Below, piece by piece: positions 1 through 64,000 of a DNA stretch of 64,000 bases. The notes below the pieces were generated by a model that worked only from the letters and a program-made list of their open reading frames with translations, had not been told where the DNA came from and ran no database searches. Source of the DNA: Anaerostipes caccae L1-92 (GTDB lineage Bacteria > Bacillota > Clostridia > Lachnospirales > Lachnospiraceae); contig NZ_AP023027.1 in the NCBI RefSeq assembly GCF_014467075.1, positions 1,263,001 to 1,327,000 of the forward strand, in the 5' to 3' direction. A program made the position numbers and the translations under genes. The first letter of the stretch is position 1, and each line of letters begins with the position of its first letter.

Positions 1-567
1 ATAAAAGATGTGGCATCCATTTACTGTACCGACAAAGACATGGAACAAAAGGTGAAGGAAGCAAAGCTTTTTCATTTTAAAAAGCGGGGAAACGAACGGG
101 AGATTATTTCCATCTTAAAAGCAGTGGAAGTGATCAAAGAAATTGACAAAACTGCAGAAGTGGTCAATATGGGTCCCGAAGATTTTATCGTCTATTTAAA
201 AGAAGTGACACAGGAGAAGAAGTGGGCTCACTACTTAAAGATTGCTGGTGTATGCCTGGTCGCCTTTTTTGGAGCCAGTTTCTCAATCATGAGCTATAAT
301 ACGGATGTGGCCATTGACGATTTGTTTGCGACCGTATATCAGCTGGTCATGGGAACGCCGCCAAAAGGGCCCACGATACTTCATCTGGCCTATACGGCGG
401 GACTTGCCATAGGAATCGTAATCTTCTTTAATCATGCGGGGAAAATCAAGCTTACCGATGATCCGACCCCGTTTGAAGTCCAGATGCGGCTTTACGAGCG
501 GGATGTAAATGATACACTGATGATTGACGCCGGACGGAAAAAGGAGGAGCAGGATGTTTCTTCGTAA
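1..567 (+). CDS. spoVAA: Stage V sporulation protein AA (5'-truncated by window edge)
   Basis: The reading frame is open from base 1, so the true start lies upstream and only about 188 residues are visible (the family is about 200). SpoVAA belongs to the SpoVA machinery that moves Ca-dipicolinic acid across the inner spore membrane. The visible part has a soluble N-terminal domain, two membrane segments (around codons 80-100 and 120-145, counted from the window edge), and the conserved tail DPTPFEVQMRLYERDVN. It overlaps spoVAB by 14 bases and heads the operon order AA-AB-AC-AD-AE. Identification rests on the tail motif and the gene order. The promoter, expected to be sigma-G type in the forespore, is outside the window. 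Confidence 0.9.
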   Translation: MKDVASIYCTDKDMEQKVKEAKLFHFKKRGNEREIISILKAVEVIKEIDKTAEVVNMGPEDFIVYLKEVTQEKKWAHYLKIAGVCLVAFFGASFSIMSYNTDVAIDDLFATVYQLVMGTPPKGPTILHLAYTAGLAIGIVIFFNHAGKIKLTDDPTPFEVQMRLYERDVNDTLMIDAGRKKEEQDVSS

Positions 568-964
568 CTTACTACTTGTAGTATACGGCTTATCCGCAGG
601 AGCACTCATCGCGGGAAGTTTCCTGGCATTCTTAAGTATGATTGGAGTTGTTCCGAGACTTGCAGGTCTTTCCAAAACAATATCTCACGCCATGCTGTAT
701 GAAACCTGCATTACCCTGGGCGGAGTCCTGGGAACAGCAGTATTTATCTACCGGTGGCACATTCCGCTGGGATATCCGCTGCTGATCTTATATGGACTGT
801 TCGGAGGAATCTTCACAGGATGCCTGATCGGAGCGCTGGCCGAAATGCTCAAAAGCCTGCCGGTCTTCTCAAGAAGAATGAAACTGAGAGACGGAATACC
901 ATTCGTCATCTATTCCATAGCCCTAGGCAAAATAGCAGGCTGCTGGATGCAATTTTTGCGCTAG
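554..964 (+). CDS. spoVAB: Stage V sporulation protein AB
   Basis: This is a small, very hydrophobic protein of 136 residues with about four membrane helices, which is the size and character of SpoVAB. It sits between spoVAA and spoVAC in the standard order. The start at 554 is chosen because AAGGAGG lies at 541-547 with good spacing; the longer in-frame start at 524 would add ten hydrophilic residues inside spoVAA and has no ribosome binding site. The coding end is followed by an unusually long gap before spoVAC. The role within the dipicolinate channel is not well defined in the family. Confidence 0.88.
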   Translation: MFLRNLLLVVYGLSAGALIAGSFLAFLSMIGVVPRLAGLSKTISHAMLYETCITLGGVLGTAVFIYRWHIPLGYPLLILYGLFGGIFTGCLIGALAEMLKSLPVFSRRMKLRDGIPFVIYSIALGKIAGCWMQFLR

Positions 965-1274
965 CAACGAGCCGCAGAGAACAGAAAAAATTGAATTTTA
1001 AACAGAGCTGAATATCCATGCGCAGCGTGGACTGGGATCGGCATTCGGACGATGAAAAGACGAAGTTTTTTTATCGGCTGAAGGACGAAGACCAGAAGAC
1101 ATACGGAGTATGTCGTATATTCAGCGACTACAGCCATAAAAAAAGAAGTTTTGCAGCCATCATCTGCGGCGACTGCCGCAGAAACGAATGGGATGGTAAA
1201 TGCCATCCCATTCGTATTGAAAATCTGCATCGTCTGCATAAATACTTACACAAACGAAAGGAGCTTATTCTGTC
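965..1274 (+). other. 310-base structured spacer inside the spoVA operon
   Basis: spoVA genes usually abut, but here 310 bases separate spoVAB from spoVAC. The spacer holds three perfect inverted repeats: GACATAC with a 3-base loop (about 1097-1113, enclosed by GCTGAA...TTCAGC), TCTGCGGC with loop GACT (1163-1182), and a 13-base stem ACGAATGGGATGG with a 6-base loop (1184-1215). None is followed by a T tract, so these are not ordinary terminators. Open frames exist on both strands but lack a ribosome binding site and family features, so I do not call a gene. Confidence 0.6.
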
Positions 1275-1736
1275 ATGCACAATGAACCGACAAAAGATCA
1301 ATATAACGAATATGTAGAACAGGTAACGCCGGCAAGCAGCTGTCTTATGAACTGTGTCCGTGCGTTTTTTGTGGGAGGAGCAATCTGTACCATCGGAGAA
1401 GGGATCAAACAGGCAGTGATGCACTGGCTGCATCTGGGAGAGAAAGATGCCCTCCTGGCTGTCACAGTAACTCTTGTACTATTAAGCGTTCTCCTCACAG
1501 GATTTAACCTGTATTCAAAGATCACAAAATTCGGAGGAGCGGGAGGACTGGTTCCGATCACCGGGTTTGCAAATTCTGTAGCTTCTCCAGCTATCGAGTA
1601 TCAAAAAGAGGGACAGGTGTTCGGGATCGGAGTTAAAATCTTTACAATCGCAGGTCCGGTCATTCTGTACGGAATCTTATCCTCCTTTCTTTTGGGAATT
1701 ATTTATATGATATTAGTCCGATTGGGGGTTATGTGA
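1275..1736 (+). CDS. spoVAC: Stage V sporulation protein AC
   Basis: SpoVAC is an integral membrane protein; in Bacillus it forms the mechanosensitive pore that releases dipicolinic acid on germination. The 153-residue product has the expected length, a short hydrophilic N-terminus, then hydrophobic segments with the family-like stretches VGGAICTIGEG and GGLVPITGFANSVASPAIE. The ribosome binding site is AAAGGAG near 1257-1263. Its stop (1734-1736) overlaps the start of spoVAD by one base, so translation of the two is probably coupled. Confidence 0.94.
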   Translation: MHNEPTKDQYNEYVEQVTPASSCLMNCVRAFFVGGAICTIGEGIKQAVMHWLHLGEKDALLAVTVTLVLLSVLLTGFNLYSKITKFGGAGGLVPITGFANSVASPAIEYQKEGQVFGIGVKIFTIAGPVILYGILSSFLLGIIYMILVRLGVM

Positions 1737-2752
1737 TGAAAGTTATGAAGGGAAAGCAGAGTCTGGAATTCGAACATCCGCCTTATCTCAAAGGCTGGTC
1801 CTCTGTAGTCGGAGAAAAAGAAGGGGAAGGACCGCTCGGACAGGCATTTGACCAGATCATCGACGATCCTCTGTTCGGTCAGGAGACATGGGAACTGGCA
1901 GAGGGAAGATTCATGCGGCAGGCAGCCCTGCTTGCGATACAAAAAGCAGAGATCACAAAGAATCAGGTGCGCTATGCATTTGCCGGAGATCTCCTGGAGC
2001 AGATCATGGCCACATCTTTCGGGATCAAGGACCTGGAGATCCCTCTCTTTGGCCTGTACGGAGCATGTTCTACCGCAGGAGAATCCATATCTCTTGCGTC
2101 TATGACAGTAGCGGCGGGATATGCAGACTATGCATTGGCCCTTGCCTCCAGTCATATAGGAAGTGCAGAAAAGCAGTTCCGTTTCCCGCTGGAATACGGC
2201 AGCCAGAGACCTCTGTCCTCCACATGGACCGTGACCGGAGCCGGGGGATTCGTAATCTCCAAAGAAAAAAGCCCGATCAAAGTCCGGGGAATCACAACTG
2301 GTAAAATCGTAGATTACGGCGTGAAAGATTCCATGAACATGGGAGCCTGCATGGCGCCTGCGGCTGCAGAAGTCATTTATCAGCACTTTAATGATTTTGC
2401 AATGACGCCGGATGACTATGATGCGATCTACACCGGAGATCTGGGAGAGGTGGGAAAAGAAATTCTCATAAAACTTCTGAAGGACAATGGATATGATATT
2501 TCAAAAGTACACGGAGACTGCGGCATCGAAGTCTATCAGGATGAGACTCAGGATACCCACGCAGGGGGATCGGGATGTGCATGCAGCGCTGTAGTCCTGT
2601 CCTCTATGATCACAAGAAAGATGATAAGCGGCGGATGGAACAGAGTCCTGTTTGTACCTACGGGAGCTTTGCTTTCAAAGACGAGCTTCAATGAAGGTGA
2701 GACTGTGCCGGGTATTGCGCACGGAGTTTTGTTGGAAAGAGAGGAAGTATAG
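1736..2752 (+). CDS. spoVAD: Stage V sporulation protein AD
   Basis: SpoVAD is the soluble, thiolase-fold subunit that binds dipicolinic acid at the inner forespore membrane. The 338-residue protein shows the thiolase-like core, with GACSTAGES around residues 106-114 and a Gly/Ala-rich second half (HAGGSGCACSA). The start at ATG 1736 overlaps the spoVAC stop (TGATG). A GTG three bases upstream (1733) is possible and would add one residue. It ends directly before spoVAE. Confidence 0.95.
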   Translation: MKVMKGKQSLEFEHPPYLKGWSSVVGEKEGEGPLGQAFDQIIDDPLFGQETWELAEGRFMRQAALLAIQKAEITKNQVRYAFAGDLLEQIMATSFGIKDLEIPLFGLYGACSTAGESISLASMTVAAGYADYALALASSHIGSAEKQFRFPLEYGSQRPLSSTWTVTGAGGFVISKEKSPIKVRGITTGKIVDYGVKDSMNMGACMAPAAAEVIYQHFNDFAMTPDDYDAIYTGDLGEVGKEILIKLLKDNGYDISKVHGDCGIEVYQDETQDTHAGGSGCACSAVVLSSMITRKMISGGWNRVLFVPTGALLSKTSFNEGETVPGIAHGVLLEREEV

Positions 2753-3109
2753 ATGGAATATGTAAAAGCATTTATTGTCGGGGGAATTATCTGTATTCTT
2801 GTACAAATTTTAATGGACAACACCAAACTACAGCCGGGACGGATCATGGTCATACTGGTTGTTTCAGGAGCAGTGCTCGGAGCACTCGGGATTTATGAAA
2901 AAATAGCCGATTTTGCAGGATGCGGTGCAACCGTACCTCTCTCAGGATTTGGGTTTACTCTGTGGAAAGGAATGAAAGAAGCCATCGACCAGCATGGATT
3001 CCTCGGACTGTTTGAAGGCGGATTTACCGCTGCAGCTGTGGGAACATCTGCAGCTCTGATCTTCTCCTATCTGGCATCCCTGATCTTCCAGCCGAAAATA
3101 AAAAAATAG
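2753..3109 (+). CDS. spoVAE: Stage V sporulation protein AE (SpoVAEb type)
   Basis: This is a 118-residue membrane protein with about four helices and the SpoVAE-like signatures GGIICILVQ near the N-terminus and GCGATVPLSGFGFTL in the middle, related to SpoVAC. It starts on the base after the spoVAD stop, with a GAGAGGAAG ribosome binding site inside spoVAD. It is the last gene of the operon here: no spoVAEa or spoVAF follows, and a strong hairpin closes the transcript. Confidence 0.93.
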   Translation: MEYVKAFIVGGIICILVQILMDNTKLQPGRIMVILVVSGAVLGALGIYEKIADFAGCGATVPLSGFGFTLWKGMKEAIDQHGFLGLFEGGFTAAAVGTSAALIFSYLASLIFQPKIKK

Positions 3110-3176
3110 CCGTATGGCAGGTATTTGATACTAAGTGATGCCGTCATCGCGGCGGTATTGCTTTTTATATATATAA

Positions 3177-3219
3177 AAGAGCGTTCCTGACTGCAGATTC
3201 TGCTGTCAGAAACGCTCTT
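3177..3219. terminator. Bidirectional terminator between spoVAE and the PBP gene
   Basis: The stem AAGAGCGTT-CTGAC pairs with GTCAG-AACGCTCTT with one opposed mismatch. On the minus strand it is followed by TTTTATATAT, which suits the convergent PBP gene. On the plus strand the tail is only moderately T-rich. Confidence 0.75.
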
Positions 3220-3243
3220 ATCTTTGTTTCATAGGAAAATTCT

Positions 3244-3274
3244 GCGGGTTGTACACAGATGCGCAGGGAAATCA
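3244..3274 (+). repeat. Dispersed repeat, half copy (partner at 25292-25322)
   Basis: The 31 bases from GCGGGTTGTACACAGATGCG onward match 25292-25322 at 28 of 31 positions. The second copy continues into a nested palindrome, while this one stops at the 3' end of the PBP gene, so it looks like a truncated or half element. Confidence 0.6.
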
Positions 3275-3282
3275 GGAATTAA

Positions 3283-5829
3283 TTATTCCGGAATATGCAG
3301 GCCGCACATATATTTTACGTACAGATCAGGGATCTGATATTGCGTGTCGTCTGTGATGCCCCTGCTGCCCTTTGGCCGTGTAATGTAGATTTTCCGCAGC
3401 AGCTGATTTTCCGGGCAGGCGTTGTTGGCAGGATATCCGGATTCTTTGCATATATCTACGGCCACATGGATATCACAGGGCTTGGTTGGCTTGGTTCCCA
3501 GGGCAAAGTACTCTGTCTTTATCATGCTGCCTCTGGGATCATGATCACATATGCCTTTGACGGCCAGTTTTCCTGACTTTGTGCAGATCCGGGCTTTGAC
3601 AATATTGTTTGGCTTTGAAAAATCTTTCACCGGTTCGTTTTTCTCTTTTACAATCTGGTCCATGACAAGTTTCCAGATTTTTTCGTGCTGGCTGCCGGAA
3701 GAAAATGATGTGTTCCTGTCATATCCCATCCAAACAGAGGCGGTGTGATATGGGGTATATCCGGAAAACCAGTAGTCGTAATCGCTGGTCGTAGTACCGG
3801 TTTTTCCTGCTGCAGGCATTCCTGAAGAAAGTGCAGCGGGTTTACCGGTTCCCTTTTTGACCACATCCTTCATGGCATCGGTGAGAAGGAAAGCAGTCGA
3901 TTCCTTCATAACGAGAGTGCCGGAAGAAGACGAGTTTAAGAGCACTTTTCCAGTCTGATCCACAACTTTCGTGTATAAAGAAGGCCGATGGTATGTGCCG
4001 CCGTTGGCCACTGCAGAAAAAGCGCCTGTGAGTTCCAGGTTGGTCACTCCGTAAGTCAGGCCGCCCAGAGCCATGGACTGATTGACATCGGAAAAGGTTT
4101 TGCCGTCTGCCGTAGTTTTATTATCGACTAAGGTGGTAAAGCCAAGTTTCTGTAAATACTCGTAGGCGACTTCCGGTGTTACATCAGCCATGGTTTTGGC
4201 AGACACAATATTCATAGAATTCGTGATTGCCTCCCTGATGGTAGAAAAACCGCGGTAGCCTCTGTAATAATTGCGGACCGGGCGCCCCGTATCGAGATAT
4301 TCATACGGAGCATCATCGTAAACGGTAGCCAATGTCATATTTTTCATATCCAGCGCCGGAAGAAATGTGGATAGTACTTTGAAGGTTGATCCGGGCTGTC
4401 TTGTTGTACCGGTAGCGCGGTTTAAAGACAGATTTTCGGATTTGACTCCGCGGCCGCCTACAAGGGCTTCCACCTGTCCGGTGCGCTGGTCTATGATGGT
4501 CATGGAAATCTGTGGCTGGATCACTGTAGAAACCTGCTCGTTGATCACACTGACCCCATTCTTTTTTAAGGATTTGGAGAATTTGCGGGCCATATTTTCG
4601 GCAGATGATTTGTCTGCGAATATGAGGCTGGTACCGATTTTATGCTTTTTCATATAACTCAGCACATCGTTTTCCGAATAACTGACTTCCTTACCGTTTT
4701 TGTCTGTGCCTGTCAGCGAATAAGACAGAGCCACTTTCGTACCCGCCGGATAGTTCTTCGGGTCGTTGGTCACTTTATCTGCGATCTTCTGGATCTTGGA
4801 GTCCTGTGTGGAATATATTTTTAAACCTCCGCTGTAAATGGCATTGTAGGCTTTTGTCTCATCATATCCAAGTTTATCTTTCAGATCATGGACCACCTGA
4901 AGGATCAGTGCATCATCGAAATAAGAGTTGGCGGTATAGTTTTTCTGCTGCCTTGCATTGATCTTTTGAATTCTTTCATAAACATTATCATTCACTGCTT
5001 CCGAATATTCACTTTTTGTGATATAATGTTCTTCCAGCATGATTTTCAGAATCGACATCCTCCGGGCAGCATTATTGTTAGGATGTGTGATCGGGTTCAT
5101 TCTTGTTGGGTTCTTTGTGATGCCGGCCAGCACGGTGCACTCTGACAAAGTCAAATCTGATACATCTTTATTAAAGTATTTTTGGGATGCAGTCTGCACT
5201 CCTAATGTGCCTTCCCCCAGATTGATCGCATTTAAATATTCTTCCAGAATCTTTTGTTTTGAAGTGATTTTTTCTAATTCCAGAGCCAGGGACTGTTCTT
5301 TGATCTTGCGCTCTATGCGTTCGATCGTAGTTTTTTCAGGCTGTATTCCCAGGATATTATTTTTTACAAGCTGCTGGGTGATGGTACTCCCGCCCTGGTC
5401 CAGAGACTTTTCTTTGAGACCCAGGAAGAAGGATCTGGCAATGCCCCGCATGTCGATACCATTGTGGTTATAAAACCGCACATCCTCTATGGAGATAAAG
5501 GCATTTTGAAGATTTGCCGGGATCTTGTCCAGCGATACATAGACACGGTTTGAATCACTGGTAGAGAGCTTTCTTGTCACCTTGCCGTCTTTATCGTAAA
5601 TCATTGTGATAAAACCTTTGGAGTGGATCGAATCCAGAGAGACATCCGGGGTGTTGTTTAAAATTCCGCGGATGAAACCTATGGACAGACCGGCGGCCGT
5701 GACGATCAGTGCGATGATGACAACCAGTGCATATTTATAGAAAAAAAGCGTAAGGTGCGAACTGCGCCGTAATTTCGGTGAAGAAAGGGTATCCTTTTTT
5801 TGCTTTGATTTTTGCTTGTTAAAGTTCAT
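3283..5829 (-). CDS. Class A penicillin-binding protein (glycosyltransferase-transpeptidase)
   Basis: This is a bifunctional peptidoglycan synthase of the PBP1A/PonA type, 848 residues. After a basic cytoplasmic tail there is one membrane anchor (about residues 33-57). The GT51 glycosyltransferase follows with EDVRFYNHNGID (catalytic Glu about 115) and QGGSTITQQLVKN. The transpeptidase has STFK with Ser at about 481, an SMN motif, and KTGT with Lys at about 676. The start at 5829 is preferred over the longer frame (5916) because AGGAGG lies just upstream of MNFNKQ. The cysteine-containing tail after the transpeptidase is of unknown use. It is transcribed alone, convergent with spoVA. Confidence 0.94.
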   Translation of the reverse strand: MNFNKQKSKQKKDTLSSPKLRRSSHLTLFFYKYALVVIIALIVTAAGLSIGFIRGILNNTPDVSLDSIHSKGFITMIYDKDGKVTRKLSTSDSNRVYVSLDKIPANLQNAFISIEDVRFYNHNGIDMRGIARSFFLGLKEKSLDQGGSTITQQLVKNNILGIQPEKTTIERIERKIKEQSLALELEKITSKQKILEEYLNAINLGEGTLGVQTASQKYFNKDVSDLTLSECTVLAGITKNPTRMNPITHPNNNAARRMSILKIMLEEHYITKSEYSEAVNDNVYERIQKINARQQKNYTANSYFDDALILQVVHDLKDKLGYDETKAYNAIYSGGLKIYSTQDSKIQKIADKVTNDPKNYPAGTKVALSYSLTGTDKNGKEVSYSENDVLSYMKKHKIGTSLIFADKSSAENMARKFSKSLKKNGVSVINEQVSTVIQPQISMTIIDQRTGQVEALVGGRGVKSENLSLNRATGTTRQPGSTFKVLSTFLPALDMKNMTLATVYDDAPYEYLDTGRPVRNYYRGYRGFSTIREAITNSMNIVSAKTMADVTPEVAYEYLQKLGFTTLVDNKTTADGKTFSDVNQSMALGGLTYGVTNLELTGAFSAVANGGTYHRPSLYTKVVDQTGKVLLNSSSSGTLVMKESTAFLLTDAMKDVVKKGTGKPAALSSGMPAAGKTGTTTSDYDYWFSGYTPYHTASVWMGYDRNTSFSSGSQHEKIWKLVMDQIVKEKNEPVKDFSKPNNIVKARICTKSGKLAVKGICDHDPRGSMIKTEYFALGTKPTKPCDIHVAVDICKESGYPANNACPENQLLRKIYITRPKGSRGITDDTQYQIPDLYVKYMCGLHIPE

Positions 5830-5962
5830 GTAAGACCTCCTATGTTTAGCATTATAACAAATAAGAAATAACAAGTAAATAACGCGCCCGCATGAAGGGT
5901 ATTTTATTGAAATCACGTTTGAGGAGAGTTATAGATTTTTTACAAAAGAGGAGGAACAAAAG

Positions 5963-6259
5963 ATGAAGAAGGAGAAATTAGGAACGAATTATTTGAAAGA
6001 TGGAAATGGGGGCGGATTTGTAGTATCCTATTATATGCTGAATGATTCTGCCAGAGGAAGCTACGGCGCCGCACTGGAGAGAACGACCGGAGAGCCGGAA
6101 GTTCTTGAGACAGAAGAGGTAAGAGAGGCCTTTTTGAACAGACAGGAAGCAGAACATTTCATTCGGCTGCTGATCAAATATGAAGTGACACCGATTTCTT
6201 TTTTTGAGAGTTTGGATGCGGTGATGGAGTTGGAGGAGAAAATTGAAGGAATACTATGA
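5963..6259 (+). CDS. Small conserved hypothetical protein (DUF6514-like)
   Basis: A 98-residue soluble protein with a good ribosome binding site (AGAGGAGG). It has a beta-rich N-terminal half (GGFVVSYYML, SYGAALE) and a helical C-terminal half ending TPISFFESLDAVMELEEKIEGIL. It reminds me of the DUF6514 family of clostridia, but I cannot confirm that without a search. No function can be assigned. It overlaps the following yigZ-like gene by 17 bases, which suggests co-translation. Confidence 0.7.
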   Translation: MKKEKLGTNYLKDGNGGGFVVSYYMLNDSARGSYGAALERTTGEPEVLETEEVREAFLNRQEAEHFIRLLIKYEVTPISFFESLDAVMELEEKIEGIL

Positions 6260-6884
6260 AACGATCCGGAAAACAGGACAGTCTTTGGTGACAGAAAAAA
6301 AGTCAAGATTTATCGGGATTGCGGTGCCGGTTTCCACGGAAGAAGAGGCGCTGGCGGTGATAGAGGATGAAAAGCGCAGATACAGGGACGCCAGGCATCA
6401 CTGCAGCGCATTTTGTGCAGGCATTGAGAGACCTCTTGAGAGAGCCAATGACGACGGTGAGCCCAGCGGCACGGCGGGAAAACCGATTCTGGAAGTAATC
6501 ACAGGCAGTCAGCTTCTGAATATTGTCATCGTTGTAACCCGTTATTTTGGAGGTACACTGCTCGGCACCGGGGGACTCGTGAGGGCATATACGAAGGCTG
6601 CCCAGGAAGCAGTGGAGGATGCAGGAATCGTGACCATGGGTCTTGGGCGCAGATTCAGGACAGGATGTGATTATTCTGCAGCAGGAAAGATTCAGTATTT
6701 TCTTGAGACCGAAGACATTCCTATCATAAAAACGGATTACACAGAGAAAGTAACTTTGGAGTACTTGGTACCGGAAGCGAGATGCGGACAGATTGAGAAG
6801 AAGATTATTGACCTGTCAGGCGGTACTGCAGAGATACAGGACGCGGGCACCGAATATACGGTGTCAGATAAAAAGAAACTTTAA
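6243..6884 (+). CDS. YigZ/IMPACT family protein
   Basis: A 213-residue member of the YigZ (IMPACT, UPF0029) family. The N-terminal domain carries the signature DDGEPSGTAG (residues about 70-79), followed by TRYFGGTLLGTGGLVRAYTKA, and a C-terminal DUF1949-like domain completes it. The family is linked to translation or ribosome-associated regulation, but the reaction is unknown. The start is a TTG at 6243: GGAGGA lies 6 bases upstream inside the preceding gene, and the usual N-terminal sequence begins there. The coupled overlap and rare start codon suggest expression tied to the upstream gene. Confidence 0.9.
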   Translation: MKEYYETIRKTGQSLVTEKKSRFIGIAVPVSTEEEALAVIEDEKRRYRDARHHCSAFCAGIERPLERANDDGEPSGTAGKPILEVITGSQLLNIVIVVTRYFGGTLLGTGGLVRAYTKAAQEAVEDAGIVTMGLGRRFRTGCDYSAAGKIQYFLETEDIPIIKTDYTEKVTLEYLVPEARCGQIEKKIIDLSGGTAEIQDAGTEYTVSDKKKL

Positions 6885-6923
6885 AACAATCAATCATTGT
6901 GGCCAATGAACAGAGATGAAAAA

Positions 6924-6949
6924 GAGCCGCGGGTGTCTGCCCGCGGCTC
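6924..6949. terminator. Terminator between yigZ-like gene and leuA
   Basis: A perfect 10-base stem, GAGCCGCGGG with a 6-base loop. On the minus strand it runs into TTTTT, so it mainly ends leuA. On the plus strand it is followed by AATATTTATT and may work weakly for the yigZ-like gene. Confidence 0.85.
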
Positions 6950-6954
6950 AATAT

Positions 6955-8610
6955 TTATTGTATTCTGTTTACAGCGCTGATTAATGCGAGAACGGAAGCT
7001 GTGATGATATCCTCATGAATTCCTGCGCCCCACACCACTGTGCCGTTTGGCTTTTGAATGGCTACATAGGAGCAGGCCTTTGAATTCGATCCGACAGTGA
7101 GTGCGTGTTCCTGGTAACTTACGATGGAGTAATCCAGATCACTGTGACGCTGAAGCGCGTTGCTCACCGCATCCAGACGTCCGTTACCCCTTCCGTGGTA
7201 AAGTTTATCCACACCAGATTTTTCAAGTGAGATTTCGGCCTCAATGCCTCCGTCTTTCTGGATAAAGTGACATTCTTTTAAAGCGATCGGGGATGATATG
7301 TTAACATACACGGTCTTAAATACATCCAGAATATCTTTCGGAACCAGTTCCCTGTGCTGCTTGTCGGATACGTCTTTGACCGTATAGCCTACATCCTCTC
7401 TCATCTTGCCCGGAATATGGAAACCAAAGTTTTCTTCCAGCACATAGCCGATACCGCCTTTTCCTGACTGGCTGTTGATTCGGATCACATCGCTTTCATA
7501 TTCCCTGCCGATATCTTTCGGGTCGATCGGAAGATAAGGAACAGACCAGTAATCCGGATGGCGGTCGTCGATCCAGTGCATTCCTTTGGCGATGGCGTCC
7601 TGATGAGAGCCTGAGAATGCCGCGAATACCAGTTTCCCGGAATAGGGCTGGCGTTCATAGACATTCATGCGGGTCAGGCGCTCATAATTTTTTGTGAGCT
7701 CCGGAAGGTTGGAAAAGTCAAGGTTAGGGTCCACTCCGTGAGAATACATATTGAGAGCGACGGTTACAATATCCACATTTCCGGTCCTCTCGCCATTTCC
7801 AAACAGCGTTCCCTCCACCCGGTCTGCTCCTGCCAGAAGGGCCAGTTCCGTATCCGCCACACCGCATCCGCGGTCATTGTGAGGGTGAATGGACAGTACG
7901 ACACTGTCACGGTATTTCATGTGTTTGCTCATATATTCGATCTGGCTTGCGTACACGTGCGTCATGGAGAGCTGAACGGTGACCGGAAGATTGATGATGA
8001 CTTTCCAGTCCGGAGACGGCTTCCAGATGTCCAGGACCGCATTGCACACTTCCAGCGCATATTCCACTTCGGTTCCGGTGAAACTCTCCGGAGAGTATTC
8101 GAACTGGAAATTCCCTTCTGTCTCGTCTGCCAGCTTTTTCAGGAGTTTGGCGCCGTCCGTGGCAATCTTTAAAATCTCTTCTTTGGACTTTTTGAAAACT
8201 TGTTCCCTCTGGGCGAGAGAAGTAGAATTATATACATGAACGATGGCACGCTTCGCCCCTTTTAAAGCTTCAAAAGTACGTTTGATAATATGCTCCCTTG
8301 CCTGTGTCAGCACCTGGATTGTGACGTCATCAGGAATCAGGTCCTGTTCGATCAGAGTGCGCAGGAACGTGTATTCTGTCTCGGATGCGGCGGGGAATCC
8401 TACCTCGATCTCCTTGAATCCCACCTTTACCAGGTATTTGAAAAACTCTACTTTTTCATCCAGGCTCATCGGGATGATCAGTGCCTGGTTTCCATCCCGA
8501 AGATCCACGCTGCACCAGTCCGGAGCTTTTGTTATGTACTCTTTTCTGGCCCAGTCAAGACACTCTTCAGGAGGCATAAAGTATTGGCGTTTATATTTTT
8601 CTGAATTCAT
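6955..8610 (-). CDS. leuA: 2-isopropylmalate synthase (LeuA2 type)
   Basis: This enzyme condenses acetyl-CoA with 2-ketoisovalerate, the first committed step to leucine. The 551-residue protein has a DRE-TIM barrel with DLRDGNQAL and the metal ligands SIHPHNDRG. It ends in a C-terminal leucine-sensing domain with RGNGRLDAVSNAL. The length and the MPPEECLDWARKEYI start fit the long LeuA form found in clostridia and actinobacteria. The start at 8610 has AGGAGA upstream; upstream in-frame ATGs lie over that site. It stands alone here: leuBCD are not in the window. It is controlled by the leucine T-box upstream. Confidence 0.95.
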   Translation of the reverse strand: MNSEKYKRQYFMPPEECLDWARKEYITKAPDWCSVDLRDGNQALIIPMSLDEKVEFFKYLVKVGFKEIEVGFPAASETEYTFLRTLIEQDLIPDDVTIQVLTQAREHIIKRTFEALKGAKRAIVHVYNSTSLAQREQVFKKSKEEILKIATDGAKLLKKLADETEGNFQFEYSPESFTGTEVEYALEVCNAVLDIWKPSPDWKVIINLPVTVQLSMTHVYASQIEYMSKHMKYRDSVVLSIHPHNDRGCGVADTELALLAGADRVEGTLFGNGERTGNVDIVTVALNMYSHGVDPNLDFSNLPELTKNYERLTRMNVYERQPYSGKLVFAAFSGSHQDAIAKGMHWIDDRHPDYWSVPYLPIDPKDIGREYESDVIRINSQSGKGGIGYVLEENFGFHIPGKMREDVGYTVKDVSDKQHRELVPKDILDVFKTVYVNISSPIALKECHFIQKDGGIEAEISLEKSGVDKLYHGRGNGRLDAVSNALQRHSDLDYSIVSYQEHALTVGSNSKACSYVAIQKPNGTVVWGAGIHEDIITASVLALISAVNRIQ

Positions 8611-8673
8611 AGATATTAAATCTCCTTTCATTAATTGAGAATAAAAAACAGACTGCACTCGTGCAATACGGCG

Positions 8674-8965
8674 AAAAAAAACCTTCGTCTCCTTCCATTT
8701 CTGGATAGAGACGAAGGGTCATAGACACTCCGTGGTACCACTCTAATTCACGCCATAACCGCGTGCACTCACTACCGATACGAGTTGAAACAACTGATAT
8801 CTTCCCAATATAACGGTTGGAACCGGCGATGCCTACTGGCTGTTCAGCACGCTGCTCAGAGGCGAGTTCACATATACCGGGCAGCCGCTTTTCACCAGCC
8901 AGCGGCTCTCTGAATGCCTTCTATATCCTACTATTCCTCATCAAAGCATTTGGATTATTAATAAT
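8674..8965 (-). promoter_or_regulatory. T-box leader (leucine) of leuA
   Basis: On the minus strand, the T-box sequence TAGAGTGGTACCACG lies at 8731-8745. It is followed by a perfect 10-base terminator stem CCTTCGTCTC/GAGACGAAGG (8682-8717) and eight Ts. The specifier region reads GTGAACTCGCC, giving CTC (Leu) at 8874-8876. Uncharged tRNA-Leu would pair with the specifier and the T-box bulge and so allow read-through into leuA. The stem I extent is approximate. Confidence 0.9.
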
Positions 8966-8968
8966 GAT

Positions 8969-8997
8969 AATCTACCACACTTCATTCTATGTGTCAA
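8969..8997 (-). promoter_or_regulatory. Promoter of the leuA leader
   Basis: On the minus strand TTGACA (8992-8997), a 17-base spacer and TAGATT (8969-8974). The -35 box overlaps the 3' end of the adjacent HTH gene. Confidence 0.75.
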
Positions 8998-9283
8998 TGG
9001 CAGAATTATTCATATAGGTATCTGCTTCGTCCTTCTTTTCCGGGGACAGGCAGCGGTAGTAGTGGAGCAGTTTTTCTTCTCTGGCAGAGATGTTGCCGAC
9101 AAGGTAATCGATCGAAACGTTCAGATAATCACATAGAATGACCAGATTCTCCAGAGTCGGCTGCTTCTGGCCTTTTCTCCAGTATCCGATCAGACTGTCA
9201 GACAGGCCTGTGTCTTTATAGATACGATAATTGGAAATATCATGGCTGTCCAGATATTCATTTAAATTTTCTGCAAACTTCAT
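8987..9283 (-). CDS. HTH (Cro/CI, XRE) transcriptional regulator
   Basis: A 98-residue protein beginning MKFAENLNEYLDSHD. It has a clear helix-turn-helix of the Cro/CI family (ISNYRIYKDTGLSDSLIGYW, about residues 16-35), then PTLENLVILCDYLNVSIDYLVG, which is typical of XRE regulators. The short helical tail may be for dimer contacts. The start at 9283 has GAGGG upstream; a longer frame to 9310 lacks a site. It is divergent from another small HTH gene and separated by about 180 bases carrying both promoters, so self-regulation or mutual regulation is likely (inference). Confidence 0.85.
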   Translation of the reverse strand: MKFAENLNEYLDSHDISNYRIYKDTGLSDSLIGYWRKGQKQPTLENLVILCDYLNVSIDYLVGNISAREEKLLHYYRCLSPEKKDEADTYMNNSAIDT

Positions 9284-9322
9284 GCATTTTCCCTCTCTGG
9301 CGTGTAACAAATTTACTCGTTT

Positions 9323-9351
9323 ATTGTAGCATAGATGAAATTTAGTGTAAA
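9323..9351 (-). promoter_or_regulatory. Promoter of the minus-strand HTH gene
   Basis: On the minus strand TTTACA (9346-9351), a 17-base spacer and TACAAT (9323-9328), about 40 bases upstream of the gene start. Confidence 0.7.
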
Positions 9352-9393
9352 CGAAGTTGTAACGAAAATACTGTGGAAAATTGTACCATTTTC

Positions 9394-9422
9394 TTGACTC
9401 TCTCTACGTATAGAGATATAAT
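9394..9422 (+). promoter_or_regulatory. Promoter with palindromic operator, plus-strand HTH gene
   Basis: TTGACT (9394-9399), a 17-base spacer and TATAAT (9417-9422). The spacer contains the inverted repeat TCTCTA-CGTA-TAGAGA (9401-9416), placed where a bound repressor would block RNA polymerase. Confidence 0.8.
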
Positions 9423-9465
9423 TTATGTAAGTTTCTTACAGTCGGATGAGGGAAAGGAGAGGCTA

Positions 9466-9696
9466 ATGATAAAGTCGTATAAGGAATTTGAAAAATGGGT
9501 AAAGATTGAGATGATCCGTCAGGAATTGACACAGAGGAAGCTTGCGGAGAGAATGGGGATCGCCTATCCGAGGATCTCAGAAGCTCTGCATGGGAGAAAG
9601 ACCGGGCTTGCATTTATCGTCCCGCTGATTCAGGAGCTGGGAGGCAATATGGAAGAGTTTGAAGAATTTCTTGAAATAAATCAAATCGGGCGTTGA
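9466..9696 (+). CDS. Small HTH (XRE-like) protein
   Basis: A 76-residue protein: MIKSYKEFEKWVKIEMIRQE is followed by the helix-turn-helix LTQRKLAERMGIAYPRISEA (about residues 21-40) and a short C-terminal helix. The start at 9466 has AAGGAG upstream; the longer frame from 9373 would run through the promoter. Small single-domain HTH proteins like this are common as phage-type or housekeeping repressors. The palindrome in its promoter spacer suggests control by itself or by the divergent regulator (inference). Confidence 0.83.
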   Translation: MIKSYKEFEKWVKIEMIRQELTQRKLAERMGIAYPRISEALHGRKTGLAFIVPLIQELGGNMEEFEEFLEINQIGR

Positions 9697-9746
9697 GTTT
9701 TTACCTGGTTGTATTATAATCAACTTAAAAAAGACAGGAGACTGAG

Positions 9747-10109
9747 ATGGGATTTCTGGACAGATTTAAAGTTCATACAACCAGAGAATATGAGGAAGGG
9801 AAAGAGAGAGTCTGCCGGCTTCATGAAGAGGCAGGGAGTCTGGCCTATGTGGAGGGAATCTATAAAGAAAACGGCCGGCTTGTGATGTCCGTATCCTTTG
9901 TAAAAGGACAGCATGTGGCCGGACAAGAGGCTCAGCTGCTTGACTGCAGCGGCCTTTTTGCGGCATCTGTCCGGATCGGGGAGATCCGCCTGGGCTCCGG
10001 GGAGGACCTTCATGAGGCGTCAGAAGCGGGGGAAGAGGGTATCATTGTATTTGACCTTGCTGAGGGAGTGGAACACTGGATGGAAAAGGGCCAATATTTA
10101 AAGGGCTGA
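9747..10109 (+). CDS. Hypothetical protein resembling an EF-Tu domain 2 beta-barrel
   Basis: A 120-residue soluble protein of unknown function with AGGAG before the start. Residues 33-118 follow the pattern of translation-factor domain 2: AYVEGIYKENGRLVMSVSFV, KGQHVAGQEAQLL, then EASEAGEEGIIVF and MEKGQYL. That corresponds to the V-x-G-x-V-x-G landmark, the G-D-x-V step, the E-A-x-A-G-x-x-V-G loop and the R-G-x-V-L strand. There is no GTPase domain. It lies 50 bases after the HTH gene and may be co-transcribed. The fold assignment is by eye only. Confidence 0.65.
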   Translation: MGFLDRFKVHTTREYEEGKERVCRLHEEAGSLAYVEGIYKENGRLVMSVSFVKGQHVAGQEAQLLDCSGLFAASVRIGEIRLGSGEDLHEASEAGEEGIIVFDLAEGVEHWMEKGQYLKG

Positions 10110-10118
10110 CGGACTGAG

Positions 10119-10146
10119 TTGTTTCTTTTTAGGGAAGTGATATAAT
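10119..10146 (+). promoter_or_regulatory. Promoter of the fic gene
   Basis: TTGTTT (10119-10124), a 16-base spacer and a perfect TATAAT (10141-10146), 36 bases before the gene. Confidence 0.65.
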
Positions 10147-10182
10147 GAAGTAGAAAAAGTCATTAAATGTTGGAGGTGCAGC

Positions 10183-10788
10183 ATGGCACTTGAGAATAAA
10201 TTAGGAATTGATAATTCTGCTGACCTTGCCCGTGAAGAAGAAAGAATCAGCAAGAAAAAAGCTGTTGCGTTATTTGAAACCGGTCTGCTTGATCAGTTGG
10301 AAGCAGGAAAATTTTCTTCGCTGAAAGCAATTCACAAATATCTTTTTGAGGATGTTTACGATTTTGCTGGTGAGATCCGCAAGGTAAATCTTGCAAAAGG
10401 AAATTTTCGTTTTGCTCCGCTTATGTATTTAGAAACTGCTCTTGAGAATATTGATAAAATGCCGCAGTCTACCTTTGAAGAGATTGTAGAAAAGTATGTA
10501 GAGATGAATATTGCTCATCCTTTCAGAGAAGGCAATGGGCGCAGTACTCGTATCTGGCTCGATTTGATACTTAAAAATGAGCTTCATAAGGTCGTTGACT
10601 GGAGTCAGGTGGATAAAGAAGACTATTTACTTGCTATGGAGCGCAGCCCTGTGAGGGATATAGAGATTAAACACATTCTCAGACCGGCATTGACAAACGA
10701 TATTAACAGCCGTGAAGTCTATATGAAGGGCATTGATCACAGCTACTACTATGAGGGATATACAACTTTTAAAGCCGAAGAACTGTAA
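10183..10788 (+). CDS. Fic family protein (class III architecture)
   Basis: Fic enzymes usually transfer AMP from ATP to a hydroxyl on a target protein. The catalytic motif [12 protein letters not shown] is intact at residues 112-123 (His 112). Near the C-terminus is SYYYEG (187-192), which fits the self-inhibitory pattern S-x-x-x-E-G of class III Fic proteins such as Neisseria NmFic. The flap region is KGNFRFAPL (about 72-80). The length of 201 residues matches a single-domain Fic. The ribosome binding site is GGAGG. It has its own promoter and terminator and no antitoxin gene next to it, in keeping with built-in inhibition. The target is unknown. Confidence 0.92.
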
Positions 10789-10808
10789 ATCAAAGAGATC
10801 CGTCACAA

Positions 10809-10857
10809 AAAAGACACAGCCAAGAGCGTTTTTGAGACTCTGGCAGCTGTGTCTTTT
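10809..10857. terminator. Bidirectional terminator between fic and the FMN-binding-like gene
   Basis: AAAAGACACAGC pairs with GCTGTGTCTTTT, with a partly paired inner region, and has T tracts on both strands. Confidence 0.85.
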
Positions 10858-10878
10858 TCTTTTCTAAAATAAAAATTT

Positions 10879-11310
10879 TTATTTCTGTGCCTGCTTCAGG
10901 GCATTCTTGATGGACTGTTTTAAGATGGTGTTGGTATACTGACTTTCATCATCAAACTGGATGTCATCCACAGATTTTACTTTTGGAAGCTGTTTGTTGA
11001 TCTCACCCAGGGCCGGTTCAATCAGAGGGTACATGGTTTTTACACTTTTATCTAAATGCTTTAAAGCAACATGATTGACTTTGTTGTCCTTAACAGTGAC
11101 TTCCACTTCCAGCTCATTTTCTCCCAGTGTGAGAGGAGAGGAATATACCCCTTCTATGTACTCCATAGTCTCCGTGCTTTTCTTATGTTCCTTGGACGGA
11201 GCAAACATAAAAATCAAAAGCAGGATAAGCAAGATTCCAAGCAAGACAAAGATGCCGGTGTAGATTAGTTCTTTCGCCTTAAATACGACGATTTTCGTTT
11301 TTGCTGACAT
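10879..11310 (-). CDS. Membrane-anchored protein with FMN-binding-domain-like region
   Basis: A 143-residue protein with one membrane helix at residues 16-37 and a soluble domain outside. The domain starts EGVYSSPLTLGENELEVEVT and continues VKDNKVNHVAL, which is the layout of the FMN_bind family (PF04205). The usual SGATxTS flavinylation motif is missing; VDDIQFDDESQYTNTILKQS stands in its place. It therefore probably cannot carry covalent FMN, and the fold call is tentative. It has AGGAGG before the start and is transcribed alone, divergent from addB. Confidence 0.6.
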   Translation of the reverse strand: MSAKTKIVVFKAKELIYTGIFVLLGILLILLLIFMFAPSKEHKKSTETMEYIEGVYSSPLTLGENELEVEVTVKDNKVNHVALKHLDKSVKTMYPLIEPALGEINKQLPKVKSVDDIQFDDESQYTNTILKQSIKNALKQAQK

Positions 11311-11458
11311 AGGGTCCTCCTAAAAAGATTCTATTATAGTATATGGTCCGGACAGGCAGAATAGAACTGTGCGGAAAAAATTTTTCCATGTAGAGCGGGC
11401 GGCGGTTTTCATGTATAATAGAAGCCGAAAATGAAAATAACATGACAGGAGGAAGCCG

Positions 11459-14400
11459 ATGGCATTACAGTGTGTCCTGGGCGCAGGCCGCACAGGAAAA
11501 ACGGATTATATATATCAGCAGATGATAAAAGAGTCTATGGAGAATCGGGATGAAAACTTCTTTTTTCTCGTTCCGGACCAGTCGACGCTGAATGCGCAGA
11601 GGGAGCTGATCACCAGGCATCCGAATCACGGGACTATGAACATCGACGTGGTTGGATTCTACCGCCTTTCTTACAGAGTGTTTGAGGAGCTTTCCTATAT
11701 TCCCAAAGAACTGCTCAATGACGAGGGAAAATCCATGGTCATAAGAAAGGTCATGGGGGAGTGCCGAAAGGATCTTCTCGTGTTCGGTTCAGGCATGGAA
11801 AAGCAGGGCTTTATCGATGAGATGAAGTCTTTCTTTGCGGAAACCTACCAGTATGATGTGTCTCTGGAAAAGCTTAAGGAGGCCGTAAAATCTTTTGAGA
11901 ACACGGACAGCCTGACGCTGAAGATGAAAGACATCGTCCTGGTCCTGGAGAAGTTTGAGGACTATATGAAGGACCGCTATCTGGTATCGGAACAGCTGCT
12001 GGACGTACTGGCTCAAAAGATCACGGAATCCGAAAAACTCAAAGGTGCCACGATCTATATTGACGGGTTTACCGGATTTACACCCATACAAAATAAAGTA
12101 CTCAAGAAACTGCTGCCGTATGCAAAAAAAATTGTGGCGGCGTTTACCATCGATGAGAAACGTGCCGGAGGGCCGTACAGGGATTATGAGCTGTTTGCCA
12201 TGCCCAAAAAAGAGATTTCTCAATTAAAAGAGATGGCGGTAAGACAGGGAGTCCCCATACTGCCGGATGTGATTCTGCACCCGAATGCTGCGGGATCAAA
12301 AGAACTGCGCCATCTGGAGCAGAACCTGTTTCGGTATCCTTTTCATGTGTACAGGGGTAAGACAAAGGACATCAGAGTCTGCTGTCTTAAGAATCCAAAG
12401 GAGGAGAGCCGGTACATACTGGGCTGTATTGAACATCTGGTCAGGAAGGAAGGATACCGGTACAAAGATCTGGTCGTGCTGACCGGTGACATGGAAACGT
12501 ATCAGCCGGAACTTGAAAAATGTTTTGAGGATTTCGGCATTCCCTGCTTTATTGACGGGAACAGGGCACTCAGGAATAATCCATGCGTGGAAACGATTCT
12601 TTCTGCGCTGAAAATGATCCAGATGGATTTTTCTTATGAGATGGTATTCCGGTATTTAAAATCAGGATTTTCTGCCCTTGAACCAGAGGAGACCGATCTC
12701 CTTGAAAACTTTGTGATCGCTTCCGGCATCCGGGGATATGCCCGGTGGAACAGGCCTTTTAAAAGCCGGGCGTTTACAAAGGAAGAGATGAAACAGATCA
12801 ACCAATCCAGGGAAACATTTATGAAAGAGACCGGTCCGTTCAAGGAAGGGATCAGGAAGCGGGGAATCACTGTTTTAGAGAGACTTACGCACCTTCACGG
12901 GTTCTTTCTCACTCTGGATATCCAGGGACAGATGGAGAGGAAAAAAGAGGAATTTGAAGCGGCCGGGGATCTGGCTATGGCCAAAACCTATGATCAGATC
13001 TATGGGGAAGTTTTAAACATCATGGACCAGATGGCGGAGATTCTCGGAGAAGAAGAGCTTTCTTTTGATGAATTTTGCGCGGTCCTGGAGACCGGGCTCT
13101 CAGAGATGACGGTGGGCGTGATTCCGCCGGGGCTTGATCAGGTAATCGTCGGAGATATCGAGCGGACGAGAGTGGAAGGGGTTAAGGTTCTGTTTTTTGC
13201 CGGCATCAATGAGGGAGTAGTGCCGAAGCCGTCGAAAGGCGGAGGCCTCGTGACGGACTCTCAGAGAGAAGAACTTTTAAAAGCCGGAATTTCCCTTGCA
13301 CCCGGGGCGGCAAACCAGGCGTACATGGAGCAGTACTATTTGTATCTGGCCATGTCAAAGCCGGATGAAAAGCTGTATCTGACTTATGCTTCTATGGATT
13401 CCTCCGGGGAAAGCAAAGCTCCTTCATATCTGATTGGAAGAATTGAAAAGCTGTTTCCCGGGCTGAAAAAAGACCTCGATTTGCAAGAGACACCAGTTTA
13501 TTCCGTCAGCGAGGCAAGAGAACGGTTTGTTGAAAAACTTCAGGAACTCGGCGAGGAAAAGCCGGATCAGGAGATGGCCGCATTATATGAAGTCTTAAAT
13601 GAACGAAAGCTGGTTTCACCGTATCTGGATGCATATTTCTACAGCAATGAGGAAAAGAACCTGGACAGGCATCTGACAACACTTCTCTACGGTAAGGAAC
13701 TGGAAAACAGCGTGACCCGCGTAGAAAAGTTCTCAGGCTGCGCCTTTGCCCATTTTCTTCAGTACGGACTGCGGCTTCGGGAACGGCTGGTACATGAGAT
13801 CCTGCCTATGGATATGGGACAGGTATTTCACCGGACTCTGCAGTTTGTGGGGCAGGAAGGAAGCTGGGACTGGGAAGATGACAGGGAACGGGATCGGTTT
13901 GTGGATTCCATGGTAGAGCGTGCCTTGGATGAAGATCCGGATAAAAAGGAGATTTTTGAGAGCAGCAGCCGGAATCAATATACAAAGGAGCGGATCAGGA
14001 GGATGGCAAAACGGGCCGTCTGGGCTGTGGAGCAGCAGATAAAAAGAGGAGAATTCACTCCGTATGAATATGAACTGGGATTTTCTGCGGACGACGGTCT
14101 CTCCTGTGCAAACCTTTCCCTGAAGGACGGCACCAAGATGAAGTTTACCGGGGTGATCGACCGGGTGGACTGCTATGAGGATGAGGAGAATCTATATTTA
14201 AAGATCATCGATTATAAATCCGGAAATATGCAGTTTGACTTTACAAAAATTTTAAATGGTCTGCAGGTACAGCTGGTCGTTTATATGAATGCCATTTTAG
14301 AACTGGAAGGGAAAAAGTACCCCGAAAAGCGGATGGTCCCGGCAGGCATGTTTTATTTTCACGTGGACGATCCGGTCATAGCGCCGAAAACAGACGGGGA

Positions 14401-14812
14401 GCCTGAGATAGAAGTTCTCAAAAATCTTCAGCTCAGGGGAGTTGTGAATGAGGATTTCGGACTCGTGGAGCATCTGGAGCAGGAGGATGAGTACGGAATC
14501 GTAACCCTTCCGGTCACAAGGACAAAAACGGGATACAAAAAAGGATCTGCGCTGCTCTCCACGAATGAATTTAAGAATCTGGGCCGGAAGGTGGAAGAAA
14601 AAATGAAGCAGCTCGGAGAGGCTATGATGGACGGAGATATTTCTATAAGTCCGTATGAATATCAGTCAATGCCGTGCGATTACTGTGCATTCAAAAGTAT
14701 TTGTGCGTATGAGCCAAAACTGATGAAATCCAGAAAACTTGAGAAGATCGGCCTTACTGAGGCAAAGGAGTTATTAGCAGAGGGAAAGGGGGCAGACGAT
14801 GCCTTGGACTAA
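11459..14812 (+). CDS. addB: ATP-dependent helicase/nuclease subunit B
   Basis: AddB is one half of the AddAB complex that resects double-strand breaks for recombination. The 1117-residue protein has the N-terminal nucleotide-binding loop GAGRTGKT (residues 8-15) and a C-terminal RecB-like nuclease domain (IDYKSGN). The four iron-sulfur cysteines are C761, C1073, C1076 and C1082 (SGCAFAHF and CDYCAFKSIC). The length is normal for the family. The start has AGGAGG upstream. It overlaps addA by 14 bases, so the subunits are probably made in step. Confidence 0.96.
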   Translation: MALQCVLGAGRTGKTDYIYQQMIKESMENRDENFFFLVPDQSTLNAQRELITRHPNHGTMNIDVVGFYRLSYRVFEELSYIPKELLNDEGKSMVIRKVMGECRKDLLVFGSGMEKQGFIDEMKSFFAETYQYDVSLEKLKEAVKSFENTDSLTLKMKDIVLVLEKFEDYMKDRYLVSEQLLDVLAQKITESEKLKGATIYIDGFTGFTPIQNKVLKKLLPYAKKIVAAFTIDEKRAGGPYRDYELFAMPKKEISQLKEMAVRQGVPILPDVILHPNAAGSKELRHLEQNLFRYPFHVYRGKTKDIRVCCLKNPKEESRYILGCIEHLVRKEGYRYKDLVVLTGDMETYQPELEKCFEDFGIPCFIDGNRALRNNPCVETILSALKMIQMDFSYEMVFRYLKSGFSALEPEETDLLENFVIASGIRGYARWNRPFKSRAFTKEEMKQINQSRETFMKETGPFKEGIRKRGITVLERLTHLHGFFLTLDIQGQMERKKEEFEAAGDLAMAKTYDQIYGEVLNIMDQMAEILGEEELSFDEFCAVLETGLSEMTVGVIPPGLDQVIVGDIERTRVEGVKVLFFAGINEGVVPKPSKGGGLVTDSQREELLKAGISLAPGAANQAYMEQYYLYLAMSKPDEKLYLTYASMDSSGESKAPSYLIGRIEKLFPGLKKDLDLQETPVYSVSEARERFVEKLQELGEEKPDQEMAALYEVLNERKLVSPYLDAYFYSNEEKNLDRHLTTLLYGKELENSVTRVEKFSGCAFAHFLQYGLRLRERLVHEILPMDMGQVFHRTLQFVGQEGSWDWEDDRERDRFVDSMVERALDEDPDKKEIFESSSRNQYTKERIRRMAKRAVWAVEQQIKRGEFTPYEYELGFSADDGLSCANLSLKDGTKMKFTGVIDRVDCYEDEENLYLKIIDYKSGNMQFDFTKILNGLQVQLVVYMNAILELEGKKYPEKRMVPAGMFYFHVDDPVIAPKTDGEPEIEVLKNLQLRGVVNEDFGLVEHLEQEDEYGIVTLPVTRTKTGYKKGSALLSTNEFKNLGRKVEEKMKQLGEAMMDGDISISPYEYQSMPCDYCAFKSICAYEPKLMKSRKLEKIGLTEAKELLAEGKGADDALD

Positions 14813-17800
14813 AGAACAGCAGCAGGTCATAGAGGAGAGAGGCTGCAGCCTTTTGGTGTCTGCCGCGGCAGGCTCTGGAAAGACGGCTGTGCTTGTGGAA
14901 CGGATCATCGAAAAGATATCGTCAAAAGAGGAACCGGTGGATGTGGACCGTCTGCTGGTGGTGACCTATACCCACGCTGCGGCCAATGAAATGAAGGAGA
15001 GGATCCGCAGAGCCATAGAAAAGAAGGTGGAGGAAGACCCGGAAAATGAACATCTGATCCGTCAGCTCTCTCTGATTCACAAGGCTCAGATTACGACGAT
15101 CCACAGCTTTTGTCTCAATCTCATCAGAGATTACTACTACAAGCTCGATCTGGACCCGAATTTTGCGATTGGAGACCAGGGACAGATGGACCTTATGAAG
15201 CTGGAAGTGCTGGATGATGTGCTGGAGGAGGCCTACGCCGAACAGAGCGATGCTTTCGTGGAATTTATCGAAAGCTATATTCCGGGGAAAAACGATGACC
15301 GGATCAGAGACTATGTCCTGGGGCTCTATGAGAGTTCCAGAAGTCATATCGATCCGCTTCTCTGGCTTTCACAGGCAAGACAGGGATTTCAGATCCGTAC
15401 GAAGGAAGAACTTCACCGGGCAGTCTGGATGAAGGAAATCCTGAAAGATGCGAAGGCGGTGGCGGAATCCGCCTGTGCTATAATGAAGAAGGCAAAAGAA
15501 GCGGCATCCGAGACCGGGGGACCGTATTTTTACCTTCCGACTCTCACGGCAGATCTGGAAACCATGGAAGAGATCCGGAGTGCAGAGTCATATAAGGATT
15601 TCGGAGAGCTGTTTTTATCCTTTACAAAACCGCGCCTGAACGGAAGAAAGAAAAAGGACGATATCATTGACAAAGACCTTCAGGAGTACTGCAAGGATTT
15701 GAGAAAAAAGGCTTATGACCTGATCGATTCTATCAGAAGCAGCTATTTTTATAAGCCGGAAAGTGAGATCATCCGGCAGATCCGCAGGGTACGGCAGCCT
15801 ATGGAAGGCTTTATCGGACTGACAGAAAAGTTTTATCACCGCTTCATGGAGCGCAAAAAGCTGGACAACCTTTTAGATTTCAGTGACCTGGAACATCTGG
15901 CACTGGAACTTTTAACCTCGGGCTTTTCGGAGGACGGGACTCCAATCGTCAGCGGGATCGCGAAAGAAAAAGCAGAATATTTCCATGAGATCTATATTGA
16001 CGAGTATCAGGACAGCAACTTTCTCCAGGATGCGATTTTAAGGAGTGTGTCCGGACAAAGCCTTGGTGAACACAATATTTTTATGGTGGGGGATGTCAAA
16101 CAGAGCATTTACAGCTTCCGCCTCGCGAGACCGGAGCTGTTCATAGAGAAATATCACGGATTTAAAAAGGATGGGAAAAACTCAAAACTCATTGAACTGA
16201 GAAATAATTTCAGGAGCCGCAGGGAAGTGCTTTTTACGGTCAACGATATTTTTTATCAGATCATGCACGCATCCCTTGGGAATATCGAATATACAGAGGA
16301 TGTGGCTCTGGTGCCAAGTTTTCCTTATGAGGAGTCGGGTGGTGCAGGCGGTAATGCGGAACTTCTGTTGGTCAGCAGAGATTGGAACGATGCATCTGAG
16401 GAGGACAAAGATGTGCTGGAGGCCAGGATGATCGCAGACCGGATCAAAAAGATGGTGGACGGGCCTGAACCTCAGATGGTGCTGGATTATGATGAGGAAG
16501 GCAGTGAAGTTTACCGGAAGGCTGAATACAGAGATATTGTTATTCTCCTGAGGTCTGTGAAAGGAAATGCAGAGAAGATTCAGGAGGTGTTAATGGACGC
16601 CGGCATCCCGGCCATATCAAGCAGCCAGAGCGGGTACTTTGATACGGTGGAAGTGCGCACTGTGCTGAGCCTTCTGACTGTGGTGGATAATCTGTATGCG
16701 GACATCGAGATGGCTGCGTTTCTCCGGTCTCCCATGATCGGCATGACGGGGGAGGATTTGGCGAAACTGAAACTTGGCGGAAAGAAAAAGTATATGTATG
16801 ACTGCCTCACCGAGGCAGCAGGGAAAGATGAGAAGGCGGACACTGCACTTTCGGTGCTGAAAAGGCTCAGGGAGGCGAAAACCTTCCTGTCCCTCCGCGA
16901 GCTGCTCTGGCTGGCATTTGACCTTACGGGGTATTATCACTATGTCGGGGCTATGCCTCAGGGCGCCAAACGCCAGGGAAATCTTCTGATGCTGGCAGAG
17001 CAGGCGAAGACTTATGAGGCCAGCCGCTACAAAGGGGTATTTCATTTTATCCGCTATATGGAACAGTGCAGAGAATATCAAATGGATTTCGGTGAGGCCA
17101 ATACACTGGGCGGAAATGAAAACCTGGTTACGATCACGAGTATCCATAAGAGCAAGGGACTGGAATATCCGATTGTATTCCTTGCCAAAACACACAAGAA
17201 ATTTAATTTACGGGACACGGGCGGCAGCCTTTTGTTTCATCCGGATTATTTTATAGGACCGGATCTTGTGAACATCAGGCAGAGAACGAAAGAGCCGACC
17301 ATTATGAAAGGCATGATTTCAAGACAGCTGGTGAAGGATTCGCTTGGAGAAGAACTGCGCGTTTTGTATGTGGCACTCACAAGGGCAAAAGAAAAACTTA
17401 TCATGACGGGAGTACAGGGAAGCCGCCATCAGCCCGGCGGCAAAGGGCCGGTCTCCTATGTGGATCTGCTGAGCGCCAGGTCTTATCTGGAGTGGCTTCT
17501 CATGGCTGCCGGAAATATGGAGGAGAGTCCTTTTGAAATCCATTTTCTCTCAGAGGAGGATGTGGCGCTTTCAAGCGCAGAAGAAGTTTTCACATCTTAC
17601 AGAGACAGGGGGTTATTAACGGATGAGCTGGAATCCATGGCAGGATCAGAAGAGGCGCAGGGCATGCGGGAGGCCTTTGCGTACCGGTATCCGTATGACA
17701 AAGAAAGGGACGGCAGGCTGAAGTATTCTGTTTCTGAGATCAAAAGAATGTCTCAGGCGGCAGAACCTGAGGAGTCATACAAGCCGGAACCGCAGAAAGA

Positions 17801-18359
17801 GCGGCTGTATCCAAAGTTTTTGAAGGAGAAGAAAGAAGCTTCTCCGGCCTCCAGAGGTACCGCAGTGCACAAAGTACTGGAACTTATGGATTTTTCTCTG
17901 GACTATACACCGGAGCTTTTGGAAGAACAAATCAGTCGGTGGAGCAGTGAAGAAAAGATTGAGGAAGGGATGGAAAAACTGATTCCCCGGGAAGACATCC
18001 TGGCTTTTCTTAACTCCGATCTGGGACTGCGGATCAAGAAAGCTGCAGGGCGAAAAGAACAGTACAAGGAAGCTCAGTTTGTCATGGGAGTAAAGTTCAG
18101 TGAGATGGAACCGGAGGCGAAAAGCCGTGATTATGTGGTGGTCCAGGGGATCATCGACCTGTATTTTAAAGAAGAAGGGGAACTTGTCCTGGTGGATTAT
18201 AAGACAGACCGCGTAAAACCCGGGGAAGAGGAGGTCCTTGCAGAAAGGTACAGGGCACAGCTTCAGTACTACAAAAAAGCGCTGGAACAGATGGAGCAAA
18301 AAAAGGTAAAAGAATGTTACATTTACTCCATTCCTCTCAGGAAAGCCATCAGTTTATAA
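14799..18359 (+). CDS. addA: ATP-dependent helicase/nuclease subunit A
   Basis: AddA is the UvrD/Rep-type helicase and nuclease of the AddAB complex. The 1186-residue protein has the Q motif WTKEQQQVI, Walker A GSGKT (25-29) and Walker B DEYQDSN (D401, E402). It also carries helicase motifs VTITSIHKSKGLEYP and LRVLYVALTRAKEK, and a RecB-family nuclease at the C-terminus with VDYKTD (D1133, K1135). Both nuclease sites (AddA and AddB) look intact. No clear terminator follows; small sporulation-like genes come next. Confidence 0.97.
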   Translation: MPWTKEQQQVIEERGCSLLVSAAAGSGKTAVLVERIIEKISSKEEPVDVDRLLVVTYTHAAANEMKERIRRAIEKKVEEDPENEHLIRQLSLIHKAQITTIHSFCLNLIRDYYYKLDLDPNFAIGDQGQMDLMKLEVLDDVLEEAYAEQSDAFVEFIESYIPGKNDDRIRDYVLGLYESSRSHIDPLLWLSQARQGFQIRTKEELHRAVWMKEILKDAKAVAESACAIMKKAKEAASETGGPYFYLPTLTADLETMEEIRSAESYKDFGELFLSFTKPRLNGRKKKDDIIDKDLQEYCKDLRKKAYDLIDSIRSSYFYKPESEIIRQIRRVRQPMEGFIGLTEKFYHRFMERKKLDNLLDFSDLEHLALELLTSGFSEDGTPIVSGIAKEKAEYFHEIYIDEYQDSNFLQDAILRSVSGQSLGEHNIFMVGDVKQSIYSFRLARPELFIEKYHGFKKDGKNSKLIELRNNFRSRREVLFTVNDIFYQIMHASLGNIEYTEDVALVPSFPYEESGGAGGNAELLLVSRDWNDASEEDKDVLEARMIADRIKKMVDGPEPQMVLDYDEEGSEVYRKAEYRDIVILLRSVKGNAEKIQEVLMDAGIPAISSSQSGYFDTVEVRTVLSLLTVVDNLYADIEMAAFLRSPMIGMTGEDLAKLKLGGKKKYMYDCLTEAAGKDEKADTALSVLKRLREAKTFLSLRELLWLAFDLTGYYHYVGAMPQGAKRQGNLLMLAEQAKTYEASRYKGVFHFIRYMEQCREYQMDFGEANTLGGNENLVTITSIHKSKGLEYPIVFLAKTHKKFNLRDTGGSLLFHPDYFIGPDLVNIRQRTKEPTIMKGMISRQLVKDSLGEELRVLYVALTRAKEKLIMTGVQGSRHQPGGKGPVSYVDLLSARSYLEWLLMAAGNMEESPFEIHFLSEEDVALSSAEEVFTSYRDRGLLTDELESMAGSEEAQGMREAFAYRYPYDKERDGRLKYSVSEIKRMSQAAEPEESYKPEPQKERLYPKFLKEKKEASPASRGTAVHKVLELMDFSLDYTPELLEEQISRWSSEEKIEEGMEKLIPREDILAFLNSDLGLRIKKAAGRKEQYKEAQFVMGVKFSEMEPEAKSRDYVVVQGIIDLYFKEEGELVLVDYKTDRVKPGEEEVLAERYRAQLQYYKKALEQMEQKKVKECYIYSIPLRKAISL

Positions 18360-18480
18360 TTATTTAACATCCCGTCAGATAATTTTAAGAAACTGGGCAT
18401 AGGGAAATCACATTTTTCTGCTATCATAAAAACATGGAAAGCAAAGAACGAATCAGACATGAAGCAAAGGAGTGATGACC

Positions 18481-18651
18481 ATGTCAGAGAAAGCAACGCT
18501 TTCAGTAGAAGAATTGATGAAGAAGAGTTTAACATTTGCCCTGGCCGCAACTCTGCTGGCAGGCACATCAAACATCTCAAAAGTGAAAGATAAGATTAAA
18601 GTAAGTGAGAATGAAACAGGACATATTGTCATAGAACAGATGAATGACTAG
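18481..18651 (+). CDS. Small hypothetical protein (56 residues)
   Basis: A short gene starting MSEKATLSVEELMKKS with an AAAGGAG ribosome binding site 8 bases upstream. An ATG six bases earlier is too close to that site. The sequence is helical at first, then has a mildly hydrophobic stretch (LTFALAATLLAGT) and a charged end. I do not recognise the family. It lies between addA and a SASP gene, 62 bases before the latter, and could belong with sporulation genes (inference from position only). Confidence 0.55.
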   Translation: MSEKATLSVEELMKKSLTFALAATLLAGTSNISKVKDKIKVSENETGHIVIEQMND

Positions 18652-18712
18652 GCCTTTCTTTGGTTATCCTATATAGGACCGGCAAAAGCCGGGGGATAAG
18701 AGAAAGGAGTAC

Positions 18713-18922
18713 ATGATGTCCAAAGAAAAAGATTTTATAGAAAAGTCATTTGAAGAGATGACAGAAGATGAGCGGTTAAAGTACGAGATCGCTGTGGAAC
18801 TTGGACTGGCTGACAAAGTAAAGGAGGAGGGCTGGAAAGCTCTTTCTGCCAGCGAGACCGGAAGGATCGGCGGCCTGATGACCAAGAGAAAGAGACAGAA
18901 AACACAGGAAGCAGAAGATTAA
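18713..18922 (+). CDS. Small acid-soluble spore protein, alpha/beta type (short form)
   Basis: A 68-69 residue protein. LKYEIAVELGLADKVKEEGW matches the first conserved helix of alpha/beta SASPs (K-Y-E-I-A-x-E-L-G). SASETGRIGGLMTKRKR matches the second block (G-x-x-G-G-x-M-x-x-R). These proteins coat and protect spore DNA and are cut by the Gpr protease after germination. The start may be 18713 or the next ATG at 18716; AAGGAG (18704-18709) fits either. The short length fits the clostridial subgroup. It is an isolated gene, expected to be sigma-G dependent, although I could not identify a convincing sigma-G promoter. Confidence 0.8.
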   Translation: MMSKEKDFIEKSFEEMTEDERLKYEIAVELGLADKVKEEGWKALSASETGRIGGLMTKRKRQKTQEAED

Positions 18923-18944
18923 ACCGTTGTCCTGAACACGGAGA

Positions 18945-18973
18945 TTGACAGCTGGAAACTACTTTGATAAGAT
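18945..18973 (+). promoter_or_regulatory. Promoter of the guanine deaminase transcript
   Basis: TTGACA (18945-18950), a 17-base spacer and TAAGAT (18968-18973), leading into the riboswitch. Confidence 0.8.
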
Positions 18974-18996
18974 GACTCTGTGAGAAAGATACAAAA

Positions 18997-19103
18997 GACT
19001 TATATATTCCCGGGATAACGGCCCGGGAGTTTCTACCAGGCTTCCGAAAGCCGGACTATAAGTTATTCCCTTTTTATATTCTAAATGGGGAATAACTTTT
19101 TTT
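18997..19103 (+). promoter_or_regulatory. Guanine-class purine riboswitch with terminator
   Basis: P1 is ACTTATA (18998-19004) with TATAAGT (19057-19063). P2 is CCCGGG/CCCGGG around loop ATAACGG. J2/3 is the conserved AGTTTCTACC, and P3 has loop TCCGAAA. J3/1 is GGACTAT, with a C at the base-reading position, so guanine or hypoxanthine rather than adenine. The terminator AAGTTATTCCC/GGGAATAACTT (19060-19098) plus seven Ts shares AAGT with the 3' strand of P1, as in ON-type purine switches. Confidence 0.9.
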
Positions 19104-19131
19104 GCGTTCATCAGATCAGGAGGATAGACCG

Positions 19132-20409
19132 ATGAAAAATTTTGCCTTAAAAGGAGATATTATTTATACGCCTGAACCCGGTAAGTTCCGGTGCCACGAA
19201 GACTCTTATCTGGTCTGCGGGGACGGAAAGGTGAAGGGAATATGGAGAGAACTACCTGAACGATTTTCGGGGATCAGAGTGGAGGATTACAGCGGAAAGC
19301 TTATTTTTCCGGGACTGTGTGATCTTCATATCCATGCGCCCCAATATTCCTTCCGGGGGATCGGAATGGACATGGAACTGCTTCCCTGGCTGGAAACTTA
19401 TACATTTCCGGAAGAATCAAAATACGGTGACCTTGAATATGCCAAAAAAGCCTATGAGATATTTACAGAAGATCTGAGAAGGAGTGCAACATCCAGAGTC
19501 AATGTGTTTGCGACGATTCACAGGGAGGCTGCGGTTTTGCTGATGGATCTGCTTGAGAAAGCAGGGATCTGCGGGTTTGCGGGGAAGGTATGCATGGACC
19601 GGAACTGTCCCGATGATTACAGGGAAGAGGATGCCCGGACATCCGCCGAGGAGACCAGAAAGTGGTATGAGACTGTGAAAGACAGGACGATGATGAGGCC
19701 GATCCTGACGCCGCGGTTCCTGCCTTCCTGCTCCGATGAACTGATGGAGCAGCTTGGGAAATTCCAGAGAGAGACCGGCCTGTATGTGCAGTCTCATCTG
19801 TCAGAAAACCCGGAAGAGGTGGAGTGGGTGAAAGAACTGGCTCCATGGTCTGAAAACTATGGAGATGCCTATGACCGTTTCGGGCTTTTCGGCGGCACAG
19901 CAAAGACGGTTATGGCTCACTGTGTGTACTCCGGAAAAAAGGAGAGGGCACTGATGAAAGCAAGAGGTGTCTATGCGGCCCATTGTCCCCAATCCAATCT
20001 GAATCTTTCCTCAGGGATCGCTCCGGTGAGAACTATGCTGGAGGAAGGGCTTCATGTGGGTCTTGGGACCGATATGGCCGGGGGTGCCAGCCTTTCGATG
20101 CTGCGGGTGATGACAGATGCAGTACAGGTATCAAAAATGTACTGGAGATATCTGGATAAAAAGAAAAAACCGCTGTCTGCCCCGGAAGCGTTTTATCTTG
20201 GGACCAAGGGAGGCGGAAGCTTTTTCGGGCAGGTTGGAAGTTTCGAGGAGGGATATGAGTTTGACGCTGTCGTTTTAAATGATGCTTCTCTGGGAACAGC
20301 ACTCGATCTTCAGATGGACCAGCGGATGGAAAGAGCCATGTATTTAAGCGGAACAGAAGAGATCACAGCGAAATATGTGGGCGGAAGGAAGATATTTGAG
20401 CGCTTATGA
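19132..20409 (+). CDS. guaD: Guanine deaminase
   Basis: It hydrolyses guanine to xanthine and ammonia, a step in purine salvage or breakdown. The 425-residue amidohydrolase has the metal motif HxH in DLHIHAPQYSFRG (H66, H68). Further metal or catalytic residues are in QSHLSEN, AHCVYSG and GTDMAGG (D314). PQYSFRGIGMD is characteristic of guanine deaminases. The start at 19132 is set by AGGAGG; the frame extends upstream to 19102 without a site. It is a single-gene unit under the guanine-type riboswitch, so its substrate or a close relative likely controls it. Confidence 0.93.
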   Translation: MKNFALKGDIIYTPEPGKFRCHEDSYLVCGDGKVKGIWRELPERFSGIRVEDYSGKLIFPGLCDLHIHAPQYSFRGIGMDMELLPWLETYTFPEESKYGDLEYAKKAYEIFTEDLRRSATSRVNVFATIHREAAVLLMDLLEKAGICGFAGKVCMDRNCPDDYREEDARTSAEETRKWYETVKDRTMMRPILTPRFLPSCSDELMEQLGKFQRETGLYVQSHLSENPEEVEWVKELAPWSENYGDAYDRFGLFGGTAKTVMAHCVYSGKKERALMKARGVYAAHCPQSNLNLSSGIAPVRTMLEEGLHVGLGTDMAGGASLSMLRVMTDAVQVSKMYWRYLDKKKKPLSAPEAFYLGTKGGGSFFGQVGSFEEGYEFDAVVLNDASLGTALDLQMDQRMERAMYLSGTEEITAKYVGGRKIFERL

Positions 20410-20422
20410 TCCGACAGAAAAA

Positions 20423-20469
20423 AGTCATCCTCCAGGGACCGATTAAGAGGAAGTCCCTGGAGGATGACT
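20423..20469. terminator. 17-base perfect hairpin after guanine deaminase
   Basis: AGTCATCCTCCAGGGAC pairs perfectly with its reverse complement across a 13-base loop. The T run (TTTTTT) follows on the minus strand, while the plus-strand tail is CGATTATC. It may act as a 3' stabiliser or two-way terminator, yet no minus-strand gene lies upstream to need it. Confidence 0.6.
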
Positions 20470-20793
20470 CGATTATCATTACATTTGCTTTTCCAATAAA
20501 GATGGAGGAGATTCAACTTTATCTATCAGATATACTAAATTATTTTTGAACTAAGGATTTCGCAGATTTTTATAGTAATATTTATTAACCATTGGGGGAC
20601 AATCATTAACGAATTTATGATACTATATTCATTCTAGATCTAATGAAAAAGCGTTTTTATCTATTTAACTTCTGCCATGTAGGTTGAAACAAAAGCAAAT
20701 GTTCTGATGTATTACTTATAGCATATTGAGTCCCGGCGTGGGTTAAAAAAGCGCAAACGACATAGAGGGGACCGCGAATAACCAAAAAGATAC
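20470..20793. other. Intergenic stretch with no recognised gene
   Basis: An AT-rich spacer with many stop codons in the plus frames. A short minus-strand frame crosses the thi promoter and has no ribosome binding site. I see no RNA gene or repeat in it. Confidence 0.6.
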
Positions 20794-20822
20794 TTGAATT
20801 TTTTACGTTTCAGGATTATAAT
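20794..20822 (+). promoter_or_regulatory. Promoter of the thi operon
   Basis: TTGAAT (20794-20799), a 17-base spacer and a perfect TATAAT (20817-20822), about 50 bases before the TPP aptamer. Confidence 0.75.
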
Positions 20823-20872
20823 AGTTTTTCGTAAGACAGAGAAGGAATGTCTGTCATATAATTTCATAAACA

Positions 20873-21010
20873 AGTAAAACTGGAGAACCGATGTTATCGG
20901 CTGAGAAGAGGGTATAACCCGAAGATTCATGGAACCTGTTAGTTAGCACTAGCGTAGGGAGTTTTCAATCGATAGAACACAGAGATGGAGCTTACGCTTC
21001 ATCTTTTTTT
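20873..21010 (+). promoter_or_regulatory. TPP riboswitch (THI element) with terminator
   Basis: The conserved cores CGGCTGAGAAGAGGG, GGAACCTGTTAG and CTAGCGTAGGGAG are present in order (about 20876-20966). The intrinsic terminator AGATGGAGC-TTAC-GCTTCATCT with a T tract follows at 20983-21010. Bound thiamine pyrophosphate is expected to favour the terminator and switch off thiSFGH. Confidence 0.93.
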
Positions 21011-21042
21011 CGTTTGTAGCTCCGGGAAACGAAAGGAGAGTT

Positions 21043-21243
21043 ATGATGCGTGTCAATGGAAAAGAAAGATGCCTTGAAGCCGGCAGGACCACTCTGAAGC
21101 AATTTCTTCTGAAAGAGGGTTACAGGCTTGAGCACATTGCGGTGGAAAGAAACGGAGAGATCGCGCCAAAGGCCGAGTATGAGACAATTATGCTGACAGA
21201 GGCGGATACACTGGAGATTGTCAGTTTCGTAGGCGGTGGATGA
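21043..21243 (+). CDS. thiS: Sulfur carrier protein ThiS
   Basis: A 66-residue ubiquitin-like protein ending in the required Gly-Gly (SFVGGG). ThiF adenylates this end and it is then converted to a thiocarboxylate that gives sulfur to the thiazole of thiamine. GRTTLKQFLLKEG and HIAVERNGEIAP match the family. GGAGAG lies upstream; the start may be 21043 or the adjacent ATG at 21046. It is the first gene after the TPP riboswitch and its end overlaps thiF. Confidence 0.93.
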   Translation: MMRVNGKERCLEAGRTTLKQFLLKEGYRLEHIAVERNGEIAPKAEYETIMLTEADTLEIVSFVGGG

Positions 21244-21877
21244 GATGCTGACGAGAGAACGATTTGAACAGGAACTGGCCGGACGTCAGACGCCGGAAGT
21301 GAGGGAAAGGCTCAGGGAAGGAACCGTGGCCGTTGCGGGTCTTGGGGGTCTTGGCTCCAATATAGCCCTGATGCTTGCAAGAACGGGGATCAGGAAGCTG
21401 TTTCTGGCAGATTTTGACCGGGTAGATCCATCCAATCTAAACCGGCAGGCATACACCATTTCCCAGATCGGAATGAAAAAGACGGAAGCCATGAGCGAAC
21501 TGATCCGCCAGATCAACCCGTGGATTGAACTGGAGTTTTTTGACGGAAGGGTTACCAGAGAAAATGCGGCAGAGCTGTTTCGGCCATATCCGATTATCTG
21601 CGAAGCATTTGACTCGCCGGAGGCGAAAGCGGACCTGGTCAACAGTATATTGTCTCAGCTGCCTGGCAATACCGTTATTTCCGGCAGCGGGATGGCCGGG
21701 GCTTACAGCTCGAATCAGATAAAAACGGCAAAGAAAATGAAACGGCTTTATGTGTGCGGAGACGGGACACACGGGATATCCGACGAAGAATCCCTGACCG
21801 CGGCCAGAGTATCCATCTGTGCGGGACATGAGGCGAATATGGCAGTACGGCTGATTTTAGGAGAAGAAGAGGTATAA
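21236..21877 (+). CDS. thiF: ThiS adenylyltransferase ThiF
   Basis: An E1-like enzyme that activates the C-terminus of ThiS with ATP. The 213-residue short form has the Rossmann loop [18 protein letters not shown] (about 35-52), the family sequence [13 protein letters not shown] with the ATP-binding Asp and Arg, and [10 protein letters not shown]. The start is either GTG 21236, overlapping thiS, or ATG 21245 (MLTRERFEQ), which looks more like the family; both have weak sites. Length and context match the clostridial ThiF without a rhodanese domain. Confidence 0.9.
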
Positions 21878-21879
21878 AG

Positions 21880-22647
21880 ATGAGTGATACATTAAAAATC
21901 GGAACAAAGGAATTTACATCAAGGTTTCTGCTTGGAACCGGAAAGTTCAGTCTGGAAAAGACAGCCGAGGCTGTAAATGCGGCTGATGCCCAGATCGTTA
22001 CCATGGCGCTCAGGAGGGCAAAGGAGGCAGGTTCCAGCAATATTTTAGAGTACATACCGGATACGGTGACACTGCTTCCAAATACCTCCGGGGCAAGAAA
22101 TGCCCGGGAGGCTGTGCGCATTGCAAGGCTTGCAAGAGAAGTTGGCTGCGGTGATTTTATCAAGATCGAAGTGATACGGGACACCAAGTATCTGATGCCT
22201 GACAACGCAGAGACTATCAAAGCCACGGAGATTCTTGCAGACGAGGGGTTCACGGTTCTTCCGTATGTAACTCCTGACTTGAATACGGCAAGAGACCTGG
22301 AAAATGCAGGAGCCGCCGCGGTCATGCCTCTGGCAGCACCGATCGGAAGCAACAAAGGACTCCTGACGAAGGAATTTATCCAGATGCTGATTGACGATAT
22401 CGATCTTCCGGTCATCGTGGATGCCGGAATCGGGAAGCCGTCCGAGGCCTGTGCGGCAATGGAGATGGGAGCCGATGCGGTCCTGGCAAACACGGCGGTG
22501 GCAACAGCAAAAGATGTCGTATCCATGGCAAAGGCTTTTAAAATGGCAGTGGATGCCGGAAGAAAGGCATACCTTGCGGGGCTGGGACGTGTTCTTTATC
22601 AGGGAGGAGATGCATCATCTCCGTTGACAGGATTTTTGGAGGACTAG
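21880..22647 (+). CDS. thiG: Thiazole synthase
   Basis: ThiG builds the thiazole phosphate from 1-deoxy-xylulose 5-phosphate, ThiS thiocarboxylate and dehydroglycine. The 255-residue TIM barrel has FLLGTGKF near the start and LLPNTSGA. The Schiff-base lysine is in DFIKIEVI (K95), and the phosphate-binding region includes VDAGIGKPS and [12 protein letters not shown]. It begins 2 bases after thiF with AGGAG nearby and leads directly into thiH. Confidence 0.96.
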
Positions 22648-22651
22648 GCCG

Positions 22652-23749
22652 ATGGAGATATTAGAAGAAGTATTAAAGGCGTATAATGGATATGATTACA
22701 ATCTTTACACAAAAGACGATGTGCTCACAGCCCTTTCAAAGGATACAGTGAGTGCTGAGGACTACAAGGCACTGCTCTCTCCGGCTGCCATGGAGTTTCT
22801 GGAGCCTATGGCCAGGAGAGCAAAAAAGGAGACAATGAAGCATTTCGGGAATACTGTCTGTCTTTTCACGCCCCTTTATATCGCGAATTATTGTGTCAAT
22901 CACTGCGTATACTGCGGATTTAACTGCACGAATAAAATCCACCGGGCGAAGCTTACGATGGAGGAGATTGAGCGGGAATACAAGGCTATCGCAAAGACAG
23001 GGCTGAAAGAAATTCTGATTCTCACAGGGGAATCTAAAAAGGCGTCAGGAGTAGAGTATATCGGAGAAGCCGTAGAGCTGGCAAAGAAATATTTTTCCAC
23101 CATTGGTATTGAAGTCTATCCGATGGACGTGGATGAATACGCATATATCCACGATAAAGGTGCAGATTTTGTCAGCGTCTATCAGGAGACATATAATACG
23201 AAGACCTATGATGAGGTTCACTTAAGCGGTCCGAAAAAAGTATTTTCTTATCGCCTGAATGCCCAGGAAAGAGCGTTAAAAGGCGGTATGAGGGGAGTGG
23301 GATGCGGAGCCCTGCTGGGGCTTGATGATTTTAGAAAAGATGCATTCGCCTCCGGAATCCATGCGTCCCTTCTCCAGAAAAAATATCCCCGGGCGGAAGT
23401 CTCCTTCTCTGTGCCCCGGCTCAGACCATATAAGAACAATGAAACCAACGATGCAAAAGACGTCCATGAGAGGCAGCTTTTGCAAGTGATGCTGGCACAC
23501 CGCATCTTCATGCCGTTTGCGGGGATTACGATTTCTACGAGAGAACGGGCCGGATTCCGCGACCATGTGGTCGGCATGGCAGCGACGAAAATTTCCGCCG
23601 GGGTCAGCACAGGGGTCGGAGGCCACGAAGAAGAGGAAAAGGGAGACGCCCAGTTTGTGATCTCAGATCCGAGAAGTGTGGATGAAGTCGTAAATATGCT
23701 TGACCGCAGAGGCATGCAGGGTATCTATACAGACTATGTGAGAGTCTAG
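22652..23749 (+). CDS. thiH: 2-iminoacetate synthase ThiH (radical SAM tyrosine lyase)
   Basis: It splits tyrosine to give dehydroglycine for ThiG, using S-adenosylmethionine and a 4Fe-4S cluster. The 365-residue protein carries the cluster motif CVNHCVYC (C81, C85, C88), followed by TGESKKASG and the family sequence VYQETYNTKTYDEVHLSGPK. Use of ThiH instead of the glycine oxidase ThiO fits an anaerobe. It is 4 bases after thiG and 14 before the next gene. Confidence 0.96.
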   Translation: MEILEEVLKAYNGYDYNLYTKDDVLTALSKDTVSAEDYKALLSPAAMEFLEPMARRAKKETMKHFGNTVCLFTPLYIANYCVNHCVYCGFNCTNKIHRAKLTMEEIEREYKAIAKTGLKEILILTGESKKASGVEYIGEAVELAKKYFSTIGIEVYPMDVDEYAYIHDKGADFVSVYQETYNTKTYDEVHLSGPKKVFSYRLNAQERALKGGMRGVGCGALLGLDDFRKDAFASGIHASLLQKKYPRAEVSFSVPRLRPYKNNETNDAKDVHERQLLQVMLAHRIFMPFAGITISTRERAGFRDHVVGMAATKISAGVSTGVGGHEEEEKGDAQFVISDPRSVDEVVNMLDRRGMQGIYTDYVRV

Positions 23750-23763
23750 AAACGGAGGCTGAC

Positions 23764-24342
23764 ATGAATCAGGAGTGGATCGCCGTCACAGACCGGAAAC
23801 AATGCGGCGGTGAGTTTTTAAAGACGGTGCAGACTCTCGCGGGACAGGGGTTAAAGACGATCATCCTGCGGGAAAAAGATCTTTCGGAAGAAGAGTACGG
23901 GGAACTGGCAGCCCGGTGTATGGAAATATGCAGGAAAACAGGGGCTTCGCTGACTCTCCACAAGTACTTTCATGCGGCCCGCGGCCTGGGAGCAGACAGG
24001 ATCCATCTGCCGTACCCTGTATTTCGGGAGAATGCAGGTAAGATTGATCAGCATATTCATGTAAGTACTTCCATTCATGCCCCGGGAGAGGCAGTGGAGG
24101 CAGAACGGATGGGCGCAGAGTTTGTAATTGCCGGACATATATTTCAGACGGACTGCAAAAAGGGTGTTCCGCCAAGGGGGCTTGAGTTTTTGAGAGAAAC
24201 GGTACAATCCGTGTCTATTCCGGTCTATGCCATCGGCGGGATCACTCCGTATAATATAGGGGATGTTTTAGATACAGGAGCCGCCGGAGGGTGTATGATG
24301 TCAGGTTTCATGAAGTCTCCTAAAATTATTGACAAGCCATGA
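23764..24342 (+). CDS. ThiE/TenI family protein (thiamine phosphate synthase or thiazole tautomerase)
   Basis: A 192-residue TIM-barrel protein with LREKD (35-39), SIHAPGEAV and GHIFQTDCKKGVPPRGLEFL, and YAIGGITP near the end; these are shared by ThiE and TenI. The usual ThiE pyrimidine-side motif H-x-G-Q-x-D is replaced by IHLPY (about 80-84). That leans toward TenI, which aromatises the ThiG product. Being the last gene of a thiazole-only operon also fits TenI. GGAGG lies before the start. No thiC, thiD or thiM is in the window. Confidence 0.8.
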   Translation: MNQEWIAVTDRKQCGGEFLKTVQTLAGQGLKTIILREKDLSEEEYGELAARCMEICRKTGASLTLHKYFHAARGLGADRIHLPYPVFRENAGKIDQHIHVSTSIHAPGEAVEAERMGAEFVIAGHIFQTDCKKGVPPRGLEFLRETVQSVSIPVYAIGGITPYNIGDVLDTGAAGGCMMSGFMKSPKIIDKP

Positions 24343-24390
24343 GTGCTGGGGCATACTTGAAATAGAAATATATCAAGATGGAGGGTACTT

Positions 24391-25164
24391 ATGAAAAAGA
24401 AATACTGCTTTTTTGACATCGACGGAACACTGACCGACCGCTCTACCAACCAGGTAGTTCCAAGCGCACTGGAGGCACTGGAAAAGCTGGAGGAAAACGG
24501 ACATTTTGTGGCAATCGCAACAGGAAGGGCACATTATAAAGCGGATCTGTTTATAAAGGCCAACGGTTTTAAGAATATGGTCTGCAATGGAGGAAACGGA
24601 TTTGTCATTGACAATGAGTTTGTGGAGAATATTCCTCTGGACAGAGAAGGATGCATTAAAATCATTGAGGAGACAGAGAAACTCGGATACGGATGGTGCA
24701 TCGCTGTAGACGATACGAAGGATGTCTATATGACCGATGATCTGTTTTTAAGACAGGTGGGCAAGAGAAAAGAGCCGACCCGCTATATTATCGATGATAC
24801 TCTGGATATACATAAGGTCGAAGATTTCTATAAAATATACGTAGCAATTCCGAAAGAAGAGGAAGAACGTCTGACAACAAAAGATCTCATCGGACATCTG
24901 CGGTTTGAGCCTGAATACCTGATGTTCCAGCCGGACAATAAAAGAGAGGGCATCATAAAAATGATGGAACACTTAAACGGACCTCTTGAAGATGTAGTCG
25001 TGTTCGGAGATGATTATAACGATCTGGATATGTTCAGCCCTGAGTGGTTTTCCATCGCTATGGGGAACGGCTGCCAGGATCTGAAAGATAAGGCAGACTA
25101 TGTGACGGACACCAATGTAAATGACGGGATTAAAAAGGCATGTGAGCACTTTGGCTGGATTTAA
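24391..25164 (+). CDS. HAD superfamily phosphatase (Cof type, subclass IIB)
   Basis: A 257-residue hydrolase of the Cof/HAD-IIB group that removes phosphate from sugar phosphates or similar metabolites. Motif I is FFDIDGTLT (nucleophile D9, acid D11), motif II lies in AIATGR, and motif IV is GDDYNDLDMF. The long cap between residues 85 and 190 places it in subclass IIB. The substrate cannot be told from sequence. It has GGAGG before the start and a terminator after it, so it is probably a single gene, though it follows the thi operon by only 48 bases. Confidence 0.92.
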   Translation: MKKKYCFFDIDGTLTDRSTNQVVPSALEALEKLEENGHFVAIATGRAHYKADLFIKANGFKNMVCNGGNGFVIDNEFVENIPLDREGCIKIIEETEKLGYGWCIAVDDTKDVYMTDDLFLRQVGKRKEPTRYIIDDTLDIHKVEDFYKIYVAIPKEEEERLTTKDLIGHLRFEPEYLMFQPDNKREGIIKMMEHLNGPLEDVVVFGDDYNDLDMFSPEWFSIAMGNGCQDLKDKADYVTDTNVNDGIKKACEHFGWI

Positions 25165-25215
25165 AAAGGATAAGAAGCCTTCTTGACACGATTCCTTAAA
25201 TCATTATAGAATAGT

Positions 25216-25240
25216 AAGACCAGAATTTTCTGGTCTTCTT
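25216..25240 (+). terminator. Terminator after the HAD phosphatase
   Basis: AAGACCAGAA-TT-TTCTGGTCTT, a perfect 10-base stem, followed by CTTTT. Confidence 0.85.
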
Positions 25241-25285
25241 TTCATTTCATAGAGAAGGTCAACGACCTTCTCTATGAAATGAAAA
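25239..25285. repeat. 22-base perfect inverted repeat
   Basis: The arm TTTTCATTTCATAGAGAAGG (first 20 of 22 bases) is mirrored exactly after the 3-base loop AAC. It lies between two other repeat elements in a gene-free stretch. Confidence 0.85.
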
Positions 25286-25291
25286 CGCTTC

Positions 25292-25346
25292 GCGGGCTGT
25301 ACACAGATGCGTAAGGAAATCATTTGACAGCGTCAAATCGCATCTG
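25292..25346 (+). repeat. Dispersed repeat, full copy with nested palindrome
   Basis: It begins with 31 bases matching 3244-3274 at 28 positions. Its second part is a nested inverted repeat: CAGATGCG (25304-25311) with CGCATCTG (25339-25346) outside, ATTTGAC-AGC-GTCAAAT inside. Confidence 0.65.
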
Positions 25347-25387
25347 GCACGCAAAGTTGTCAAGCCCCTCAAAGATTAAGGGGCCTA

Positions 25388-25421
25388 AGAGCTGAAGTGG
25401 GCTTGCCTACTTTGTTCTTTA
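25388..25421 (+). repeat. Hairpin repeat (partner at 46530-46560)
   Basis: AAGTGGG-CTTG-CCTACTT is followed by TGTTCTTT. The second copy has AAAGCAGG-TCTG-CCTGCTTT followed by GTTT, so paired bases differ between copies while the stem is kept. Both are preceded by GCCTAAG or GCCTGAG. Confidence 0.55.
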
Positions 25422-25452
25422 TTTAAGGATCTATTGAACAGCAGGAGGAGTT

Positions 25453-27015
25453 ATGAGAATTTTAAAAGTAATGAAAAAGGGCATATCGAAGATGCTGAAG
25501 GTCCTGCTGAGACGCCTTGTGATTGTAGGCGTCGTTATTGTGCTCCAGATAGCATGGCTGATCTGGCTGGCCCAGGTGATCGGAGAACATTCTAAGTTCA
25601 TTGAATGGGGACTTCAGCTGGTCAGTGTTGCAGTGGTGATATATATTGTGAATAAAGAAGAGAACCCGGCCTATAAGCTGGCGTGGACCATTCCGATTCT
25701 GATCTTCCCGATTTTCGGCGGTCTTCTATACCTTACTCTGGGCAATAAAAAACCGGCAAAGAAGCTGAGGCTGGAGCTGGAACGGTCTCTGGGTGAGACA
25801 GATTTTCTGCTGTCCCAGAGCGAGAGTGTCATGAACAACTTAAGACAGAGGAGTCCCCAGGCGGCGGCACAGGCAAAATATATCGATACGTCCGGAGGGT
25901 ATCCGATCTATCAGAATTCCTCGGCGAAGTATTACCCGTCCGGCGAGGCCATGTTTGAAGAGATGATCGAAGACCTGAAAAAAGCAAAGTATTATATTTT
26001 CATGGAATTCTTCATTGTAGAAGAAGGATATATGTGGAATACGATCTTAGAGATCCTCAAAGAACGGGTGGACGACGGTGTGGAAGTCCGATTTATGTAC
26101 GATGATGTGGGATGTGTTGATCTGCTCCCATACAAGTATTATAAAGAACTGGAACGCTGCGGCATTTCCTGTGTGGCATTTAATCCGATCATTCCTCTGG
26201 TGTCCACTGCATGGAACAACAGGGACCACCGCAAAGTAGTGGTCATAGACGGACATACGGCATATACCGGAGGGCTTAATCTGGCAGATGAGTATATCAA
26301 CCGGAAGGAACGCTTCGGCTATTGGAAAGATGCGGGACTCAAGGTCATCGGAGATGCGGTGTGGAACTTTACTGTGATGTTTCTCCAGGTCTGGAATGCG
26401 ATCCGGAAGACCGATGAGGGCTACGGCATGTTTGTGCCCCACGGCCACCATGAGGGACGGTTTGTCGACGACGGCTTTATCCAGCCTTACGCGGATAATC
26501 CCCTGGATACAGAGACAGTCGGGGAGAATGTGTATCTCAATATTATCAATGCGGCCACAGATTACGTATATATCTATACGCCGTATCTGATCATTGATAA
26601 TGAAATGATGACAGCGCTCTGTCTGGCGTCCAAAAGAGGAGTCGATGTGCGGATTGTCACACCGGGAATTCCGGATAAACCGACTGTCTTTTTGCTGACA
26701 CAGTCATACTATGCACAGCTGGTGGAAGCAGGGGTAAAAGTGTATCAGTATACGCCCGGATTCATTCATGCAAAATGTTTTGTCAGCGATGACGTCATTG
26801 CTACCGTAGGAACTATTAATATGGATTACCGGAGTCTTTACCTGCATTTTGAAAATGGAGTCTTTATGTATCACTGCCTGGCGGTGACGGAAGTCAAGAT
26901 CGATATGCTGAAGACGTTTAAGCAGTGTGAGCTGATCACAAAAGAACACTGTCAGGGCAATATGGTGAAGCGGCTGATGCAGAGTGTGCTCCGTGTCCTG
27001 GCACCGCTTCTGTAA
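25453..27015 (+). CDS. cls: Cardiolipin synthase (phospholipase D family)
   Basis: It makes cardiolipin from phosphatidylglycerol at the membrane. The 520-residue protein begins with a basic stretch and two membrane helices (about 20-42 and 48-95 region). Two phospholipase D motifs follow: HRKVVVIDG (H259) and HAKCFVSDD (H439), each in the usual context (GGLNLADEY and GTINMDYRSL). The length and layout are those of bacterial ClsA-type enzymes. AGGAGG precedes the start. The methyltransferase gene follows after 13 bases, so they are likely co-transcribed with hslO. Confidence 0.95.
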   Translation: MRILKVMKKGISKMLKVLLRRLVIVGVVIVLQIAWLIWLAQVIGEHSKFIEWGLQLVSVAVVIYIVNKEENPAYKLAWTIPILIFPIFGGLLYLTLGNKKPAKKLRLELERSLGETDFLLSQSESVMNNLRQRSPQAAAQAKYIDTSGGYPIYQNSSAKYYPSGEAMFEEMIEDLKKAKYYIFMEFFIVEEGYMWNTILEILKERVDDGVEVRFMYDDVGCVDLLPYKYYKELERCGISCVAFNPIIPLVSTAWNNRDHRKVVVIDGHTAYTGGLNLADEYINRKERFGYWKDAGLKVIGDAVWNFTVMFLQVWNAIRKTDEGYGMFVPHGHHEGRFVDDGFIQPYADNPLDTETVGENVYLNIINAATDYVYIYTPYLIIDNEMMTALCLASKRGVDVRIVTPGIPDKPTVFLLTQSYYAQLVEAGVKVYQYTPGFIHAKCFVSDDVIATVGTINMDYRSLYLHFENGVFMYHCLAVTEVKIDMLKTFKQCELITKEHCQGNMVKRLMQSVLRVLAPLL

Positions 27016-27028
27016 GGAGTAGGAGAAA

Positions 27029-27793
27029 ATGGATGAGTTTTCAAGCTATCAGAGTTTTGCGCAGGTTTATGATGAATTTATGGATCAGACCCCTTACAGA
27101 CTGTGGGGAGAAAATATCAGGCAGTATCTGAGAAAATACAAAGTTAAGGACGGAGCAGATGTCCTGGACCTGGGCTGCGGCACCGGCAGGATGACGAATC
27201 TGCTGGATGGTTTTGGGTACCGGATGACCGGGATGGACATTTCTCCGGAAATGCTTGAGATTGCTGCCGGTTCCGGGAATTCTGAAATTTTCTATATCTG
27301 TCAGGATATGAGGGAACTGGATCTTCTGCATCCTGCGGATGCAGTCATATCGACCTGTGACAGCCTCAATTATATATTAGAGCCGGAAGATCTGATACAG
27401 GTATTTGTGCGTGTGCGGGAGAACCTTAAAGAAGACGGGGTCTTTTTGTTTGACATGAACACGCTTTTTAAATATAAAACACTGCTTGCTGAAAATACGT
27501 TTGCGGAAGACCGGGAGGAGTGCAGTTTTATCTGGCAGAATTTCTATGATCAGGAAGACGGCATCAATGAATATGACCTGACACTGTTTATCCGGATGGA
27601 GTCGGGGCTCTATCAGAAGTTTGAGGAAGTGCATTTTCAGAGGGCATATGAGACAGAAGAGATAAAGGAGGCACTGCGCCTGGCCGGGTTTGAGATCCGG
27701 GAAGTCGTGGATGCAGATACTTTAAAAGAGCCGGAGACAGAGAGTGAACGGCTGTATTTTATTTCAACGATAAATCATGAGGTGGACAAATGA
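27029..27793 (+). CDS. Class I SAM-dependent methyltransferase
   Basis: A 254-residue methyltransferase with motif I VLDLGCGTGRM (45-55), the acidic GMDISPEML that holds the SAM ribose, and QDMRELDL / CDSLNYIL downstream. The substrate is unknown; the family is broad. AAGGAG precedes the start, and its end overlaps hslO by 4 bases (ATGA), so these two are translationally coupled in the cls-methyltransferase-hslO unit. Confidence 0.9.
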   Translation: MDEFSSYQSFAQVYDEFMDQTPYRLWGENIRQYLRKYKVKDGADVLDLGCGTGRMTNLLDGFGYRMTGMDISPEMLEIAAGSGNSEIFYICQDMRELDLLHPADAVISTCDSLNYILEPEDLIQVFVRVRENLKEDGVFLFDMNTLFKYKTLLAENTFAEDREECSFIWQNFYDQEDGINEYDLTLFIRMESGLYQKFEEVHFQRAYETEEIKEALRLAGFEIREVVDADTLKEPETESERLYFISTINHEVDK

Positions 27794-28677
27794 AAGATTA
27801 TATTGTAAGAGGTACGGCGGCAGACGATCAGGTGCGTTTTTTCGCTGCCTATACGAAAGATGTTGTGGAGGAGGCCAGACAGAGGCATAATACAAGCCCG
27901 GTGGCCACGGCTGCCCTGGGCCGCCTTCTGACCGCCGGGGCTATGATGGGGAGTATGTGCAAGAATGAACAGGATTTGATCACGCTTCAAATCAAGTGCA
28001 GCGGTCCTATCGGAGGTCTTACGGTGACTGCTGATTCAAAAGCAAATGTAAAGGGATATGCGGTACATCCGGATGTGATGCTGCCGCCGAGCAAAGAAGG
28101 AAAGCTCGATGTAGGAAAGGCCCTGGACTTAGGGGTGCTGACGGTTATAAAAGATATCGGCATGAAAGAACCGTATTCTGGACAGACCCATCTTGTATCA
28201 GGGGAGATCGCAGAGGACCTGACCTACTACTTTGCCGCGAGTGAGCAGATACCGACTTCTGTGGCGCTTGGCGTTTTAATGAATAAGGATAACACCGTCC
28301 GGCATGCCGGGGGCTTTATTATTCAGATGATGCCGTATGCGTCTGAGGAAGTGATCTCTGCTCTGGAGAAAAAGATTGCAGAATTTGAGTCTGTCACATC
28401 GCATCTGGAGGAGGGGAAAACTCCGGAAGACATAATGAATGAACTGCTGGGTGAGTTCGGAGTCAAGTTTTATGAGACTGTGCCGACAAAGTTTTCCTGT
28501 AACTGTTCCAAGGAGCGGGTGGAAAAAGCGGTTATCAGCGTGGGAAAAGATGAGATTAATGATATGATCAAAGACGGTAAAGATATAGAAGTAAACTGTC
28601 ATTTCTGCAATACACATTACACATTTAGTGTGGATGAGCTGAAACAGATGGCAGAAAAAACCGAAGCCGGAAGATAA
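27790..28677 (+). CDS. hslO: Hsp33 redox-regulated chaperone
   Basis: Hsp33 is a holdase that becomes active when oxidants release its zinc. The 295-residue protein has the family N-terminus YIVRGTAADDQVRFFAA, then GGLTVTADSKANVKGY. The C-terminal zinc switch is CNC (C237, C239) and CHFC (C270, C273). All four cysteines are present. It is the last gene of its unit and is followed by a strong terminator. Confidence 0.96.
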   Translation: MKDYIVRGTAADDQVRFFAAYTKDVVEEARQRHNTSPVATAALGRLLTAGAMMGSMCKNEQDLITLQIKCSGPIGGLTVTADSKANVKGYAVHPDVMLPPSKEGKLDVGKALDLGVLTVIKDIGMKEPYSGQTHLVSGEIAEDLTYYFAASEQIPTSVALGVLMNKDNTVRHAGGFIIQMMPYASEEVISALEKKIAEFESVTSHLEEGKTPEDIMNELLGEFGVKFYETVPTKFSCNCSKERVEKAVISVGKDEINDMIKDGKDIEVNCHFCNTHYTFSVDELKQMAEKTEAGR

Positions 28678-28680
28678 AGA

Positions 28681-28707
28681 AAAGCCATGGGAGACCGTGG
28701 CTTTTTT
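28681..28707 (+). terminator. Terminator after hslO
   Basis: AAAGCCATGG-GAGA-CCGTGGCTTT with one G-T pair, then a run of Ts. Confidence 0.88.
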
Positions 28708-28747
28708 TGTCGGAAAATGATATTATATGAGGAAAGGAGGGTGAAAG

Positions 28748-30289
28748 ATGAAGATTAAAAGACTGATCACAGTACTGCTGACAGCGTGTTTCATCATACC
28801 GCAGATCAGCGAGGTAAAGGCGGCAGAGACCTATCCAAATCTGGATGAAAAAATTACTGTAAAAAGTTATAGCGGTGAAAAGTATAAAGCAGGGGAAGCT
28901 CCCAATGAGGAAGAATGCTATGCACTTTCTTCAAAGGGAAGAAATCTGGACCAGACCATTGTGATGCCGTCAGATAAAGTGATGGTTCTTGAAAATTCAG
29001 GGAATCAGAATTATACAGATCTCAGAGCAGTATTGGAGGAGGACAGCTGCACAAACGATATAGATCTTGTGCTCTCTTCAAAACAACTGAGGGCACAAAG
29101 CAAAGTGAGTCTTAAAATAAATTTTGCAGATAAGAAGACAGAACCTTGTCTTAACAGGACTGCAATTTTGCTAAAAGAAGGCAACGATGTTGTCAAAAGA
29201 ATTCCGTTTTCCTATGATACAGCCGGATACCGGGATGAACACGACATTTCAGTATCCCAGTGGAGCGGAGAGTATGCTTATTTTTTTGGATTCGGAACAG
29301 TAAAGAGCATAGGGACCATTGATTACTGCCAGAGCAAAAAAACATTAAGGGTGACATACAAAAATGCAGGAACAGCCCCTGTACTCAAATTTACTCTTGA
29401 TCCGAACGGCTATTTCACGTTTTCTAACGGCAAATATGAATATTACGGTTCAAGTTCGGGCAATAAAGTCGGAGGAACCAACACTCTGAATTTAACAGCG
29501 AAAAGTAATTTAAAAAGGGACTTTGCGGATGCTGCCACGACAGGCAGCTTTGATATTAAAAATAAGCGCATCGCATTCATGCTGTCAGAACTTCTGATCG
29601 TATATAATGATGCGTACGATGCCAATGGAAACCCGGTGCCGGGAGTGACTCTTGACTCTCACGGCGGCTGTATCGAAGGGGGACAGATCTCAACGATACC
29701 TCTGTCTTATAATGTATCCCTGAAACCTTTGGGAACAATCAAGACAAAGATGTCTTCCAGCAAGACATCCTCCATCAAAGTTTCATGGAACAAATTAAAC
29801 GGCGTGTCCGGATACAGGATTTACCGTTCCACAAAGAAAAACTCCGGTTATAAGTACTTAAAACAGCTTTCTTCAAAAACAGCCTCATACACAAATAAGA
29901 AACTGAAATCCGGTAAGACTTATTATTATAAAGTGCGGGCGTACAGCGATGTGTTCGGTGACAGATACTACGGATCATACTCTGCGCCGTTAAAATCCGG
30001 GACAAGGCCGGCGAAACCGAGAGTTACGGTAAAAAGAAGCGGACGGCGGCTGAAGATTAAATATAAAAAGATTTCCGGGGCCAGCGGATACAGAATTTAC
30101 ATAAGAACCGGGAAAAAAGGAAAGTACAAGAGAGTCAAACAGTATACCAGCGGCAAAAAAGTGTCTTATAAAAGCAAGAAACTGAAGAGAAAAAAGACTT
30201 ACTACGTAAAGGTGAGAGCTTATAAGACGATCAACGGCAAAAAATATTTTGGAAGCTATTCCAAGGCAAAGAAAGTAAAGATAAAATAA
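28748..30289 (+). CDS. Secreted protein with two C-terminal fibronectin type III domains
   Basis: A 513-residue exported protein. The signal peptide KRLITVLLTACFIIPQI has a likely cut after VKA or VKAA (about 25). Residues 27-330 form a domain I do not recognise, with repeated Gly/Tyr-rich beta segments. Two FN3-like repeats follow, each with GYRIY and YYxKVRAY (about 335-425 and 430-513). The last domain is extremely rich in Lys and Arg, which may bind the anionic cell wall or surface polymers (inference). There is no LPXTG motif or clear anchor. GGAGG precedes the start. Confidence 0.8.
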   Translation: MKIKRLITVLLTACFIIPQISEVKAAETYPNLDEKITVKSYSGEKYKAGEAPNEEECYALSSKGRNLDQTIVMPSDKVMVLENSGNQNYTDLRAVLEEDSCTNDIDLVLSSKQLRAQSKVSLKINFADKKTEPCLNRTAILLKEGNDVVKRIPFSYDTAGYRDEHDISVSQWSGEYAYFFGFGTVKSIGTIDYCQSKKTLRVTYKNAGTAPVLKFTLDPNGYFTFSNGKYEYYGSSSGNKVGGTNTLNLTAKSNLKRDFADAATTGSFDIKNKRIAFMLSELLIVYNDAYDANGNPVPGVTLDSHGGCIEGGQISTIPLSYNVSLKPLGTIKTKMSSSKTSSIKVSWNKLNGVSGYRIYRSTKKNSGYKYLKQLSSKTASYTNKKLKSGKTYYYKVRAYSDVFGDRYYGSYSAPLKSGTRPAKPRVTVKRSGRRLKIKYKKISGASGYRIYIRTGKKGKYKRVKQYTSGKKVSYKSKKLKRKKTYYVKVRAYKTINGKKYFGSYSKAKKVKIK

Positions 30290-30308
30290 AAACAGGACGG
30301 GTGACAAC

Positions 30309-30800
30309 ATGGAAATTAAAGTGTGTGAGACAGAAGAACAAGTGCAGACACTGGCGGAATTGGCCTCTGAGATCTGGCACGAATATTTTGTATCTATTAT
30401 CTCAAAGGAACAGATCGACTATATGGTAGAGAAGTTCCAGAGCTACCAGGCATTAAAAAAGGCGATTGATGAAGAACACTATACCTATTTTCTTGGATAT
30501 GACGAAGGAAAGTTAGTGGGGTTCTGCGGCGTGAAGCCGGATGGGAACCGTCTGTTTCTGAGTAAACTGTATCTGCACAAGAAGAGCCGCGGAAAAGGGC
30601 TTTCCAGCATTCTATTAAGAAAGGCCATAGAGTTTGCAGAGAAGATGGATAAAAAAGCCATTTATCTTACCTGCAACAAATATAATCAGAACAGTCTGGA
30701 TATTTACAAAGCGAAAGGCTTTGCAGAGGTTGATTCCGTAAAAACTGATATCGGAAACGGATTTATCATGGATGACTACATCCTCCAGCTTGATTTATAA
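30309..30800 (+). CDS. GNAT family N-acetyltransferase
   Basis: A 163-residue acetyltransferase. The acetyl-CoA loop is KSRGKGLSSILL (residues 92-103, pattern R/Q-x-x-G-x-G/A), preceded by FLSKLYLHK on strand beta 4 and followed by LTCNKYNQNSLDIYKAKGF. The acceptor is unknown. It starts 20 bases after the FN3 protein gene, so they may share a transcript, and it is followed by a two-way terminator. Confidence 0.92.
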   Translation: MEIKVCETEEQVQTLAELASEIWHEYFVSIISKEQIDYMVEKFQSYQALKKAIDEEHYTYFLGYDEGKLVGFCGVKPDGNRLFLSKLYLHKKSRGKGLSSILLRKAIEFAEKMDKKAIYLTCNKYNQNSLDIYKAKGFAEVDSVKTDIGNGFIMDDYILQLDL

Positions 30801-30807
30801 GAAACTA

Positions 30808-30850
30808 AAGAACTCCTATGCCGATAAAATCAGCATAGGAGTTCTTTTAT
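30808..30850. terminator. Bidirectional terminator after the GNAT gene
   Basis: AAGAACTCCTATGC pairs perfectly with GCATAGGAGTTCTT (30808-30846), followed by TTAT on plus and by TTAG on minus. It serves the convergent acidic protein gene too. Confidence 0.85.
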
Positions 30851-31188
30851 TTATCATCTTCTTCTGGTGTGTCAGAAGTCTTATCCTCGTTGGAAACGTT
30901 GTCCTCGGAAGGAGTCTCTTCCTCAGATGTTTCTTCTTTCATTTCTTCTTCGTCCGTGATGTGGATGGAGAAGTAATCACGGCTGTCTTCCGCTGAATCC
31001 GGGAAAACATCGTCATCGTCAAATGCATCCGGATCCCAGTCATCGAGATCTTCATCCTTTTCCTGATCCTTTAATTCTTTCAGCTTGTCTATGATTGCTT
31101 TGATCTGGTCTCTGGCGATATATACAATTCCGCCGATGGAGATGATGGCAGTCACAACTTTCAGAAATTTTTTCAATTTTTTACCCAT
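30847..31188 (-). CDS. Small membrane protein with long acidic tail
   Basis: A 113-residue protein: a basic N-terminus (MGKKLKKFLK), one membrane helix (VVTAIISIGGIVYIA), a short coiled stretch (IKAIIDKLKELKDQEKDED), then about 75 residues dominated by Asp, Glu, Ser and Thr. The start at 31188 has AAGGAG upstream; the longer frame to 31266 would add an unlikely second hydrophobic start. I do not recognise a family. The acidic tail is probably disordered. Confidence 0.7.
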   Translation of the reverse strand: MGKKLKKFLKVVTAIISIGGIVYIARDQIKAIIDKLKELKDQEKDEDLDDWDPDAFDDDDVFPDSAEDSRDYFSIHITDEEEMKEETSEEETPSEDNVSNEDKTSDTPEEDDK

Positions 31189-31259
31189 AGTGTCGTGCTC
31201 CTTTCTCATTTCTGGTATAATCATTGTAATATGAAAAATTGGAAAAAGCAACGCAATGC

Positions 31260-31287
31260 TTGACAAAATAAAGTTTCGTGATAAAAT
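31260..31287 (+). promoter_or_regulatory. Promoter of the Gfo/Idh oxidoreductase gene
   Basis: TTGACA (31260-31265), a 16-base spacer and TAAAAT (31282-31287), about 40 bases before the start codon. Confidence 0.7.
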
Positions 31288-31328
31288 TTAGATAAGAAAT
31301 ATGATTTCACTTCAGGAAGGAGAATCAG

Positions 31329-32300
31329 ATGAGCGATTTAAAATGGGGTATTTTAGGATGCGGGGTTATAGCCAACGAGATGGCGCAGGCATTTGAAAAA
31401 ATGGGAAGAAAGGTCTACGGGGTCAGCAGCCGGACACAGACTAAGACAGAAGCATTTGCGGAAAAATACGGCGTCGAAAATGTCTACGGATCATATGAAG
31501 AAATGCTTGAGGATGAAAACATTGATGTGATCTATATTGCAACTCCACACAGCCAGCACTATGAGAATATGAAAAAAGCGATTGGGGCCGGGAAACATAT
31601 TTTATGTGAGAAAGCGATCACAGTCAATGACCATCAGCTGGAGGAGATCGTTTCCCTGGCGGAAGAGAAGAATCTGACAGTAAGGGAAGCCATGACCATC
31701 AGCCATATGCCGCTGTTTAAAGAGCTGAAGGACAGAATTGACAAAGGAGACATTGGAACCGTAAAGATGGTGCAGGTAAACTTCGGAAGCAACAAAGGAT
31801 ATGATTCTACGAACCGATTTTTTGCACTGGAAGCAGCCGGAGGAGCACTTCTCGATATCGGAGGGTATGCCACGACATTTGCAAGAACGTTTATGGACGA
31901 GGCGCCGAATACGATCCTTACCACAGTACAGTATGTAGAGACTGGTGTGGATGAACAGTCCGGTATCATTCTGAAAAACGAGTCTGACCAGATGGCGGTG
32001 ATCTGCCTTACCATTCGTGCAAAACAGCCGAAGAGGGGTGTTGTCACAGGAGATAAAGGATATATCGAAGTATACGAGTATCCGAGGGCTTCAAAGGCAA
32101 CGATCACAAATACAGAGACAGGCGTTACAGAAACCATTGAGGCGGGCAGGACAGAAGACGCTTTAGTATATGAGGTAGAAGCCATGGAAGGAACCGTCAG
32201 CGGTACGTTTTCCGATAACAATCTGGAGATTTCAAGAGATGTCATGAAAATTCTGAGCAGTGTGAGAACACAGTGGGGAATGAAGTATCCATTTGAATAA
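31329..32300 (+). CDS. Gfo/Idh/MocA family oxidoreductase
   Basis: A 323-residue NAD(P)-dependent dehydrogenase of the Gfo/Idh/MocA family, which usually acts on sugars, inositols or trans-dihydrodiols. The N-terminal Rossmann fold has GILGCGVIA (7-15). The conserved EKA of HILCEKAITV lies near residue 97, followed by the alpha/beta C-terminal domain with GALLDIGGYATTFAR. The substrate cannot be deduced and no pathway genes lie beside it. AAGGAG precedes the start. It ends in the spacer before the corA-like gene, which has its own promoter. Confidence 0.92.
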   Translation: MSDLKWGILGCGVIANEMAQAFEKMGRKVYGVSSRTQTKTEAFAEKYGVENVYGSYEEMLEDENIDVIYIATPHSQHYENMKKAIGAGKHILCEKAITVNDHQLEEIVSLAEEKNLTVREAMTISHMPLFKELKDRIDKGDIGTVKMVQVNFGSNKGYDSTNRFFALEAAGGALLDIGGYATTFARTFMDEAPNTILTTVQYVETGVDEQSGIILKNESDQMAVICLTIRAKQPKRGVVTGDKGYIEVYEYPRASKATITNTETGVTETIEAGRTEDALVYEVEAMEGTVSGTFSDNNLEISRDVMKILSSVRTQWGMKYPFE

Positions 32301-32303
32301 TGG

Positions 32304-32332
32304 TTGCCGTTTCCTTTTTCAATTGCTATAAT
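32304..32332 (+). promoter_or_regulatory. Promoter of the corA-like gene
   Basis: TTGCCG (32304-32309), a 17-base spacer and a perfect TATAAT (32327-32332). Confidence 0.65.
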
Positions 32333-32359
32333 GATAGTATTGTCAAAAGGAGGGGAATC

Positions 32360-33307
32360 ATGATCAGGATATTTAAAACTTATGAGGGATCAAAAGAATT
32401 AAGAGAGATTACCGAGATTGAACGCGAATCCTGGGTCATGATGACGGATCCGAACGGAGCAGAACTTCAGATGGTGGCAGAAAAATACCAGATCGATCTG
32501 GACGATCTGAGGGCGCCTCTGGATGAGGAAGAACGTTCTCGTCTGGAACATGAAGATAATTATACGATGATACTGGCCAATATCCCGGTAGTACGTGCAG
32601 AAGAGGGGAAGCGGCTTTATGAGACGATTCCTCTTGGCATCTTTATCACGGAAAAGGTCGTGTTTACGGTCTGCCTGGAAGAGACCAATATTTTGAAGCA
32701 GTTTACGGACGGGCTGGTGCCGAATTTCTATACATATATGAAGACTAGATTTGTATATCAGATTCTTTATAACAATGCGGCTCTGTTTTTGGTTTATCTG
32801 AGAATGATCGATAAAAGAGCCAACCAGGTGGAAGAGATTCTGCATGAGACATCCAGGAACAAGGACCTGATCCAGCTTTACGATTTAGAGAAATGTCTTG
32901 TGTATTTTACCACTTCCCTGAAGTCAAATGAGGTGGTGCTGGAGAAACTCAGAAAGCATATAGGACTTAAACACTACGAAGAAGACCAGGAACTGCTGGA
33001 AGATGTTATTATCGAGAATAAGCAGGCGATGGAGATGACCTATATTTATCATAATATCTTAAGAAGTACCATGTCGCTGTTTGGTTCCATCATCGACAAC
33101 AATCTAAACCAGGTCATGAAGTTTCTGGCTGCCATCACGATTGTGCTGGAACTGCCGACAATGATCTCAGGGCTTTATGGGATGAACCTGAATCCCGCAG
33201 GAATGCCGTTTTCGGGAAGCCCGATGGGGTTCTTCATCGTGAGTGCGTTTTCTGTGGCTGTCTGTGTGATCGCGGTGCTGATTTTGAAGAAGAAAAATTT
33301 ACTGTGA
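32360..33307 (+). CDS. corA: CorA-family divalent metal transporter
   Basis: A 315-residue protein with a large cytoplasmic N-terminal domain and two C-terminal membrane helices. The first helix ends in the family signature YGMN (GMN at 274-276), which forms the selectivity filter for Mg2+. The start at 32360 has AGGAGG upstream and begins MIRIFKTYEG; the longer frame from 32300 would start inside the previous stop and lacks a site. CorA relatives also move Co2+, Ni2+ or Zn2+, so the ion is not certain. Confidence 0.93.
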   Translation: MIRIFKTYEGSKELREITEIERESWVMMTDPNGAELQMVAEKYQIDLDDLRAPLDEEERSRLEHEDNYTMILANIPVVRAEEGKRLYETIPLGIFITEKVVFTVCLEETNILKQFTDGLVPNFYTYMKTRFVYQILYNNAALFLVYLRMIDKRANQVEEILHETSRNKDLIQLYDLEKCLVYFTTSLKSNEVVLEKLRKHIGLKHYEEDQELLEDVIIENKQAMEMTYIYHNILRSTMSLFGSIIDNNLNQVMKFLAAITIVLELPTMISGLYGMNLNPAGMPFSGSPMGFFIVSAFSVAVCVIAVLILKKKNLL

Positions 33308-33382
33308 GTTATTTCGTAATATTTGTAGTAAAACCGGAAAAGCTTTTTTACTGAAAACAGAAGATAACTGCTTTATATATTA

Positions 33383-33414
33383 AAAAGGGGACATCTATAG
33401 TAGATGGCCCTTTT
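33383..33414 (+). terminator. Terminator-like hairpin after corA
   Basis: AAAAGGG and CATCTA pair with TAGATG and CCCTTTT around loop TAG, with a short internal mismatch. The ATG in this stem is therefore not taken as the start of the next gene. Confidence 0.65.
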
Positions 33415-33451
33415 CAGGTTTGGGAAAATTAATTTTAGAGGAGATAATGGT

Positions 33452-34390
33452 TTGGAAAGTAAAGTTAATAGAAAAGAGCGTGTGTTTTTTTTAATAGGAC
33501 TAGTTCCTGTTTTTTGGTTATGTTTTAAAATGACGGGGAAAGTAACACAAGAACAGGCAGATTTTTTTACTAACGATGTAGCAGGTAGCCTGATAGAATT
33601 TTCTCCGCTCTTTATATTTTATTCTGGACTAATATCAACTATCTTTTATTTGGTTTTGTATATATTTCTATATTTAGTACAACTGGATAATATTCATGTA
33701 TTTAAGTTGCCATTAAATGAGTGGGAAGATCAAATGTATCATATGGTAATCATAGGTTCAATTCTGACTTTGATTTTATCCACTTTTTTTTGTTTTGTTG
33801 CTGTTTTCATAATAGAAAAAAGTATTTATAATGGTTTGGTTTTGTTGACAATAGGTATAGTTTCAATAGTATGTATTGTTATATTTAGACGGATATTGAG
33901 TGAAATAAAAATAAAAGAGATATGTAAACATTTCGGTTTGTACATTCTCACGTTTTTTGTTTTCTGTTCTTTTGCAATAGGGATACTTAGCCCTGCTCCA
34001 CACATAACAATTGAAACGAGATTTGGTTCAGATGGAAAAGTAAAGATTAATACAAGATCTAATGAAAAAATAAAACATGTTAGACTGCAGATACTAACAG
34101 GTGATAAGATTAAAGTAGCAGAACAGAAGGTGAGAAATTTTAGAACATCAGGGTTTTATCAAACAGACAAACGTAAATTTGATAAAGAGACAAAACAGAA
34201 AGAAGAATCCAGAACTTACAAGATTAATTTATCTGATTATAAAAAGGAGGTACTTCCTATGAAGAAGTACTTTGCACGTATTATTTTTGAAATTGAGGAT
34301 GAGAGATATTTGTTAATAAATGAATTTTTCATCAATAATAAAAAATTTTACTATAACGAAAATATAATGAAGTATGAATATAAAGACTAA
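33452..34390 (+). CDS. AT-rich hypothetical membrane protein
   Basis: A protein of about 312 residues that I do not recognise. It has five predicted membrane helices in the first 200 residues, then a soluble beta-rich domain (SDGKVKINTRSNEKIKHVRL) with a lysine-rich stretch. The start is taken as TTG 33452 because AGAGGAG lies 8 bases upstream; the ATG at 33404 lies in the preceding hairpin. The base composition and codon use (many ATA, TTA, TTT, AAA) differ clearly from neighbouring genes, which suggests recent transfer. Nothing in its context shows its job. Confidence 0.65.
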   Translation: MESKVNRKERVFFLIGLVPVFWLCFKMTGKVTQEQADFFTNDVAGSLIEFSPLFIFYSGLISTIFYLVLYIFLYLVQLDNIHVFKLPLNEWEDQMYHMVIIGSILTLILSTFFCFVAVFIIEKSIYNGLVLLTIGIVSIVCIVIFRRILSEIKIKEICKHFGLYILTFFVFCSFAIGILSPAPHITIETRFGSDGKVKINTRSNEKIKHVRLQILTGDKIKVAEQKVRNFRTSGFYQTDKRKFDKETKQKEESRTYKINLSDYKKEVLPMKKYFARIIFEIEDERYLLINEFFINNKKFYYNENIMKYEYKD

Positions 34391-34564
34391 AAGTATAATT
34401 TTATATTTTCCGGTCAGTCTATGTCTATTGAGGTACTAGTTTTACTCAAGATTATCATGTGTGATTTTATTCGTAAAATAAATGAATAATTATTTTAACA
34501 GTCCGCAAGATATGTGAATTATAATAATCCACATTTTGTTATTCTAACATCAGGAGGTAGTTAT
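34391..34564 (+). other. AT-rich spacer before the AraC-type gene
   Basis: About 170 very AT-rich bases with no open frame worth calling. Part of the AraC-type promoter must lie here, but I could not place -35 and -10 boxes with confidence. Confidence 0.4.
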
Positions 34565-35434
34565 ATGGATAATAATTTACAAATGATCGGCCGGGCAGTG
34601 GATTATATAGAGGAGCATCTCACCGAGGAAAACTTGAGCCTGGACAGGATTACAGGGGAAATCGGGTATTCCAAATATCATCTGCACAGAATGTTTACGT
34701 TTGTTGTGGGCATTCCCATTCACAGGTATATCCTGCGCCGCAGGCTGACGGAGGCGGCACGGATGCTTGTATTTACAGCAAAACCCCTGACAGATATCGC
34801 ACTGTGCTCTGGCTACGACACCCAGCGTTCTTTTTCAAGGAGCTTTAAATCTATGTTCCGGTGCACACCCAGCTTTTACAGAAAGCGAAATGATTTTCTT
34901 CCGCTTCAGATGAAATATGATGTCAGAAACCGAAGGGAGCTGAGGGGAGATAAGATGCTAGATGTAAAAATGGCAGAAGAGGATAAATTATATCTTGTTG
35001 GTTATGACGGAAGAACTGAAAAGGGCTTTAAAGTCATCGGAAAGTGCTGGAAGTTACTGCATAAAAATAAAGATAAGATTGGAAACCGGACAGATCAAAG
35101 GTTCCTCATAGGAGTAAATGATTATTCTCAATTCAAACTTGAACACACAAGCCCGGTTTTTCATTATATTGCGGCGGCGCAGGTTAGTCTGCCGGAGCGG
35201 ATCCCCAAGAATATGAAAAGTTTTGAACTGCCTTCCGGCAGGTATGCTGTTTTTACTCTCAGAGGAAAAAACGAGGACAGTCTTGAGCCTGTTGTGGATT
35301 ATATTTACCGGCAGTGGTTTCCGTATTCGACCTGCAGGCTGAATGAACACAGCCGTTATGATTTTGCCAAATACGGAGAAGAGACTGATGAAAAGGGAGA
35401 GAGTGAGATTCAGTTTTGGGTTCCGGTACTATAA
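34565..35434 (+). CDS. AraC-family regulator with GyrI-like effector domain
   Basis: A 289-residue regulator. The N-terminal AraC DNA-binding domain has two helix-turn-helix units: YSKYHLHRMF in the first and DIALCSGYDTQRSFSRSFKS in the second (about residues 10-105). The C-terminal part (about 135-289) fits the GyrI-like small-molecule-binding fold, with PSGRYAVFTLRG near the end, as in SoxS/Rob-type multidrug-responsive activators. AGGAGG precedes ATG 34565. The ligand and target are unknown; the adjacent AT-rich membrane gene could be a target (inference). Confidence 0.88.
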   Translation: MDNNLQMIGRAVDYIEEHLTEENLSLDRITGEIGYSKYHLHRMFTFVVGIPIHRYILRRRLTEAARMLVFTAKPLTDIALCSGYDTQRSFSRSFKSMFRCTPSFYRKRNDFLPLQMKYDVRNRRELRGDKMLDVKMAEEDKLYLVGYDGRTEKGFKVIGKCWKLLHKNKDKIGNRTDQRFLIGVNDYSQFKLEHTSPVFHYIAAAQVSLPERIPKNMKSFELPSGRYAVFTLRGKNEDSLEPVVDYIYRQWFPYSTCRLNEHSRYDFAKYGEETDEKGESEIQFWVPVL

Positions 35435-35439
35435 GATAT

Positions 35440-35468
35440 GGGACATTTCTTTGAGTTAGAAATGTCCC
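35440..35468. terminator. Bidirectional terminator between AraC-type gene and sigG
   Basis: GGGACATTTCT-TTGAGTT-AGAAATGTCCC, a perfect 11-base stem. T tracts are weak on both sides. Confidence 0.65.
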
Positions 35469-35477
35469 TGTGCTGTT

Positions 35478-36254
35478 TTAATCCAGATAGTGCTTCATAT
35501 GTTTCAGAGCATTTTTTTCCAGGCGGCTGACCTGAGCCTGTGAAATACTAATCTCATCGGCTACTTCTGTCTGGGTCTTGCCGTCAAAAAAGCGAAGCCT
35601 TATAATGTTATATTCCCTTTCAGGAAGATGTTCCATAGCATCTTTTAATGCGATAGATTCAACCCACAATTCTTCTTTGTTTTTTTTATCTTTTACCTGA
35701 TCCATCAAAAACAGAGTATCTCCGCCGTCCTGATAGACTGGTTCGTAGAGTGAAAGAGGTGTTGCGATGGCATCCAGGGCAAATAAGACATCCTCTTTTT
35801 TCATCTCAATCTCTTCTGCGATGGCCTCGATGGTCGGTTCTTTGTTGAATTTTTTGGTCAGAGCCTCCTTTGCTGTGATGGCTTTGTAGGCAATATCCCT
35901 GAGTGAACGGCTGACTCTCATGGAATTATTATCCCGCAGGTAACGCCGTACTTCTCCGATGATCATCGGAACCGCATAGGTAGAAAATTTAACGTTCAGG
36001 GAGCGGTCAAAATTGTCGATGGCTTTCATAAGCCCGATACATCCAACTTGAAACAGGTCGTCGGCATTCTCATTGCTGCCGGAAAAACGTTGAATGACAC
36101 TTAAAACTAACCTTAAATTGCCCTTGATGTATTGTTCCCTTGCTTCCTGGTCACCCTGTTCGATCCTTATGAACAGTTCTTCTTTTTCTTCATTGGTGAG
36201 TAAAGGAAGAGAAGCAGTATTGACTCCGCAGATTTCAACTTTATTAAGTGCCAT
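35478..36254 (-). CDS. sigG: RNA polymerase sigma-G factor
   Basis: Sigma-G drives late gene expression in the forespore, including spoVA and SASP genes. The 258-residue protein begins with the characteristic NKVEICGVNTASLPLL. It has region 2 (NADDLFQVGCIGLMKAIDNF, KFSTYAVPMIIGEVRRYLRD), region 3, and region 4 with the helix-turn-helix TEVADEISISQAQVSRLEK. The start at 36254 has GGAGG upstream. In many clostridia sigG follows spoIIGA-sigE; those genes are not here, so it is placed alone. Confidence 0.95.
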   Translation of the reverse strand: MALNKVEICGVNTASLPLLTNEEKEELFIRIEQGDQEAREQYIKGNLRLVLSVIQRFSGSNENADDLFQVGCIGLMKAIDNFDRSLNVKFSTYAVPMIIGEVRRYLRDNNSMRVSRSLRDIAYKAITAKEALTKKFNKEPTIEAIAEEIEMKKEDVLFALDAIATPLSLYEPVYQDGGDTLFLMDQVKDKKNKEELWVESIALKDAMEHLPEREYNIIRLRFFDGKTQTEVADEISISQAQVSRLEKNALKHMKHYLD

Positions 36255-36416
36255 GATAATTCCTCCATTTGTAAATTGTTCTTGCGAACGATATATTAAA
36301 ATCATTCACCAATCAAAATGGATTTATACGATGAAAAAATTGCCAGACCGTTTGACACCCATATTTACCAATGATATTATGAGTAAGAAGAAAATATAGA
36401 AATGAGGAATCATATC

Positions 36417-37253
36417 ATGAAAAAATTACTGCTAATTTGTATGATGATATGTCTTGTTTTTTGTTTGGGGGGCTGCAATTTTCCCTGGGACAAGGAAAAG
36501 ACAGGAGATAAAAATGTCAGGAAAGAAAACATAACAGCATCAGAAGTCAAAGATTCCATGAAGGGAAAACAGCTGATCATCGGCGTGTCCGACGGTATGG
36601 CGCCGTTTTCTGTCAGAGATGAAAAAACCAAGGAGATGAAAGGTTTTGACATCGATCTGATCAAGGGGATCAGCGAGTATCTGGGCTTTGAGTACAAGCT
36701 TCGCGTCGCTCCGATGAGGGAGCTTACGGACCTGCTCAGGGAGAAGAAGATCGACCTTGCTATCTCCGGTATCTGTATTACGGACAGCCGCCAAAAGGAG
36801 TTTCAGTTTTCGGATGTCTATTTTGAAAATACATTAAAAGTTATGGTCAATACAGATAAAAACATAACAGACAGAAAAGAACTGGAAGGAAAAACTATAG
36901 GGGTAGAGGAGGGAACCTCCAACGCAGAATATGCACAGACCAACCTTTCTGAGGAGAATAAGATTAAGGTTTATCCATCTATGGACAAGGTATTCAAAGA
37001 TCTTGAAAAAGGAAAGATCGATGCTACGGTTTATGATGCAACAGGTGTTGATTATTTCATGGCAAATTATAAAGGGGACAAAATCTCTGCTCTAGATGAA
37101 AAGCTTAACTCAGCAGAGAGCAACTATGGGATCATGTTCCGAAAGAAAGATCCTTCCGTCGGAAAGTTTAATGTAACGCTTCAGGTATTGAATACAGAGG
37201 GCACCTACCAGACCATTAAGAACGAGTGGATTGGATCGGAAGACGAAGATTAA
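36417..37253 (+). CDS. Amino-acid-type ABC transporter substrate-binding lipoprotein
   Basis: A 278-residue extracellular solute-binding protein of family 3. The signal peptide ends in the lipobox LGGC, with C20 as the likely lipid-bearing residue. The mature domain has SDGMAPFSVRDEKTKEMKGF (ligand-binding start), FDIDLIKGISEYLG, and DLAISGICITDSRQKEFQFS. These are typical of polar amino acid binding proteins. No permease or ATPase gene follows; an AEC carrier gene does, 11 bases on, which is unusual. GAGG precedes the start at 36417. Confidence 0.88.
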   Translation: MKKLLLICMMICLVFCLGGCNFPWDKEKTGDKNVRKENITASEVKDSMKGKQLIIGVSDGMAPFSVRDEKTKEMKGFDIDLIKGISEYLGFEYKLRVAPMRELTDLLREKKIDLAISGICITDSRQKEFQFSDVYFENTLKVMVNTDKNITDRKELEGKTIGVEEGTSNAEYAQTNLSEENKIKVYPSMDKVFKDLEKGKIDATVYDATGVDYFMANYKGDKISALDEKLNSAESNYGIMFRKKDPSVGKFNVTLQVLNTEGTYQTIKNEWIGSEDED

Positions 37254-37264
37254 GAGGGGAATTC

Positions 37265-38191
37265 ATGAATATTGTTTCAATTGTATTTGGACAGATCGTC
37301 ATGATGTTTTGTATGATGGCTGTGGGGGCAGCCGCCTATAAGGCGGGCCTCATAACCGAACGGGGAAGCACAGATCTTTCCAATATCACCCTTTTCTTAG
37401 TCATTCCATTTGTAGTGCTCACTTCTTTTCAGATTGAGTTTGATGCAGACATATTCCATGGAATTCTGGTTACCTTTATTTTAGGAATTGCGGTACATGC
37501 GGCAGCGATCGTTTTGTCCTTTCTGCTGATCCGCGGAAAGGATAATGACCGGACAGTTCTGGAACGGTTCAGCATTGTGTACCCGAACTGCGGTTTTATG
37601 GGGATACCTCTGGCCCAGGCGGTGCTGGGTCCGAAGGGGGTTATATACATAACAGCATTTATTGCCGCACAGAATCTGTTTATCTGGTCTCACGGAGCTG
37701 CCAGCATGCAGGGGACATTTAACCGGGGATCAGTCAAAGAAATATTCAAAGCACCTGTTATGATTGCAACATTCGCAGGACTTTTCTGTTACCTGTTTCA
37801 GATTAAATTTCCTGTTCTGATCTACAATCCGCTGAAAGCCATCGCTGATATGAATACACCCCTGGCGATGATCATATCCGGAACTGCCATTGCGCAGACA
37901 AATCTTTTGAAGACACTGACAAGACCGAGGATTTATGTCATGACGGCACTGAGGCTTCTTCTTATGCCAATGGTCATGTTTTTGATCCTTCTCGTCGTGC
38001 CGGTATCCAAGGATCTTAAAATATTGTCGCTGCTTGCTTCATCTGCATCGACTGCGGCGATCACGACCATGTTTGCGGTGAAGTTTAAGAAGGATGTGGG
38101 CTACGCGGCAGAATTATTTGCAGTTTCCACGATTGCAGCGGTTGCCACGCTGCCGCTCATGATCTCTCTCGGAGAAAAATTTTTCTTATAA
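37265..38191 (+). CDS. AEC family transporter (auxin efflux carrier-like)
   Basis: A 308-residue integral membrane protein with about ten helices in two similar halves. It contains NCGFMGIPLAQAVLG, the conserved bend of AEC carriers, and MNTPLAMIISG in the second half. Bacterial members export or import organic acids such as malate. Its tight link to the substrate-binding lipoprotein suggests a shared substrate (inference). GAGGGG precedes the start. Confidence 0.9.
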   Translation: MNIVSIVFGQIVMMFCMMAVGAAAYKAGLITERGSTDLSNITLFLVIPFVVLTSFQIEFDADIFHGILVTFILGIAVHAAAIVLSFLLIRGKDNDRTVLERFSIVYPNCGFMGIPLAQAVLGPKGVIYITAFIAAQNLFIWSHGAASMQGTFNRGSVKEIFKAPVMIATFAGLFCYLFQIKFPVLIYNPLKAIADMNTPLAMIISGTAIAQTNLLKTLTRPRIYVMTALRLLLMPMVMFLILLVVPVSKDLKILSLLASSASTAAITTMFAVKFKKDVGYAAELFAVSTIAAVATLPLMISLGEKFFL

Positions 38192-38199
38192 TAAGACAG

Positions 38200-38241
38200 A
38201 AAATCCCATGGTTCTTTCCGCGGAAAGAACCATGGGATTTT
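38200..38241. terminator. 21-base perfect palindrome terminator
   Basis: AAAATCCCATGGTTCTTTCC runs straight into its mirror image, with T runs on both strands. It serves the AEC gene and the convergent aminopeptidase gene. Confidence 0.88.
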
Positions 38242-38258
38242 TGTATTTCACATAAAAT

Positions 38259-40040
38259 TCAGCTGTTTTGGATTCTCAGAAAATGATACAGCCAGCCGGC
38301 CTCTTCATCGGTGAGATGAGGAGAGAGACTGTCGAAGACAAGCTGGTGATAGGCATAGAGGAGACGGATTTCTTTATCATTGAGAAGCGCCTCATCGACA
38401 CCGTCCATATCAATAGGCACCAACGTCAGGTGCTCGAATTCTAAAAAGCTGCCGTATTCATTCTGCCGCTGTTTTTTGCACAGGAGCATGTTTTCTGTAC
38501 GGATGCCATATTTTCCTGGTATATACACTCCAGGTTCGTCGGTTGTGACCATACCGGGCATCAGGACAGCATCCAGCTGATTGTCTCTGACCTGCCAGCG
38601 AAAGGCGTTGGGGCCTTCGTGGACTCCGAGAAAATGTCCGACGCCGTGTCCGGTTCCGCACCGGTAGTCGATTCCTTCTTCCCAGAGCGGGCCTCTGGCC
38701 AGAATGTCCAGGCTGCTTCCCCGGCATCCAAGAAGAAATTTAGCATCGGAGAGGGAAAGCATACTTTTTAATACAAGGGTAAAGTGCCGTCTTTCTTCTT
38801 CGGAGATATCACCTAAGATAAAAGTTCGGGTGACATCCGTCGTCCCGGTCAGATACTGGCCGCCCGAGTCGATCAGAAGCAGTCCTTCCGGTTTCAGGCA
38901 GACATCGGACTGTTCGGTGGAACAGTAGTGCATCATAGCCGCGTGATCTTTATAGGCACAGATGGTATCAAAGCTCGGGCCCTGATACAGAGGCTGTTTT
39001 CTGCGCTCCTCTTCCAGACGGTCCTGGACAGAACGCTCCGTCATAGGAACGGAACCGATGTTCTGCTTCAGCCAGAACATGAACTTTGTCATGGCAATGC
39101 CGTCAGATAAGTGACATTCTTTAAGCCCGCTGATCTGTGTCTCGTTTTTCACCGCTTTCATGCCGGAAGAAGGATTCTCACCAAAAATAATCTGGTTTTT
39201 TTCGAGCTCCTGGCAGAGTTTGTAGTTTACGGTATCGGGATCTATCAGTACGCTTCCCTTCTGTTTTGCCAAGAAAGAATCAATCTGTCCATAGGGCAGA
39301 ATCGTTATTTTATCCTGTTCGAGACGGCGACTGACTTCTTCCGAAAGACAGGTTTCCCTCACAAACAGGCAGCAGTTTTCCTGTGTGATCCATGCATAGC
39401 TGTAAAACAGAGGCGTGCAGGGCATGTCATTGCCGCGCAGATTGAAGATCCATGCGATATCCGGCAGAGAGGCGATAAAATGAGCCTCTGCGGAAACTGT
39501 CTCCATGCAGCTGCGGATTCTTTTGAGCTTCGACGGCACAGATTCCCCGGCGTAAATATCTTCATGGATAAAAATCGGGGATGCTGCGGCAGCCGGACGG
39601 CCAGTCCAGAGATCCTCTGCGAGAGTATGATCTGTCTCAAGGACTGCTTTTTTTGAAGCAGCCAGCCTGGCCAGCTTTTTTCCATAAGAGGTATTGATCA
39701 TACGGCCGTTTAAGCCGAGGACATCTCCTTCACTGAGATGCTCTGTGAGATATTCAAGGATCGTCGGAACGCCGGCAACACCCATCTTCATCAGCTTCAT
39801 CTGCTCAGAATCGATCTGTGCTTCGGCCTGGGTAAAATATCTCCCGTCCGTCCAGAGCCGGCTTTCGGTCTGTTCTGCCAGGACTGCTCCGGATGATCCG
39901 GTGAATCCGGAGATGAACTGGCGGCACTTATAGTGAGCGTCCACGTATTCGGACTGGTGGGGATCTTCACTGGGAATCAAGTAATACGCAATGTTTTTTT
40001 CAATCATAGATTTTTGGAGCTTTGTCAGTGGTGTAGTCAT
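38259..40040 (-). CDS. pepP: Xaa-Pro aminopeptidase (M24B)
   Basis: A 593-residue dinuclear-metal peptidase that removes an N-terminal residue preceding proline. It has two creatinase-like N-terminal domains and a C-terminal pita-bread domain. Metal ligands are seen in LIDSGGQYLTGTTDVTRTF (two Asp), GHGVGHFLGVHEGP (His), TTDEPGVYIPGKYGIRTEN (Glu) and a later Glu. The long form with three domains resembles eukaryotic APP1 rather than short PepP. AAAGGAGG precedes the start. It is a single gene between two terminators. Confidence 0.93.
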   Translation of the reverse strand: MTTPLTKLQKSMIEKNIAYYLIPSEDPHQSEYVDAHYKCRQFISGFTGSSGAVLAEQTESRLWTDGRYFTQAEAQIDSEQMKLMKMGVAGVPTILEYLTEHLSEGDVLGLNGRMINTSYGKKLARLAASKKAVLETDHTLAEDLWTGRPAAAASPIFIHEDIYAGESVPSKLKRIRSCMETVSAEAHFIASLPDIAWIFNLRGNDMPCTPLFYSYAWITQENCCLFVRETCLSEEVSRRLEQDKITILPYGQIDSFLAKQKGSVLIDPDTVNYKLCQELEKNQIIFGENPSSGMKAVKNETQISGLKECHLSDGIAMTKFMFWLKQNIGSVPMTERSVQDRLEEERRKQPLYQGPSFDTICAYKDHAAMMHYCSTEQSDVCLKPEGLLLIDSGGQYLTGTTDVTRTFILGDISEEERRHFTLVLKSMLSLSDAKFLLGCRGSSLDILARGPLWEEGIDYRCGTGHGVGHFLGVHEGPNAFRWQVRDNQLDAVLMPGMVTTDEPGVYIPGKYGIRTENMLLCKKQRQNEYGSFLEFEHLTLVPIDMDGVDEALLNDKEIRLLYAYHQLVFDSLSPHLTDEEAGWLYHFLRIQNS

Positions 40041-40152
40041 AATTCAGAGCCTCCTTTTATTGTTGTGATTTTTATTATAACACGATATAATGAAAAATAG
40101 AATTTTAGAATATGTGCAGAAATTTTGCAGCTGAATGAGGAGGACATCAAAG

Positions 40153-41373
40153 ATGAAAAACATGCTAGTGGCACAGTCAGGAGGACCGTCGGCGGCGATC
40201 AATGCAACCATCACCGGCGTGATCGACGCAGGACTTGCGAGCAGCCGGGTAGAACATGTATACGGTGCGCTGAATGGGATCAAAGGAGTATTAAACGAAA
40301 ATTTTGTAATGCTGGATGACATATGCAGAAGCCCCGAGACAAGGGATCTGCTGGCCGTGACACCTGCAGCAGCGCTGGGGTCCTGCCGCTGGAAACTGAA
40401 AAATCCGGAAGAAGACAAGAGAGAGTTTGAGGAGATCATCCGGATCCTGAGAAAAAATAATATCGGATATTTTATTTATACCGGCGGAAACGATTCTATG
40501 GATACTGTCTATAAGCTTTCCGTATACTGCCGGGAACACGGAGTGGATGATATCAAGATCATGGGAGCTCCGAAGACCATCGACAACGATCTCGGAGAGA
40601 CAGACCATTGTCCGGGATTTGGCTCTGCGGCCAAATTTATTGCCACCGCTTTTACAGAGATTGCGTGCGACTGTTATGTCTATGATATTCCGTCCGTGAC
40701 GGTTGTGGAAGTCATGGGACGGAATGCGGGATGGCTGACGGCCAGTGCGGCCCTTGCAAGAAATGAAGCGAGACATGTGCCCCAGCTGATCTACCTGTGT
40801 GAGAGAGCATTTGATACGGAGCGTTTTGTGGAGGATGTAAAGGAAGCGCTGGAGCGGGAGAATAACATTATCATCGCGGTCAGCGAAGGATTAAAGGACG
40901 CCCGGGGAAATTACGTTGGAGAAGAAATGAAGTCCGGGAAAGAAGATGCTTTCGGACATAAATACCTGTCGGGCATTGGAAAATACCTGGAACAGGTGAT
41001 CACGGACAAGATCAGCTGCAAGGTCCGCTCTGTGGAACTCAATATTCTTCAGCGCTGCGCCGGATATATGCTGAGTGAAACCGACATCATCGAATCCAGA
41101 AATCTGGGGGCCTTTGCCGCTGTCAGCGCCATCCGGGGTGAGAGCGGTAAGATGTCCGCTTTAAAACGGATGCCGGGAGATAACTATCAGGTTGAGATCG
41201 TACTGGCTGATCTGTCCAAGATTGCAAATGTTGAAAAGACAGTGCCTCTTGAGTGGATCACAGAAAACGGACATGATATCACGCAGGAGATGGTGGACTA
41301 TTTAAGGCCTTTGATTCAGGGGGAAGTGCGGATTCCGTATAAAGACGGGGTTCCGGAACATTTTATTCTTTAA
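40153..41373 (+). CDS. pfp: 6-phosphofructokinase, PPi-dependent type
   Basis: It phosphorylates fructose 6-phosphate in glycolysis. The 406-residue protein has GGPSAAINA near the start, GGND (111-114) where ATP enzymes have GGDG, and PKTIDND (140-146) where ATP enzymes have PGTIDND. Asp 114 and Lys 141 are the residues known to select pyrophosphate as donor, so a reversible PPi enzyme is predicted. GAGGAGG precedes ATG 40153. It is a single gene with a strong two-way terminator. Confidence 0.92.
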   Translation: MKNMLVAQSGGPSAAINATITGVIDAGLASSRVEHVYGALNGIKGVLNENFVMLDDICRSPETRDLLAVTPAAALGSCRWKLKNPEEDKREFEEIIRILRKNNIGYFIYTGGNDSMDTVYKLSVYCREHGVDDIKIMGAPKTIDNDLGETDHCPGFGSAAKFIATAFTEIACDCYVYDIPSVTVVEVMGRNAGWLTASAALARNEARHVPQLIYLCERAFDTERFVEDVKEALERENNIIIAVSEGLKDARGNYVGEEMKSGKEDAFGHKYLSGIGKYLEQVITDKISCKVRSVELNILQRCAGYMLSETDIIESRNLGAFAAVSAIRGESGKMSALKRMPGDNYQVEIVLADLSKIANVEKTVPLEWITENGHDITQEMVDYLRPLIQGEVRIPYKDGVPEHFIL

Positions 41374-41387
41374 ATCATTCAAATAAA

Positions 41388-41429
41388 AAAGAGGAACTTT
41401 TCTGTACCAATCCGGAAAAGTTCCTCTTT
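41388..41429. terminator. Bidirectional terminator after pfp
   Basis: AAAGAGGAACTTTTC pairs perfectly with GAAAAGTTCCTCTTT across a 12-base loop. T-rich tails on both sides serve the convergent yihY-like gene. Confidence 0.88.
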
Positions 41430-41438
41430 ACGTTTCTG

Positions 41439-42254
41439 TTATTTATGGTTTTTCATAATATATTGGTTTAGCTCGGCTCCGATGAACAGGATCATCATAC
41501 AGAAATACAGCCAGAACAGGGTAAGCAGAATACCGGTAAGACCCCCGTACATAATGCTGAAAAATTTAAAGTTATCAAAATAGATAGAAAACAGTGAGGA
41601 CAAAATGATCCATCCCGCAGAGCTGAATATCACTCCCGGCATCACTTGTCTGGCTTTAAAATGTTCGCTTGGAAGAAAACGGTACATGATAAAAAATACC
41701 AGAAAAAATATAAAAAATGCAATGCCGAAACGGATCAGCAAAAATATAATATGCTGGTTGGACAGAAACGGGTAAAACTGATACAGCTGGTTCAGCAGTG
41801 TGTTTCCGAATAAGAGCACAATGATTCCGATCAGGACCGCTACCGCGATAAACGCAATATACATAGTGGAGATAAACCGGAGTACAAAATAATTCCGTTT
41901 TTCCGGGATCTCGTGGATCGTGTTCAGTCCGGTCATCATGGAAAGGATTCCTTTTGATGCGGACCACAGCAGGGTGATGATCGTGAATGACATGTAGGTT
42001 GTCGTGATTTTTCCATATAAGGAGTTGATGACGGCAACCAGACTGACGCTGTACTGTTCCGGCAGATAGTAGTTCACAAGGCCGATCAGGTCTTTCGGCG
42101 TCACGGGAACAAAGCGCATCAGGCTCAGCACAACGATCAGGAACGGGAAAAAAGAAAGCACCGTAAAGAATGCTGCCTGAGCAGAAAAGGCAGTGATATG
42201 ATCCTTCTGAGCTTTCGCGATCACCGAATTCAGAAGGGCGATTAACTTTAACAT
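41439..42254 (-). CDS. YihY/BrkB family membrane protein
   Basis: A 271-residue protein with six predicted membrane helices and the family motifs ITAFSAQAAFFTVLSFFPF near the N-terminus, RFLPSEHFKARQVMPGVIFS and LTGILLTLFWLYFCMMILFIGAELNQ near the C-terminus. Once thought to be ribonuclease BN, the family is now seen as of unknown function, possibly transport. The start at 42254 has AGAGG upstream; a longer frame lacks support. Confidence 0.9.
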   Translation of the reverse strand: MLKLIALLNSVIAKAQKDHITAFSAQAAFFTVLSFFPFLIVVLSLMRFVPVTPKDLIGLVNYYLPEQYSVSLVAVINSLYGKITTTYMSFTIITLLWSASKGILSMMTGLNTIHEIPEKRNYFVLRFISTMYIAFIAVAVLIGIIVLLFGNTLLNQLYQFYPFLSNQHIIFLLIRFGIAFFIFFLVFFIMYRFLPSEHFKARQVMPGVIFSSAGWIILSSLFSIYFDNFKFFSIMYGGLTGILLTLFWLYFCMMILFIGAELNQYIMKNHK

Positions 42255-42448
42255 ATAAATACCTCTCAGATCATATTGATATAGCAAAATTTTGTTTTAT
42301 ACAAATAGTTTATATATTCTATCATAAGCATTTGAAATACTCAAGAAAAAGCTGGATACCACAGGAATACCGGGACAGCAGGAGAGAAAGATTTGTTTTC
42401 TCATAGAATAAATCTTAAAAATTTATAAACAAATTATAAAGAAAGTGG

Positions 42449-42477
42449 TTGACATAGAGGGTACACTTTGATAAAAT
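42449..42477 (+). promoter_or_regulatory. Promoter of the licT-like gene
   Basis: TTGACA (42449-42454), a 17-base spacer and TAAAAT (42472-42477). Confidence 0.8.
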
Positions 42478-42506
42478 TGGAAATAAGTTAAGGGAATAAG
42501 AAAGAA

Positions 42507-42588
42507 GGATTGTTACTGGTAATGCAGGCTAAACCAACTTATGGGATTTATACAGATAGATTTCGATAGGTGTGGTTTATTTTTTTTC
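42507..42588 (+). promoter_or_regulatory. RAT antiterminator site and overlapping terminator before licT-like gene
   Basis: The 29-base RAT (42507-42535) has the BglG/LicT-type sequence GGATTGTTACTGGTAATGCA and ends in TAAACC. That end is also the 5' arm of a terminator closing with GGTTTATTTTTTTT (42574-42587). Active antiterminator would hold the RAT hairpin and open the terminator. Confidence 0.9.
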
Positions 42589-42621
42589 TTAACTTAATAT
42601 TTTACAATACGGAGTGGAACT

Positions 42622-43452
42622 GTGCAAATTACAAGAATTATAAATAATAATATTGTAATTTCAGAAGATAACAGCCATCGTGAAGTGGTACTAATGGGAA
42701 GAGGACTGGGCTTTCAGAGACATCCCGGAGATGTGATCGACTCAGATAAAGTCGAGAAGACTTACATAATGAAAGACCATGGAATGACACATCGCTTTCA
42801 GCAGATGGTAGCAGACATCCCCATTGAACGATTGGAAATATGTAATGAAATTATTCAATATGCAAAAGACACTTTGCAAAAGAATATCAATGACAATATT
42901 TATATTTCTCTCACAGACCATATTAATTTTGCCATTGAACGGGTAGAGATGGGTGTTCCCTTCCAGAATCCATTTTTATGGGAAATCAAAAAGTTCTACT
43001 ATCAGGAATATCTGATCGGGCAGGCCGCCATCCGCATGATTGAGCGGAAGTTAAAGGTTACTCTGCCGCAGGATGAAGCGGCGTTTATCGCACTGCATAT
43101 TGTCAATGCAGAACTGGATCTGGATATGACAGAGATGGTTTCCATGACCAAGCTCACACAGCATATCTTAAAGATCGTAGACGAGTGTTTTCCTGACCAG
43201 ATGGATAAAGAATCTGTTTTTTACGAAAGATTTATCACACATTTGAAGTTTTTTGCACAGAGAATCTTTACAGGCAATGAAGTGGAGAGTGACGACACAG
43301 AGTTCCAGGAGATTATCCGGAACAAGTATCAGGAATGTCTGGACTGTGTGGAAAAGATCAGAATTTATATAAAAAATACGTGCAATCATGATATAACGGA
43401 TGAGGAGATGATGTATCTCACCGTTCATATCAAAAGAGTGATTACAAGATAA
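42622..43452 (+). CDS. licT: LicT/BglG-family transcriptional antiterminator
   Basis: An RNA-binding regulator of sugar PTS genes. The 276-residue protein has a CAT RNA-binding domain (1-58, with NNNIVISED and GRGLGFQ) and two PRDs. The four phosphorylatable histidines fall at H100, H159, H207 and H269, the same positions as in Bacillus subtilis LicT. The start is GTG 42622. A RAT site lies before this gene and an identical one before the PTS genes, so it controls both itself and the mannose-family PTS. Phosphorylation by the cognate EII would switch it off, and by HPr would switch it on (family knowledge). Confidence 0.93.
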   Translation: MQITRIINNNIVISEDNSHREVVLMGRGLGFQRHPGDVIDSDKVEKTYIMKDHGMTHRFQQMVADIPIERLEICNEIIQYAKDTLQKNINDNIYISLTDHINFAIERVEMGVPFQNPFLWEIKKFYYQEYLIGQAAIRMIERKLKVTLPQDEAAFIALHIVNAELDLDMTEMVSMTKLTQHILKIVDECFPDQMDKESVFYERFITHLKFFAQRIFTGNEVESDDTEFQEIIRNKYQECLDCVEKIRIYIKNTCNHDITDEEMMYLTVHIKRVITR

Positions 43453-43475
43453 AAGTTCATATTGATTTAGAATAA

Positions 43476-43598
43476 GGATTGTTACTGGTAATGCAGGCTA
43501 AACCTGATTCAAACCGAAGGATTTTTGAATCCATATGTTTCGCAATATATGCTGAGGTGTGTGGATTGAAAAGATCCGGTGTTTGAGTCGGGTTTTTT
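43476..43598 (+). promoter_or_regulatory. Second RAT site and terminator, before the mannose-family PTS
   Basis: The 29 bases at 43476-43504 are identical to the first RAT. The 3' end AAACC begins a long terminator whose arms AAACCTGATTCAAACCG and CGGTGTTTGAGTCGGGTTT (43577-43595) pair with G-T pairs and one bulge, followed by Ts. Confidence 0.9.
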
Positions 43599-43722
43599 TA
43601 TTTCTTTCGTGTTTTACGGAAATCACCCCCAGCGGGGGATTTTATAAATAGGGACCTGAGTTCTTGGTTAATATAAAAGAATAAAGATTCCGAAGGATAA
43701 CTAGAAAAGGAGGAATGTTTAA

Positions 43723-44709
43723 ATGGTAGGAATTATTCTTGCTACGCATGGCGGATTCGCAGATGGTATTATGCAGTCCGGGTCCATGATCTTCGGTGAC
43801 CAGCCCGATGTGGCAGCTGTTACACTGCAGCCGAGCGAAGGGCCAAATGACATCAGAAAGAAGATGGAAGACGCAATCGCTTCTTTTGAAAGTCAGGACG
43901 AAGTATTATTCTTAGTCGATCTTTGGGGAGGAACTCCATTCAATCAGGCAAACGGACTTGTATCAGAGCATGAGGACAAATGGGCGATTGTAGCCGGCTT
44001 AAATTTGCCGATGCTGATCGATGCCTACGGCTCACGCATGACGATGGAGACAGCTCACGAAGTTGCAGTCCAGATCGCAGGAAGCGGAAAAGAAGGGGTG
44101 CGCATCTATCCGGAGTCTCTGGAACCGAAGGAGGAGCCGGCAGCCGGACAGCAGGCAGAAGCACAGCCTCAGGGAGCGATCCCGGAAGGAACCGTATTAG
44201 GGGACGGACACATCAAATTTGTGCTTGCCCGCATTGATTCCCGTCTGCTTCACGGACAGGTGGCAACTGCATGGACAAAGACAACACAGCCGAACAGGAT
44301 TATCGTCGTATCCGATTCAGTGGCTCATGACGATCTGCGTAAAAAACTGATTCAGGAGGCTGCGCCTCCGGGAGTACGCGCAAATGTTGTTCCTGTGGAC
44401 AAAATGATTGAGGTCTCAAAAGACCCGCGCTTTGGAAACACAAAAGCACTGCTGCTTTTTGAGACACCTCAGGATGCTCTGCGTGCCATCGAAGGCGGAG
44501 TGGACATCAAGGAGCTCAACATCGGCTCCATGGCTCATTCTGTCGGAAAAGTAGCCGTGAGCAAAGTTGTATCTCTCGGAAAAGAAGACCTCAAGACGTT
44601 TGCAAAATTAAAGGAACATGGAATCGGCTTTGATGTCCGCAAGGTGCCGAGCGATTCCAAAGAAAACATGGATGAGATCATTAAAAAAGCAGAAGCCGAG
44701 TTATCTTAG
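43723..44709 (+). CDS. manX: PTS mannose/fructose/sorbose family EIIAB
   Basis: A cytoplasmic fusion of EIIA and EIIB that passes phosphate from HPr to the incoming sugar. Of its 328 residues, the EIIA domain (1-130) has ILATHGG with the phosphorylated H9 and LVDLWGGTPFNQ. An Ala/Pro/Gln-rich linker follows (about 135-160). The EIIB domain (164-328) has RIDSRLLHGQVATAW with H177. AGGAGG precedes the start. Control is by the RAT/terminator upstream. The substrate is probably mannose or glucose, given manO and manA downstream. Confidence 0.95.
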   Translation: MVGIILATHGGFADGIMQSGSMIFGDQPDVAAVTLQPSEGPNDIRKKMEDAIASFESQDEVLFLVDLWGGTPFNQANGLVSEHEDKWAIVAGLNLPMLIDAYGSRMTMETAHEVAVQIAGSGKEGVRIYPESLEPKEEPAAGQQAEAQPQGAIPEGTVLGDGHIKFVLARIDSRLLHGQVATAWTKTTQPNRIIVVSDSVAHDDLRKKLIQEAAPPGVRANVVPVDKMIEVSKDPRFGNTKALLLFETPQDALRAIEGGVDIKELNIGSMAHSVGKVAVSKVVSLGKEDLKTFAKLKEHGIGFDVRKVPSDSKENMDEIIKKAEAELS

Positions 44710-44744
44710 GCTTCACACATTCAGAAAATAGAGGAGGAATTATA

Positions 44745-45545
44745 ATGTCAGCAATTTCAATCGTATTAGTTATTATAGTTGCCTTTCTAGCTGGTATGGA
44801 AGGAGTTCTGGATGAATTTCAGTTCCATCAGCCGCTGGTTGCGTGTACATTAATTGGACTTGTGACCGGTCAGTTAGAAGCAGGTATTATTTTGGGCGGT
44901 ACATTACAGATGATCGCTTTGGGATGGGCAAACATCGGTGCCGCTGTTGCACCGGATGCCGCGTTAGCTTCTGTAGCTTCCGCTATCATCTTAGTCCTTG
45001 GAGGACAGGGCACCGCTGGTGTCAGCACTGCCATCGCAGTTGCGATTCCTTTGGCAGTTGCAGGTTTATTCTTAACAATGGTTGTACGTACACTTTCTGT
45101 GGCATGTGTTCACCGTATGGACGCAGCTGCTGAAAAAGCAAATTTCAAAGGTGTTGAAATTTGGCACATCATCGCGATTGCTATGCAGGGACTCCGTATT
45201 GCAATTCCGGCAGGAGCGCTTCTGTTCATTCCTGCGACAACCGTGCAGAATTTCCTTACATCTATGCCGGCATGGCTGACAGATGGTATGGCAATCGGCG
45301 GTGGAATGGTTGTAGCCGTTGGTTATGCGATGGTTATCAACATGATGGCAACAAAAGAAGTTTGGCCGTTCTTTGCAATCGGTTTCTGTGTTGCTGCACT
45401 TTCAGATCTGACATTGATCGCATTGGGAGCTATCGGTGTATCTCTGGCATTGATTTACCTTACACTGTCTGAGAGCGGCGGTTCTTCTAACGGCGGAGGA
45501 AGCAATACAGGTGATCCGCTCGGCGATATTCTGAATAATTATTAA
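44745..45545 (+). CDS. manY: PTS mannose/fructose/sorbose family EIIC
   Basis: A 266-residue membrane subunit with the family sequences MEGVLDEFQFHQPLVACTL, GLVTGQLEAGIILGGTLQM and AVAPDAALASVASAI. With EIID it forms the sugar channel. It is the middle gene of the AB-C-D operon, with AGGAGG before the start. The Gly/Ser/Asn tail (GGSSNGGGSNTGDPLGD) is typical of ManY-type proteins of the mannose subgroup. Confidence 0.95.
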   Translation: MSAISIVLVIIVAFLAGMEGVLDEFQFHQPLVACTLIGLVTGQLEAGIILGGTLQMIALGWANIGAAVAPDAALASVASAIILVLGGQGTAGVSTAIAVAIPLAVAGLFLTMVVRTLSVACVHRMDAAAEKANFKGVEIWHIIAIAMQGLRIAIPAGALLFIPATTVQNFLTSMPAWLTDGMAIGGGMVVAVGYAMVINMMATKEVWPFFAIGFCVAALSDLTLIALGAIGVSLALIYLTLSESGGSSNGGGSNTGDPLGDILNNY

Positions 45546-45563
45546 TTGAAGGAGGTATGAAAA

Positions 45564-46475
45564 ATGGCAGAAAAAATTACATTAAGTAAGAAGGAACGAT
45601 TGTCCGTTGCATTGCGCTCTACCTTCCTTCAGGGTTCTTGGAACTATGAACGTATGCAGAATGGTGGCTGGGCATTTTCAATTATCCCGGCAATCAAAAA
45701 GTTGTATAAGACAGAAGAAGAACGCTCAGCGGCGTTAAAACGTCACTTGGAATTCTTTAACACGCATCCGTATGTTGCTTCTCCGGTTATCGGTGTTACA
45801 CTGGCGCTGGAAGAAGAACGTGCAAACGGAGCAGAGGTCGATGACGCAGCGATCCAGGGTGTTAAAGTCGGTATGATGGGGCCTCTGGCCGGTGTCGGAG
45901 ATCCGGTATTCTGGTTCACCGTTCGTCCGATCCTTGGAGCTCTCGGAGCATCTCTTGCGATGACAGGAAACATCATGGGACCAATCTTATTCTTCGTACT
46001 GTGGAATGTGATCCGTTGGGGATTCATGTGGTACACACAGGAATTCGGATACAAAGCCGGCGCAAAGATCACAGAGGACCTTTCCGGAGGACTGCTGCAG
46101 AAAGTCACGAAGGGTGCGTCCATTCTCGGTATGTTTATCCTCGGCTCGCTGGTTCAGCGGTGGGTATCCATCAGTTTCCAGCCCGTTGTATCAAAGGTAT
46201 CTCTGAGTGACGGAGCCTACATTGACTGGGGAAAACTTCCTGAGGGAGCAAAGGGAATCCAGCAGGCATTTGAGCAGTATGCATCAGGCCTGTCACTGAC
46301 CCCGACCAAGATCACAACTTTACAGAACAACCTGGATTCTTTGATTCCTGGATTAGTTCCATTATTATTAACATTATTCTGTATGTGGCTGCTGAAAAAG
46401 AATGTTTCACCAATCATTATTATCATCGCATTATTCTTAGTTGGTATTGGCGGACACCTTATCGGATTGTTATAA
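45564..46475 (+). CDS. manZ: PTS mannose/fructose/sorbose family EIID
   Basis: A 303-residue membrane subunit. It starts with the family features LRSTFLQGSWNYERMQNGGW and HLEFFNTHPYVASPVIGVTL, then GVKVGMMGPLAGVGDPVFW, and ends in hydrophobic helices. GGAGG precedes the start. It is the last gene of the operon and is followed by a strong terminator. Confidence 0.95.
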   Translation: MAEKITLSKKERLSVALRSTFLQGSWNYERMQNGGWAFSIIPAIKKLYKTEEERSAALKRHLEFFNTHPYVASPVIGVTLALEEERANGAEVDDAAIQGVKVGMMGPLAGVGDPVFWFTVRPILGALGASLAMTGNIMGPILFFVLWNVIRWGFMWYTQEFGYKAGAKITEDLSGGLLQKVTKGASILGMFILGSLVQRWVSISFQPVVSKVSLSDGAYIDWGKLPEGAKGIQQAFEQYASGLSLTPTKITTLQNNLDSLIPGLVPLLLTLFCMWLLKKNVSPIIIIIALFLVGIGGHLIGLL

Positions 46476-46483
46476 GCTAATGA

Positions 46484-46513
46484 AAAAAGTTCGGAGCAAT
46501 CCGAACTTTTTTT
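46484..46513 (+). terminator. Terminator after the mannose-family PTS operon
   Basis: AAAGTTCGGA-GCAA-TCCGAACTTT followed by a T run. Confidence 0.9.
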
Positions 46514-46529
46514 ATTCTTTGAGGAGCCT

Positions 46530-46560
46530 GAGAAATAAAGCAGGTCTGCCTGCTTTGTTT
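46530..46560 (+). repeat. Hairpin repeat (partner at 25388-25421)
   Basis: AAAGCAGG-TCTG-CCTGCTTT (46537-46556), then GTTT. The last bases form the -35 box of the manO promoter. Confidence 0.55.
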
Positions 46561-46583
46561 ACTGAACCATATCGTGATATAAT
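46555..46583 (+). promoter_or_regulatory. Promoter of manO-manA
   Basis: TTGTTT (46555-46560), a 17-base spacer and a perfect TATAAT (46578-46583). Confidence 0.7.
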
Positions 46584-46627
46584 GTTTTAGATACTGTTTA
46601 AGAATAAATTAGAAATGGAGAGTTGTT

Positions 46628-46999
46628 ATGGCTCAGTCAATAAACACAAAAGTAGATTTGGTAATCAGCGGAACTTCTTATCACGGCCTGAACAGTTATG
46701 GAAAGATCATGATCGGCGATAAAGGATTTGAATTTTACAATGACCGGAATGTAAATGATTATATTCAGATTCCATGGAAAGAAGTTGATTACGTGATTGC
46801 CTCAGTCATGTTTAAGGGAAAACACATTCCGCGCTATGCGATCCAGACAAAAGAAAACGGAACTTATTCTTTTGCCTCAAAAGAGCCGAAGAAAGTACTG
46901 CGTGCGGTCAGCAGGTATGTTGCACCTGACCATATGGTCCGCTCTTTAAGCTTTTTTGGAGTGATCAAAAAGAAGTTAAAAGCCAAGTTTAACAAATAA
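46628..46999 (+). CDS. manO: DUF956 family protein (ManO-type PTS accessory)
   Basis: A 123-residue soluble protein of the DUF956 family, which nearly always sits with mannose/glucose-type PTS operons and has been proposed to regulate them. Family stretches include STKVDL-like INTKVDLVISGTSYHGL, YGKIMIGDKGFEFYNDRN and YIQIPWKEVDYVIASV. GGAGAG precedes the start. It has its own promoter after the PTS terminator and leads 20 bases later into manA. Confidence 0.9.
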   Translation: MAQSINTKVDLVISGTSYHGLNSYGKIMIGDKGFEFYNDRNVNDYIQIPWKEVDYVIASVMFKGKHIPRYAIQTKENGTYSFASKEPKKVLRAVSRYVAPDHMVRSLSFFGVIKKKLKAKFNK

Positions 47000-47019
47000 G
47001 TCTTAGGAGGGATAAGATT

Positions 47020-47955
47020 ATGGGACATATTCTAAAAATTAAACCGGTGTTTAAAGAGATGATCTGGGGCGGACATAAACTCAGAGATGTGTACGGATAC
47101 GATATCCCCAGCGATCACACGGGAGAATGCTGGGCAATCTCTGCCCATAAAAACGGGGACTGTACCATTGAAAACAGTGAATTTGCGGGAAAGACCTTAT
47201 CCTGGCTGTTTGAAAATCACAGAGAATTGTTCGGCAATATCGAAGGAAATGAATTCCCGCTGCTGGTGAAGATCATCGACGCAAAAGATGACTTGTCAGT
47301 TCAGGTACATCCGAATGACGAATATGCAAAGGACCACGAGGACTCTCTGGGAAAAACGGAATGCTGGTATGTGCTCCAGGCAGACGAGGGTACGAAGATG
47401 GTCATGGGTCATCATGCCAAGACCAAAGAGGAATTTGTGAAAGCGATCGAAGAAGATGATTATGAGAACCTTTTAAATTCCTTTGAGATTCAGGAGGGAG
47501 ATTTCTTCTACATTCCATCAGGAACTCTGCATGCTATCTGCAGCGGGTCACTGATCTACGAGGCTCAGCAGTCTTCCGACATTACCTACCGTGTTTATGA
47601 TTATCACCGGAAAGATAAGGATGGAAATGAAAGACAGCTGCACGTACAGCAGTCCATTGATGTTACCAATGTACCTGCGCAGATCAGCGGCAATAAATCT
47701 TTCGATGAGATTTTGCTGGAAAACGGAACAAAAGTACGATATGTGGAAAGTGATTTCTTTAAAGTAGACTGTTACCGAATAAACGGAAAAAATACGGTAG
47801 AAAACTGTGTGCCGTTCCAAATGGTGAGTGTGATTGAAGGAAAAGGAACCATTGGAGGGAATGATGTCATAAAAGGTGATCATTTTCTTATTTGTTCAGA
47901 TCAAAAAGAAACGATATTCGATGGAACGATGGATGTTATGATAGCAGCTCTGTAA
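47020..47955 (+). CDS. manA: Mannose-6-phosphate isomerase, class I
   Basis: It interconverts mannose 6-phosphate and fructose 6-phosphate, feeding PTS-imported mannose into glycolysis. The 311-residue cupin has MIWGGHKLRDVYGYDIPS, the zinc region VQVHPNDEYAK with GKTECWYVL, and FYIPSGTLHAI. The length fits the short Firmicute form. AGGAGG precedes the start. Together with the PTS and manO this makes mannose the likely main substrate of the island's first half. Confidence 0.94.
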   Translation: MGHILKIKPVFKEMIWGGHKLRDVYGYDIPSDHTGECWAISAHKNGDCTIENSEFAGKTLSWLFENHRELFGNIEGNEFPLLVKIIDAKDDLSVQVHPNDEYAKDHEDSLGKTECWYVLQADEGTKMVMGHHAKTKEEFVKAIEEDDYENLLNSFEIQEGDFFYIPSGTLHAICSGSLIYEAQQSSDITYRVYDYHRKDKDGNERQLHVQQSIDVTNVPAQISGNKSFDEILLENGTKVRYVESDFFKVDCYRINGKNTVENCVPFQMVSVIEGKGTIGGNDVIKGDHFLICSDQKETIFDGTMDVMIAAL

Positions 47956-48017
47956 ATGGCTTAAGCTGCAGGTAAGTTCAGATATGTCTTTGATATGAGG
48001 TTTTTAGGAGGGAGAAT

Positions 48018-50123
48018 ATGAAAGACAAGTTATTCGGTGTTTTGCAGCGTGTGGGACGTTCCTTCATGCTTCCGATCGCAATTCTGCCTGTGGCCGGGCT
48101 GCTGCTGGGGATCGGACAATCTCTGACAAATGAAACCATGCTGAGCGCCTATGGACTGCTTGGAGTCATGGGGCCGGATACGATTCCGTATGCGGTCCTG
48201 AAAGTATGCGGTGACTGTGGGAATGCCGTTTTCGGAAACTTACCGCTGATTTTTGCCATTGGTGTTGCGGTTGGGATGGCAAGGGCTGAAAAGGAGGTTG
48301 CGGCACTGGCCGGTGCTATTGCATTTTTTATTATGCATACGGCGATATCGGCTATGATCTCGATCAACGGCGGAGCGGCAGCCATGCGTGAGGGTGCAAC
48401 GACTTCTGTTCTGGGGATCACCTCTCTTCAGATGGGAGTTTTCGGAGGAATTATTGTGGGTCTTGGCGTAGCGGCGCTGCATAACAAATTTTATAAGATC
48501 AGGCTTCCGGAAGCCTTGTCTTTTTTTGGCGGAACAAGATTTGTGCCGGTAATCAGTACGGTTGTATTCGTATTTGTCGGGATCATTATGTATTTTATCT
48601 GGCCGCCGATCCAGGATGTCATGTATGCGGCAGGGGGACTTGTGAGTGCATCGGGTTATTTCGGCACCTTTATCTATGGCGTTATGGAGCGTGCGCTCAT
48701 TCCGTTTGGACTGCACCATGTATTTTATCTGCCCTTCTGGCAGACTTCTCTTGGAGGAACGATGGAAATCGGAGGAAGGATGATCGACGGTGCTCAAAAT
48801 ATCTTCTTCGCACAGCTGGCCGATCCGGGGACAACCCATTTTGCGGTTTCCGCCACAAGATTTATGACAGGTAAGTTTCCTCTGATGATCTTTGGCCTGC
48901 CTGGAGCTGCATTTGCTATGTACAGGTGTGCGGAACCGGAAAAGAGGAAAGCCGTGGGCGGCCTTCTGATATCCGCAGCCCTCACATCTATGCTGACAGG
49001 GATTACGGAGCCTTTGGAATTTACTTTTTTATTTGTGGCACCTGGACTGTATGTGATTCACTGCGTGTTTGCAGGAGCGGCTTATATGCTGATGCATATC
49101 CTGAATGTCTGTGTCGGCCTGACATTTTCGGGCGGCATTATTGATATGTTCTTGTTTGGAGTTCTGCAGGGACAGGCAAAAACAAACTGGCTGATGTTTA
49201 TTCCGGTAGGCCTCATATATTTCACTGTATACTACTTTATGTTCAGTTTTTTGATCAGGAAGCTGGATTTAAAAACCCCTGGACGTGAAAAGGAAGACAA
49301 GGAAATAAAACTATACACTAGAGCCGACATGGCTGCAGAACATCAGAAAGAAGGAGAAGAAACCGACGGTTCTGATCTATCAGCGCTCATTGCCGCGGGG
49401 CTGGGAGGGAAGGAAAACATCAAAGACGTGGACTGCTGTGTGACACGGCTAAGATGTACCATTGCCGACCCTTCAAAAGTGAATGACAGGATGCTGCAAA
49501 AAAGCGGATCACGGGGCATTGTAAAAAAAGGAGACGGGGTTCAGATTATCTATGGGCCGATGGTCACTGTTATAAAATCAAATCTGGAAGATTATCTGGC
49601 CAGCAGCTTGTCGGACAGGGCAGCAGAAGCACCGAGAGCCCCTGTGGCAGAAGAGATGCCGGAGGTGGCAGCGGAAACTGTCTGTATGCCGGTCAATGGA
49701 GAAGCAGTAGAACTGGATGAAGTGGAAGATGAGGTCTTTGCAGAAGGGATGCTCGGACAGGGGTTTGCCGTAAGACCTTCTGACGGAAATGTGATTTCAC
49801 CTGTGGACGGTACAGTCACTACGGTATTTAACACGAAGCACGCTATATGCATCACGTCTGGGGGCGGGGCTGAGGTCCTGGTTCATATGGGAATTGATAC
49901 AGTCAAACTTGCCGGGAAATATTATCATGTGAAGGTGGAGTCAGGCATGAAAGTGAGAAAAGGGGACCGGATCGCTGAGTTTGATCTTGAAAAGATCAAG
50001 CAGGAGGGCTTTTTTGTCACAACACCTGTGGTGGTGAGCAATAGTGAAGAGTATACAAGCATTACCATAGAGAACACCGGGGAATTGGACGCCGGAACAA
50101 AAGTGCTTACATTAAAAAAATAG
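48018..50123 (+). CDS. PTS glucose/N-acetylglucosamine-family EIICBA
   Basis: A single-chain sugar transporter of 701 residues. EIIC (about 1-410) has SFMLPIAILPVAGLLLGIGQ and GITEPLEFTFLFVAPGLYVIH. EIIB (about 440-530) has CVTRLRCTI with the phosphocysteine C474. EIIA (about 570-701) has VLVHMGIDTVKL with H623. Domain order is that of PtsG and NagE. The sugar (glucose, GlcNAc or a disaccharide) is not decided by sequence. It follows manA by 62 bases with AGGAGG before the start, so it may be part of the same transcript. A terminator follows. Confidence 0.93.
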   Translation: MKDKLFGVLQRVGRSFMLPIAILPVAGLLLGIGQSLTNETMLSAYGLLGVMGPDTIPYAVLKVCGDCGNAVFGNLPLIFAIGVAVGMARAEKEVAALAGAIAFFIMHTAISAMISINGGAAAMREGATTSVLGITSLQMGVFGGIIVGLGVAALHNKFYKIRLPEALSFFGGTRFVPVISTVVFVFVGIIMYFIWPPIQDVMYAAGGLVSASGYFGTFIYGVMERALIPFGLHHVFYLPFWQTSLGGTMEIGGRMIDGAQNIFFAQLADPGTTHFAVSATRFMTGKFPLMIFGLPGAAFAMYRCAEPEKRKAVGGLLISAALTSMLTGITEPLEFTFLFVAPGLYVIHCVFAGAAYMLMHILNVCVGLTFSGGIIDMFLFGVLQGQAKTNWLMFIPVGLIYFTVYYFMFSFLIRKLDLKTPGREKEDKEIKLYTRADMAAEHQKEGEETDGSDLSALIAAGLGGKENIKDVDCCVTRLRCTIADPSKVNDRMLQKSGSRGIVKKGDGVQIIYGPMVTVIKSNLEDYLASSLSDRAAEAPRAPVAEEMPEVAAETVCMPVNGEAVELDEVEDEVFAEGMLGQGFAVRPSDGNVISPVDGTVTTVFNTKHAICITSGGGAEVLVHMGIDTVKLAGKYYHVKVESGMKVRKGDRIAEFDLEKIKQEGFFVTTPVVVSNSEEYTSITIENTGELDAGTKVLTLKK

Positions 50124-50133
50124 GAATAAGTGA

Positions 50134-50172
50134 AAAAGATCTTCCAACGGATGGCCGCAAGAAGATCTTTTG
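50134..50172. terminator. Terminator after EIICBA
   Basis: AAAAGATCTTC pairs with GAAGATCTTTT across a 15-base loop. It is usable on both strands and also lies downstream of the convergent dehydrogenase gene. Confidence 0.8.
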
Positions 50173-50240
50173 TCTGGATCGTTCTTTATCACAAAGTCAT
50201 CAAGTGCCATAAATATATAATATATTGAGGGAGATATGGA

Positions 50241-51185
50241 TCATGGATCCTGCAAAAGCTGGATCATTATATTCGTTGCTGTATTTACGGTATTGATCTC
50301 AGACTCTACTGAACGGGATGCGATGTGGGCAGTTTGGATAAAGTGATCCATCTTGATCAGCTCATCGACCCACGGTTCCCTATGGGGAGGTTCTGTGGTG
50401 AAGACGTCGGATGCACAGGCGTAGATCTCCTTGTTTTTTAAAGCTTTGTAAAGAGCGTATTCGTTTACAATTCCGCCCCGGGCTGCATTTATTAAGACAG
50501 CCGTGTCCTTCATCATTTTAAACTCTTTGGTTGAGATCATGTCTTTTGTATTTTCAGTAAGCGGCACGTGGATGGATATAAAATCACATTCTTTCAGGAT
50601 ATGATTCACAGATGTTTGCTTTGCGTTGTATTCAGCCAGTACATCTTGGGCAGCATCAAACATATCATAGATCAGAACTTCCATTCCGATCCCGTTTGCT
50701 ATTCTCGCGACATGTTTTCCGATATTACCAAACCCGATAATACCAATTTTCTTATGAAAGAGTTCCAGTCCTGTTGGTTTGTCCCAGCCGTGACTTTTGA
50801 CATTCATAGCATTGCTCACAATATGCCTTGCCGCTGCAAACATCATTCCGATGGTGAGTTCGGCGACTGCATTGGAATTCGTTCCAATGCAGCGGCCGAC
50901 TTTAATCCCTAGTTCTTCACAGACAGAAAGATCAATATTATCGGTCCCAACCCCGAATTTCACAATGGCTTTTAGGTGCCTGCATTTCCGGAGGAGCTCT
51001 TCATTCAGTTCGTCAACGCCCGCGATGATCCCGGACGCCCGCTTTGCTTTTTCTGCAAACACGTCTTTTGGAAGTGGTCTGCCTGTATGATTGACGTCCA
51101 TTTCATAGCCAAGTACTTCTAAACGTTTTCCTGCTTTACTGCCGTATTTTGCGTATCCTCTCGGTGTTACTAGAATCGTTTTCAT
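50241..51185 (-). CDS. D-2-hydroxyacid dehydrogenase (SerA-like)
   Basis: A 314-residue NAD-dependent dehydrogenase. The NAD-binding loop is GIIGFGNIGKHVA, and the catalytic triad is in NAARGGIVNE (Arg), TTEPPH (Glu) and TAHIASRS (His). It resembles phosphoglycerate dehydrogenase without the ACT domain; related enzymes act on glyoxylate, hydroxypyruvate or sugar acids. It is the last gene of the seven-gene PTS operon on this strand, 4 bases after the aldolase. It may reduce or oxidise the product of the aldolase or a sugar-acid intermediate (inference). Confidence 0.85.
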   Translation of the reverse strand: MKTILVTPRGYAKYGSKAGKRLEVLGYEMDVNHTGRPLPKDVFAEKAKRASGIIAGVDELNEELLRKCRHLKAIVKFGVGTDNIDLSVCEELGIKVGRCIGTNSNAVAELTIGMMFAAARHIVSNAMNVKSHGWDKPTGLELFHKKIGIIGFGNIGKHVARIANGIGMEVLIYDMFDAAQDVLAEYNAKQTSVNHILKECDFISIHVPLTENTKDMISTKEFKMMKDTAVLINAARGGIVNEYALYKALKNKEIYACASDVFTTEPPHREPWVDELIKMDHFIQTAHIASRSVESEINTVNTATNIMIQLLQDP

Positions 51186-51189
51186 ATGC

Positions 51190-51822
51190 TCATCCTTTTC
51201 TTACGTCTGTTACAATATCACGCAGCTTTTTTGCGTTTGCCGCAATTTCCTCTGTGGAACCTTTGGTAAGTAATCCGCCCAGGCCAACGCAGTCAGCTCC
51301 GCTGTCAAACCACTCTGCAAGGTTGTCGAAGTCAACTCCGCCTGATGCCATGACCGGCACCTGGGGGCATGGGACTTTTACCACTTTAGCTAAGCTGGGG
51401 CCGTAGTAATTGGAGATTGGAAATGCCTTTATAAAGGATGCGCCTGCCTTTAATGCCGTCAACATTTCCGTATAAGAAGTACATCCCGGTGCATATGGAA
51501 TCTGGTATAAGTTGCAAATTTGCGCGACACCGTCGTCATAACAAGGGGCAATGATAAATTGTGCCCCGCTCATAATTGCAAGGCGGGCCGTTGTTCCGTC
51601 CAGGACGGTGCCTGCGCCGACCAGAAGATCCTCCTTATATTTCTTTTTTAAAGCAGAGATCACTTCTCCGGCGTTGTTGTTGGTATAGCTGATTTCAAGA
51701 ACATTGACTCCGCCATCCAGGCATCCCTGAGCGATCTCATAACCACGTTCCACAGTATCCACCCGGACGATTGCCATTAAGCCGGTTTTTTTGATTCCTA
51801 AAATAATTTCTTCCTTTTTCAT
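51190..51822 (-). CDS. eda: KDPG/KHG-type aldolase
   Basis: A 210-residue TIM-barrel aldolase that splits 2-keto-3-deoxy-(6-phospho)gluconate or similar into pyruvate and an aldehyde. It begins with GLMAIVRVDTVERG, the catalytic Glu region is LEISYTNNNA, and GAGTVLDG follows. The Schiff-base lysine lies in SFIKAFPISNYYGP, and ASGGVDFDNLAEWFDSGAD ends the barrel. The usual SPGF phosphate-side residues read APCYD, so the substrate may differ from KDPG. GGAG-like AAGAGA precedes the start. It sits between the deacetylase and dehydrogenase genes of the PTS operon. Confidence 0.9.
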   Translation of the reverse strand: MKKEEIILGIKKTGLMAIVRVDTVERGYEIAQGCLDGGVNVLEISYTNNNAGEVISALKKKYKEDLLVGAGTVLDGTTARLAIMSGAQFIIAPCYDDGVAQICNLYQIPYAPGCTSYTEMLTALKAGASFIKAFPISNYYGPSLAKVVKVPCPQVPVMASGGVDFDNLAEWFDSGADCVGLGGLLTKGSTEEIAANAKKLRDIVTDVRKG

Positions 51823-51847
51823 TTTTATCTCTTCTTTCTTTTATAAG

Positions 51848-52612
51848 TTATAAGTCTCTGGATGTAATAAATTTCATTTTGTCTAATTTAGCCTTTTTGA
51901 AACTATCTTCAAGATGCGTACCGCCTGTGTAGTTATCAATAAAATAACCCTCGACCAAGACAGGATGAACGTATACCTCTGCCTTCTTTTCTTTCATAAG
52001 CTGGGGATTCCTGCTCTTGCGGTTTTTATCAAAGGTGGCCACACTGCTGGAATAGTCTGTATGACGAAGGTGCAGCTGATTCATTTTTTTCTTCCACTGG
52101 GTGCCGTAGAAATGCCGCCATTTACTCCCGTTAAAAAAACTGTTTCCAATGTAACGGACAGATTCAAATTTGTATTTTTTTAACAAGGGTATCAATCCGT
52201 AAAGAACCGGAATATCATAAAATGCACAGTGGTGGGAGTCTATATTCATTAGAGAAAAACCTCCGCTTAAATACTTTTGGATCTGTGCTTCTATTTCCTC
52301 TGCGATGACATCTGCGTACATTGGTGTAACCCGGTGCAGAAAATCGGGGTGATAATCAAACAGATCTGATCTGGCATATTGTTTCAGCTTTTTAATCCCG
52401 GAGGTTAACGGTGTCCCGTCGAACAGATTGATATGTAAGCCGACCTTGTGCTTAAAGTTATTTTTTTCTGCCAGGGACACTGCCTCATCAAAATAATTCG
52501 TGTTGGTCACGACAGAAGCCTGGGAGCAAAAACCTTCATTGAAGGCTTTTGCGATTCCCAGATTCGCTTCATGGGTCAATCCAAAATCGTCAGCATTTAG
52601 TATAATTTTCAT
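51848..52612 (-). CDS. ChbG/HpnK (YdjC-family) carbohydrate deacetylase
   Basis: A 254-residue member of the YdjC family, which removes acetyl groups from N-acetylated sugars such as chitobiose phosphate. The metal-binding and catalytic motifs are intact: NADDFGLT (D8, D9), KVGLHINL (His) and NIDSHHC (Asp, His), and there is a C-terminal VHPVLV. It directly follows EIID (10-base gap) in the PTS operon. The likely substrate is an acetylated sugar phosphate delivered by that PTS (inference). Confidence 0.88.
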   Translation of the reverse strand: MKIILNADDFGLTHEANLGIAKAFNEGFCSQASVVTNTNYFDEAVSLAEKNNFKHKVGLHINLFDGTPLTSGIKKLKQYARSDLFDYHPDFLHRVTPMYADVIAEEIEAQIQKYLSGGFSLMNIDSHHCAFYDIPVLYGLIPLLKKYKFESVRYIGNSFFNGSKWRHFYGTQWKKKMNQLHLRHTDYSSSVATFDKNRKSRNPQLMKEKKAEVYVHPVLVEGYFIDNYTGGTHLEDSFKKAKLDKMKFITSRDL

Positions 52613-52622
52613 GGTTTATCCT

Positions 52623-53447
52623 CTAAAAGAATCCGATCAGTGTTCCCACTGTGCCAATTAGGATCAGCACCAGCAATATGATGTTTACATTGACTTTTTT
52701 TCTCAACATAAATACAGTTAATAGAGTGATTCCCAACGGCAGTATACCTTTTAAGATACTGTCAAATACCGCAGTCTGCACGTCCAGTGTACCTGTGCTT
52801 AAATTTAACTTTAATCCGCAGGACACAGTTACATAAGATGCCACCAGTCCTCCCAGTACAGTTGCCCCGACGATGGTTGCTTTTTCGGTTACTTTGTTTA
52901 ATAAACCGCTTCCGATGATCTTTCCGATTCCTTCGCGTCCCATATAGTAACCTTTGGTATAGGATAAGTAACCAAGACCGAATAACACAACACCAATGAT
53001 CAATAAGTAGATGATCGGTCCTAAGAAGTTGCCGGCCTTTGCCATACCAAGGATAATACCCAATGCTATGGGGGATAACGTTCCCTGCCAGATTGTGTCG
53101 CCGATACCTGCCAGAGGTCCCATCAAACCTGTTTTGATGCTTGAGATCATTTCTTCGTCTACATCTTCACCGTTTGCTTTTTGCTCTTCTAAGGCAAGAG
53201 TAATCCCTAAGATACAGCCTCCTACATTCGGTTCTGTATTAAAGAACTCCATGTGTCGTTTGCATGCGTCTTTTAATTCCTGTGTCTCTTTTCCGTATAA
53301 TTTTTCCAGACTCGGCGCCAGAGTATGCAGCACCCCGGAAGCCTGCATTCGTTCATAGTTGTAGGTTGAATGGCTGAAGAATGTCCAGATCAGATAGGAC
53401 TTAATGATATCTTTTTTACTTAATCTCTTTTTTTCTATGGTTTCCAT
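52623..53447 (-). CDS. PTS mannose/fructose/sorbose family EIID (second system)
   Basis: A 274-residue membrane subunit with YLIWTFFSHSTYNYERMQAS, HMEFFNTEPNVGGCILGITL and IKTGLMGPLAGIGDTIWQGT. It is clearly paralogous to the EIID at 45564 but well diverged and with a shorter middle. GGAGG lies before the start. It closes the transport part of the operon. Confidence 0.94.
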   Translation of the reverse strand: METIEKKRLSKKDIIKSYLIWTFFSHSTYNYERMQASGVLHTLAPSLEKLYGKETQELKDACKRHMEFFNTEPNVGGCILGITLALEEQKANGEDVDEEMISSIKTGLMGPLAGIGDTIWQGTLSPIALGIILGMAKAGNFLGPIIYLLIIGVVLFGLGYLSYTKGYYMGREGIGKIIGSGLLNKVTEKATIVGATVLGGLVASYVTVSCGLKLNLSTGTLDVQTAVFDSILKGILPLGITLLTVFMLRKKVNVNIILLVLILIGTVGTLIGFF

Positions 53448-53459
53448 GTTGATTCCTCC

Positions 53460-54224
53460 CTAACTTAAAGCTGAACTTTCGCTGTTCTGTAAAAGTGCTA
53501 TAATCACTGCTAAAATACCGATGACCACCAGTGGCAGGTTGATATAAATAGATAAAATAAAACCTAACAGCAGATATAAGTATGCTTTTGCCCCAGCGTT
53601 AGATAAGATGGCTTTAAAATTCATTGCAATACCAAGGGCAGGAAGAATTGTCCCGATCGTAGTCAATACATCAATCACTGGTGTCCCTTTTAATGCCTGC
53701 AGCATACTTGTAATAACACCTGACCCGCTATATACGGCAATTGCTACCGGAATGGTATAAATGATACACTTAAAAATCTGGGAAGGAACGATGTTATAGA
53801 AAATAATTTTCTTTACATCTCCTGTCTCCGCAATTTTATCGGTTCTATGGACAATGAAAATATCCCCTGTCATATAAATCATCCATAACAAGTTGCCCAG
53901 CAAGGAAATCGGTACTGCAAGTGTCACTGCGACTCCTGTGGACGCATTTGAAATGATTGCCAGTGCTGTTCCGACAGTTCCCGCCAGGCCCTCATCCATG
54001 GTCTGGGCGCCGCCTGCCGTAATCTGTGCAAGATAGGTTACATTGATCGCCGCACCGACCATACAGCCTTTGACAGGATCGCCTAAGATAAGACCAACCA
54101 GGATTCCGGATATTAAAGGCCTTCTCAGCGCCCAGCTCATGTTAACAGTAAGCCATGGTGTCCCATTTGCTCCCAAATAGTAGACCAGGCCAATCAAAAC
54201 TGCCTGTAAAATTGAAATATGCAT
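53460..54224 (-). CDS. PTS mannose/fructose/sorbose family EIIC (second system)
   Basis: A 254-residue membrane subunit with GANGTPWLTVNMSWALRRPL, ISGILVGLILGDPVKGCMVG and TAGGAQTMDEGLAGTVGTAL. The DE and GG features of this loop differ from ManY and resemble subgroups that carry amino sugars or sugar acids (inference). GGAGGG is upstream of the start. It lies between EIIB and EIID. Confidence 0.93.
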   Translation of the reverse strand: MHISILQAVLIGLVYYLGANGTPWLTVNMSWALRRPLISGILVGLILGDPVKGCMVGAAINVTYLAQITAGGAQTMDEGLAGTVGTALAIISNASTGVAVTLAVPISLLGNLLWMIYMTGDIFIVHRTDKIAETGDVKKIIFYNIVPSQIFKCIIYTIPVAIAVYSGSGVITSMLQALKGTPVIDVLTTIGTILPALGIAMNFKAILSNAGAKAYLYLLLGFILSIYINLPLVVIGILAVIIALLQNSESSALS

Positions 54225-54238
54225 GTTTCTCCCTCCGC

Positions 54239-54715
54239 TTAAAGTATTTTATTTATCTCTACAGTTTCCATATTTGGCACGACCTGAATATACACATGTA
54301 TATGTTGTGCTGACAATTGCTTCAACATATCTCTCTCTTTATCACTTGCTGAAATATTTTTATATAATTTTTTTCGTTCTTGAGTAGAACCCATTCCGCC
54401 TAAATTGATTTCTTTTACTTGGACACCTTTTTCAAGCAAATCCAGAAAAACTTTGGGTCCCTTTGCTAAAAGAATGATGTTTTTATCCTTATCTTTTATC
54501 TTTTCTAAATACTCTGCGGCGTCGTCAATGGTCATTGCCTGAGCGTTTAGGTGCTTTGGTACTGCACCTGTAATGACTGCACTTAAAAATGGATCCTTTG
54601 CGACTTTGTCGTCTACAATCACAATTTCATTCCCTCCCACATGCTGGACCCATGCTGTCATGACTTGGCCGTGAATCAAACGGTCATCAATCCGTGATAA
54701 TACTATTTTGCTCAT
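54239..54715 (-). CDS. PTS mannose/fructose/sorbose family EIIB (second system)
   Basis: A 158-residue cytoplasmic phosphocarrier. It begins IVLSRIDDRLIHGQVMTAWV with the active H15, followed by EIVIVDDKVAKDPF. Unlike the first system, EIIA and EIIB are separate proteins. It overlaps EIIA by 4 bases (ATGA), so translation is coupled. Confidence 0.95.
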   Translation of the reverse strand: MSKIVLSRIDDRLIHGQVMTAWVQHVGGNEIVIVDDKVAKDPFLSAVITGAVPKHLNAQAMTIDDAAEYLEKIKDKDKNIILLAKGPKVFLDLLEKGVQVKEINLGGMGSTQERKKLYKNISASDKERDMLKQLSAQHIHVYIQVVPNMETVEINKIL

Positions 54716-55125
54716 AATGTCCCTCCTCTCTCCATATTTAATGATAATTTGGCAATTCCCTGTTTTCCGGTCTCAACAAGATAATCTGCCAGCTCATCCA
54801 ATTTCATATCGTTTCTTTTCAAAGCTGCTTCCACCAGCATAGATAGATTAATTCCCGACACACAGATAACATGTTTATCCCTGTTATGATGAATCGCCTG
54901 GGCTGCGGCATTGTATGGGCTGGCTCCTAATAAGTCTGTCATGAATAAGATATCGTGATCTGTGTCCGCGGCAAAAGAATCGACCCTTTTGATAAAAGTA
55001 TCAATACTGTCCTCATGCCGCAATCCAAGAAACCATATATTTTCCTGCTTCCCTATCATAAGTTCCAATGCATCGATCATACCTTCTGCAAGTCCCCCGT
55101 GTGTCGCCACTATAATGTCTGTCAT
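54712..55125 (-). CDS. PTS mannose/fructose/sorbose family EIIA (second system)
   Basis: A 137-residue cytoplasmic phosphocarrier starting with IIVATHGGLAEGM (active H9), then FMTDLLGASPYNAAAQ. It is the first gene of the seven-gene operon EIIA-EIIB-EIIC-EIID-deacetylase-aldolase-dehydrogenase. AAAGGAGGA precedes the start. The upstream region carries a catabolite-control-like site and a promoter, and is shared with the divergent LevR-like regulator. Confidence 0.94.
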   Translation of the reverse strand: MTDIIVATHGGLAEGMIDALELMIGKQENIWFLGLRHEDSIDTFIKRVDSFAADTDHDILFMTDLLGASPYNAAAQAIHHNRDKHVICVSGINLSMLVEAALKRNDMKLDELADYLVETGKQGIAKLSLNMERGGTL

Positions 55126-55163
55126 CTACATCCTCCTTTATCCGTTAATATGGTAATTCGTTC

Positions 55164-55177
55164 TGTATGCGCTTACA
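55164..55177. promoter_or_regulatory. Candidate cre site (CcpA)
   Basis: TGTATGCGCTTACA differs from the cre consensus TGWAANCGNTNWCA at one position on either strand. It lies between the promoter and the EIIA start codon, where a bound repressor would act as a roadblock. Confidence 0.65.
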
Positions 55178-55189
55178 TCACTTGGGCAT

Positions 55190-55218
55190 ATCCTAACCCA
55201 CAATCTTTATATACGCAA
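55190..55218 (-). promoter_or_regulatory. Promoter of the second PTS operon
   Basis: On the minus strand TTGCGT (55213-55218), a 17-base spacer and TAGGAT (55190-55195). A weak sigma-54-like TGG-N10-GC overlaps it (55185-55200). Confidence 0.55.
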
Positions 55219-55272
55219 ATTTTTTATATACACACTTAATTTACACTCTATTTGAGTTTTTTACTGTGGATT

Positions 55273-55301
55273 TTGCGTAAATTTTAAGTTTCGTGTATGA
55301 T
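55273..55301 (+). promoter_or_regulatory. Promoter of the LevR-like regulator
   Basis: TTGCGT (55273-55278), a 17-base spacer and TATGAT (55296-55301). The -35 box and flanks match those of the divergent promoter. Confidence 0.6.
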
Positions 55302-55381
55302 AAGTGTATATTAATTACATCTGATTCAATTTGTGTGTGTTATAGAAACACCGTAATCAGCACCAAATATACGCAGGAGAT

Positions 55382-57733
55382 ATGGCCATGTCTACGAACA
55401 AAGAGAAGATTTTATCCTATTTAAAAGAAGAAACCTTGCAAAGCATCAATCATCATAATTTTACCTTTGAAAAATGCAATGCGCTTATTCTGTCGATGGA
55501 TTTATATATTGACAGGACAAACGTGTCACGTATCCTAAATGATCTGCACAAAGAAGGAAAATTAATCAAGAAGGCAGGACGCCCCACCACTTTTATTTCA
55601 AGAGAGATCATCCGGAACTCTTTTCCTTTTGCATCCATCCCTGATACATTGAATAAAAATGAAACTATTTCAGACTTCATCCGATATGACGTACCTACAA
55701 AAGAACAGACCATCGTCCAGTCATTTTCTATGGTCGGAAGTCAGCAAAATGGGTCCTTATATGAAGCTGTAACCAGAATCCTGCCTGTGTTTTATCTCCC
55801 CAAATATTTCTTTAAGATCTTTTTTATGCAGGGGGAAGCTGGGACGGGGAAGAAGTTTTTCTTAGAAGAAATGTTAAACCGTGCAAAAATGTTGGGATTG
55901 GCTTCCCGGGAATCATCGGTTTATTATATCGAATTCAGCGATATCTACGTCAATCTAAGAAAGACCATAGAGATGATGGAAAAGGATCATAATATTTTTA
56001 TCCTGGCAATCGAGTTTGTTCAAAAAAACGTAGACGCTGAAGTCTTAAGCGGTTTTGTACATTCTCTTGAAATTCAATATAAAAATAAAAAAGACGCGCC
56101 GATGATTGCCTTTATCGGGGCATCAGAATTACAGTCAGACCTGCTTCATTCCATCAGTCCTGTCATCCTGAACTTTCCTTCCGCAAAAGACCGGCCGCAA
56201 TCAGAATTGATTTCGATTCTATTGAGTATGATCCAAAAAGAGAGCAACCGTTTAGATAAAACAATGTTTGTATCTTCCCAGTTCATTCAGCTGGTTTTAC
56301 ATAAGTGCAGCAATCTGCATCAATTAGAAAATGAGATTTTATATACAATTTCAAGGATTCTCTATACATCAAGTACTGCAGGTAAAAACAATGAACTTAT
56401 GTTAGATGCATCGGTTTTGCTTGATAGTGAAAGGGATGAAATTATAAAATCCATTCCAGAACTAAAGGCAGAGATCCCTGACAAGATACAAATCAGACCA
56501 AACGGAGAAATTGATTTTGATAAATTGTTTCTTAACTCCAATGAGCTTTTGGCTGAAACAAAAAATATAGTTTCAGATTATTTTACAAAGCAGCTGCTGA
56601 TCTGTTCCAGGGTGACTGCCGCTGTATCTGAGAACAGTTATTCCGGCGATAGGCTTATTTCAGGGATCACAAAGGCATTCAATAAAAGTGTATTCTGCCA
56701 GGACCCATTTTTAAAAGAAAAAGTGGAACATATGATTCTGTCTGTATTCCGGAAAGATAAAAGTCTGGATATTGTGAAGGAAACCCCTTCTATGGACATT
56801 CAAACACCACAGATGAAAGCACTGTTAAACAATCTGATTCAATTAGCACAGACAAACCACTGCAAACTGTCAAAAACCCAAGAAAAAATGATCCAATCTA
56901 TACTGGCATATGCCCACTTAATCATGAGTGATATCCATATTCCTGTGATTATTACCTCAAAATATCATTTGTTGGCAAGCAATTACGCAAATCTCTTCAA
57001 TTTATTCTTTGACCGGAGAATCATTCATACCTTTCCTGCTGTTTTATCCGGAAAAAGAAATGAGACACGAACGAACCTTGAGAATTTATATGAATTTGCG
57101 GTCAGTATTAATCGGGGACAGGGGGTCCTGATCTTATCAGACGCGGATATGAAACAAACCATTACCAATTACTTTTTTCCTAAGACGAAGGTATTGTCTT
57201 ATAATGTCCAGTTTCATTCCTTTATTCTGGTGAAAGAGATTTTAAAGCTGTCTGTGAAGAAAAATGCCAGTATTATTTCCATCATCCCAAACCTGTTAAT
57301 AAGCCAGAATGATGAGATGAAGATATTAAAAGACAACCAGTTAAAGAGTTATACTTTAAGATCCGCAGATAAACATCTCTTGTTTGCGTCCAAGCTTACC
57401 CCCGGAATCAATACGTTTACAACGAATGAACTATTTTTTCGTGCTCTGAGAGCAATTGCAAAGAAGCTTGATATCAAGTTAAATAACAGCCTGATCTTTG
57501 AATTCCTTTTTCATGCAAACTGTATCTTATTTCAGAAGAAACATAATTTTGATTTTTCTAAAAATGTCATGGATCACATGGATATTGATTATGCTGTCTT
57601 AGAGGTCATCCAGGAGAAAATACAGGAGCTGTCCTCGCCTGATTTTCATGTATCTGCATTTACCATGAAGGATTATCAGATTCTGTATGAGGCTGTTTTC
57701 CACAGTGCGCTGCAGAGCTTATGGGAGAGATAA
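55382..57733 (+). CDS. LevR/DgaR-like PTS-operon regulator with degenerate activator core
   Basis: A 783-residue protein. The N-terminus is the winged helix typical of LevR-type regulators (SRILNDLHKEGKLIKKAGRP, about 49-68). The AAA+ region keeps a P-loop, GEAGTGKK (151-158), but lacks the GAFTGA loop that contacts sigma-54. Its Walker B site reads ILAIEF in place of hhhhDE. The EIIA-Man-like region (about 530-640) has VIITSKYH where VIVICHG is expected, yet keeps GQGVLILSD. A C-terminal PRD with FLFHANCILF remains. It is divergent from the second PTS operon and is probably its regulator. Sigma-54 dependence is doubtful. Confidence 0.82.
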   Translation: MAMSTNKEKILSYLKEETLQSINHHNFTFEKCNALILSMDLYIDRTNVSRILNDLHKEGKLIKKAGRPTTFISREIIRNSFPFASIPDTLNKNETISDFIRYDVPTKEQTIVQSFSMVGSQQNGSLYEAVTRILPVFYLPKYFFKIFFMQGEAGTGKKFFLEEMLNRAKMLGLASRESSVYYIEFSDIYVNLRKTIEMMEKDHNIFILAIEFVQKNVDAEVLSGFVHSLEIQYKNKKDAPMIAFIGASELQSDLLHSISPVILNFPSAKDRPQSELISILLSMIQKESNRLDKTMFVSSQFIQLVLHKCSNLHQLENEILYTISRILYTSSTAGKNNELMLDASVLLDSERDEIIKSIPELKAEIPDKIQIRPNGEIDFDKLFLNSNELLAETKNIVSDYFTKQLLICSRVTAAVSENSYSGDRLISGITKAFNKSVFCQDPFLKEKVEHMILSVFRKDKSLDIVKETPSMDIQTPQMKALLNNLIQLAQTNHCKLSKTQEKMIQSILAYAHLIMSDIHIPVIITSKYHLLASNYANLFNLFFDRRIIHTFPAVLSGKRNETRTNLENLYEFAVSINRGQGVLILSDADMKQTITNYFFPKTKVLSYNVQFHSFILVKEILKLSVKKNASIISIIPNLLISQNDEMKILKDNQLKSYTLRSADKHLLFASKLTPGINTFTTNELFFRALRAIAKKLDIKLNNSLIFEFLFHANCILFQKKHNFDFSKNVMDHMDIDYAVLEVIQEKIQELSSPDFHVSAFTMKDYQILYEAVFHSALQSLWER

Positions 57734-57750
57734 AGAATCGGTTTTCCGTC

Positions 57751-57778
57751 TTGACATTCCGCTTTTGTGTGATAAAAT
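57751..57778 (+). promoter_or_regulatory. Promoter of the pheST leader
   Basis: TTGACA (57751-57756), a 16-base spacer and TAAAAT (57773-57778). Confidence 0.78.
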
Positions 57779-57784
57779 AAGGAA

Positions 57785-57989
57785 TGATAAAGACAGAGAA
57801 GGTGCACAGTAAGGAAGTCTTTCCCGAATTTCACACCGGAGTCGTATCCCTGAAAGAACAGTAGGGGATAACGTTATCTGCACGTTACGCAGGAGACTAA
57901 GAGCCAGGTCGTTTTTTCCTGGAATTAGGGTGGTACCGCGAGATGATTCCCGTCCCTTATATATTTTATATAAGGGATGGGATTTTTTT
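57785..57989 (+). promoter_or_regulatory. T-box leader (phenylalanine) of pheST
   Basis: The T-box TTAGGGTGGTACCGCG lies at 57925-57940, with an intrinsic terminator TCCCGTCCCTTATATA / TATATAAGGGATGGGA plus seven Ts at 57948-57989. The specifier region reads GAATTTCAC (57826-57834): TTC or TTT, both Phe. Uncharged tRNA-Phe should turn the operon on. Confidence 0.92.
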
Positions 57990-58029
57990 CATTCTATTAG
58001 ATCAGATTATAAAACAAGGAGAAGTGATT

Positions 58030-59049
58030 ATGAAGGAGAAACTTGAGGCGATTAAAAAAGAAGCCTTGGAGAAGATCAACACAGCAGATGCCATGGACAC
58101 TCTGAATGATATCAGGATAGCGGTTCTGGGCAAAAAGGGAGAACTTACCCAGGTATTAAAAGGCATGAAGAATGTTGCCAAAGAAGAACGTCCGATGGTC
58201 GGACAGATGGTCAATGACACGAGGGCAGCCGTAGAACAGGCATTGGAAAAGGAGATGGCTCTTCTTAAGAAAAAGATTATGGAAGAAAAGCTCAAAACAG
58301 AAGTTATTGATGTGACGCTTCCGGGGAAAGTCCATGAGAAAGGACACCGCCATCCGAACCAGATTGCTCTTGAAGACTTGGAACGGGTATTCATCGGAAT
58401 GGGTTATGAAGTCGTGGAAGGACCGGAGGTAGAATACGATAAGTATAATTTCGAGATGCTCAATATCCCGGAAAACCATCCGGCAAAAGATGAGCAGGAT
58501 ACCTTCTTTATTTCAAAGGATATTCTTCTGCGCACCCAGACTTCACCGGTACAGGCACGGGTCATGGAGACCGGTCAGATGCCGATCCGTATGATTGCTC
58601 CGGGACGGGTGTTCCGCTCTGACGAGGTGGATGCCACCCATTCACCGTCATTCCACCAGGTCGAAGGTCTGGTCGTGGACAAGGGAATCACCTTTGCGGA
58701 CTTAAAGGGAACCCTTCAGCAGTTTGCCACAGAGTTTTTCGGACCGGAGACAAAGGTGAAATTCCGTCCCCATCACTTCCCATTCACAGAGCCGAGTGCG
58801 GAAGTGGACATCACTTGCTTTAAGTGCGGAGGGAAAGGATGCCGTATGTGCAAGGGCAGCGGATGGATCGAGATTCTCGGATGTGGTATGGTGCACCCGA
58901 ATGTTCTGCGGGCTTGCGGGATCGACCCGGAAGTTTATTCAGGATTTGCATTCGGAATCGGTCTGGAACGTGTGGCGCTCCTGAAGTATGAGATTGACGA
59001 TATGCGCCTGCTGTATGAAAACGATAAGAGATTTTTGAGCCAGTTTTAA
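58030..59049 (+). CDS. pheS: Phenylalanine-tRNA ligase alpha subunit
   Basis: It charges tRNA-Phe as an alpha2-beta2 enzyme with PheT. The 339-residue protein has an N-terminal coiled coil, motif 1 region HPNQIALEDLERVFIGMGYE, motif 2 RVFRSDEVDATHSPSFHQVE and motif 3 GFAFGIGLERVALLKY. A cysteine cluster (CFKCGGKGCRMCKGSG) is normal for Firmicute PheS. The start at 58030 begins MKEKLEAIKKEA with an AGGAG site; the frame upstream runs through the leader terminator. pheT follows after 54 bases. Confidence 0.97.
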   Translation: MKEKLEAIKKEALEKINTADAMDTLNDIRIAVLGKKGELTQVLKGMKNVAKEERPMVGQMVNDTRAAVEQALEKEMALLKKKIMEEKLKTEVIDVTLPGKVHEKGHRHPNQIALEDLERVFIGMGYEVVEGPEVEYDKYNFEMLNIPENHPAKDEQDTFFISKDILLRTQTSPVQARVMETGQMPIRMIAPGRVFRSDEVDATHSPSFHQVEGLVVDKGITFADLKGTLQQFATEFFGPETKVKFRPHHFPFTEPSAEVDITCFKCGGKGCRMCKGSGWIEILGCGMVHPNVLRACGIDPEVYSGFAFGIGLERVALLKYEIDDMRLLYENDKRFLSQF

Positions 59050-59103
59050 CTTTCGGGCGGCAAAGGCAAGTGAATATATTTAGATTTTGAAGGAGAATAG
59101 AGA

Positions 59104-61524
59104 ATGAATACACCAATTTCTTGGATCAGGGCATATGTGCCGGATCTTGACTGTACGATACAGGAATATGTAGACAAGATGACACTTTCCGGGTCCAATG
59201 TGGAATGCTATGAAGAATTAGATAAAAATCTGGAAAAGATCGTAGTGGGAAAAATTCTTTCCATAGAGAAGCATCCGGATGCCGACAAACTGATCATTTG
59301 TCAGGTGGATGTGGGGACGGAAAATGTCCAGATCGTCACCGGAGCAAAGAATGTTTCTGAGGGTGATTTGGTACCGGTCGTTTTAGCAGGGGGGAAAGTG
59401 GCCGGCGGCCATGACGGAAGCCCAAACCCGGAAGAGGGAATTAAAATCAAAAAAGGAAAGCTTCGGGGAGTGCCATCCTTTGGCATGATGTGTTCCGTGG
59501 AAGAGCTGGGAACAAGCAGAGATATGTATCCCGAAGCACCGGAAGAGGGAATTTATATCTTCCAGAAAGATGTAAAACCGGGAGACGATGCGGTGGAAGC
59601 CATGGGACTCCGCGACCAGGTGGTGGAATTTGAGATTACCTCAAACCGTGTGGACTGTTTCAGTATGATCGGTATGGCCAGAGAAGCTGCGGCGACCTTT
59701 CGGAAGGAATTTCATCCGCCGGTCGTTACAAAGACAGGCAATGGCGAAGACGTCAATGATTTTATCAAAGTAACCGTAGAGGACACCGATCTTTGTCCGC
59801 GTTATACGGCAAGGGTTGTGAAAAATATCAAACTGGCACCGTCGCCGGAATGGATGCAGAGAAGACTTGCAGCTATGGGAATCCGTCCGATTAACAATCT
59901 GGTAGATATCACCAACTATGTGATGGAAGAATACGGACAGCCGATGCACGCCTATGATTTGGATACCATAGCTGGAAATGAGATCATCGTGCGGAGGGCA
60001 AAGGACGGAGACAAATTTACGACTCTTGACGGTGAAGAACGGAATTTAGACAGTGATGTCCTCATGATCTGTGATGGTGAAAAAGAGGTTGGACTCGCCG
60101 GTATCATGGGCGGAGAAAATTCCATGGTCACAGATGATATTAAAACACTTTTATTTGAAGCTGCATGTTTTAACGGAACAAACATCCGTCTGTCCTCAAA
60201 GAGGATCGGACTTCGGACTGACGCTTCCAGCAAGTTTGAAAAAGGGCTGGACCCGGAAAATGCCATGGCGGCTATGGACCGTGCATGCCAGCTGATCGAG
60301 GAACTGGGAGCAGGAGAAGTGATCGGAGGGGCAGTGGATGTCTATCCGGAACCAAAACAGCCGGTTTGTCTTCCTTTGGAAGTGGATAAGATCAATGCTT
60401 TGCTCGGAACGAATATTTCTATGGAAGAGATGATCGAATATTTCAGGCGTATTGATGTGGAATATGATATGAATTCCAACCAATTACGGATTCCTTCTTT
60501 CCGGCAGGATTTGAACTGTATGGCGGATCTGGCAGAGGAAGTGGCAAGATTCTACGGATACGACAACATTCCGGTCACTCTGCCGAGAGGAGAAGCGACT
60601 GCGGGGAAAAAGCCGTTTAAGATCCGTGTGGAGGATATTGCGAGAGAGTCTGCTGAGCAGAATGGATTCAGCGGAGGAATGTGCTACTCTTTTGAGAGCC
60701 CGAAAGTGTTTGATATGCTGCTGATTCCGGAAGGCGCAAAAGAGCGGGAAGCAATTAAAATTTCCAATCCGCTGGGTGAAGATTTCAGTATCATGAGAAC
60801 TGTTTCACTGAACGGCATGATGACGTCTCTGGCCAATAATTACAGCCACAGAAATCAGAATGTTCGTCTTTACGAGTTCGGAAATATTTATATTCCAAAG
60901 GCTCTTCCCCTCACGGAACTTCCGGAGGAGCGGATGCAGCTGACTCTGGGAATGTACGGAGACGGCGATTTCTTTACGCTTAAGGGAGTGCTGGAAGATA
61001 TTTTGAAAGATCTCGGACTCGGCGGAGCGTCCGAATATATTCCGACCAGGGAGCATCCTTTCATGCATCCGGGCCGTCAGGCAGATGTGCTGATCAGAGG
61101 ACAAAAGGCCGCATATATCGGACAGATGCATCCACAGGCCGCAGAAAACTACGGAATGAAAGGGGAAGTCTATGTGGCCGTCATAGATATGCCGGTTCTT
61201 ACGGAACAGGCGACCTTTGACCGCAAATATACCGGGGTGGCAAAATTCCCTGCGATGAAGAGGGATCTCAGTATGGTGGTGAAAAAGGAGATCTTCGTTG
61301 GACAGATCGAAAAAATCTTCAGAGACAAGGGAGGAAAACTGCTGGAAGGCTTTGAACTGTTCGATGTGTATGAGGGCGACCAGATCGAAAAAGGATATAA
61401 GTCTGTGGCATATTCCCTGACCTTCCGTGCTCAGGACAGGACACTGGAGGAAGCAGAGGTTAATAAGATCGTTGATAAGATTTTAGAAGAATTAAAGACA
61501 TTAGGCATTGAACTGAGGGCATAA
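59104..61524 (+). CDS. pheT: Phenylalanine-tRNA ligase beta subunit
   Basis: The 806-residue beta subunit has the EMAP-like tRNA-binding domain (about 40-150: KHPDADKLIICQVDVG), the B3/4 editing domain (FEITSNRVDCFSMIGMARE onward), the B5 domain (VDINALL-like KINALLGTNI) and the C-terminal anticodon-binding FDX domain (KFPAMKRDLSMVV). Length and order are complete. AGGAG precedes the start. A terminator follows 22 bases after the stop. Confidence 0.97.
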   Translation: MNTPISWIRAYVPDLDCTIQEYVDKMTLSGSNVECYEELDKNLEKIVVGKILSIEKHPDADKLIICQVDVGTENVQIVTGAKNVSEGDLVPVVLAGGKVAGGHDGSPNPEEGIKIKKGKLRGVPSFGMMCSVEELGTSRDMYPEAPEEGIYIFQKDVKPGDDAVEAMGLRDQVVEFEITSNRVDCFSMIGMAREAAATFRKEFHPPVVTKTGNGEDVNDFIKVTVEDTDLCPRYTARVVKNIKLAPSPEWMQRRLAAMGIRPINNLVDITNYVMEEYGQPMHAYDLDTIAGNEIIVRRAKDGDKFTTLDGEERNLDSDVLMICDGEKEVGLAGIMGGENSMVTDDIKTLLFEAACFNGTNIRLSSKRIGLRTDASSKFEKGLDPENAMAAMDRACQLIEELGAGEVIGGAVDVYPEPKQPVCLPLEVDKINALLGTNISMEEMIEYFRRIDVEYDMNSNQLRIPSFRQDLNCMADLAEEVARFYGYDNIPVTLPRGEATAGKKPFKIRVEDIARESAEQNGFSGGMCYSFESPKVFDMLLIPEGAKEREAIKISNPLGEDFSIMRTVSLNGMMTSLANNYSHRNQNVRLYEFGNIYIPKALPLTELPEERMQLTLGMYGDGDFFTLKGVLEDILKDLGLGGASEYIPTREHPFMHPGRQADVLIRGQKAAYIGQMHPQAAENYGMKGEVYVAVIDMPVLTEQATFDRKYTGVAKFPAMKRDLSMVVKKEIFVGQIEKIFRDKGGKLLEGFELFDVYEGDQIEKGYKSVAYSLTFRAQDRTLEEAEVNKIVDKILEELKTLGIELRA

Positions 61525-61546
61525 GCGGGAAATAAGAGGAAATAAT

Positions 61547-61594
61547 AAGAAGGGTAGAGAGAGTGCGGATTCTGCATATATTTCTACTCTTCTT
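61547..61594 (+). terminator. Terminator after pheT
   Basis: AAGAAGGGTAGA pairs with TCTACTCTTCTT (one G-T pair), with extra pairing in the loop, followed by TTCTTTTG. Confidence 0.75.
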
Positions 61595-61624
61595 TTCTTT
61601 TGTGTTAAATTTATTACAAAATAG

Positions 61625-61653
61625 TTACATATATTATGGAAATGTGTTATAAT
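61625..61653 (+). promoter_or_regulatory. Promoter of the arylsulfotransferase-like gene
   Basis: TTACAT (61625-61630), a 17-base spacer and TATAAT (61648-61653). Confidence 0.65.
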
Positions 61654-61685
61654 ACCGTTGAAAATGTCACAGGAGGATATGAGAA

Positions 61686-63383
61686 ATGAGCTATTTGAAA
61701 GGAATGATCGAAGAAATGCAGGAGACCGAGGGCAAGAAACACAGGAAGAAAAAAGTCATCGTTTGCATTCTGGCGGTTCTGGTTCTTTTGACAGCTGGTT
61801 TCTTGGGATACCGTGTTTATGCGAATTACAAAGAAGAACAGTTCTTTAAAAGCGTAAAACTAAGAGAGATCAAAGTAAAGCCTATGACACTTAAACACAA
61901 GGAAAAGGATGTGTTTACAGAAGCTTACCAGAAAGAATCCCAGGATCAGATTGACAAACAGAAGAAGAAAAACTATACCATCCAAAAGCCAATGGTAATC
62001 CAGAATGCCTATGGGACAAATACGACGGCTCTGTATTATTACGGAAAAACCGACCGTGCTTCCTATGCTGTGTGTACGGTTGAAGCGCCCAATGCCGGGG
62101 CAGCTGTATACAAGCATAAATTGAAAAGCAAGAAAAAGTACAGCACGACCCATGAATACCAGATCATAGGCCTGTCCGCAGGCACCCGGAATAAGGTGAC
62201 GATGGAGTTTTTCAATGAAGAAAACAGGGCTGTGGAAAAACAGTATTTCTATGTGGATATACCTGAAGACGATGTGATTCCTAGAATTTTGAAAAAGTCC
62301 AAGGGAAGTTCCGAACAAAAAATGGAAGATGGACTGTTTGCACTGCTTGGACATGATAAGGCACAGAATGCAAACATTTATCTCTATGATAACAATGGAG
62401 TAAACCGGGGAAGGATGCCTTTAAATGACTACCGCACAGACCGTCTGCTTTTCATCGGCGATGATATGGCTTACTCTTACGACTTTAACAAGATCGCCAT
62501 GGTCAACAGGCTGGGGAAAGTCACAAAGACTTATGATCTTGGAGAAAATTATGAATTTCATCATGACTTTCTTTATGCAGAAAAACAAAATAAATTTATC
62601 TGCCTCGTCAATGACAAAAAACAGGATACCATTGAGGACATTGTAATTTCTGTTGATGTAAAGACGGGAGAAGTAAAGGAACTGATTGATTTTGAAGACT
62701 ATTTTAAGACCATGCGGCTTCTGGCATACCGCCCGAAGAAAAACACTTATGGAGGAACGGGACTTGACTGGCTTCATTTAAACTCCATGAATATGATCGA
62801 TGATGACAGTATGATTTTCAGCAGCAGGGAGCAGAGCACGCTTATTAAGATGAAAAATGTGTTTGAAAAACCGGAAGTGGATTATCTGATCCATGGAGGC
62901 ACGGTCTATAATGGAACGGATTATCAGAAATATCTGCTGAAAAAAGAAGGAAATTTTGTTGGCCAGGCGGGACAGCATACAATTTCGGTGGAACATGATA
63001 AGTCACTTCCGAAAGGCCAGTATTATCTCTACATGTTCAATAATAATTACGGATATTCTGCCACGATCAAGAATTTTGACTGGAGTATGTTCCCAGGAAC
63101 CGGAACAATGAAAGAAGGGGAGAAGTCTATGTATTATAAGTATCTCGTGGATGAAAACAAGAGGACTTATAAACTGGTGCAGTCCTTTTCGATCCCTTAC
63201 TCTCCGATCGTCAGCAGTGTTGAACACCTGAAGAATAATATTTCTTTTGGAAGCGGTACCAGCAAAACATTCGGAGAATATGACAAGGACGGAAAACTCA
63301 TTTATTCCTTCTACTACGATGCGGACAAGTACTCTTACCGTGTTATGAAGTATGATTTTGAAGGATATTTATTCAGGGAATAG
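61686..63383 (+). CDS. Membrane-anchored aryl-sulfate sulfotransferase-like protein
   Basis: A 565-residue protein with a basic cytoplasmic start, one membrane helix (KKVIVCILAVLVLLTAGFLG, about 23-42) and an extracellular domain. The domain follows the ASST family, which moves sulfate between phenols without PAPS: FHHDF (H292, H293), DWLHLNSM (H364), SSREQSTLIKM and GQHTISVEHD (H431), matching the spacing of the active-site histidines in Escherichia coli AssT. E. coli AssT is a periplasmic soluble enzyme, whereas this one is anchored. AGGAGG precedes the start. It is a single gene with its own promoter and terminator. Confidence 0.87.
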   Translation: MSYLKGMIEEMQETEGKKHRKKKVIVCILAVLVLLTAGFLGYRVYANYKEEQFFKSVKLREIKVKPMTLKHKEKDVFTEAYQKESQDQIDKQKKKNYTIQKPMVIQNAYGTNTTALYYYGKTDRASYAVCTVEAPNAGAAVYKHKLKSKKKYSTTHEYQIIGLSAGTRNKVTMEFFNEENRAVEKQYFYVDIPEDDVIPRILKKSKGSSEQKMEDGLFALLGHDKAQNANIYLYDNNGVNRGRMPLNDYRTDRLLFIGDDMAYSYDFNKIAMVNRLGKVTKTYDLGENYEFHHDFLYAEKQNKFICLVNDKKQDTIEDIVISVDVKTGEVKELIDFEDYFKTMRLLAYRPKKNTYGGTGLDWLHLNSMNMIDDDSMIFSSREQSTLIKMKNVFEKPEVDYLIHGGTVYNGTDYQKYLLKKEGNFVGQAGQHTISVEHDKSLPKGQYYLYMFNNNYGYSATIKNFDWSMFPGTGTMKEGEKSMYYKYLVDENKRTYKLVQSFSIPYSPIVSSVEHLKNNISFGSGTSKTFGEYDKDGKLIYSFYYDADKYSYRVMKYDFEGYLFRE

Positions 63384-63398
63384 TTTTTGAATGACACA

Positions 63399-63440
63399 AA
63401 AACCCGGATATGCAGAGGTTATGCTGCATATCCGGGTTTT
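63399..63440. terminator. Bidirectional terminator
   Basis: AAAACCCGGATATGCAG pairs perfectly with CTGCATATCCGGGTTTT across 8 bases. It ends the sulfotransferase-like gene and the convergent small gene. Confidence 0.9.
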
Positions 63441-63469
63441 ATTGGAGTTATGTATTTTTGGTTGTTTTC

Positions 63470-63823
63470 CTAGAGCTGGTCTTTCTTTTCCAGGATGGCG
63501 GCTGCAGCTGCGCAGGCAGGGCAGTCGCAGTATTCGGCGCCTTCCGCCTTGATCTCTCTGGCATGTGCCGCAACATCTTTTGCTTTGTCTGCCCCGAAAA
63601 CCTGAGCTCCGGCTTCGGACTCTGCAAAACCGATCAAAGTGTCAATGGGCATAATATCTTCTTCCAACTCGGCAATGTATTTTTTTGTTTCCTCTGTCTC
63701 CGCTTCGGTGCCCACAGAATCCAGCCAGGTGTTAGCCGCATCTCTGGTTTCACTGCTGCATGTAGGAGAATCGATTAGTTCGCGGGTTTTTTCTACAACA
63801 AAATCTAATACATCTTTTTTCAT
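63470..63823 (-). CDS. Small conserved protein with CDCPAC motif
   Basis: A 117-residue, mostly helical, acidic protein. After MKKDVLDFVVEKTRELIDSP come IAELEEDIMPIDTLIGFAES and a cysteine motif YCDCPACAAAAAIL at the end, with one more Cys near residue 22. Similar proteins in gut Lachnospiraceae are, as I recall, sometimes labelled Hsp90 by automatic annotation, but nothing here looks like Hsp90. The Cys motif could bind a metal or be redox-active (inference). GAGGAGG precedes the start. Function unknown. Confidence 0.72.
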   Translation of the reverse strand: MKKDVLDFVVEKTRELIDSPTCSSETRDAANTWLDSVGTEAETEETKKYIAELEEDIMPIDTLIGFAESEAGAQVFGADKAKDVAAHAREIKAEGAEYCDCPACAAAAAILEKKDQL

Positions 63824-63930
63824 AATGGGAACCTCCTCTGTCGTCCGGTTTTGATTTTATTTTACTCTTATTTAAGAAGAATTGCAATAATACCAGGTCA
63901 ATAGGAAATCAAAGAAAACCGGGCTCTGCA

Positions 63931-63959
63931 TTGCGGCGCTTTGTTTTTAATGCTATACT
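63931..63959 (+). promoter_or_regulatory. Promoter at the right edge
   Basis: TTGCGG (63931-63936), a 17-base spacer and TATACT (63954-63959), leading to the start codon at the window end. Confidence 0.6.
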
Positions 63960-63997
63960 ATCCTATTGAAAAGAAATTAGAGAAAACAGGAGCAATT

Positions 63998-64000
63998 ATG
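63998..64000 (+). CDS. Start codon of a gene running out of the window
   Basis: ATG in the last three bases with CAGGAG upstream and a promoter before it. Nothing of the protein is visible. Confidence 0.5.

Follow-up and report, generated by a model that had tools for sequence, protein, structure and literature searches.

A mannose-family PTS cassette with a predicted deacetylase, KDPG-type aldolase and hydroxyacid dehydrogenase in Anaerostipes caccae and other gut bacteria

Which substrate is degraded by a gene set that joins a sugar permease to a deacetylase, an aldolase and a dehydrogenase, and in what order of reactions? The question is raised by positions 50241 to 57733 of the window, the whole stretch of 64,000 nucleotides from Anaerostipes caccae L1-92 that was analysed. 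A sequence-only reading had placed seven tightly spaced minus-strand genes and a divergent plus-strand gene here; all are present, the seven with matches above the Pfam cut-offs. The mannose-family PTS permease is complete, comprising EIIA (54712..55125, ATHG motif, PF03610, 76 bits), EIIB (54239..54715, DDRLIHGQV motif, PF03830, 156 bits), EIIC (53460..54224, PF03609, 197 bits) and EIID (52623..53447, PF03613, 309 bits). On the same strand follow a predicted YdjC/ChbG-type metal-dependent deacetylase (YdjC; 254 residues, 51848..52612, PF04794), a KDPG/KHG-type class I pyruvate aldolase (210 residues, 51190..51822, PF01081, 107 bits) and a D-2-hydroxyacid dehydrogenase (HADH; 314 residues, 50241..51185, PF00389/PF02826). 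EIIA and EIIB overlap by 4 bases, and the other neighbours are 4 to 25 bases apart. Across an intergenic region (55126..55381), where three GTGTAT sites are candidate operators, lies the divergent regulator (783 residues, 55382..57733, plus strand).

An identical set and order of eight genes was found in all seven genomes with a readable locus of a closely related YdjC (at least 51% identical), namely four Anaerostipes (window included), Holdemanella, Catenisphaera and Enterococcus pallens, together three families. Such an identical order is unlikely to be due to chance. The three enzyme genes stay with the PTS in every carrier locus read, also beyond Lachnospiraceae, and a DgaE-type ammonia lyase is absent from the cassette, which bears out the proposal of a catabolic operon that is inherited together and differs from dga. 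Read by eye, the surroundings of the four most divergent loci (L010-L013) have no further gene in common, hence the cassette looks self-sufficient, and we infer that it is mobile between gut bacteria. More distant YdjC proteins (31-35% identity) were read at 14 further loci, in stretches of 3.6 to 20.7 kb, and a plasmid search with YdjC returned 18 records, all below 60% identity, the named ones among them being ChbG/HpnK-like. Among the titles listed in searches of open-licence PMC texts, none pointed to an account of this gene set.

The deacetylase displays the PF04794 fold and the DD-H-H set of residues for metal and base; D8, D9, H60, H127 and H216 are invariant across 19 aligned rows, with roles assigned after ChbG, a characterised member that acts on an N-acetyl group, as given in an excerpt of PMC9402603. 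Its AlphaFold model (pLDDT 92) is nearest to EF3048, ChbG and CmCBDA. Identity to the solved ChbG is only about 20%, and the score against the chitin disaccharide deacetylase equivalog NF002559 is 86 bits, below the cut-off of 227. YdjC substrates are poorly known, and the bond cut here may differ from N-acetyl. The aldolase retains R20, E43 and K132 in all 11 aligned rows, K132 being the Schiff-base lysine and E43 the base glutamate. Solved relatives include the KDPG aldolase 1wa3, and the match to NF005119 (227 bits) lies just below the cut-off of 238; KDPG is a candidate substrate of this KDPG/KHG family member. The suggested N-deacetylase is plausible, and the suggested pyruvate aldolase is supported. 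HADH keeps the Rossmann GxGxxG motif, Asp174 and the R236/E265/H287 triad of D-2-hydroxyacid dehydrogenases in 12 aligned rows, Asp174 pointing to NAD use. The best solved chains, 2ekl and 1wwk, are both called D-3-phosphoglycerate dehydrogenase. Against the SerA model TIGR01327, HADH scores 232 bits, below the cut-off of 454, and its relatives include GhrB-type and 2-ketogluconate-reductase-named proteins. Enzymes of this family more often reduce 2-keto acids.

The role of HADH was assessed in sister clusters from Enterococcaceae, Erysipelotrichaceae and a C. difficile plasmid, which we label types II to IV, the cassette being type I. Most carry a homologous aldolase, types II and III a homologous HADH, and Man-PTS genes are found in type II as well as in L057 and L058 of type III, while no YdjC of the cassette's subfamily was seen in type II, III or IV clusters. 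SIS-type and DapA-like genes occur in types II and IV, MtlD-like and other genes in type III; the names SIS, RPE, MtlD, DapA and CdaR-like were mostly given by eye, L061 and L057 being among the exceptions. The role proposed for HADH below accounts for neither the SIS genes nor the DapA-like genes of types II and IV, which counts against it; the DapA-like product of L061 even scores above the cut-off of TIGR00674, a model from the lysine pathway.

The aldolase-HADH pair recurs in the relatives' other Man-PTS clusters without a deacetylase, and all 13 type II loci have HADH next to an EIID of mannose type. In L044, EIID is present and a recombinase gene takes the place of EIIB-EIIC. The type IV loci read, based on three plasmid aldolase records (H39, H42 and H46) of 15 listed, combine an ascorbate-type PTS with homologous SIS, DapA-like and aldolase genes, and no HADH match (E<1e-3, 9-10 kb each side) was detected in any of the three. 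In L076, both front ends adjoin one aldolase. As the pair is reused in Man-PTS clusters, whereas the ascorbate-PTS module keeps the aldolase without HADH, we place HADH upstream of the aldolase; the comparison of gene content suggests that HADH itself makes the 2-keto acid, and deamination may consequently not belong to the pathway. HADH could act differently in L057, considering the dehydratase-like gene of that cluster. Plasmids searched with the HADH of type II yielded 66 records, none of which reached 60% identity.

Trees of the two enzymes, with N-terminal overhangs of the rows trimmed to the BLAST start, agree in grouping six type I rows with type III rows: in the HADH tree with two (8 rows, support 95/89) and with three of them (9 rows, 91/89), in the aldolase tree with three (9 rows, 97/95). 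The type I member of Catenisphaera pairs with L057 in both, with support of 96/91 and 98/93, respectively. Type IV aldolases do not form one group, and L065 and L068, labelled type III, fall on the type II side of a midpoint-rooted drawing whose root is not established. L066 and L067, which match none of the types, carry the label 'o' in the tree, and L044 and L060 have no aldolase row, owing to the end of the stretch or contig.

Aggregated, we favour, at a probability of roughly 40%, a mobile, self-sufficient catabolic unit for one PTS substrate of sugar-acid-like nature, probably N-acetylated or with a similar acyl amide. The mannose-family PTS would import and phosphorylate the substrate, YdjC would remove the acetyl group, the NAD-type HADH would oxidise the C2 hydroxyl to a 2-keto acid, and the KDPG-type aldolase would split the latter into pyruvate and a phosphorylated aldehyde, with the divergent regulator sensing PTS flux and controlling the operon without sigma-54. 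We deduce the sequence of reactions, the direction in which HADH works, the acetyl group and the signal of the regulator, as well as a substrate that would be 3-deoxy or otherwise cleavable without a dehydratase. To our knowledge, no natural N-acetylated 2-hydroxy-3-deoxy sugar acid is obvious as a nutrient.

The regulator appears to consist of an N-terminal helix-turn-helix-like part, an AAA+ fold with Walker A only (predicted at residues 105-357 of the model) and C-terminal PRD/EIIA-like remnants. It has no Pfam match above cut-off and scores 58 bits with the LevR-type model NF047795, whose cut-off is 1400. Among the best 7993 word-sharing candidates, whose close regulator relatives come without genomic context, a link with E=1.3e-4 leads to a canonical LevR-like protein. 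In an alignment, all 13 rows besides the canonical P0131 (one a fragment) have gaps at the GAFTGA columns, and the Walker-B acidic pair is missing. Sigma-54 control is therefore unlikely without the GAFTGA loop; the protein is probably a diverged LevR descendant and not an ordinary LevR-type activator, which corrects the first reading. Among the 50 matches listed by Foldseek or VIA-align there were no PRD or EIIA structures, although coverage was mainly of residues 105-357 and nothing is excluded thereby. A profile comparison of the alignment with P0131 was set aside as circular, P0131 being part of it. The parallel to sigma-54-dependent LevR systems further finds no counterpart in the DNA: the intergenic region has no -24/-12 promoter with up to 2 mismatches allowed (23 matches across the window vs 29 expected), and a TGG-N9-11-GC scan gave 1 site in the window sequence and 0 in the other four sequences. 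GTGTA[TC], a motif picked after looking, occurs three times in the window's intergenic region vs 0.25 expected, while the counts in five relatives are 3, 3, 6 (with one palindrome entering twice), 1 and 1, the last two (L011 and L013) not above chance. When five intergenic regions were searched for a shared motif, the outcome was hardly better than with shuffled sequences (13 vs 15-16 mismatches in total at width 16, 7 vs 7-9 at width 12), and the counts are hence a post hoc lead.

Other readings of the three enzymes deserve consideration. It is doubtful, though conceivable, that an N-acetylated 2-keto-3-deoxy acid is imported and cleaved directly by the aldolase, akin to sialic acid, with YdjC deacetylating substrate or product and HADH recycling NADH by reduction of pyruvate or of a different 2-keto product. 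Congruent with this, HADH is related to reductases of small 2-keto acids, and an N-acetyl group together with a pyruvate aldolase suits an ulosonic acid. However, HADH tracks the Man-PTS front end, and none of the three ascorbate-PTS versions read has it, a distribution not expected of a generic pyruvate sink; PTS import of sialic acid is not known to us. We also deem it unlikely that YdjC, instead of N-deacetylating, hydrolyses a different amide or ester bond in a sugar acid, freeing a 3-deoxy-aldonate of metasaccharinate type that is oxidised to KDPG and then cleaved. By chemistry, a 3-deoxyhexonate 6-phosphate would need no enzymes beyond HADH and aldolase, neither a dehydratase nor a deaminase, and metasaccharinic acid arises from 3-deoxyglucosone in heat-sterilised glucose fluids (excerpt of PMC13280894), but the action of ChbG on an N-acetyl group, noted above, argues against it.

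Quite unlikely, in our view, is a dga-like route, in which the PTS imports N-acetylglucosaminate, as in oxidative chitin breakdown, YdjC yields glucosaminate-6-phosphate, an unlinked deaminase forms KDPG for the aldolase, and HADH is accessory. The YdjC family and a KDPG-type aldolase are present, and Salmonella dga (dgaABCDEF, DgaR) likewise pairs a mannose-family PTS and a LevR-related regulator with a DgaE-type lyase and an aldolase step to pyruvate, as described in parts of PMC4987338 and PMC9529869. The marine ong pathway, according to an excerpt of PMC9537276, leads from GlcNAc1A via deacetylase OngB, deaminase OngC and KDG to KDPG, resembling the deacetylation of an N-acetylated sugar acid proposed here, but uses a sodium solute symporter, a putative D-aminoacylase (OngB), and needs KdgK besides OngC. 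Unlike dga, the cassette lacks the lyase, holds YdjC and HADH, and has a regulator without the GAFTGA loop. DgaF is of PF07071, another family than the PF01081 aldolase. TIGR01437, which covers DgaE, was above cut-off in only one of the seven carriers, E. pallens, with two genes, and PF14031, the family of OngC, was matched in none, so that an unlinked DgaE and an OngC/D-serine-dehydratase-type deaminase were both set aside. In 14 named control genomes, TIGR01437 matched 9 (none above cut-off), PF14031 matched 2, and Edd matched all 14 (2 above cut-off). These counts disfavour the dga-like route, which also leaves the ever-present HADH unexplained, although a deaminase of another family could serve; the earlier claim that an amino-removing step is needed from elsewhere finds no support in them. 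Edd itself was above cut-off in no carrier and was set aside as dehydratase, but sub-cut-off IlvD/Edd-type matches in six of seven mean that an unrecognised dehydratase could be present. Very improbable is HADH as a 2-ketoaldonate-6-phosphate reductase feeding a 6-phosphogluconate dehydratase elsewhere and, via KDPG, the aldolase, since despite its reductase-named relatives and these sub-cut-off matches there is no Edd above cut-off, no Edd-family match at all in the draft genome of Holdemanella, and no explanation for YdjC.

Two other systems share parts of the proposed logic. The Salmonella gfr system for fructoselysine/glucoselysine uses deglycases, and no cassette gene is assigned as such. 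It resembles the cassette in its mannose-family PTS, linked catabolic enzymes and LevR-like regulator (part of PMC4987338). The chb operon similarly couples a PTS to a YdjC-family deacetylase for an imported N-acetylated sugar, a function that in the cassette is predicted from the protein family. Its PTS belongs to another family, and it encodes a phospho-glycosidase but neither aldolase nor HADH.

More speculatively, and with little confidence, the cassette may provide a PTS-coupled entry into the lower Entner-Doudoroff route: a 3-deoxy aldonic acid, possibly N-acylated and for instance from heated or glycated food sugars, would be converted by C2 oxidation to KDPG or an analogue without dehydratase or deaminase, by a cassette spread among gut Bacillota, Anaerostipes included, under a LevR descendant freed from sigma-54. 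The comparison of sister clusters narrows the open possibilities to a short, testable reaction order on three soluble enzymes, and presents the aldolase-dehydrogenase pair as a reusable metabolic module. The LevR-derived regulator has apparently lost its sigma-54 contact, and the cassette points to a nutrient of a few gut bacteria that current annotation leaves unnamed.

In the window, seven ORFs on the minus strand (55125 to 50241) diverge from an ORF on the plus strand (55382-57733). By Pfam and NCBIfam, the seven products are EIIA, EIIB, EIIC and EIID of a mannose-family PTS (Man-PTS), a YdjC/ChbG-type protein (YdjC), a KDPG/KHG aldolase and a D-2-hydroxyacid dehydrogenase (HADH), which bears out the sequence-only reading of a seven-gene PTS-deacetylase-aldolase-dehydrogenase operon with a divergent regulator. 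Among the matches listed (25 of 30 for HADH), none of the seven proteins reached an NCBIfam cut-off, the aldolase coming closest with 227 of 238 bits for NF005119. The genome (3.59 Mb, one contig) holds 22 EIIA-type matches, and the operon is therefore one among many such PTS. A few kb off, a second, separate Man-PTS (EIIAB fusion, EIIC and EIID; 43723-46475, plus strand), preceded by an antiterminator-like gene named by eye (42622-43452), is probably an ordinary mannose/glucose permease. The T-box leader (RF00230, 100 bits) at 57787-57960 on the plus strand, immediately 5' of a pheS-like gene, is ordinary phenylalanyl-tRNA synthetase regulation.

With an alignment of the deacetylase subfamily as the pattern, we scanned 84,980 species genomes and confirmed 19 loci. 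Five of these (Anaerostipes hominis, Candidatus Anaerostipes excrementavium, Holdemanella biformis, Catenisphaera adipataccumulans and Enterococcus pallens), with YdjC 51-97% identical, all carry the complete eight-gene set in identical order and orientation, an arrangement termed type I; in the other 14, YdjC is 31-35% identical and no further cassette gene was present within the stretch examined. All eight genes are also present at L100, a locus of a further Anaerostipes genome, while L098 and L099 come from genomes already represented by L010 and L009 and were not counted anew. With the window included, 7/7 carrier genomes agree on the eight-gene set, and the identical order is common to Lachnospiraceae, Erysipelotrichaceae and Enterococcaceae, which supports co-inheritance of the enzyme genes with the PTS. 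Subfamily members in Faecalicoccus, Absicoccus and metagenomes fall outside this context count. The cassette YdjC is rare, being found in 4/11 Anaerostipes genomes (window included), 2/272 Erysipelotrichaceae genomes and 1/398 genomes spread over the phylum, namely the window's own; at 1e-40, 150 Lachnospiraceae gave three matches, of which two are distant YdjC and the third is the window's own.

The three cassette enzymes look active, as judged from residue conservation. YdjC retains D8, D9, H60, H127 and H216 in 19/19 aligned rows, and its model (pLDDT 92) is nearest to EF3048, ChbG and CmCBDA at 18-21% identity. Aldolase K132, E43 and R20 are kept in 11/11 rows, and the GxGxxG motif, D174 and R236-E265-H287 of HADH in 12/12, residues expected to be functional in these families. 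The first four YdjC residues align with D10, D11, H61 and H125 of ChbG, where D10 is the base and the other three bind the metal, according to an excerpt of PMC9402603; H216 is likely the counterpart of ChbG H206, though outside the alignment.

Comparison with related loci shows the core of the cassette to be the aldolase-HADH pair. At 1e-75, HADH relatives occur in 11/195 Erysipelotrichaceae and 8/105 Enterococcaceae genomes, and in 250 Lachnospiraceae none was found besides the window's own. Among 13 loci of a second type (type II), HADH adjoins a Man-type EIID in 13/13, together with EIIB and EIIC in 12; these loci also hold a SIS-type gene (13 loci), a DapA-like gene (12) and the aldolase (11). 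In type III (L057, L058 and L059), the pair adjoins two MtlD-like genes, at L057 and L058 within large clusters containing Man-PTS genes. The HADH tree (26 rows) and the aldolase tree (23 rows) both group type I with the type III rows and pair the Catenisphaera type I locus with L057, type I being a clade in neither; this agreement indicates that both genes travel together. The cassette-subfamily YdjC was found in type I only, among the loci read. The L057 and L058 clusters (Erysipelotrichaceae) hold two MtlD-like dehydrogenases, RPE-like and HpaI-like genes and several HADH genes, several of them named by eye, with a GarD-like gene in the L057 cluster, and apparently represent a sugar-acid pathway. 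On a Holdemanella biformis contig, the type I (L011) and type II (L044) clusters are close neighbours, their HADH paralogues being at 234218 and 249693; between the clusters lie deoC and genes for two transketolase subunits and a phosphatase, named by eye.

Plasmid clusters of Clostridioides difficile, E. faecium and E. gilvus (L083, L084 and L085; type IV) combine an ascorbate-type PTS with SIS, DapA-like and aldolase genes homologous to those above. Their SIS proteins are 49-63% identical to those of type II, the divergent SIS of L076 excluded, and the C. difficile aldolase is 71-74% identical to its type II counterparts in L061 and L080; no HADH match lies within 9-10 kb (three loci opened out of 15 records). 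At L076 (Enterococcaceae), ascorbate-like and Man-type front ends are adjacent, HADH accompanying the latter, and the single aldolase groups with type IV. Since HADH accompanies the Man-PTS but is absent from the three ascorbate-type versions read, it is tentatively placed upstream of the aldolase; the simplest reading of these few loci is that HADH would bring Man-PTS import to the level delivered by the ascorbate-type PTS. Gene context further suggests that the dapA-annotated genes of L083-L085 serve sugar-acid use, although the type II relative at L061 passes the DapA model's cut-off.

We propose that the Man-PTS would import and phosphorylate the substrate, YdjC would remove an acetyl group, HADH would oxidise at C2, and the aldolase would cleave by a retro-aldol reaction, yielding pyruvate, an order to which we tentatively assign a probability of about 0.4. 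If HADH itself makes the 2-keto acid, a deaminase or dehydratase would be unneeded as long as the substrate is 3-deoxy. One 3-deoxyhexonic acid, metasaccharinic acid, which arises in heat-sterilised glucose fluids from 3-deoxyglucosone (an excerpt of PMC13280894), shows that compounds needing HADH and aldolase alone exist; it has no known link to the operon, and as substrate it would leave the deacetylase superfluous. A deacetylate-deaminate-cleave route is disfavoured: DgaE, the ammonia lyase of the Salmonella D-glucosaminate system, has family members (TIGR01437) over cut-off in one of seven carriers (E. pallens, two genes), with only weak matches in the other six, likewise in 9/14 control genomes, and PF14031 has no match in 7/7. 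The cassette encodes no ammonia lyase, but the earlier claim that the amino-removing step is missing or unlinked is not supported: no deaminase of the tested families is over cut-off in six carriers, and with HADH making the 2-keto acid, deamination may not belong to the pathway. A 2-ketogluconate route is unlikely for want of a recognised Edd, which is below cut-off in 7/7 carriers (no match in the Holdemanella draft genome, sub-cut-off IlvD/Edd-type matches in the remaining six). The family of every enzyme and PTS part is already known, as is the overall plan of Man-PTS, catabolic enzymes and LevR-derived regulator; searches of open-licence texts brought up no description of the gene combination.

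The regulator had been called LevR-like, which holds only distantly. Of 11 relatives at E<=0.001, the eight closest lack a Pfam domain and the most distant is P0131, a canonical LevR-like protein. In the alignment, cassette regulators keep Walker A but neither the EIIA-type histidine nor the acidic pair of Walker B, and the GAFTGA loop is absent in 13/13 rows besides P0131; the window regulator and most of its relatives retain the PRD2-type histidine, which L011 and L013 lack. The model (pLDDT 79, pTM 0.50) matches an AAA+ fold at residues 105-357. An excerpt of PMC4987338 presents LevR-like proteins as activators that depend on sigma-54; without a GAFTGA loop, the cassette regulator probably works differently. 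Between the divergent genes, GTGTA[TC] occurs three times in each of the window, L100 and L010, six times in L012 and once each in L011 and L013, against an expected 0.2-0.3 per region; these repeats, a motif picked after inspection, are candidate operators.

Flanking genes are common to the window, L009 (A. hominis) and L100, and those of L010-L013 differ among themselves, as judged by eye. Together with the order shared by three families, we read the differing flanks as horizontal spread of the cassette, which appears to require no other dedicated gene.
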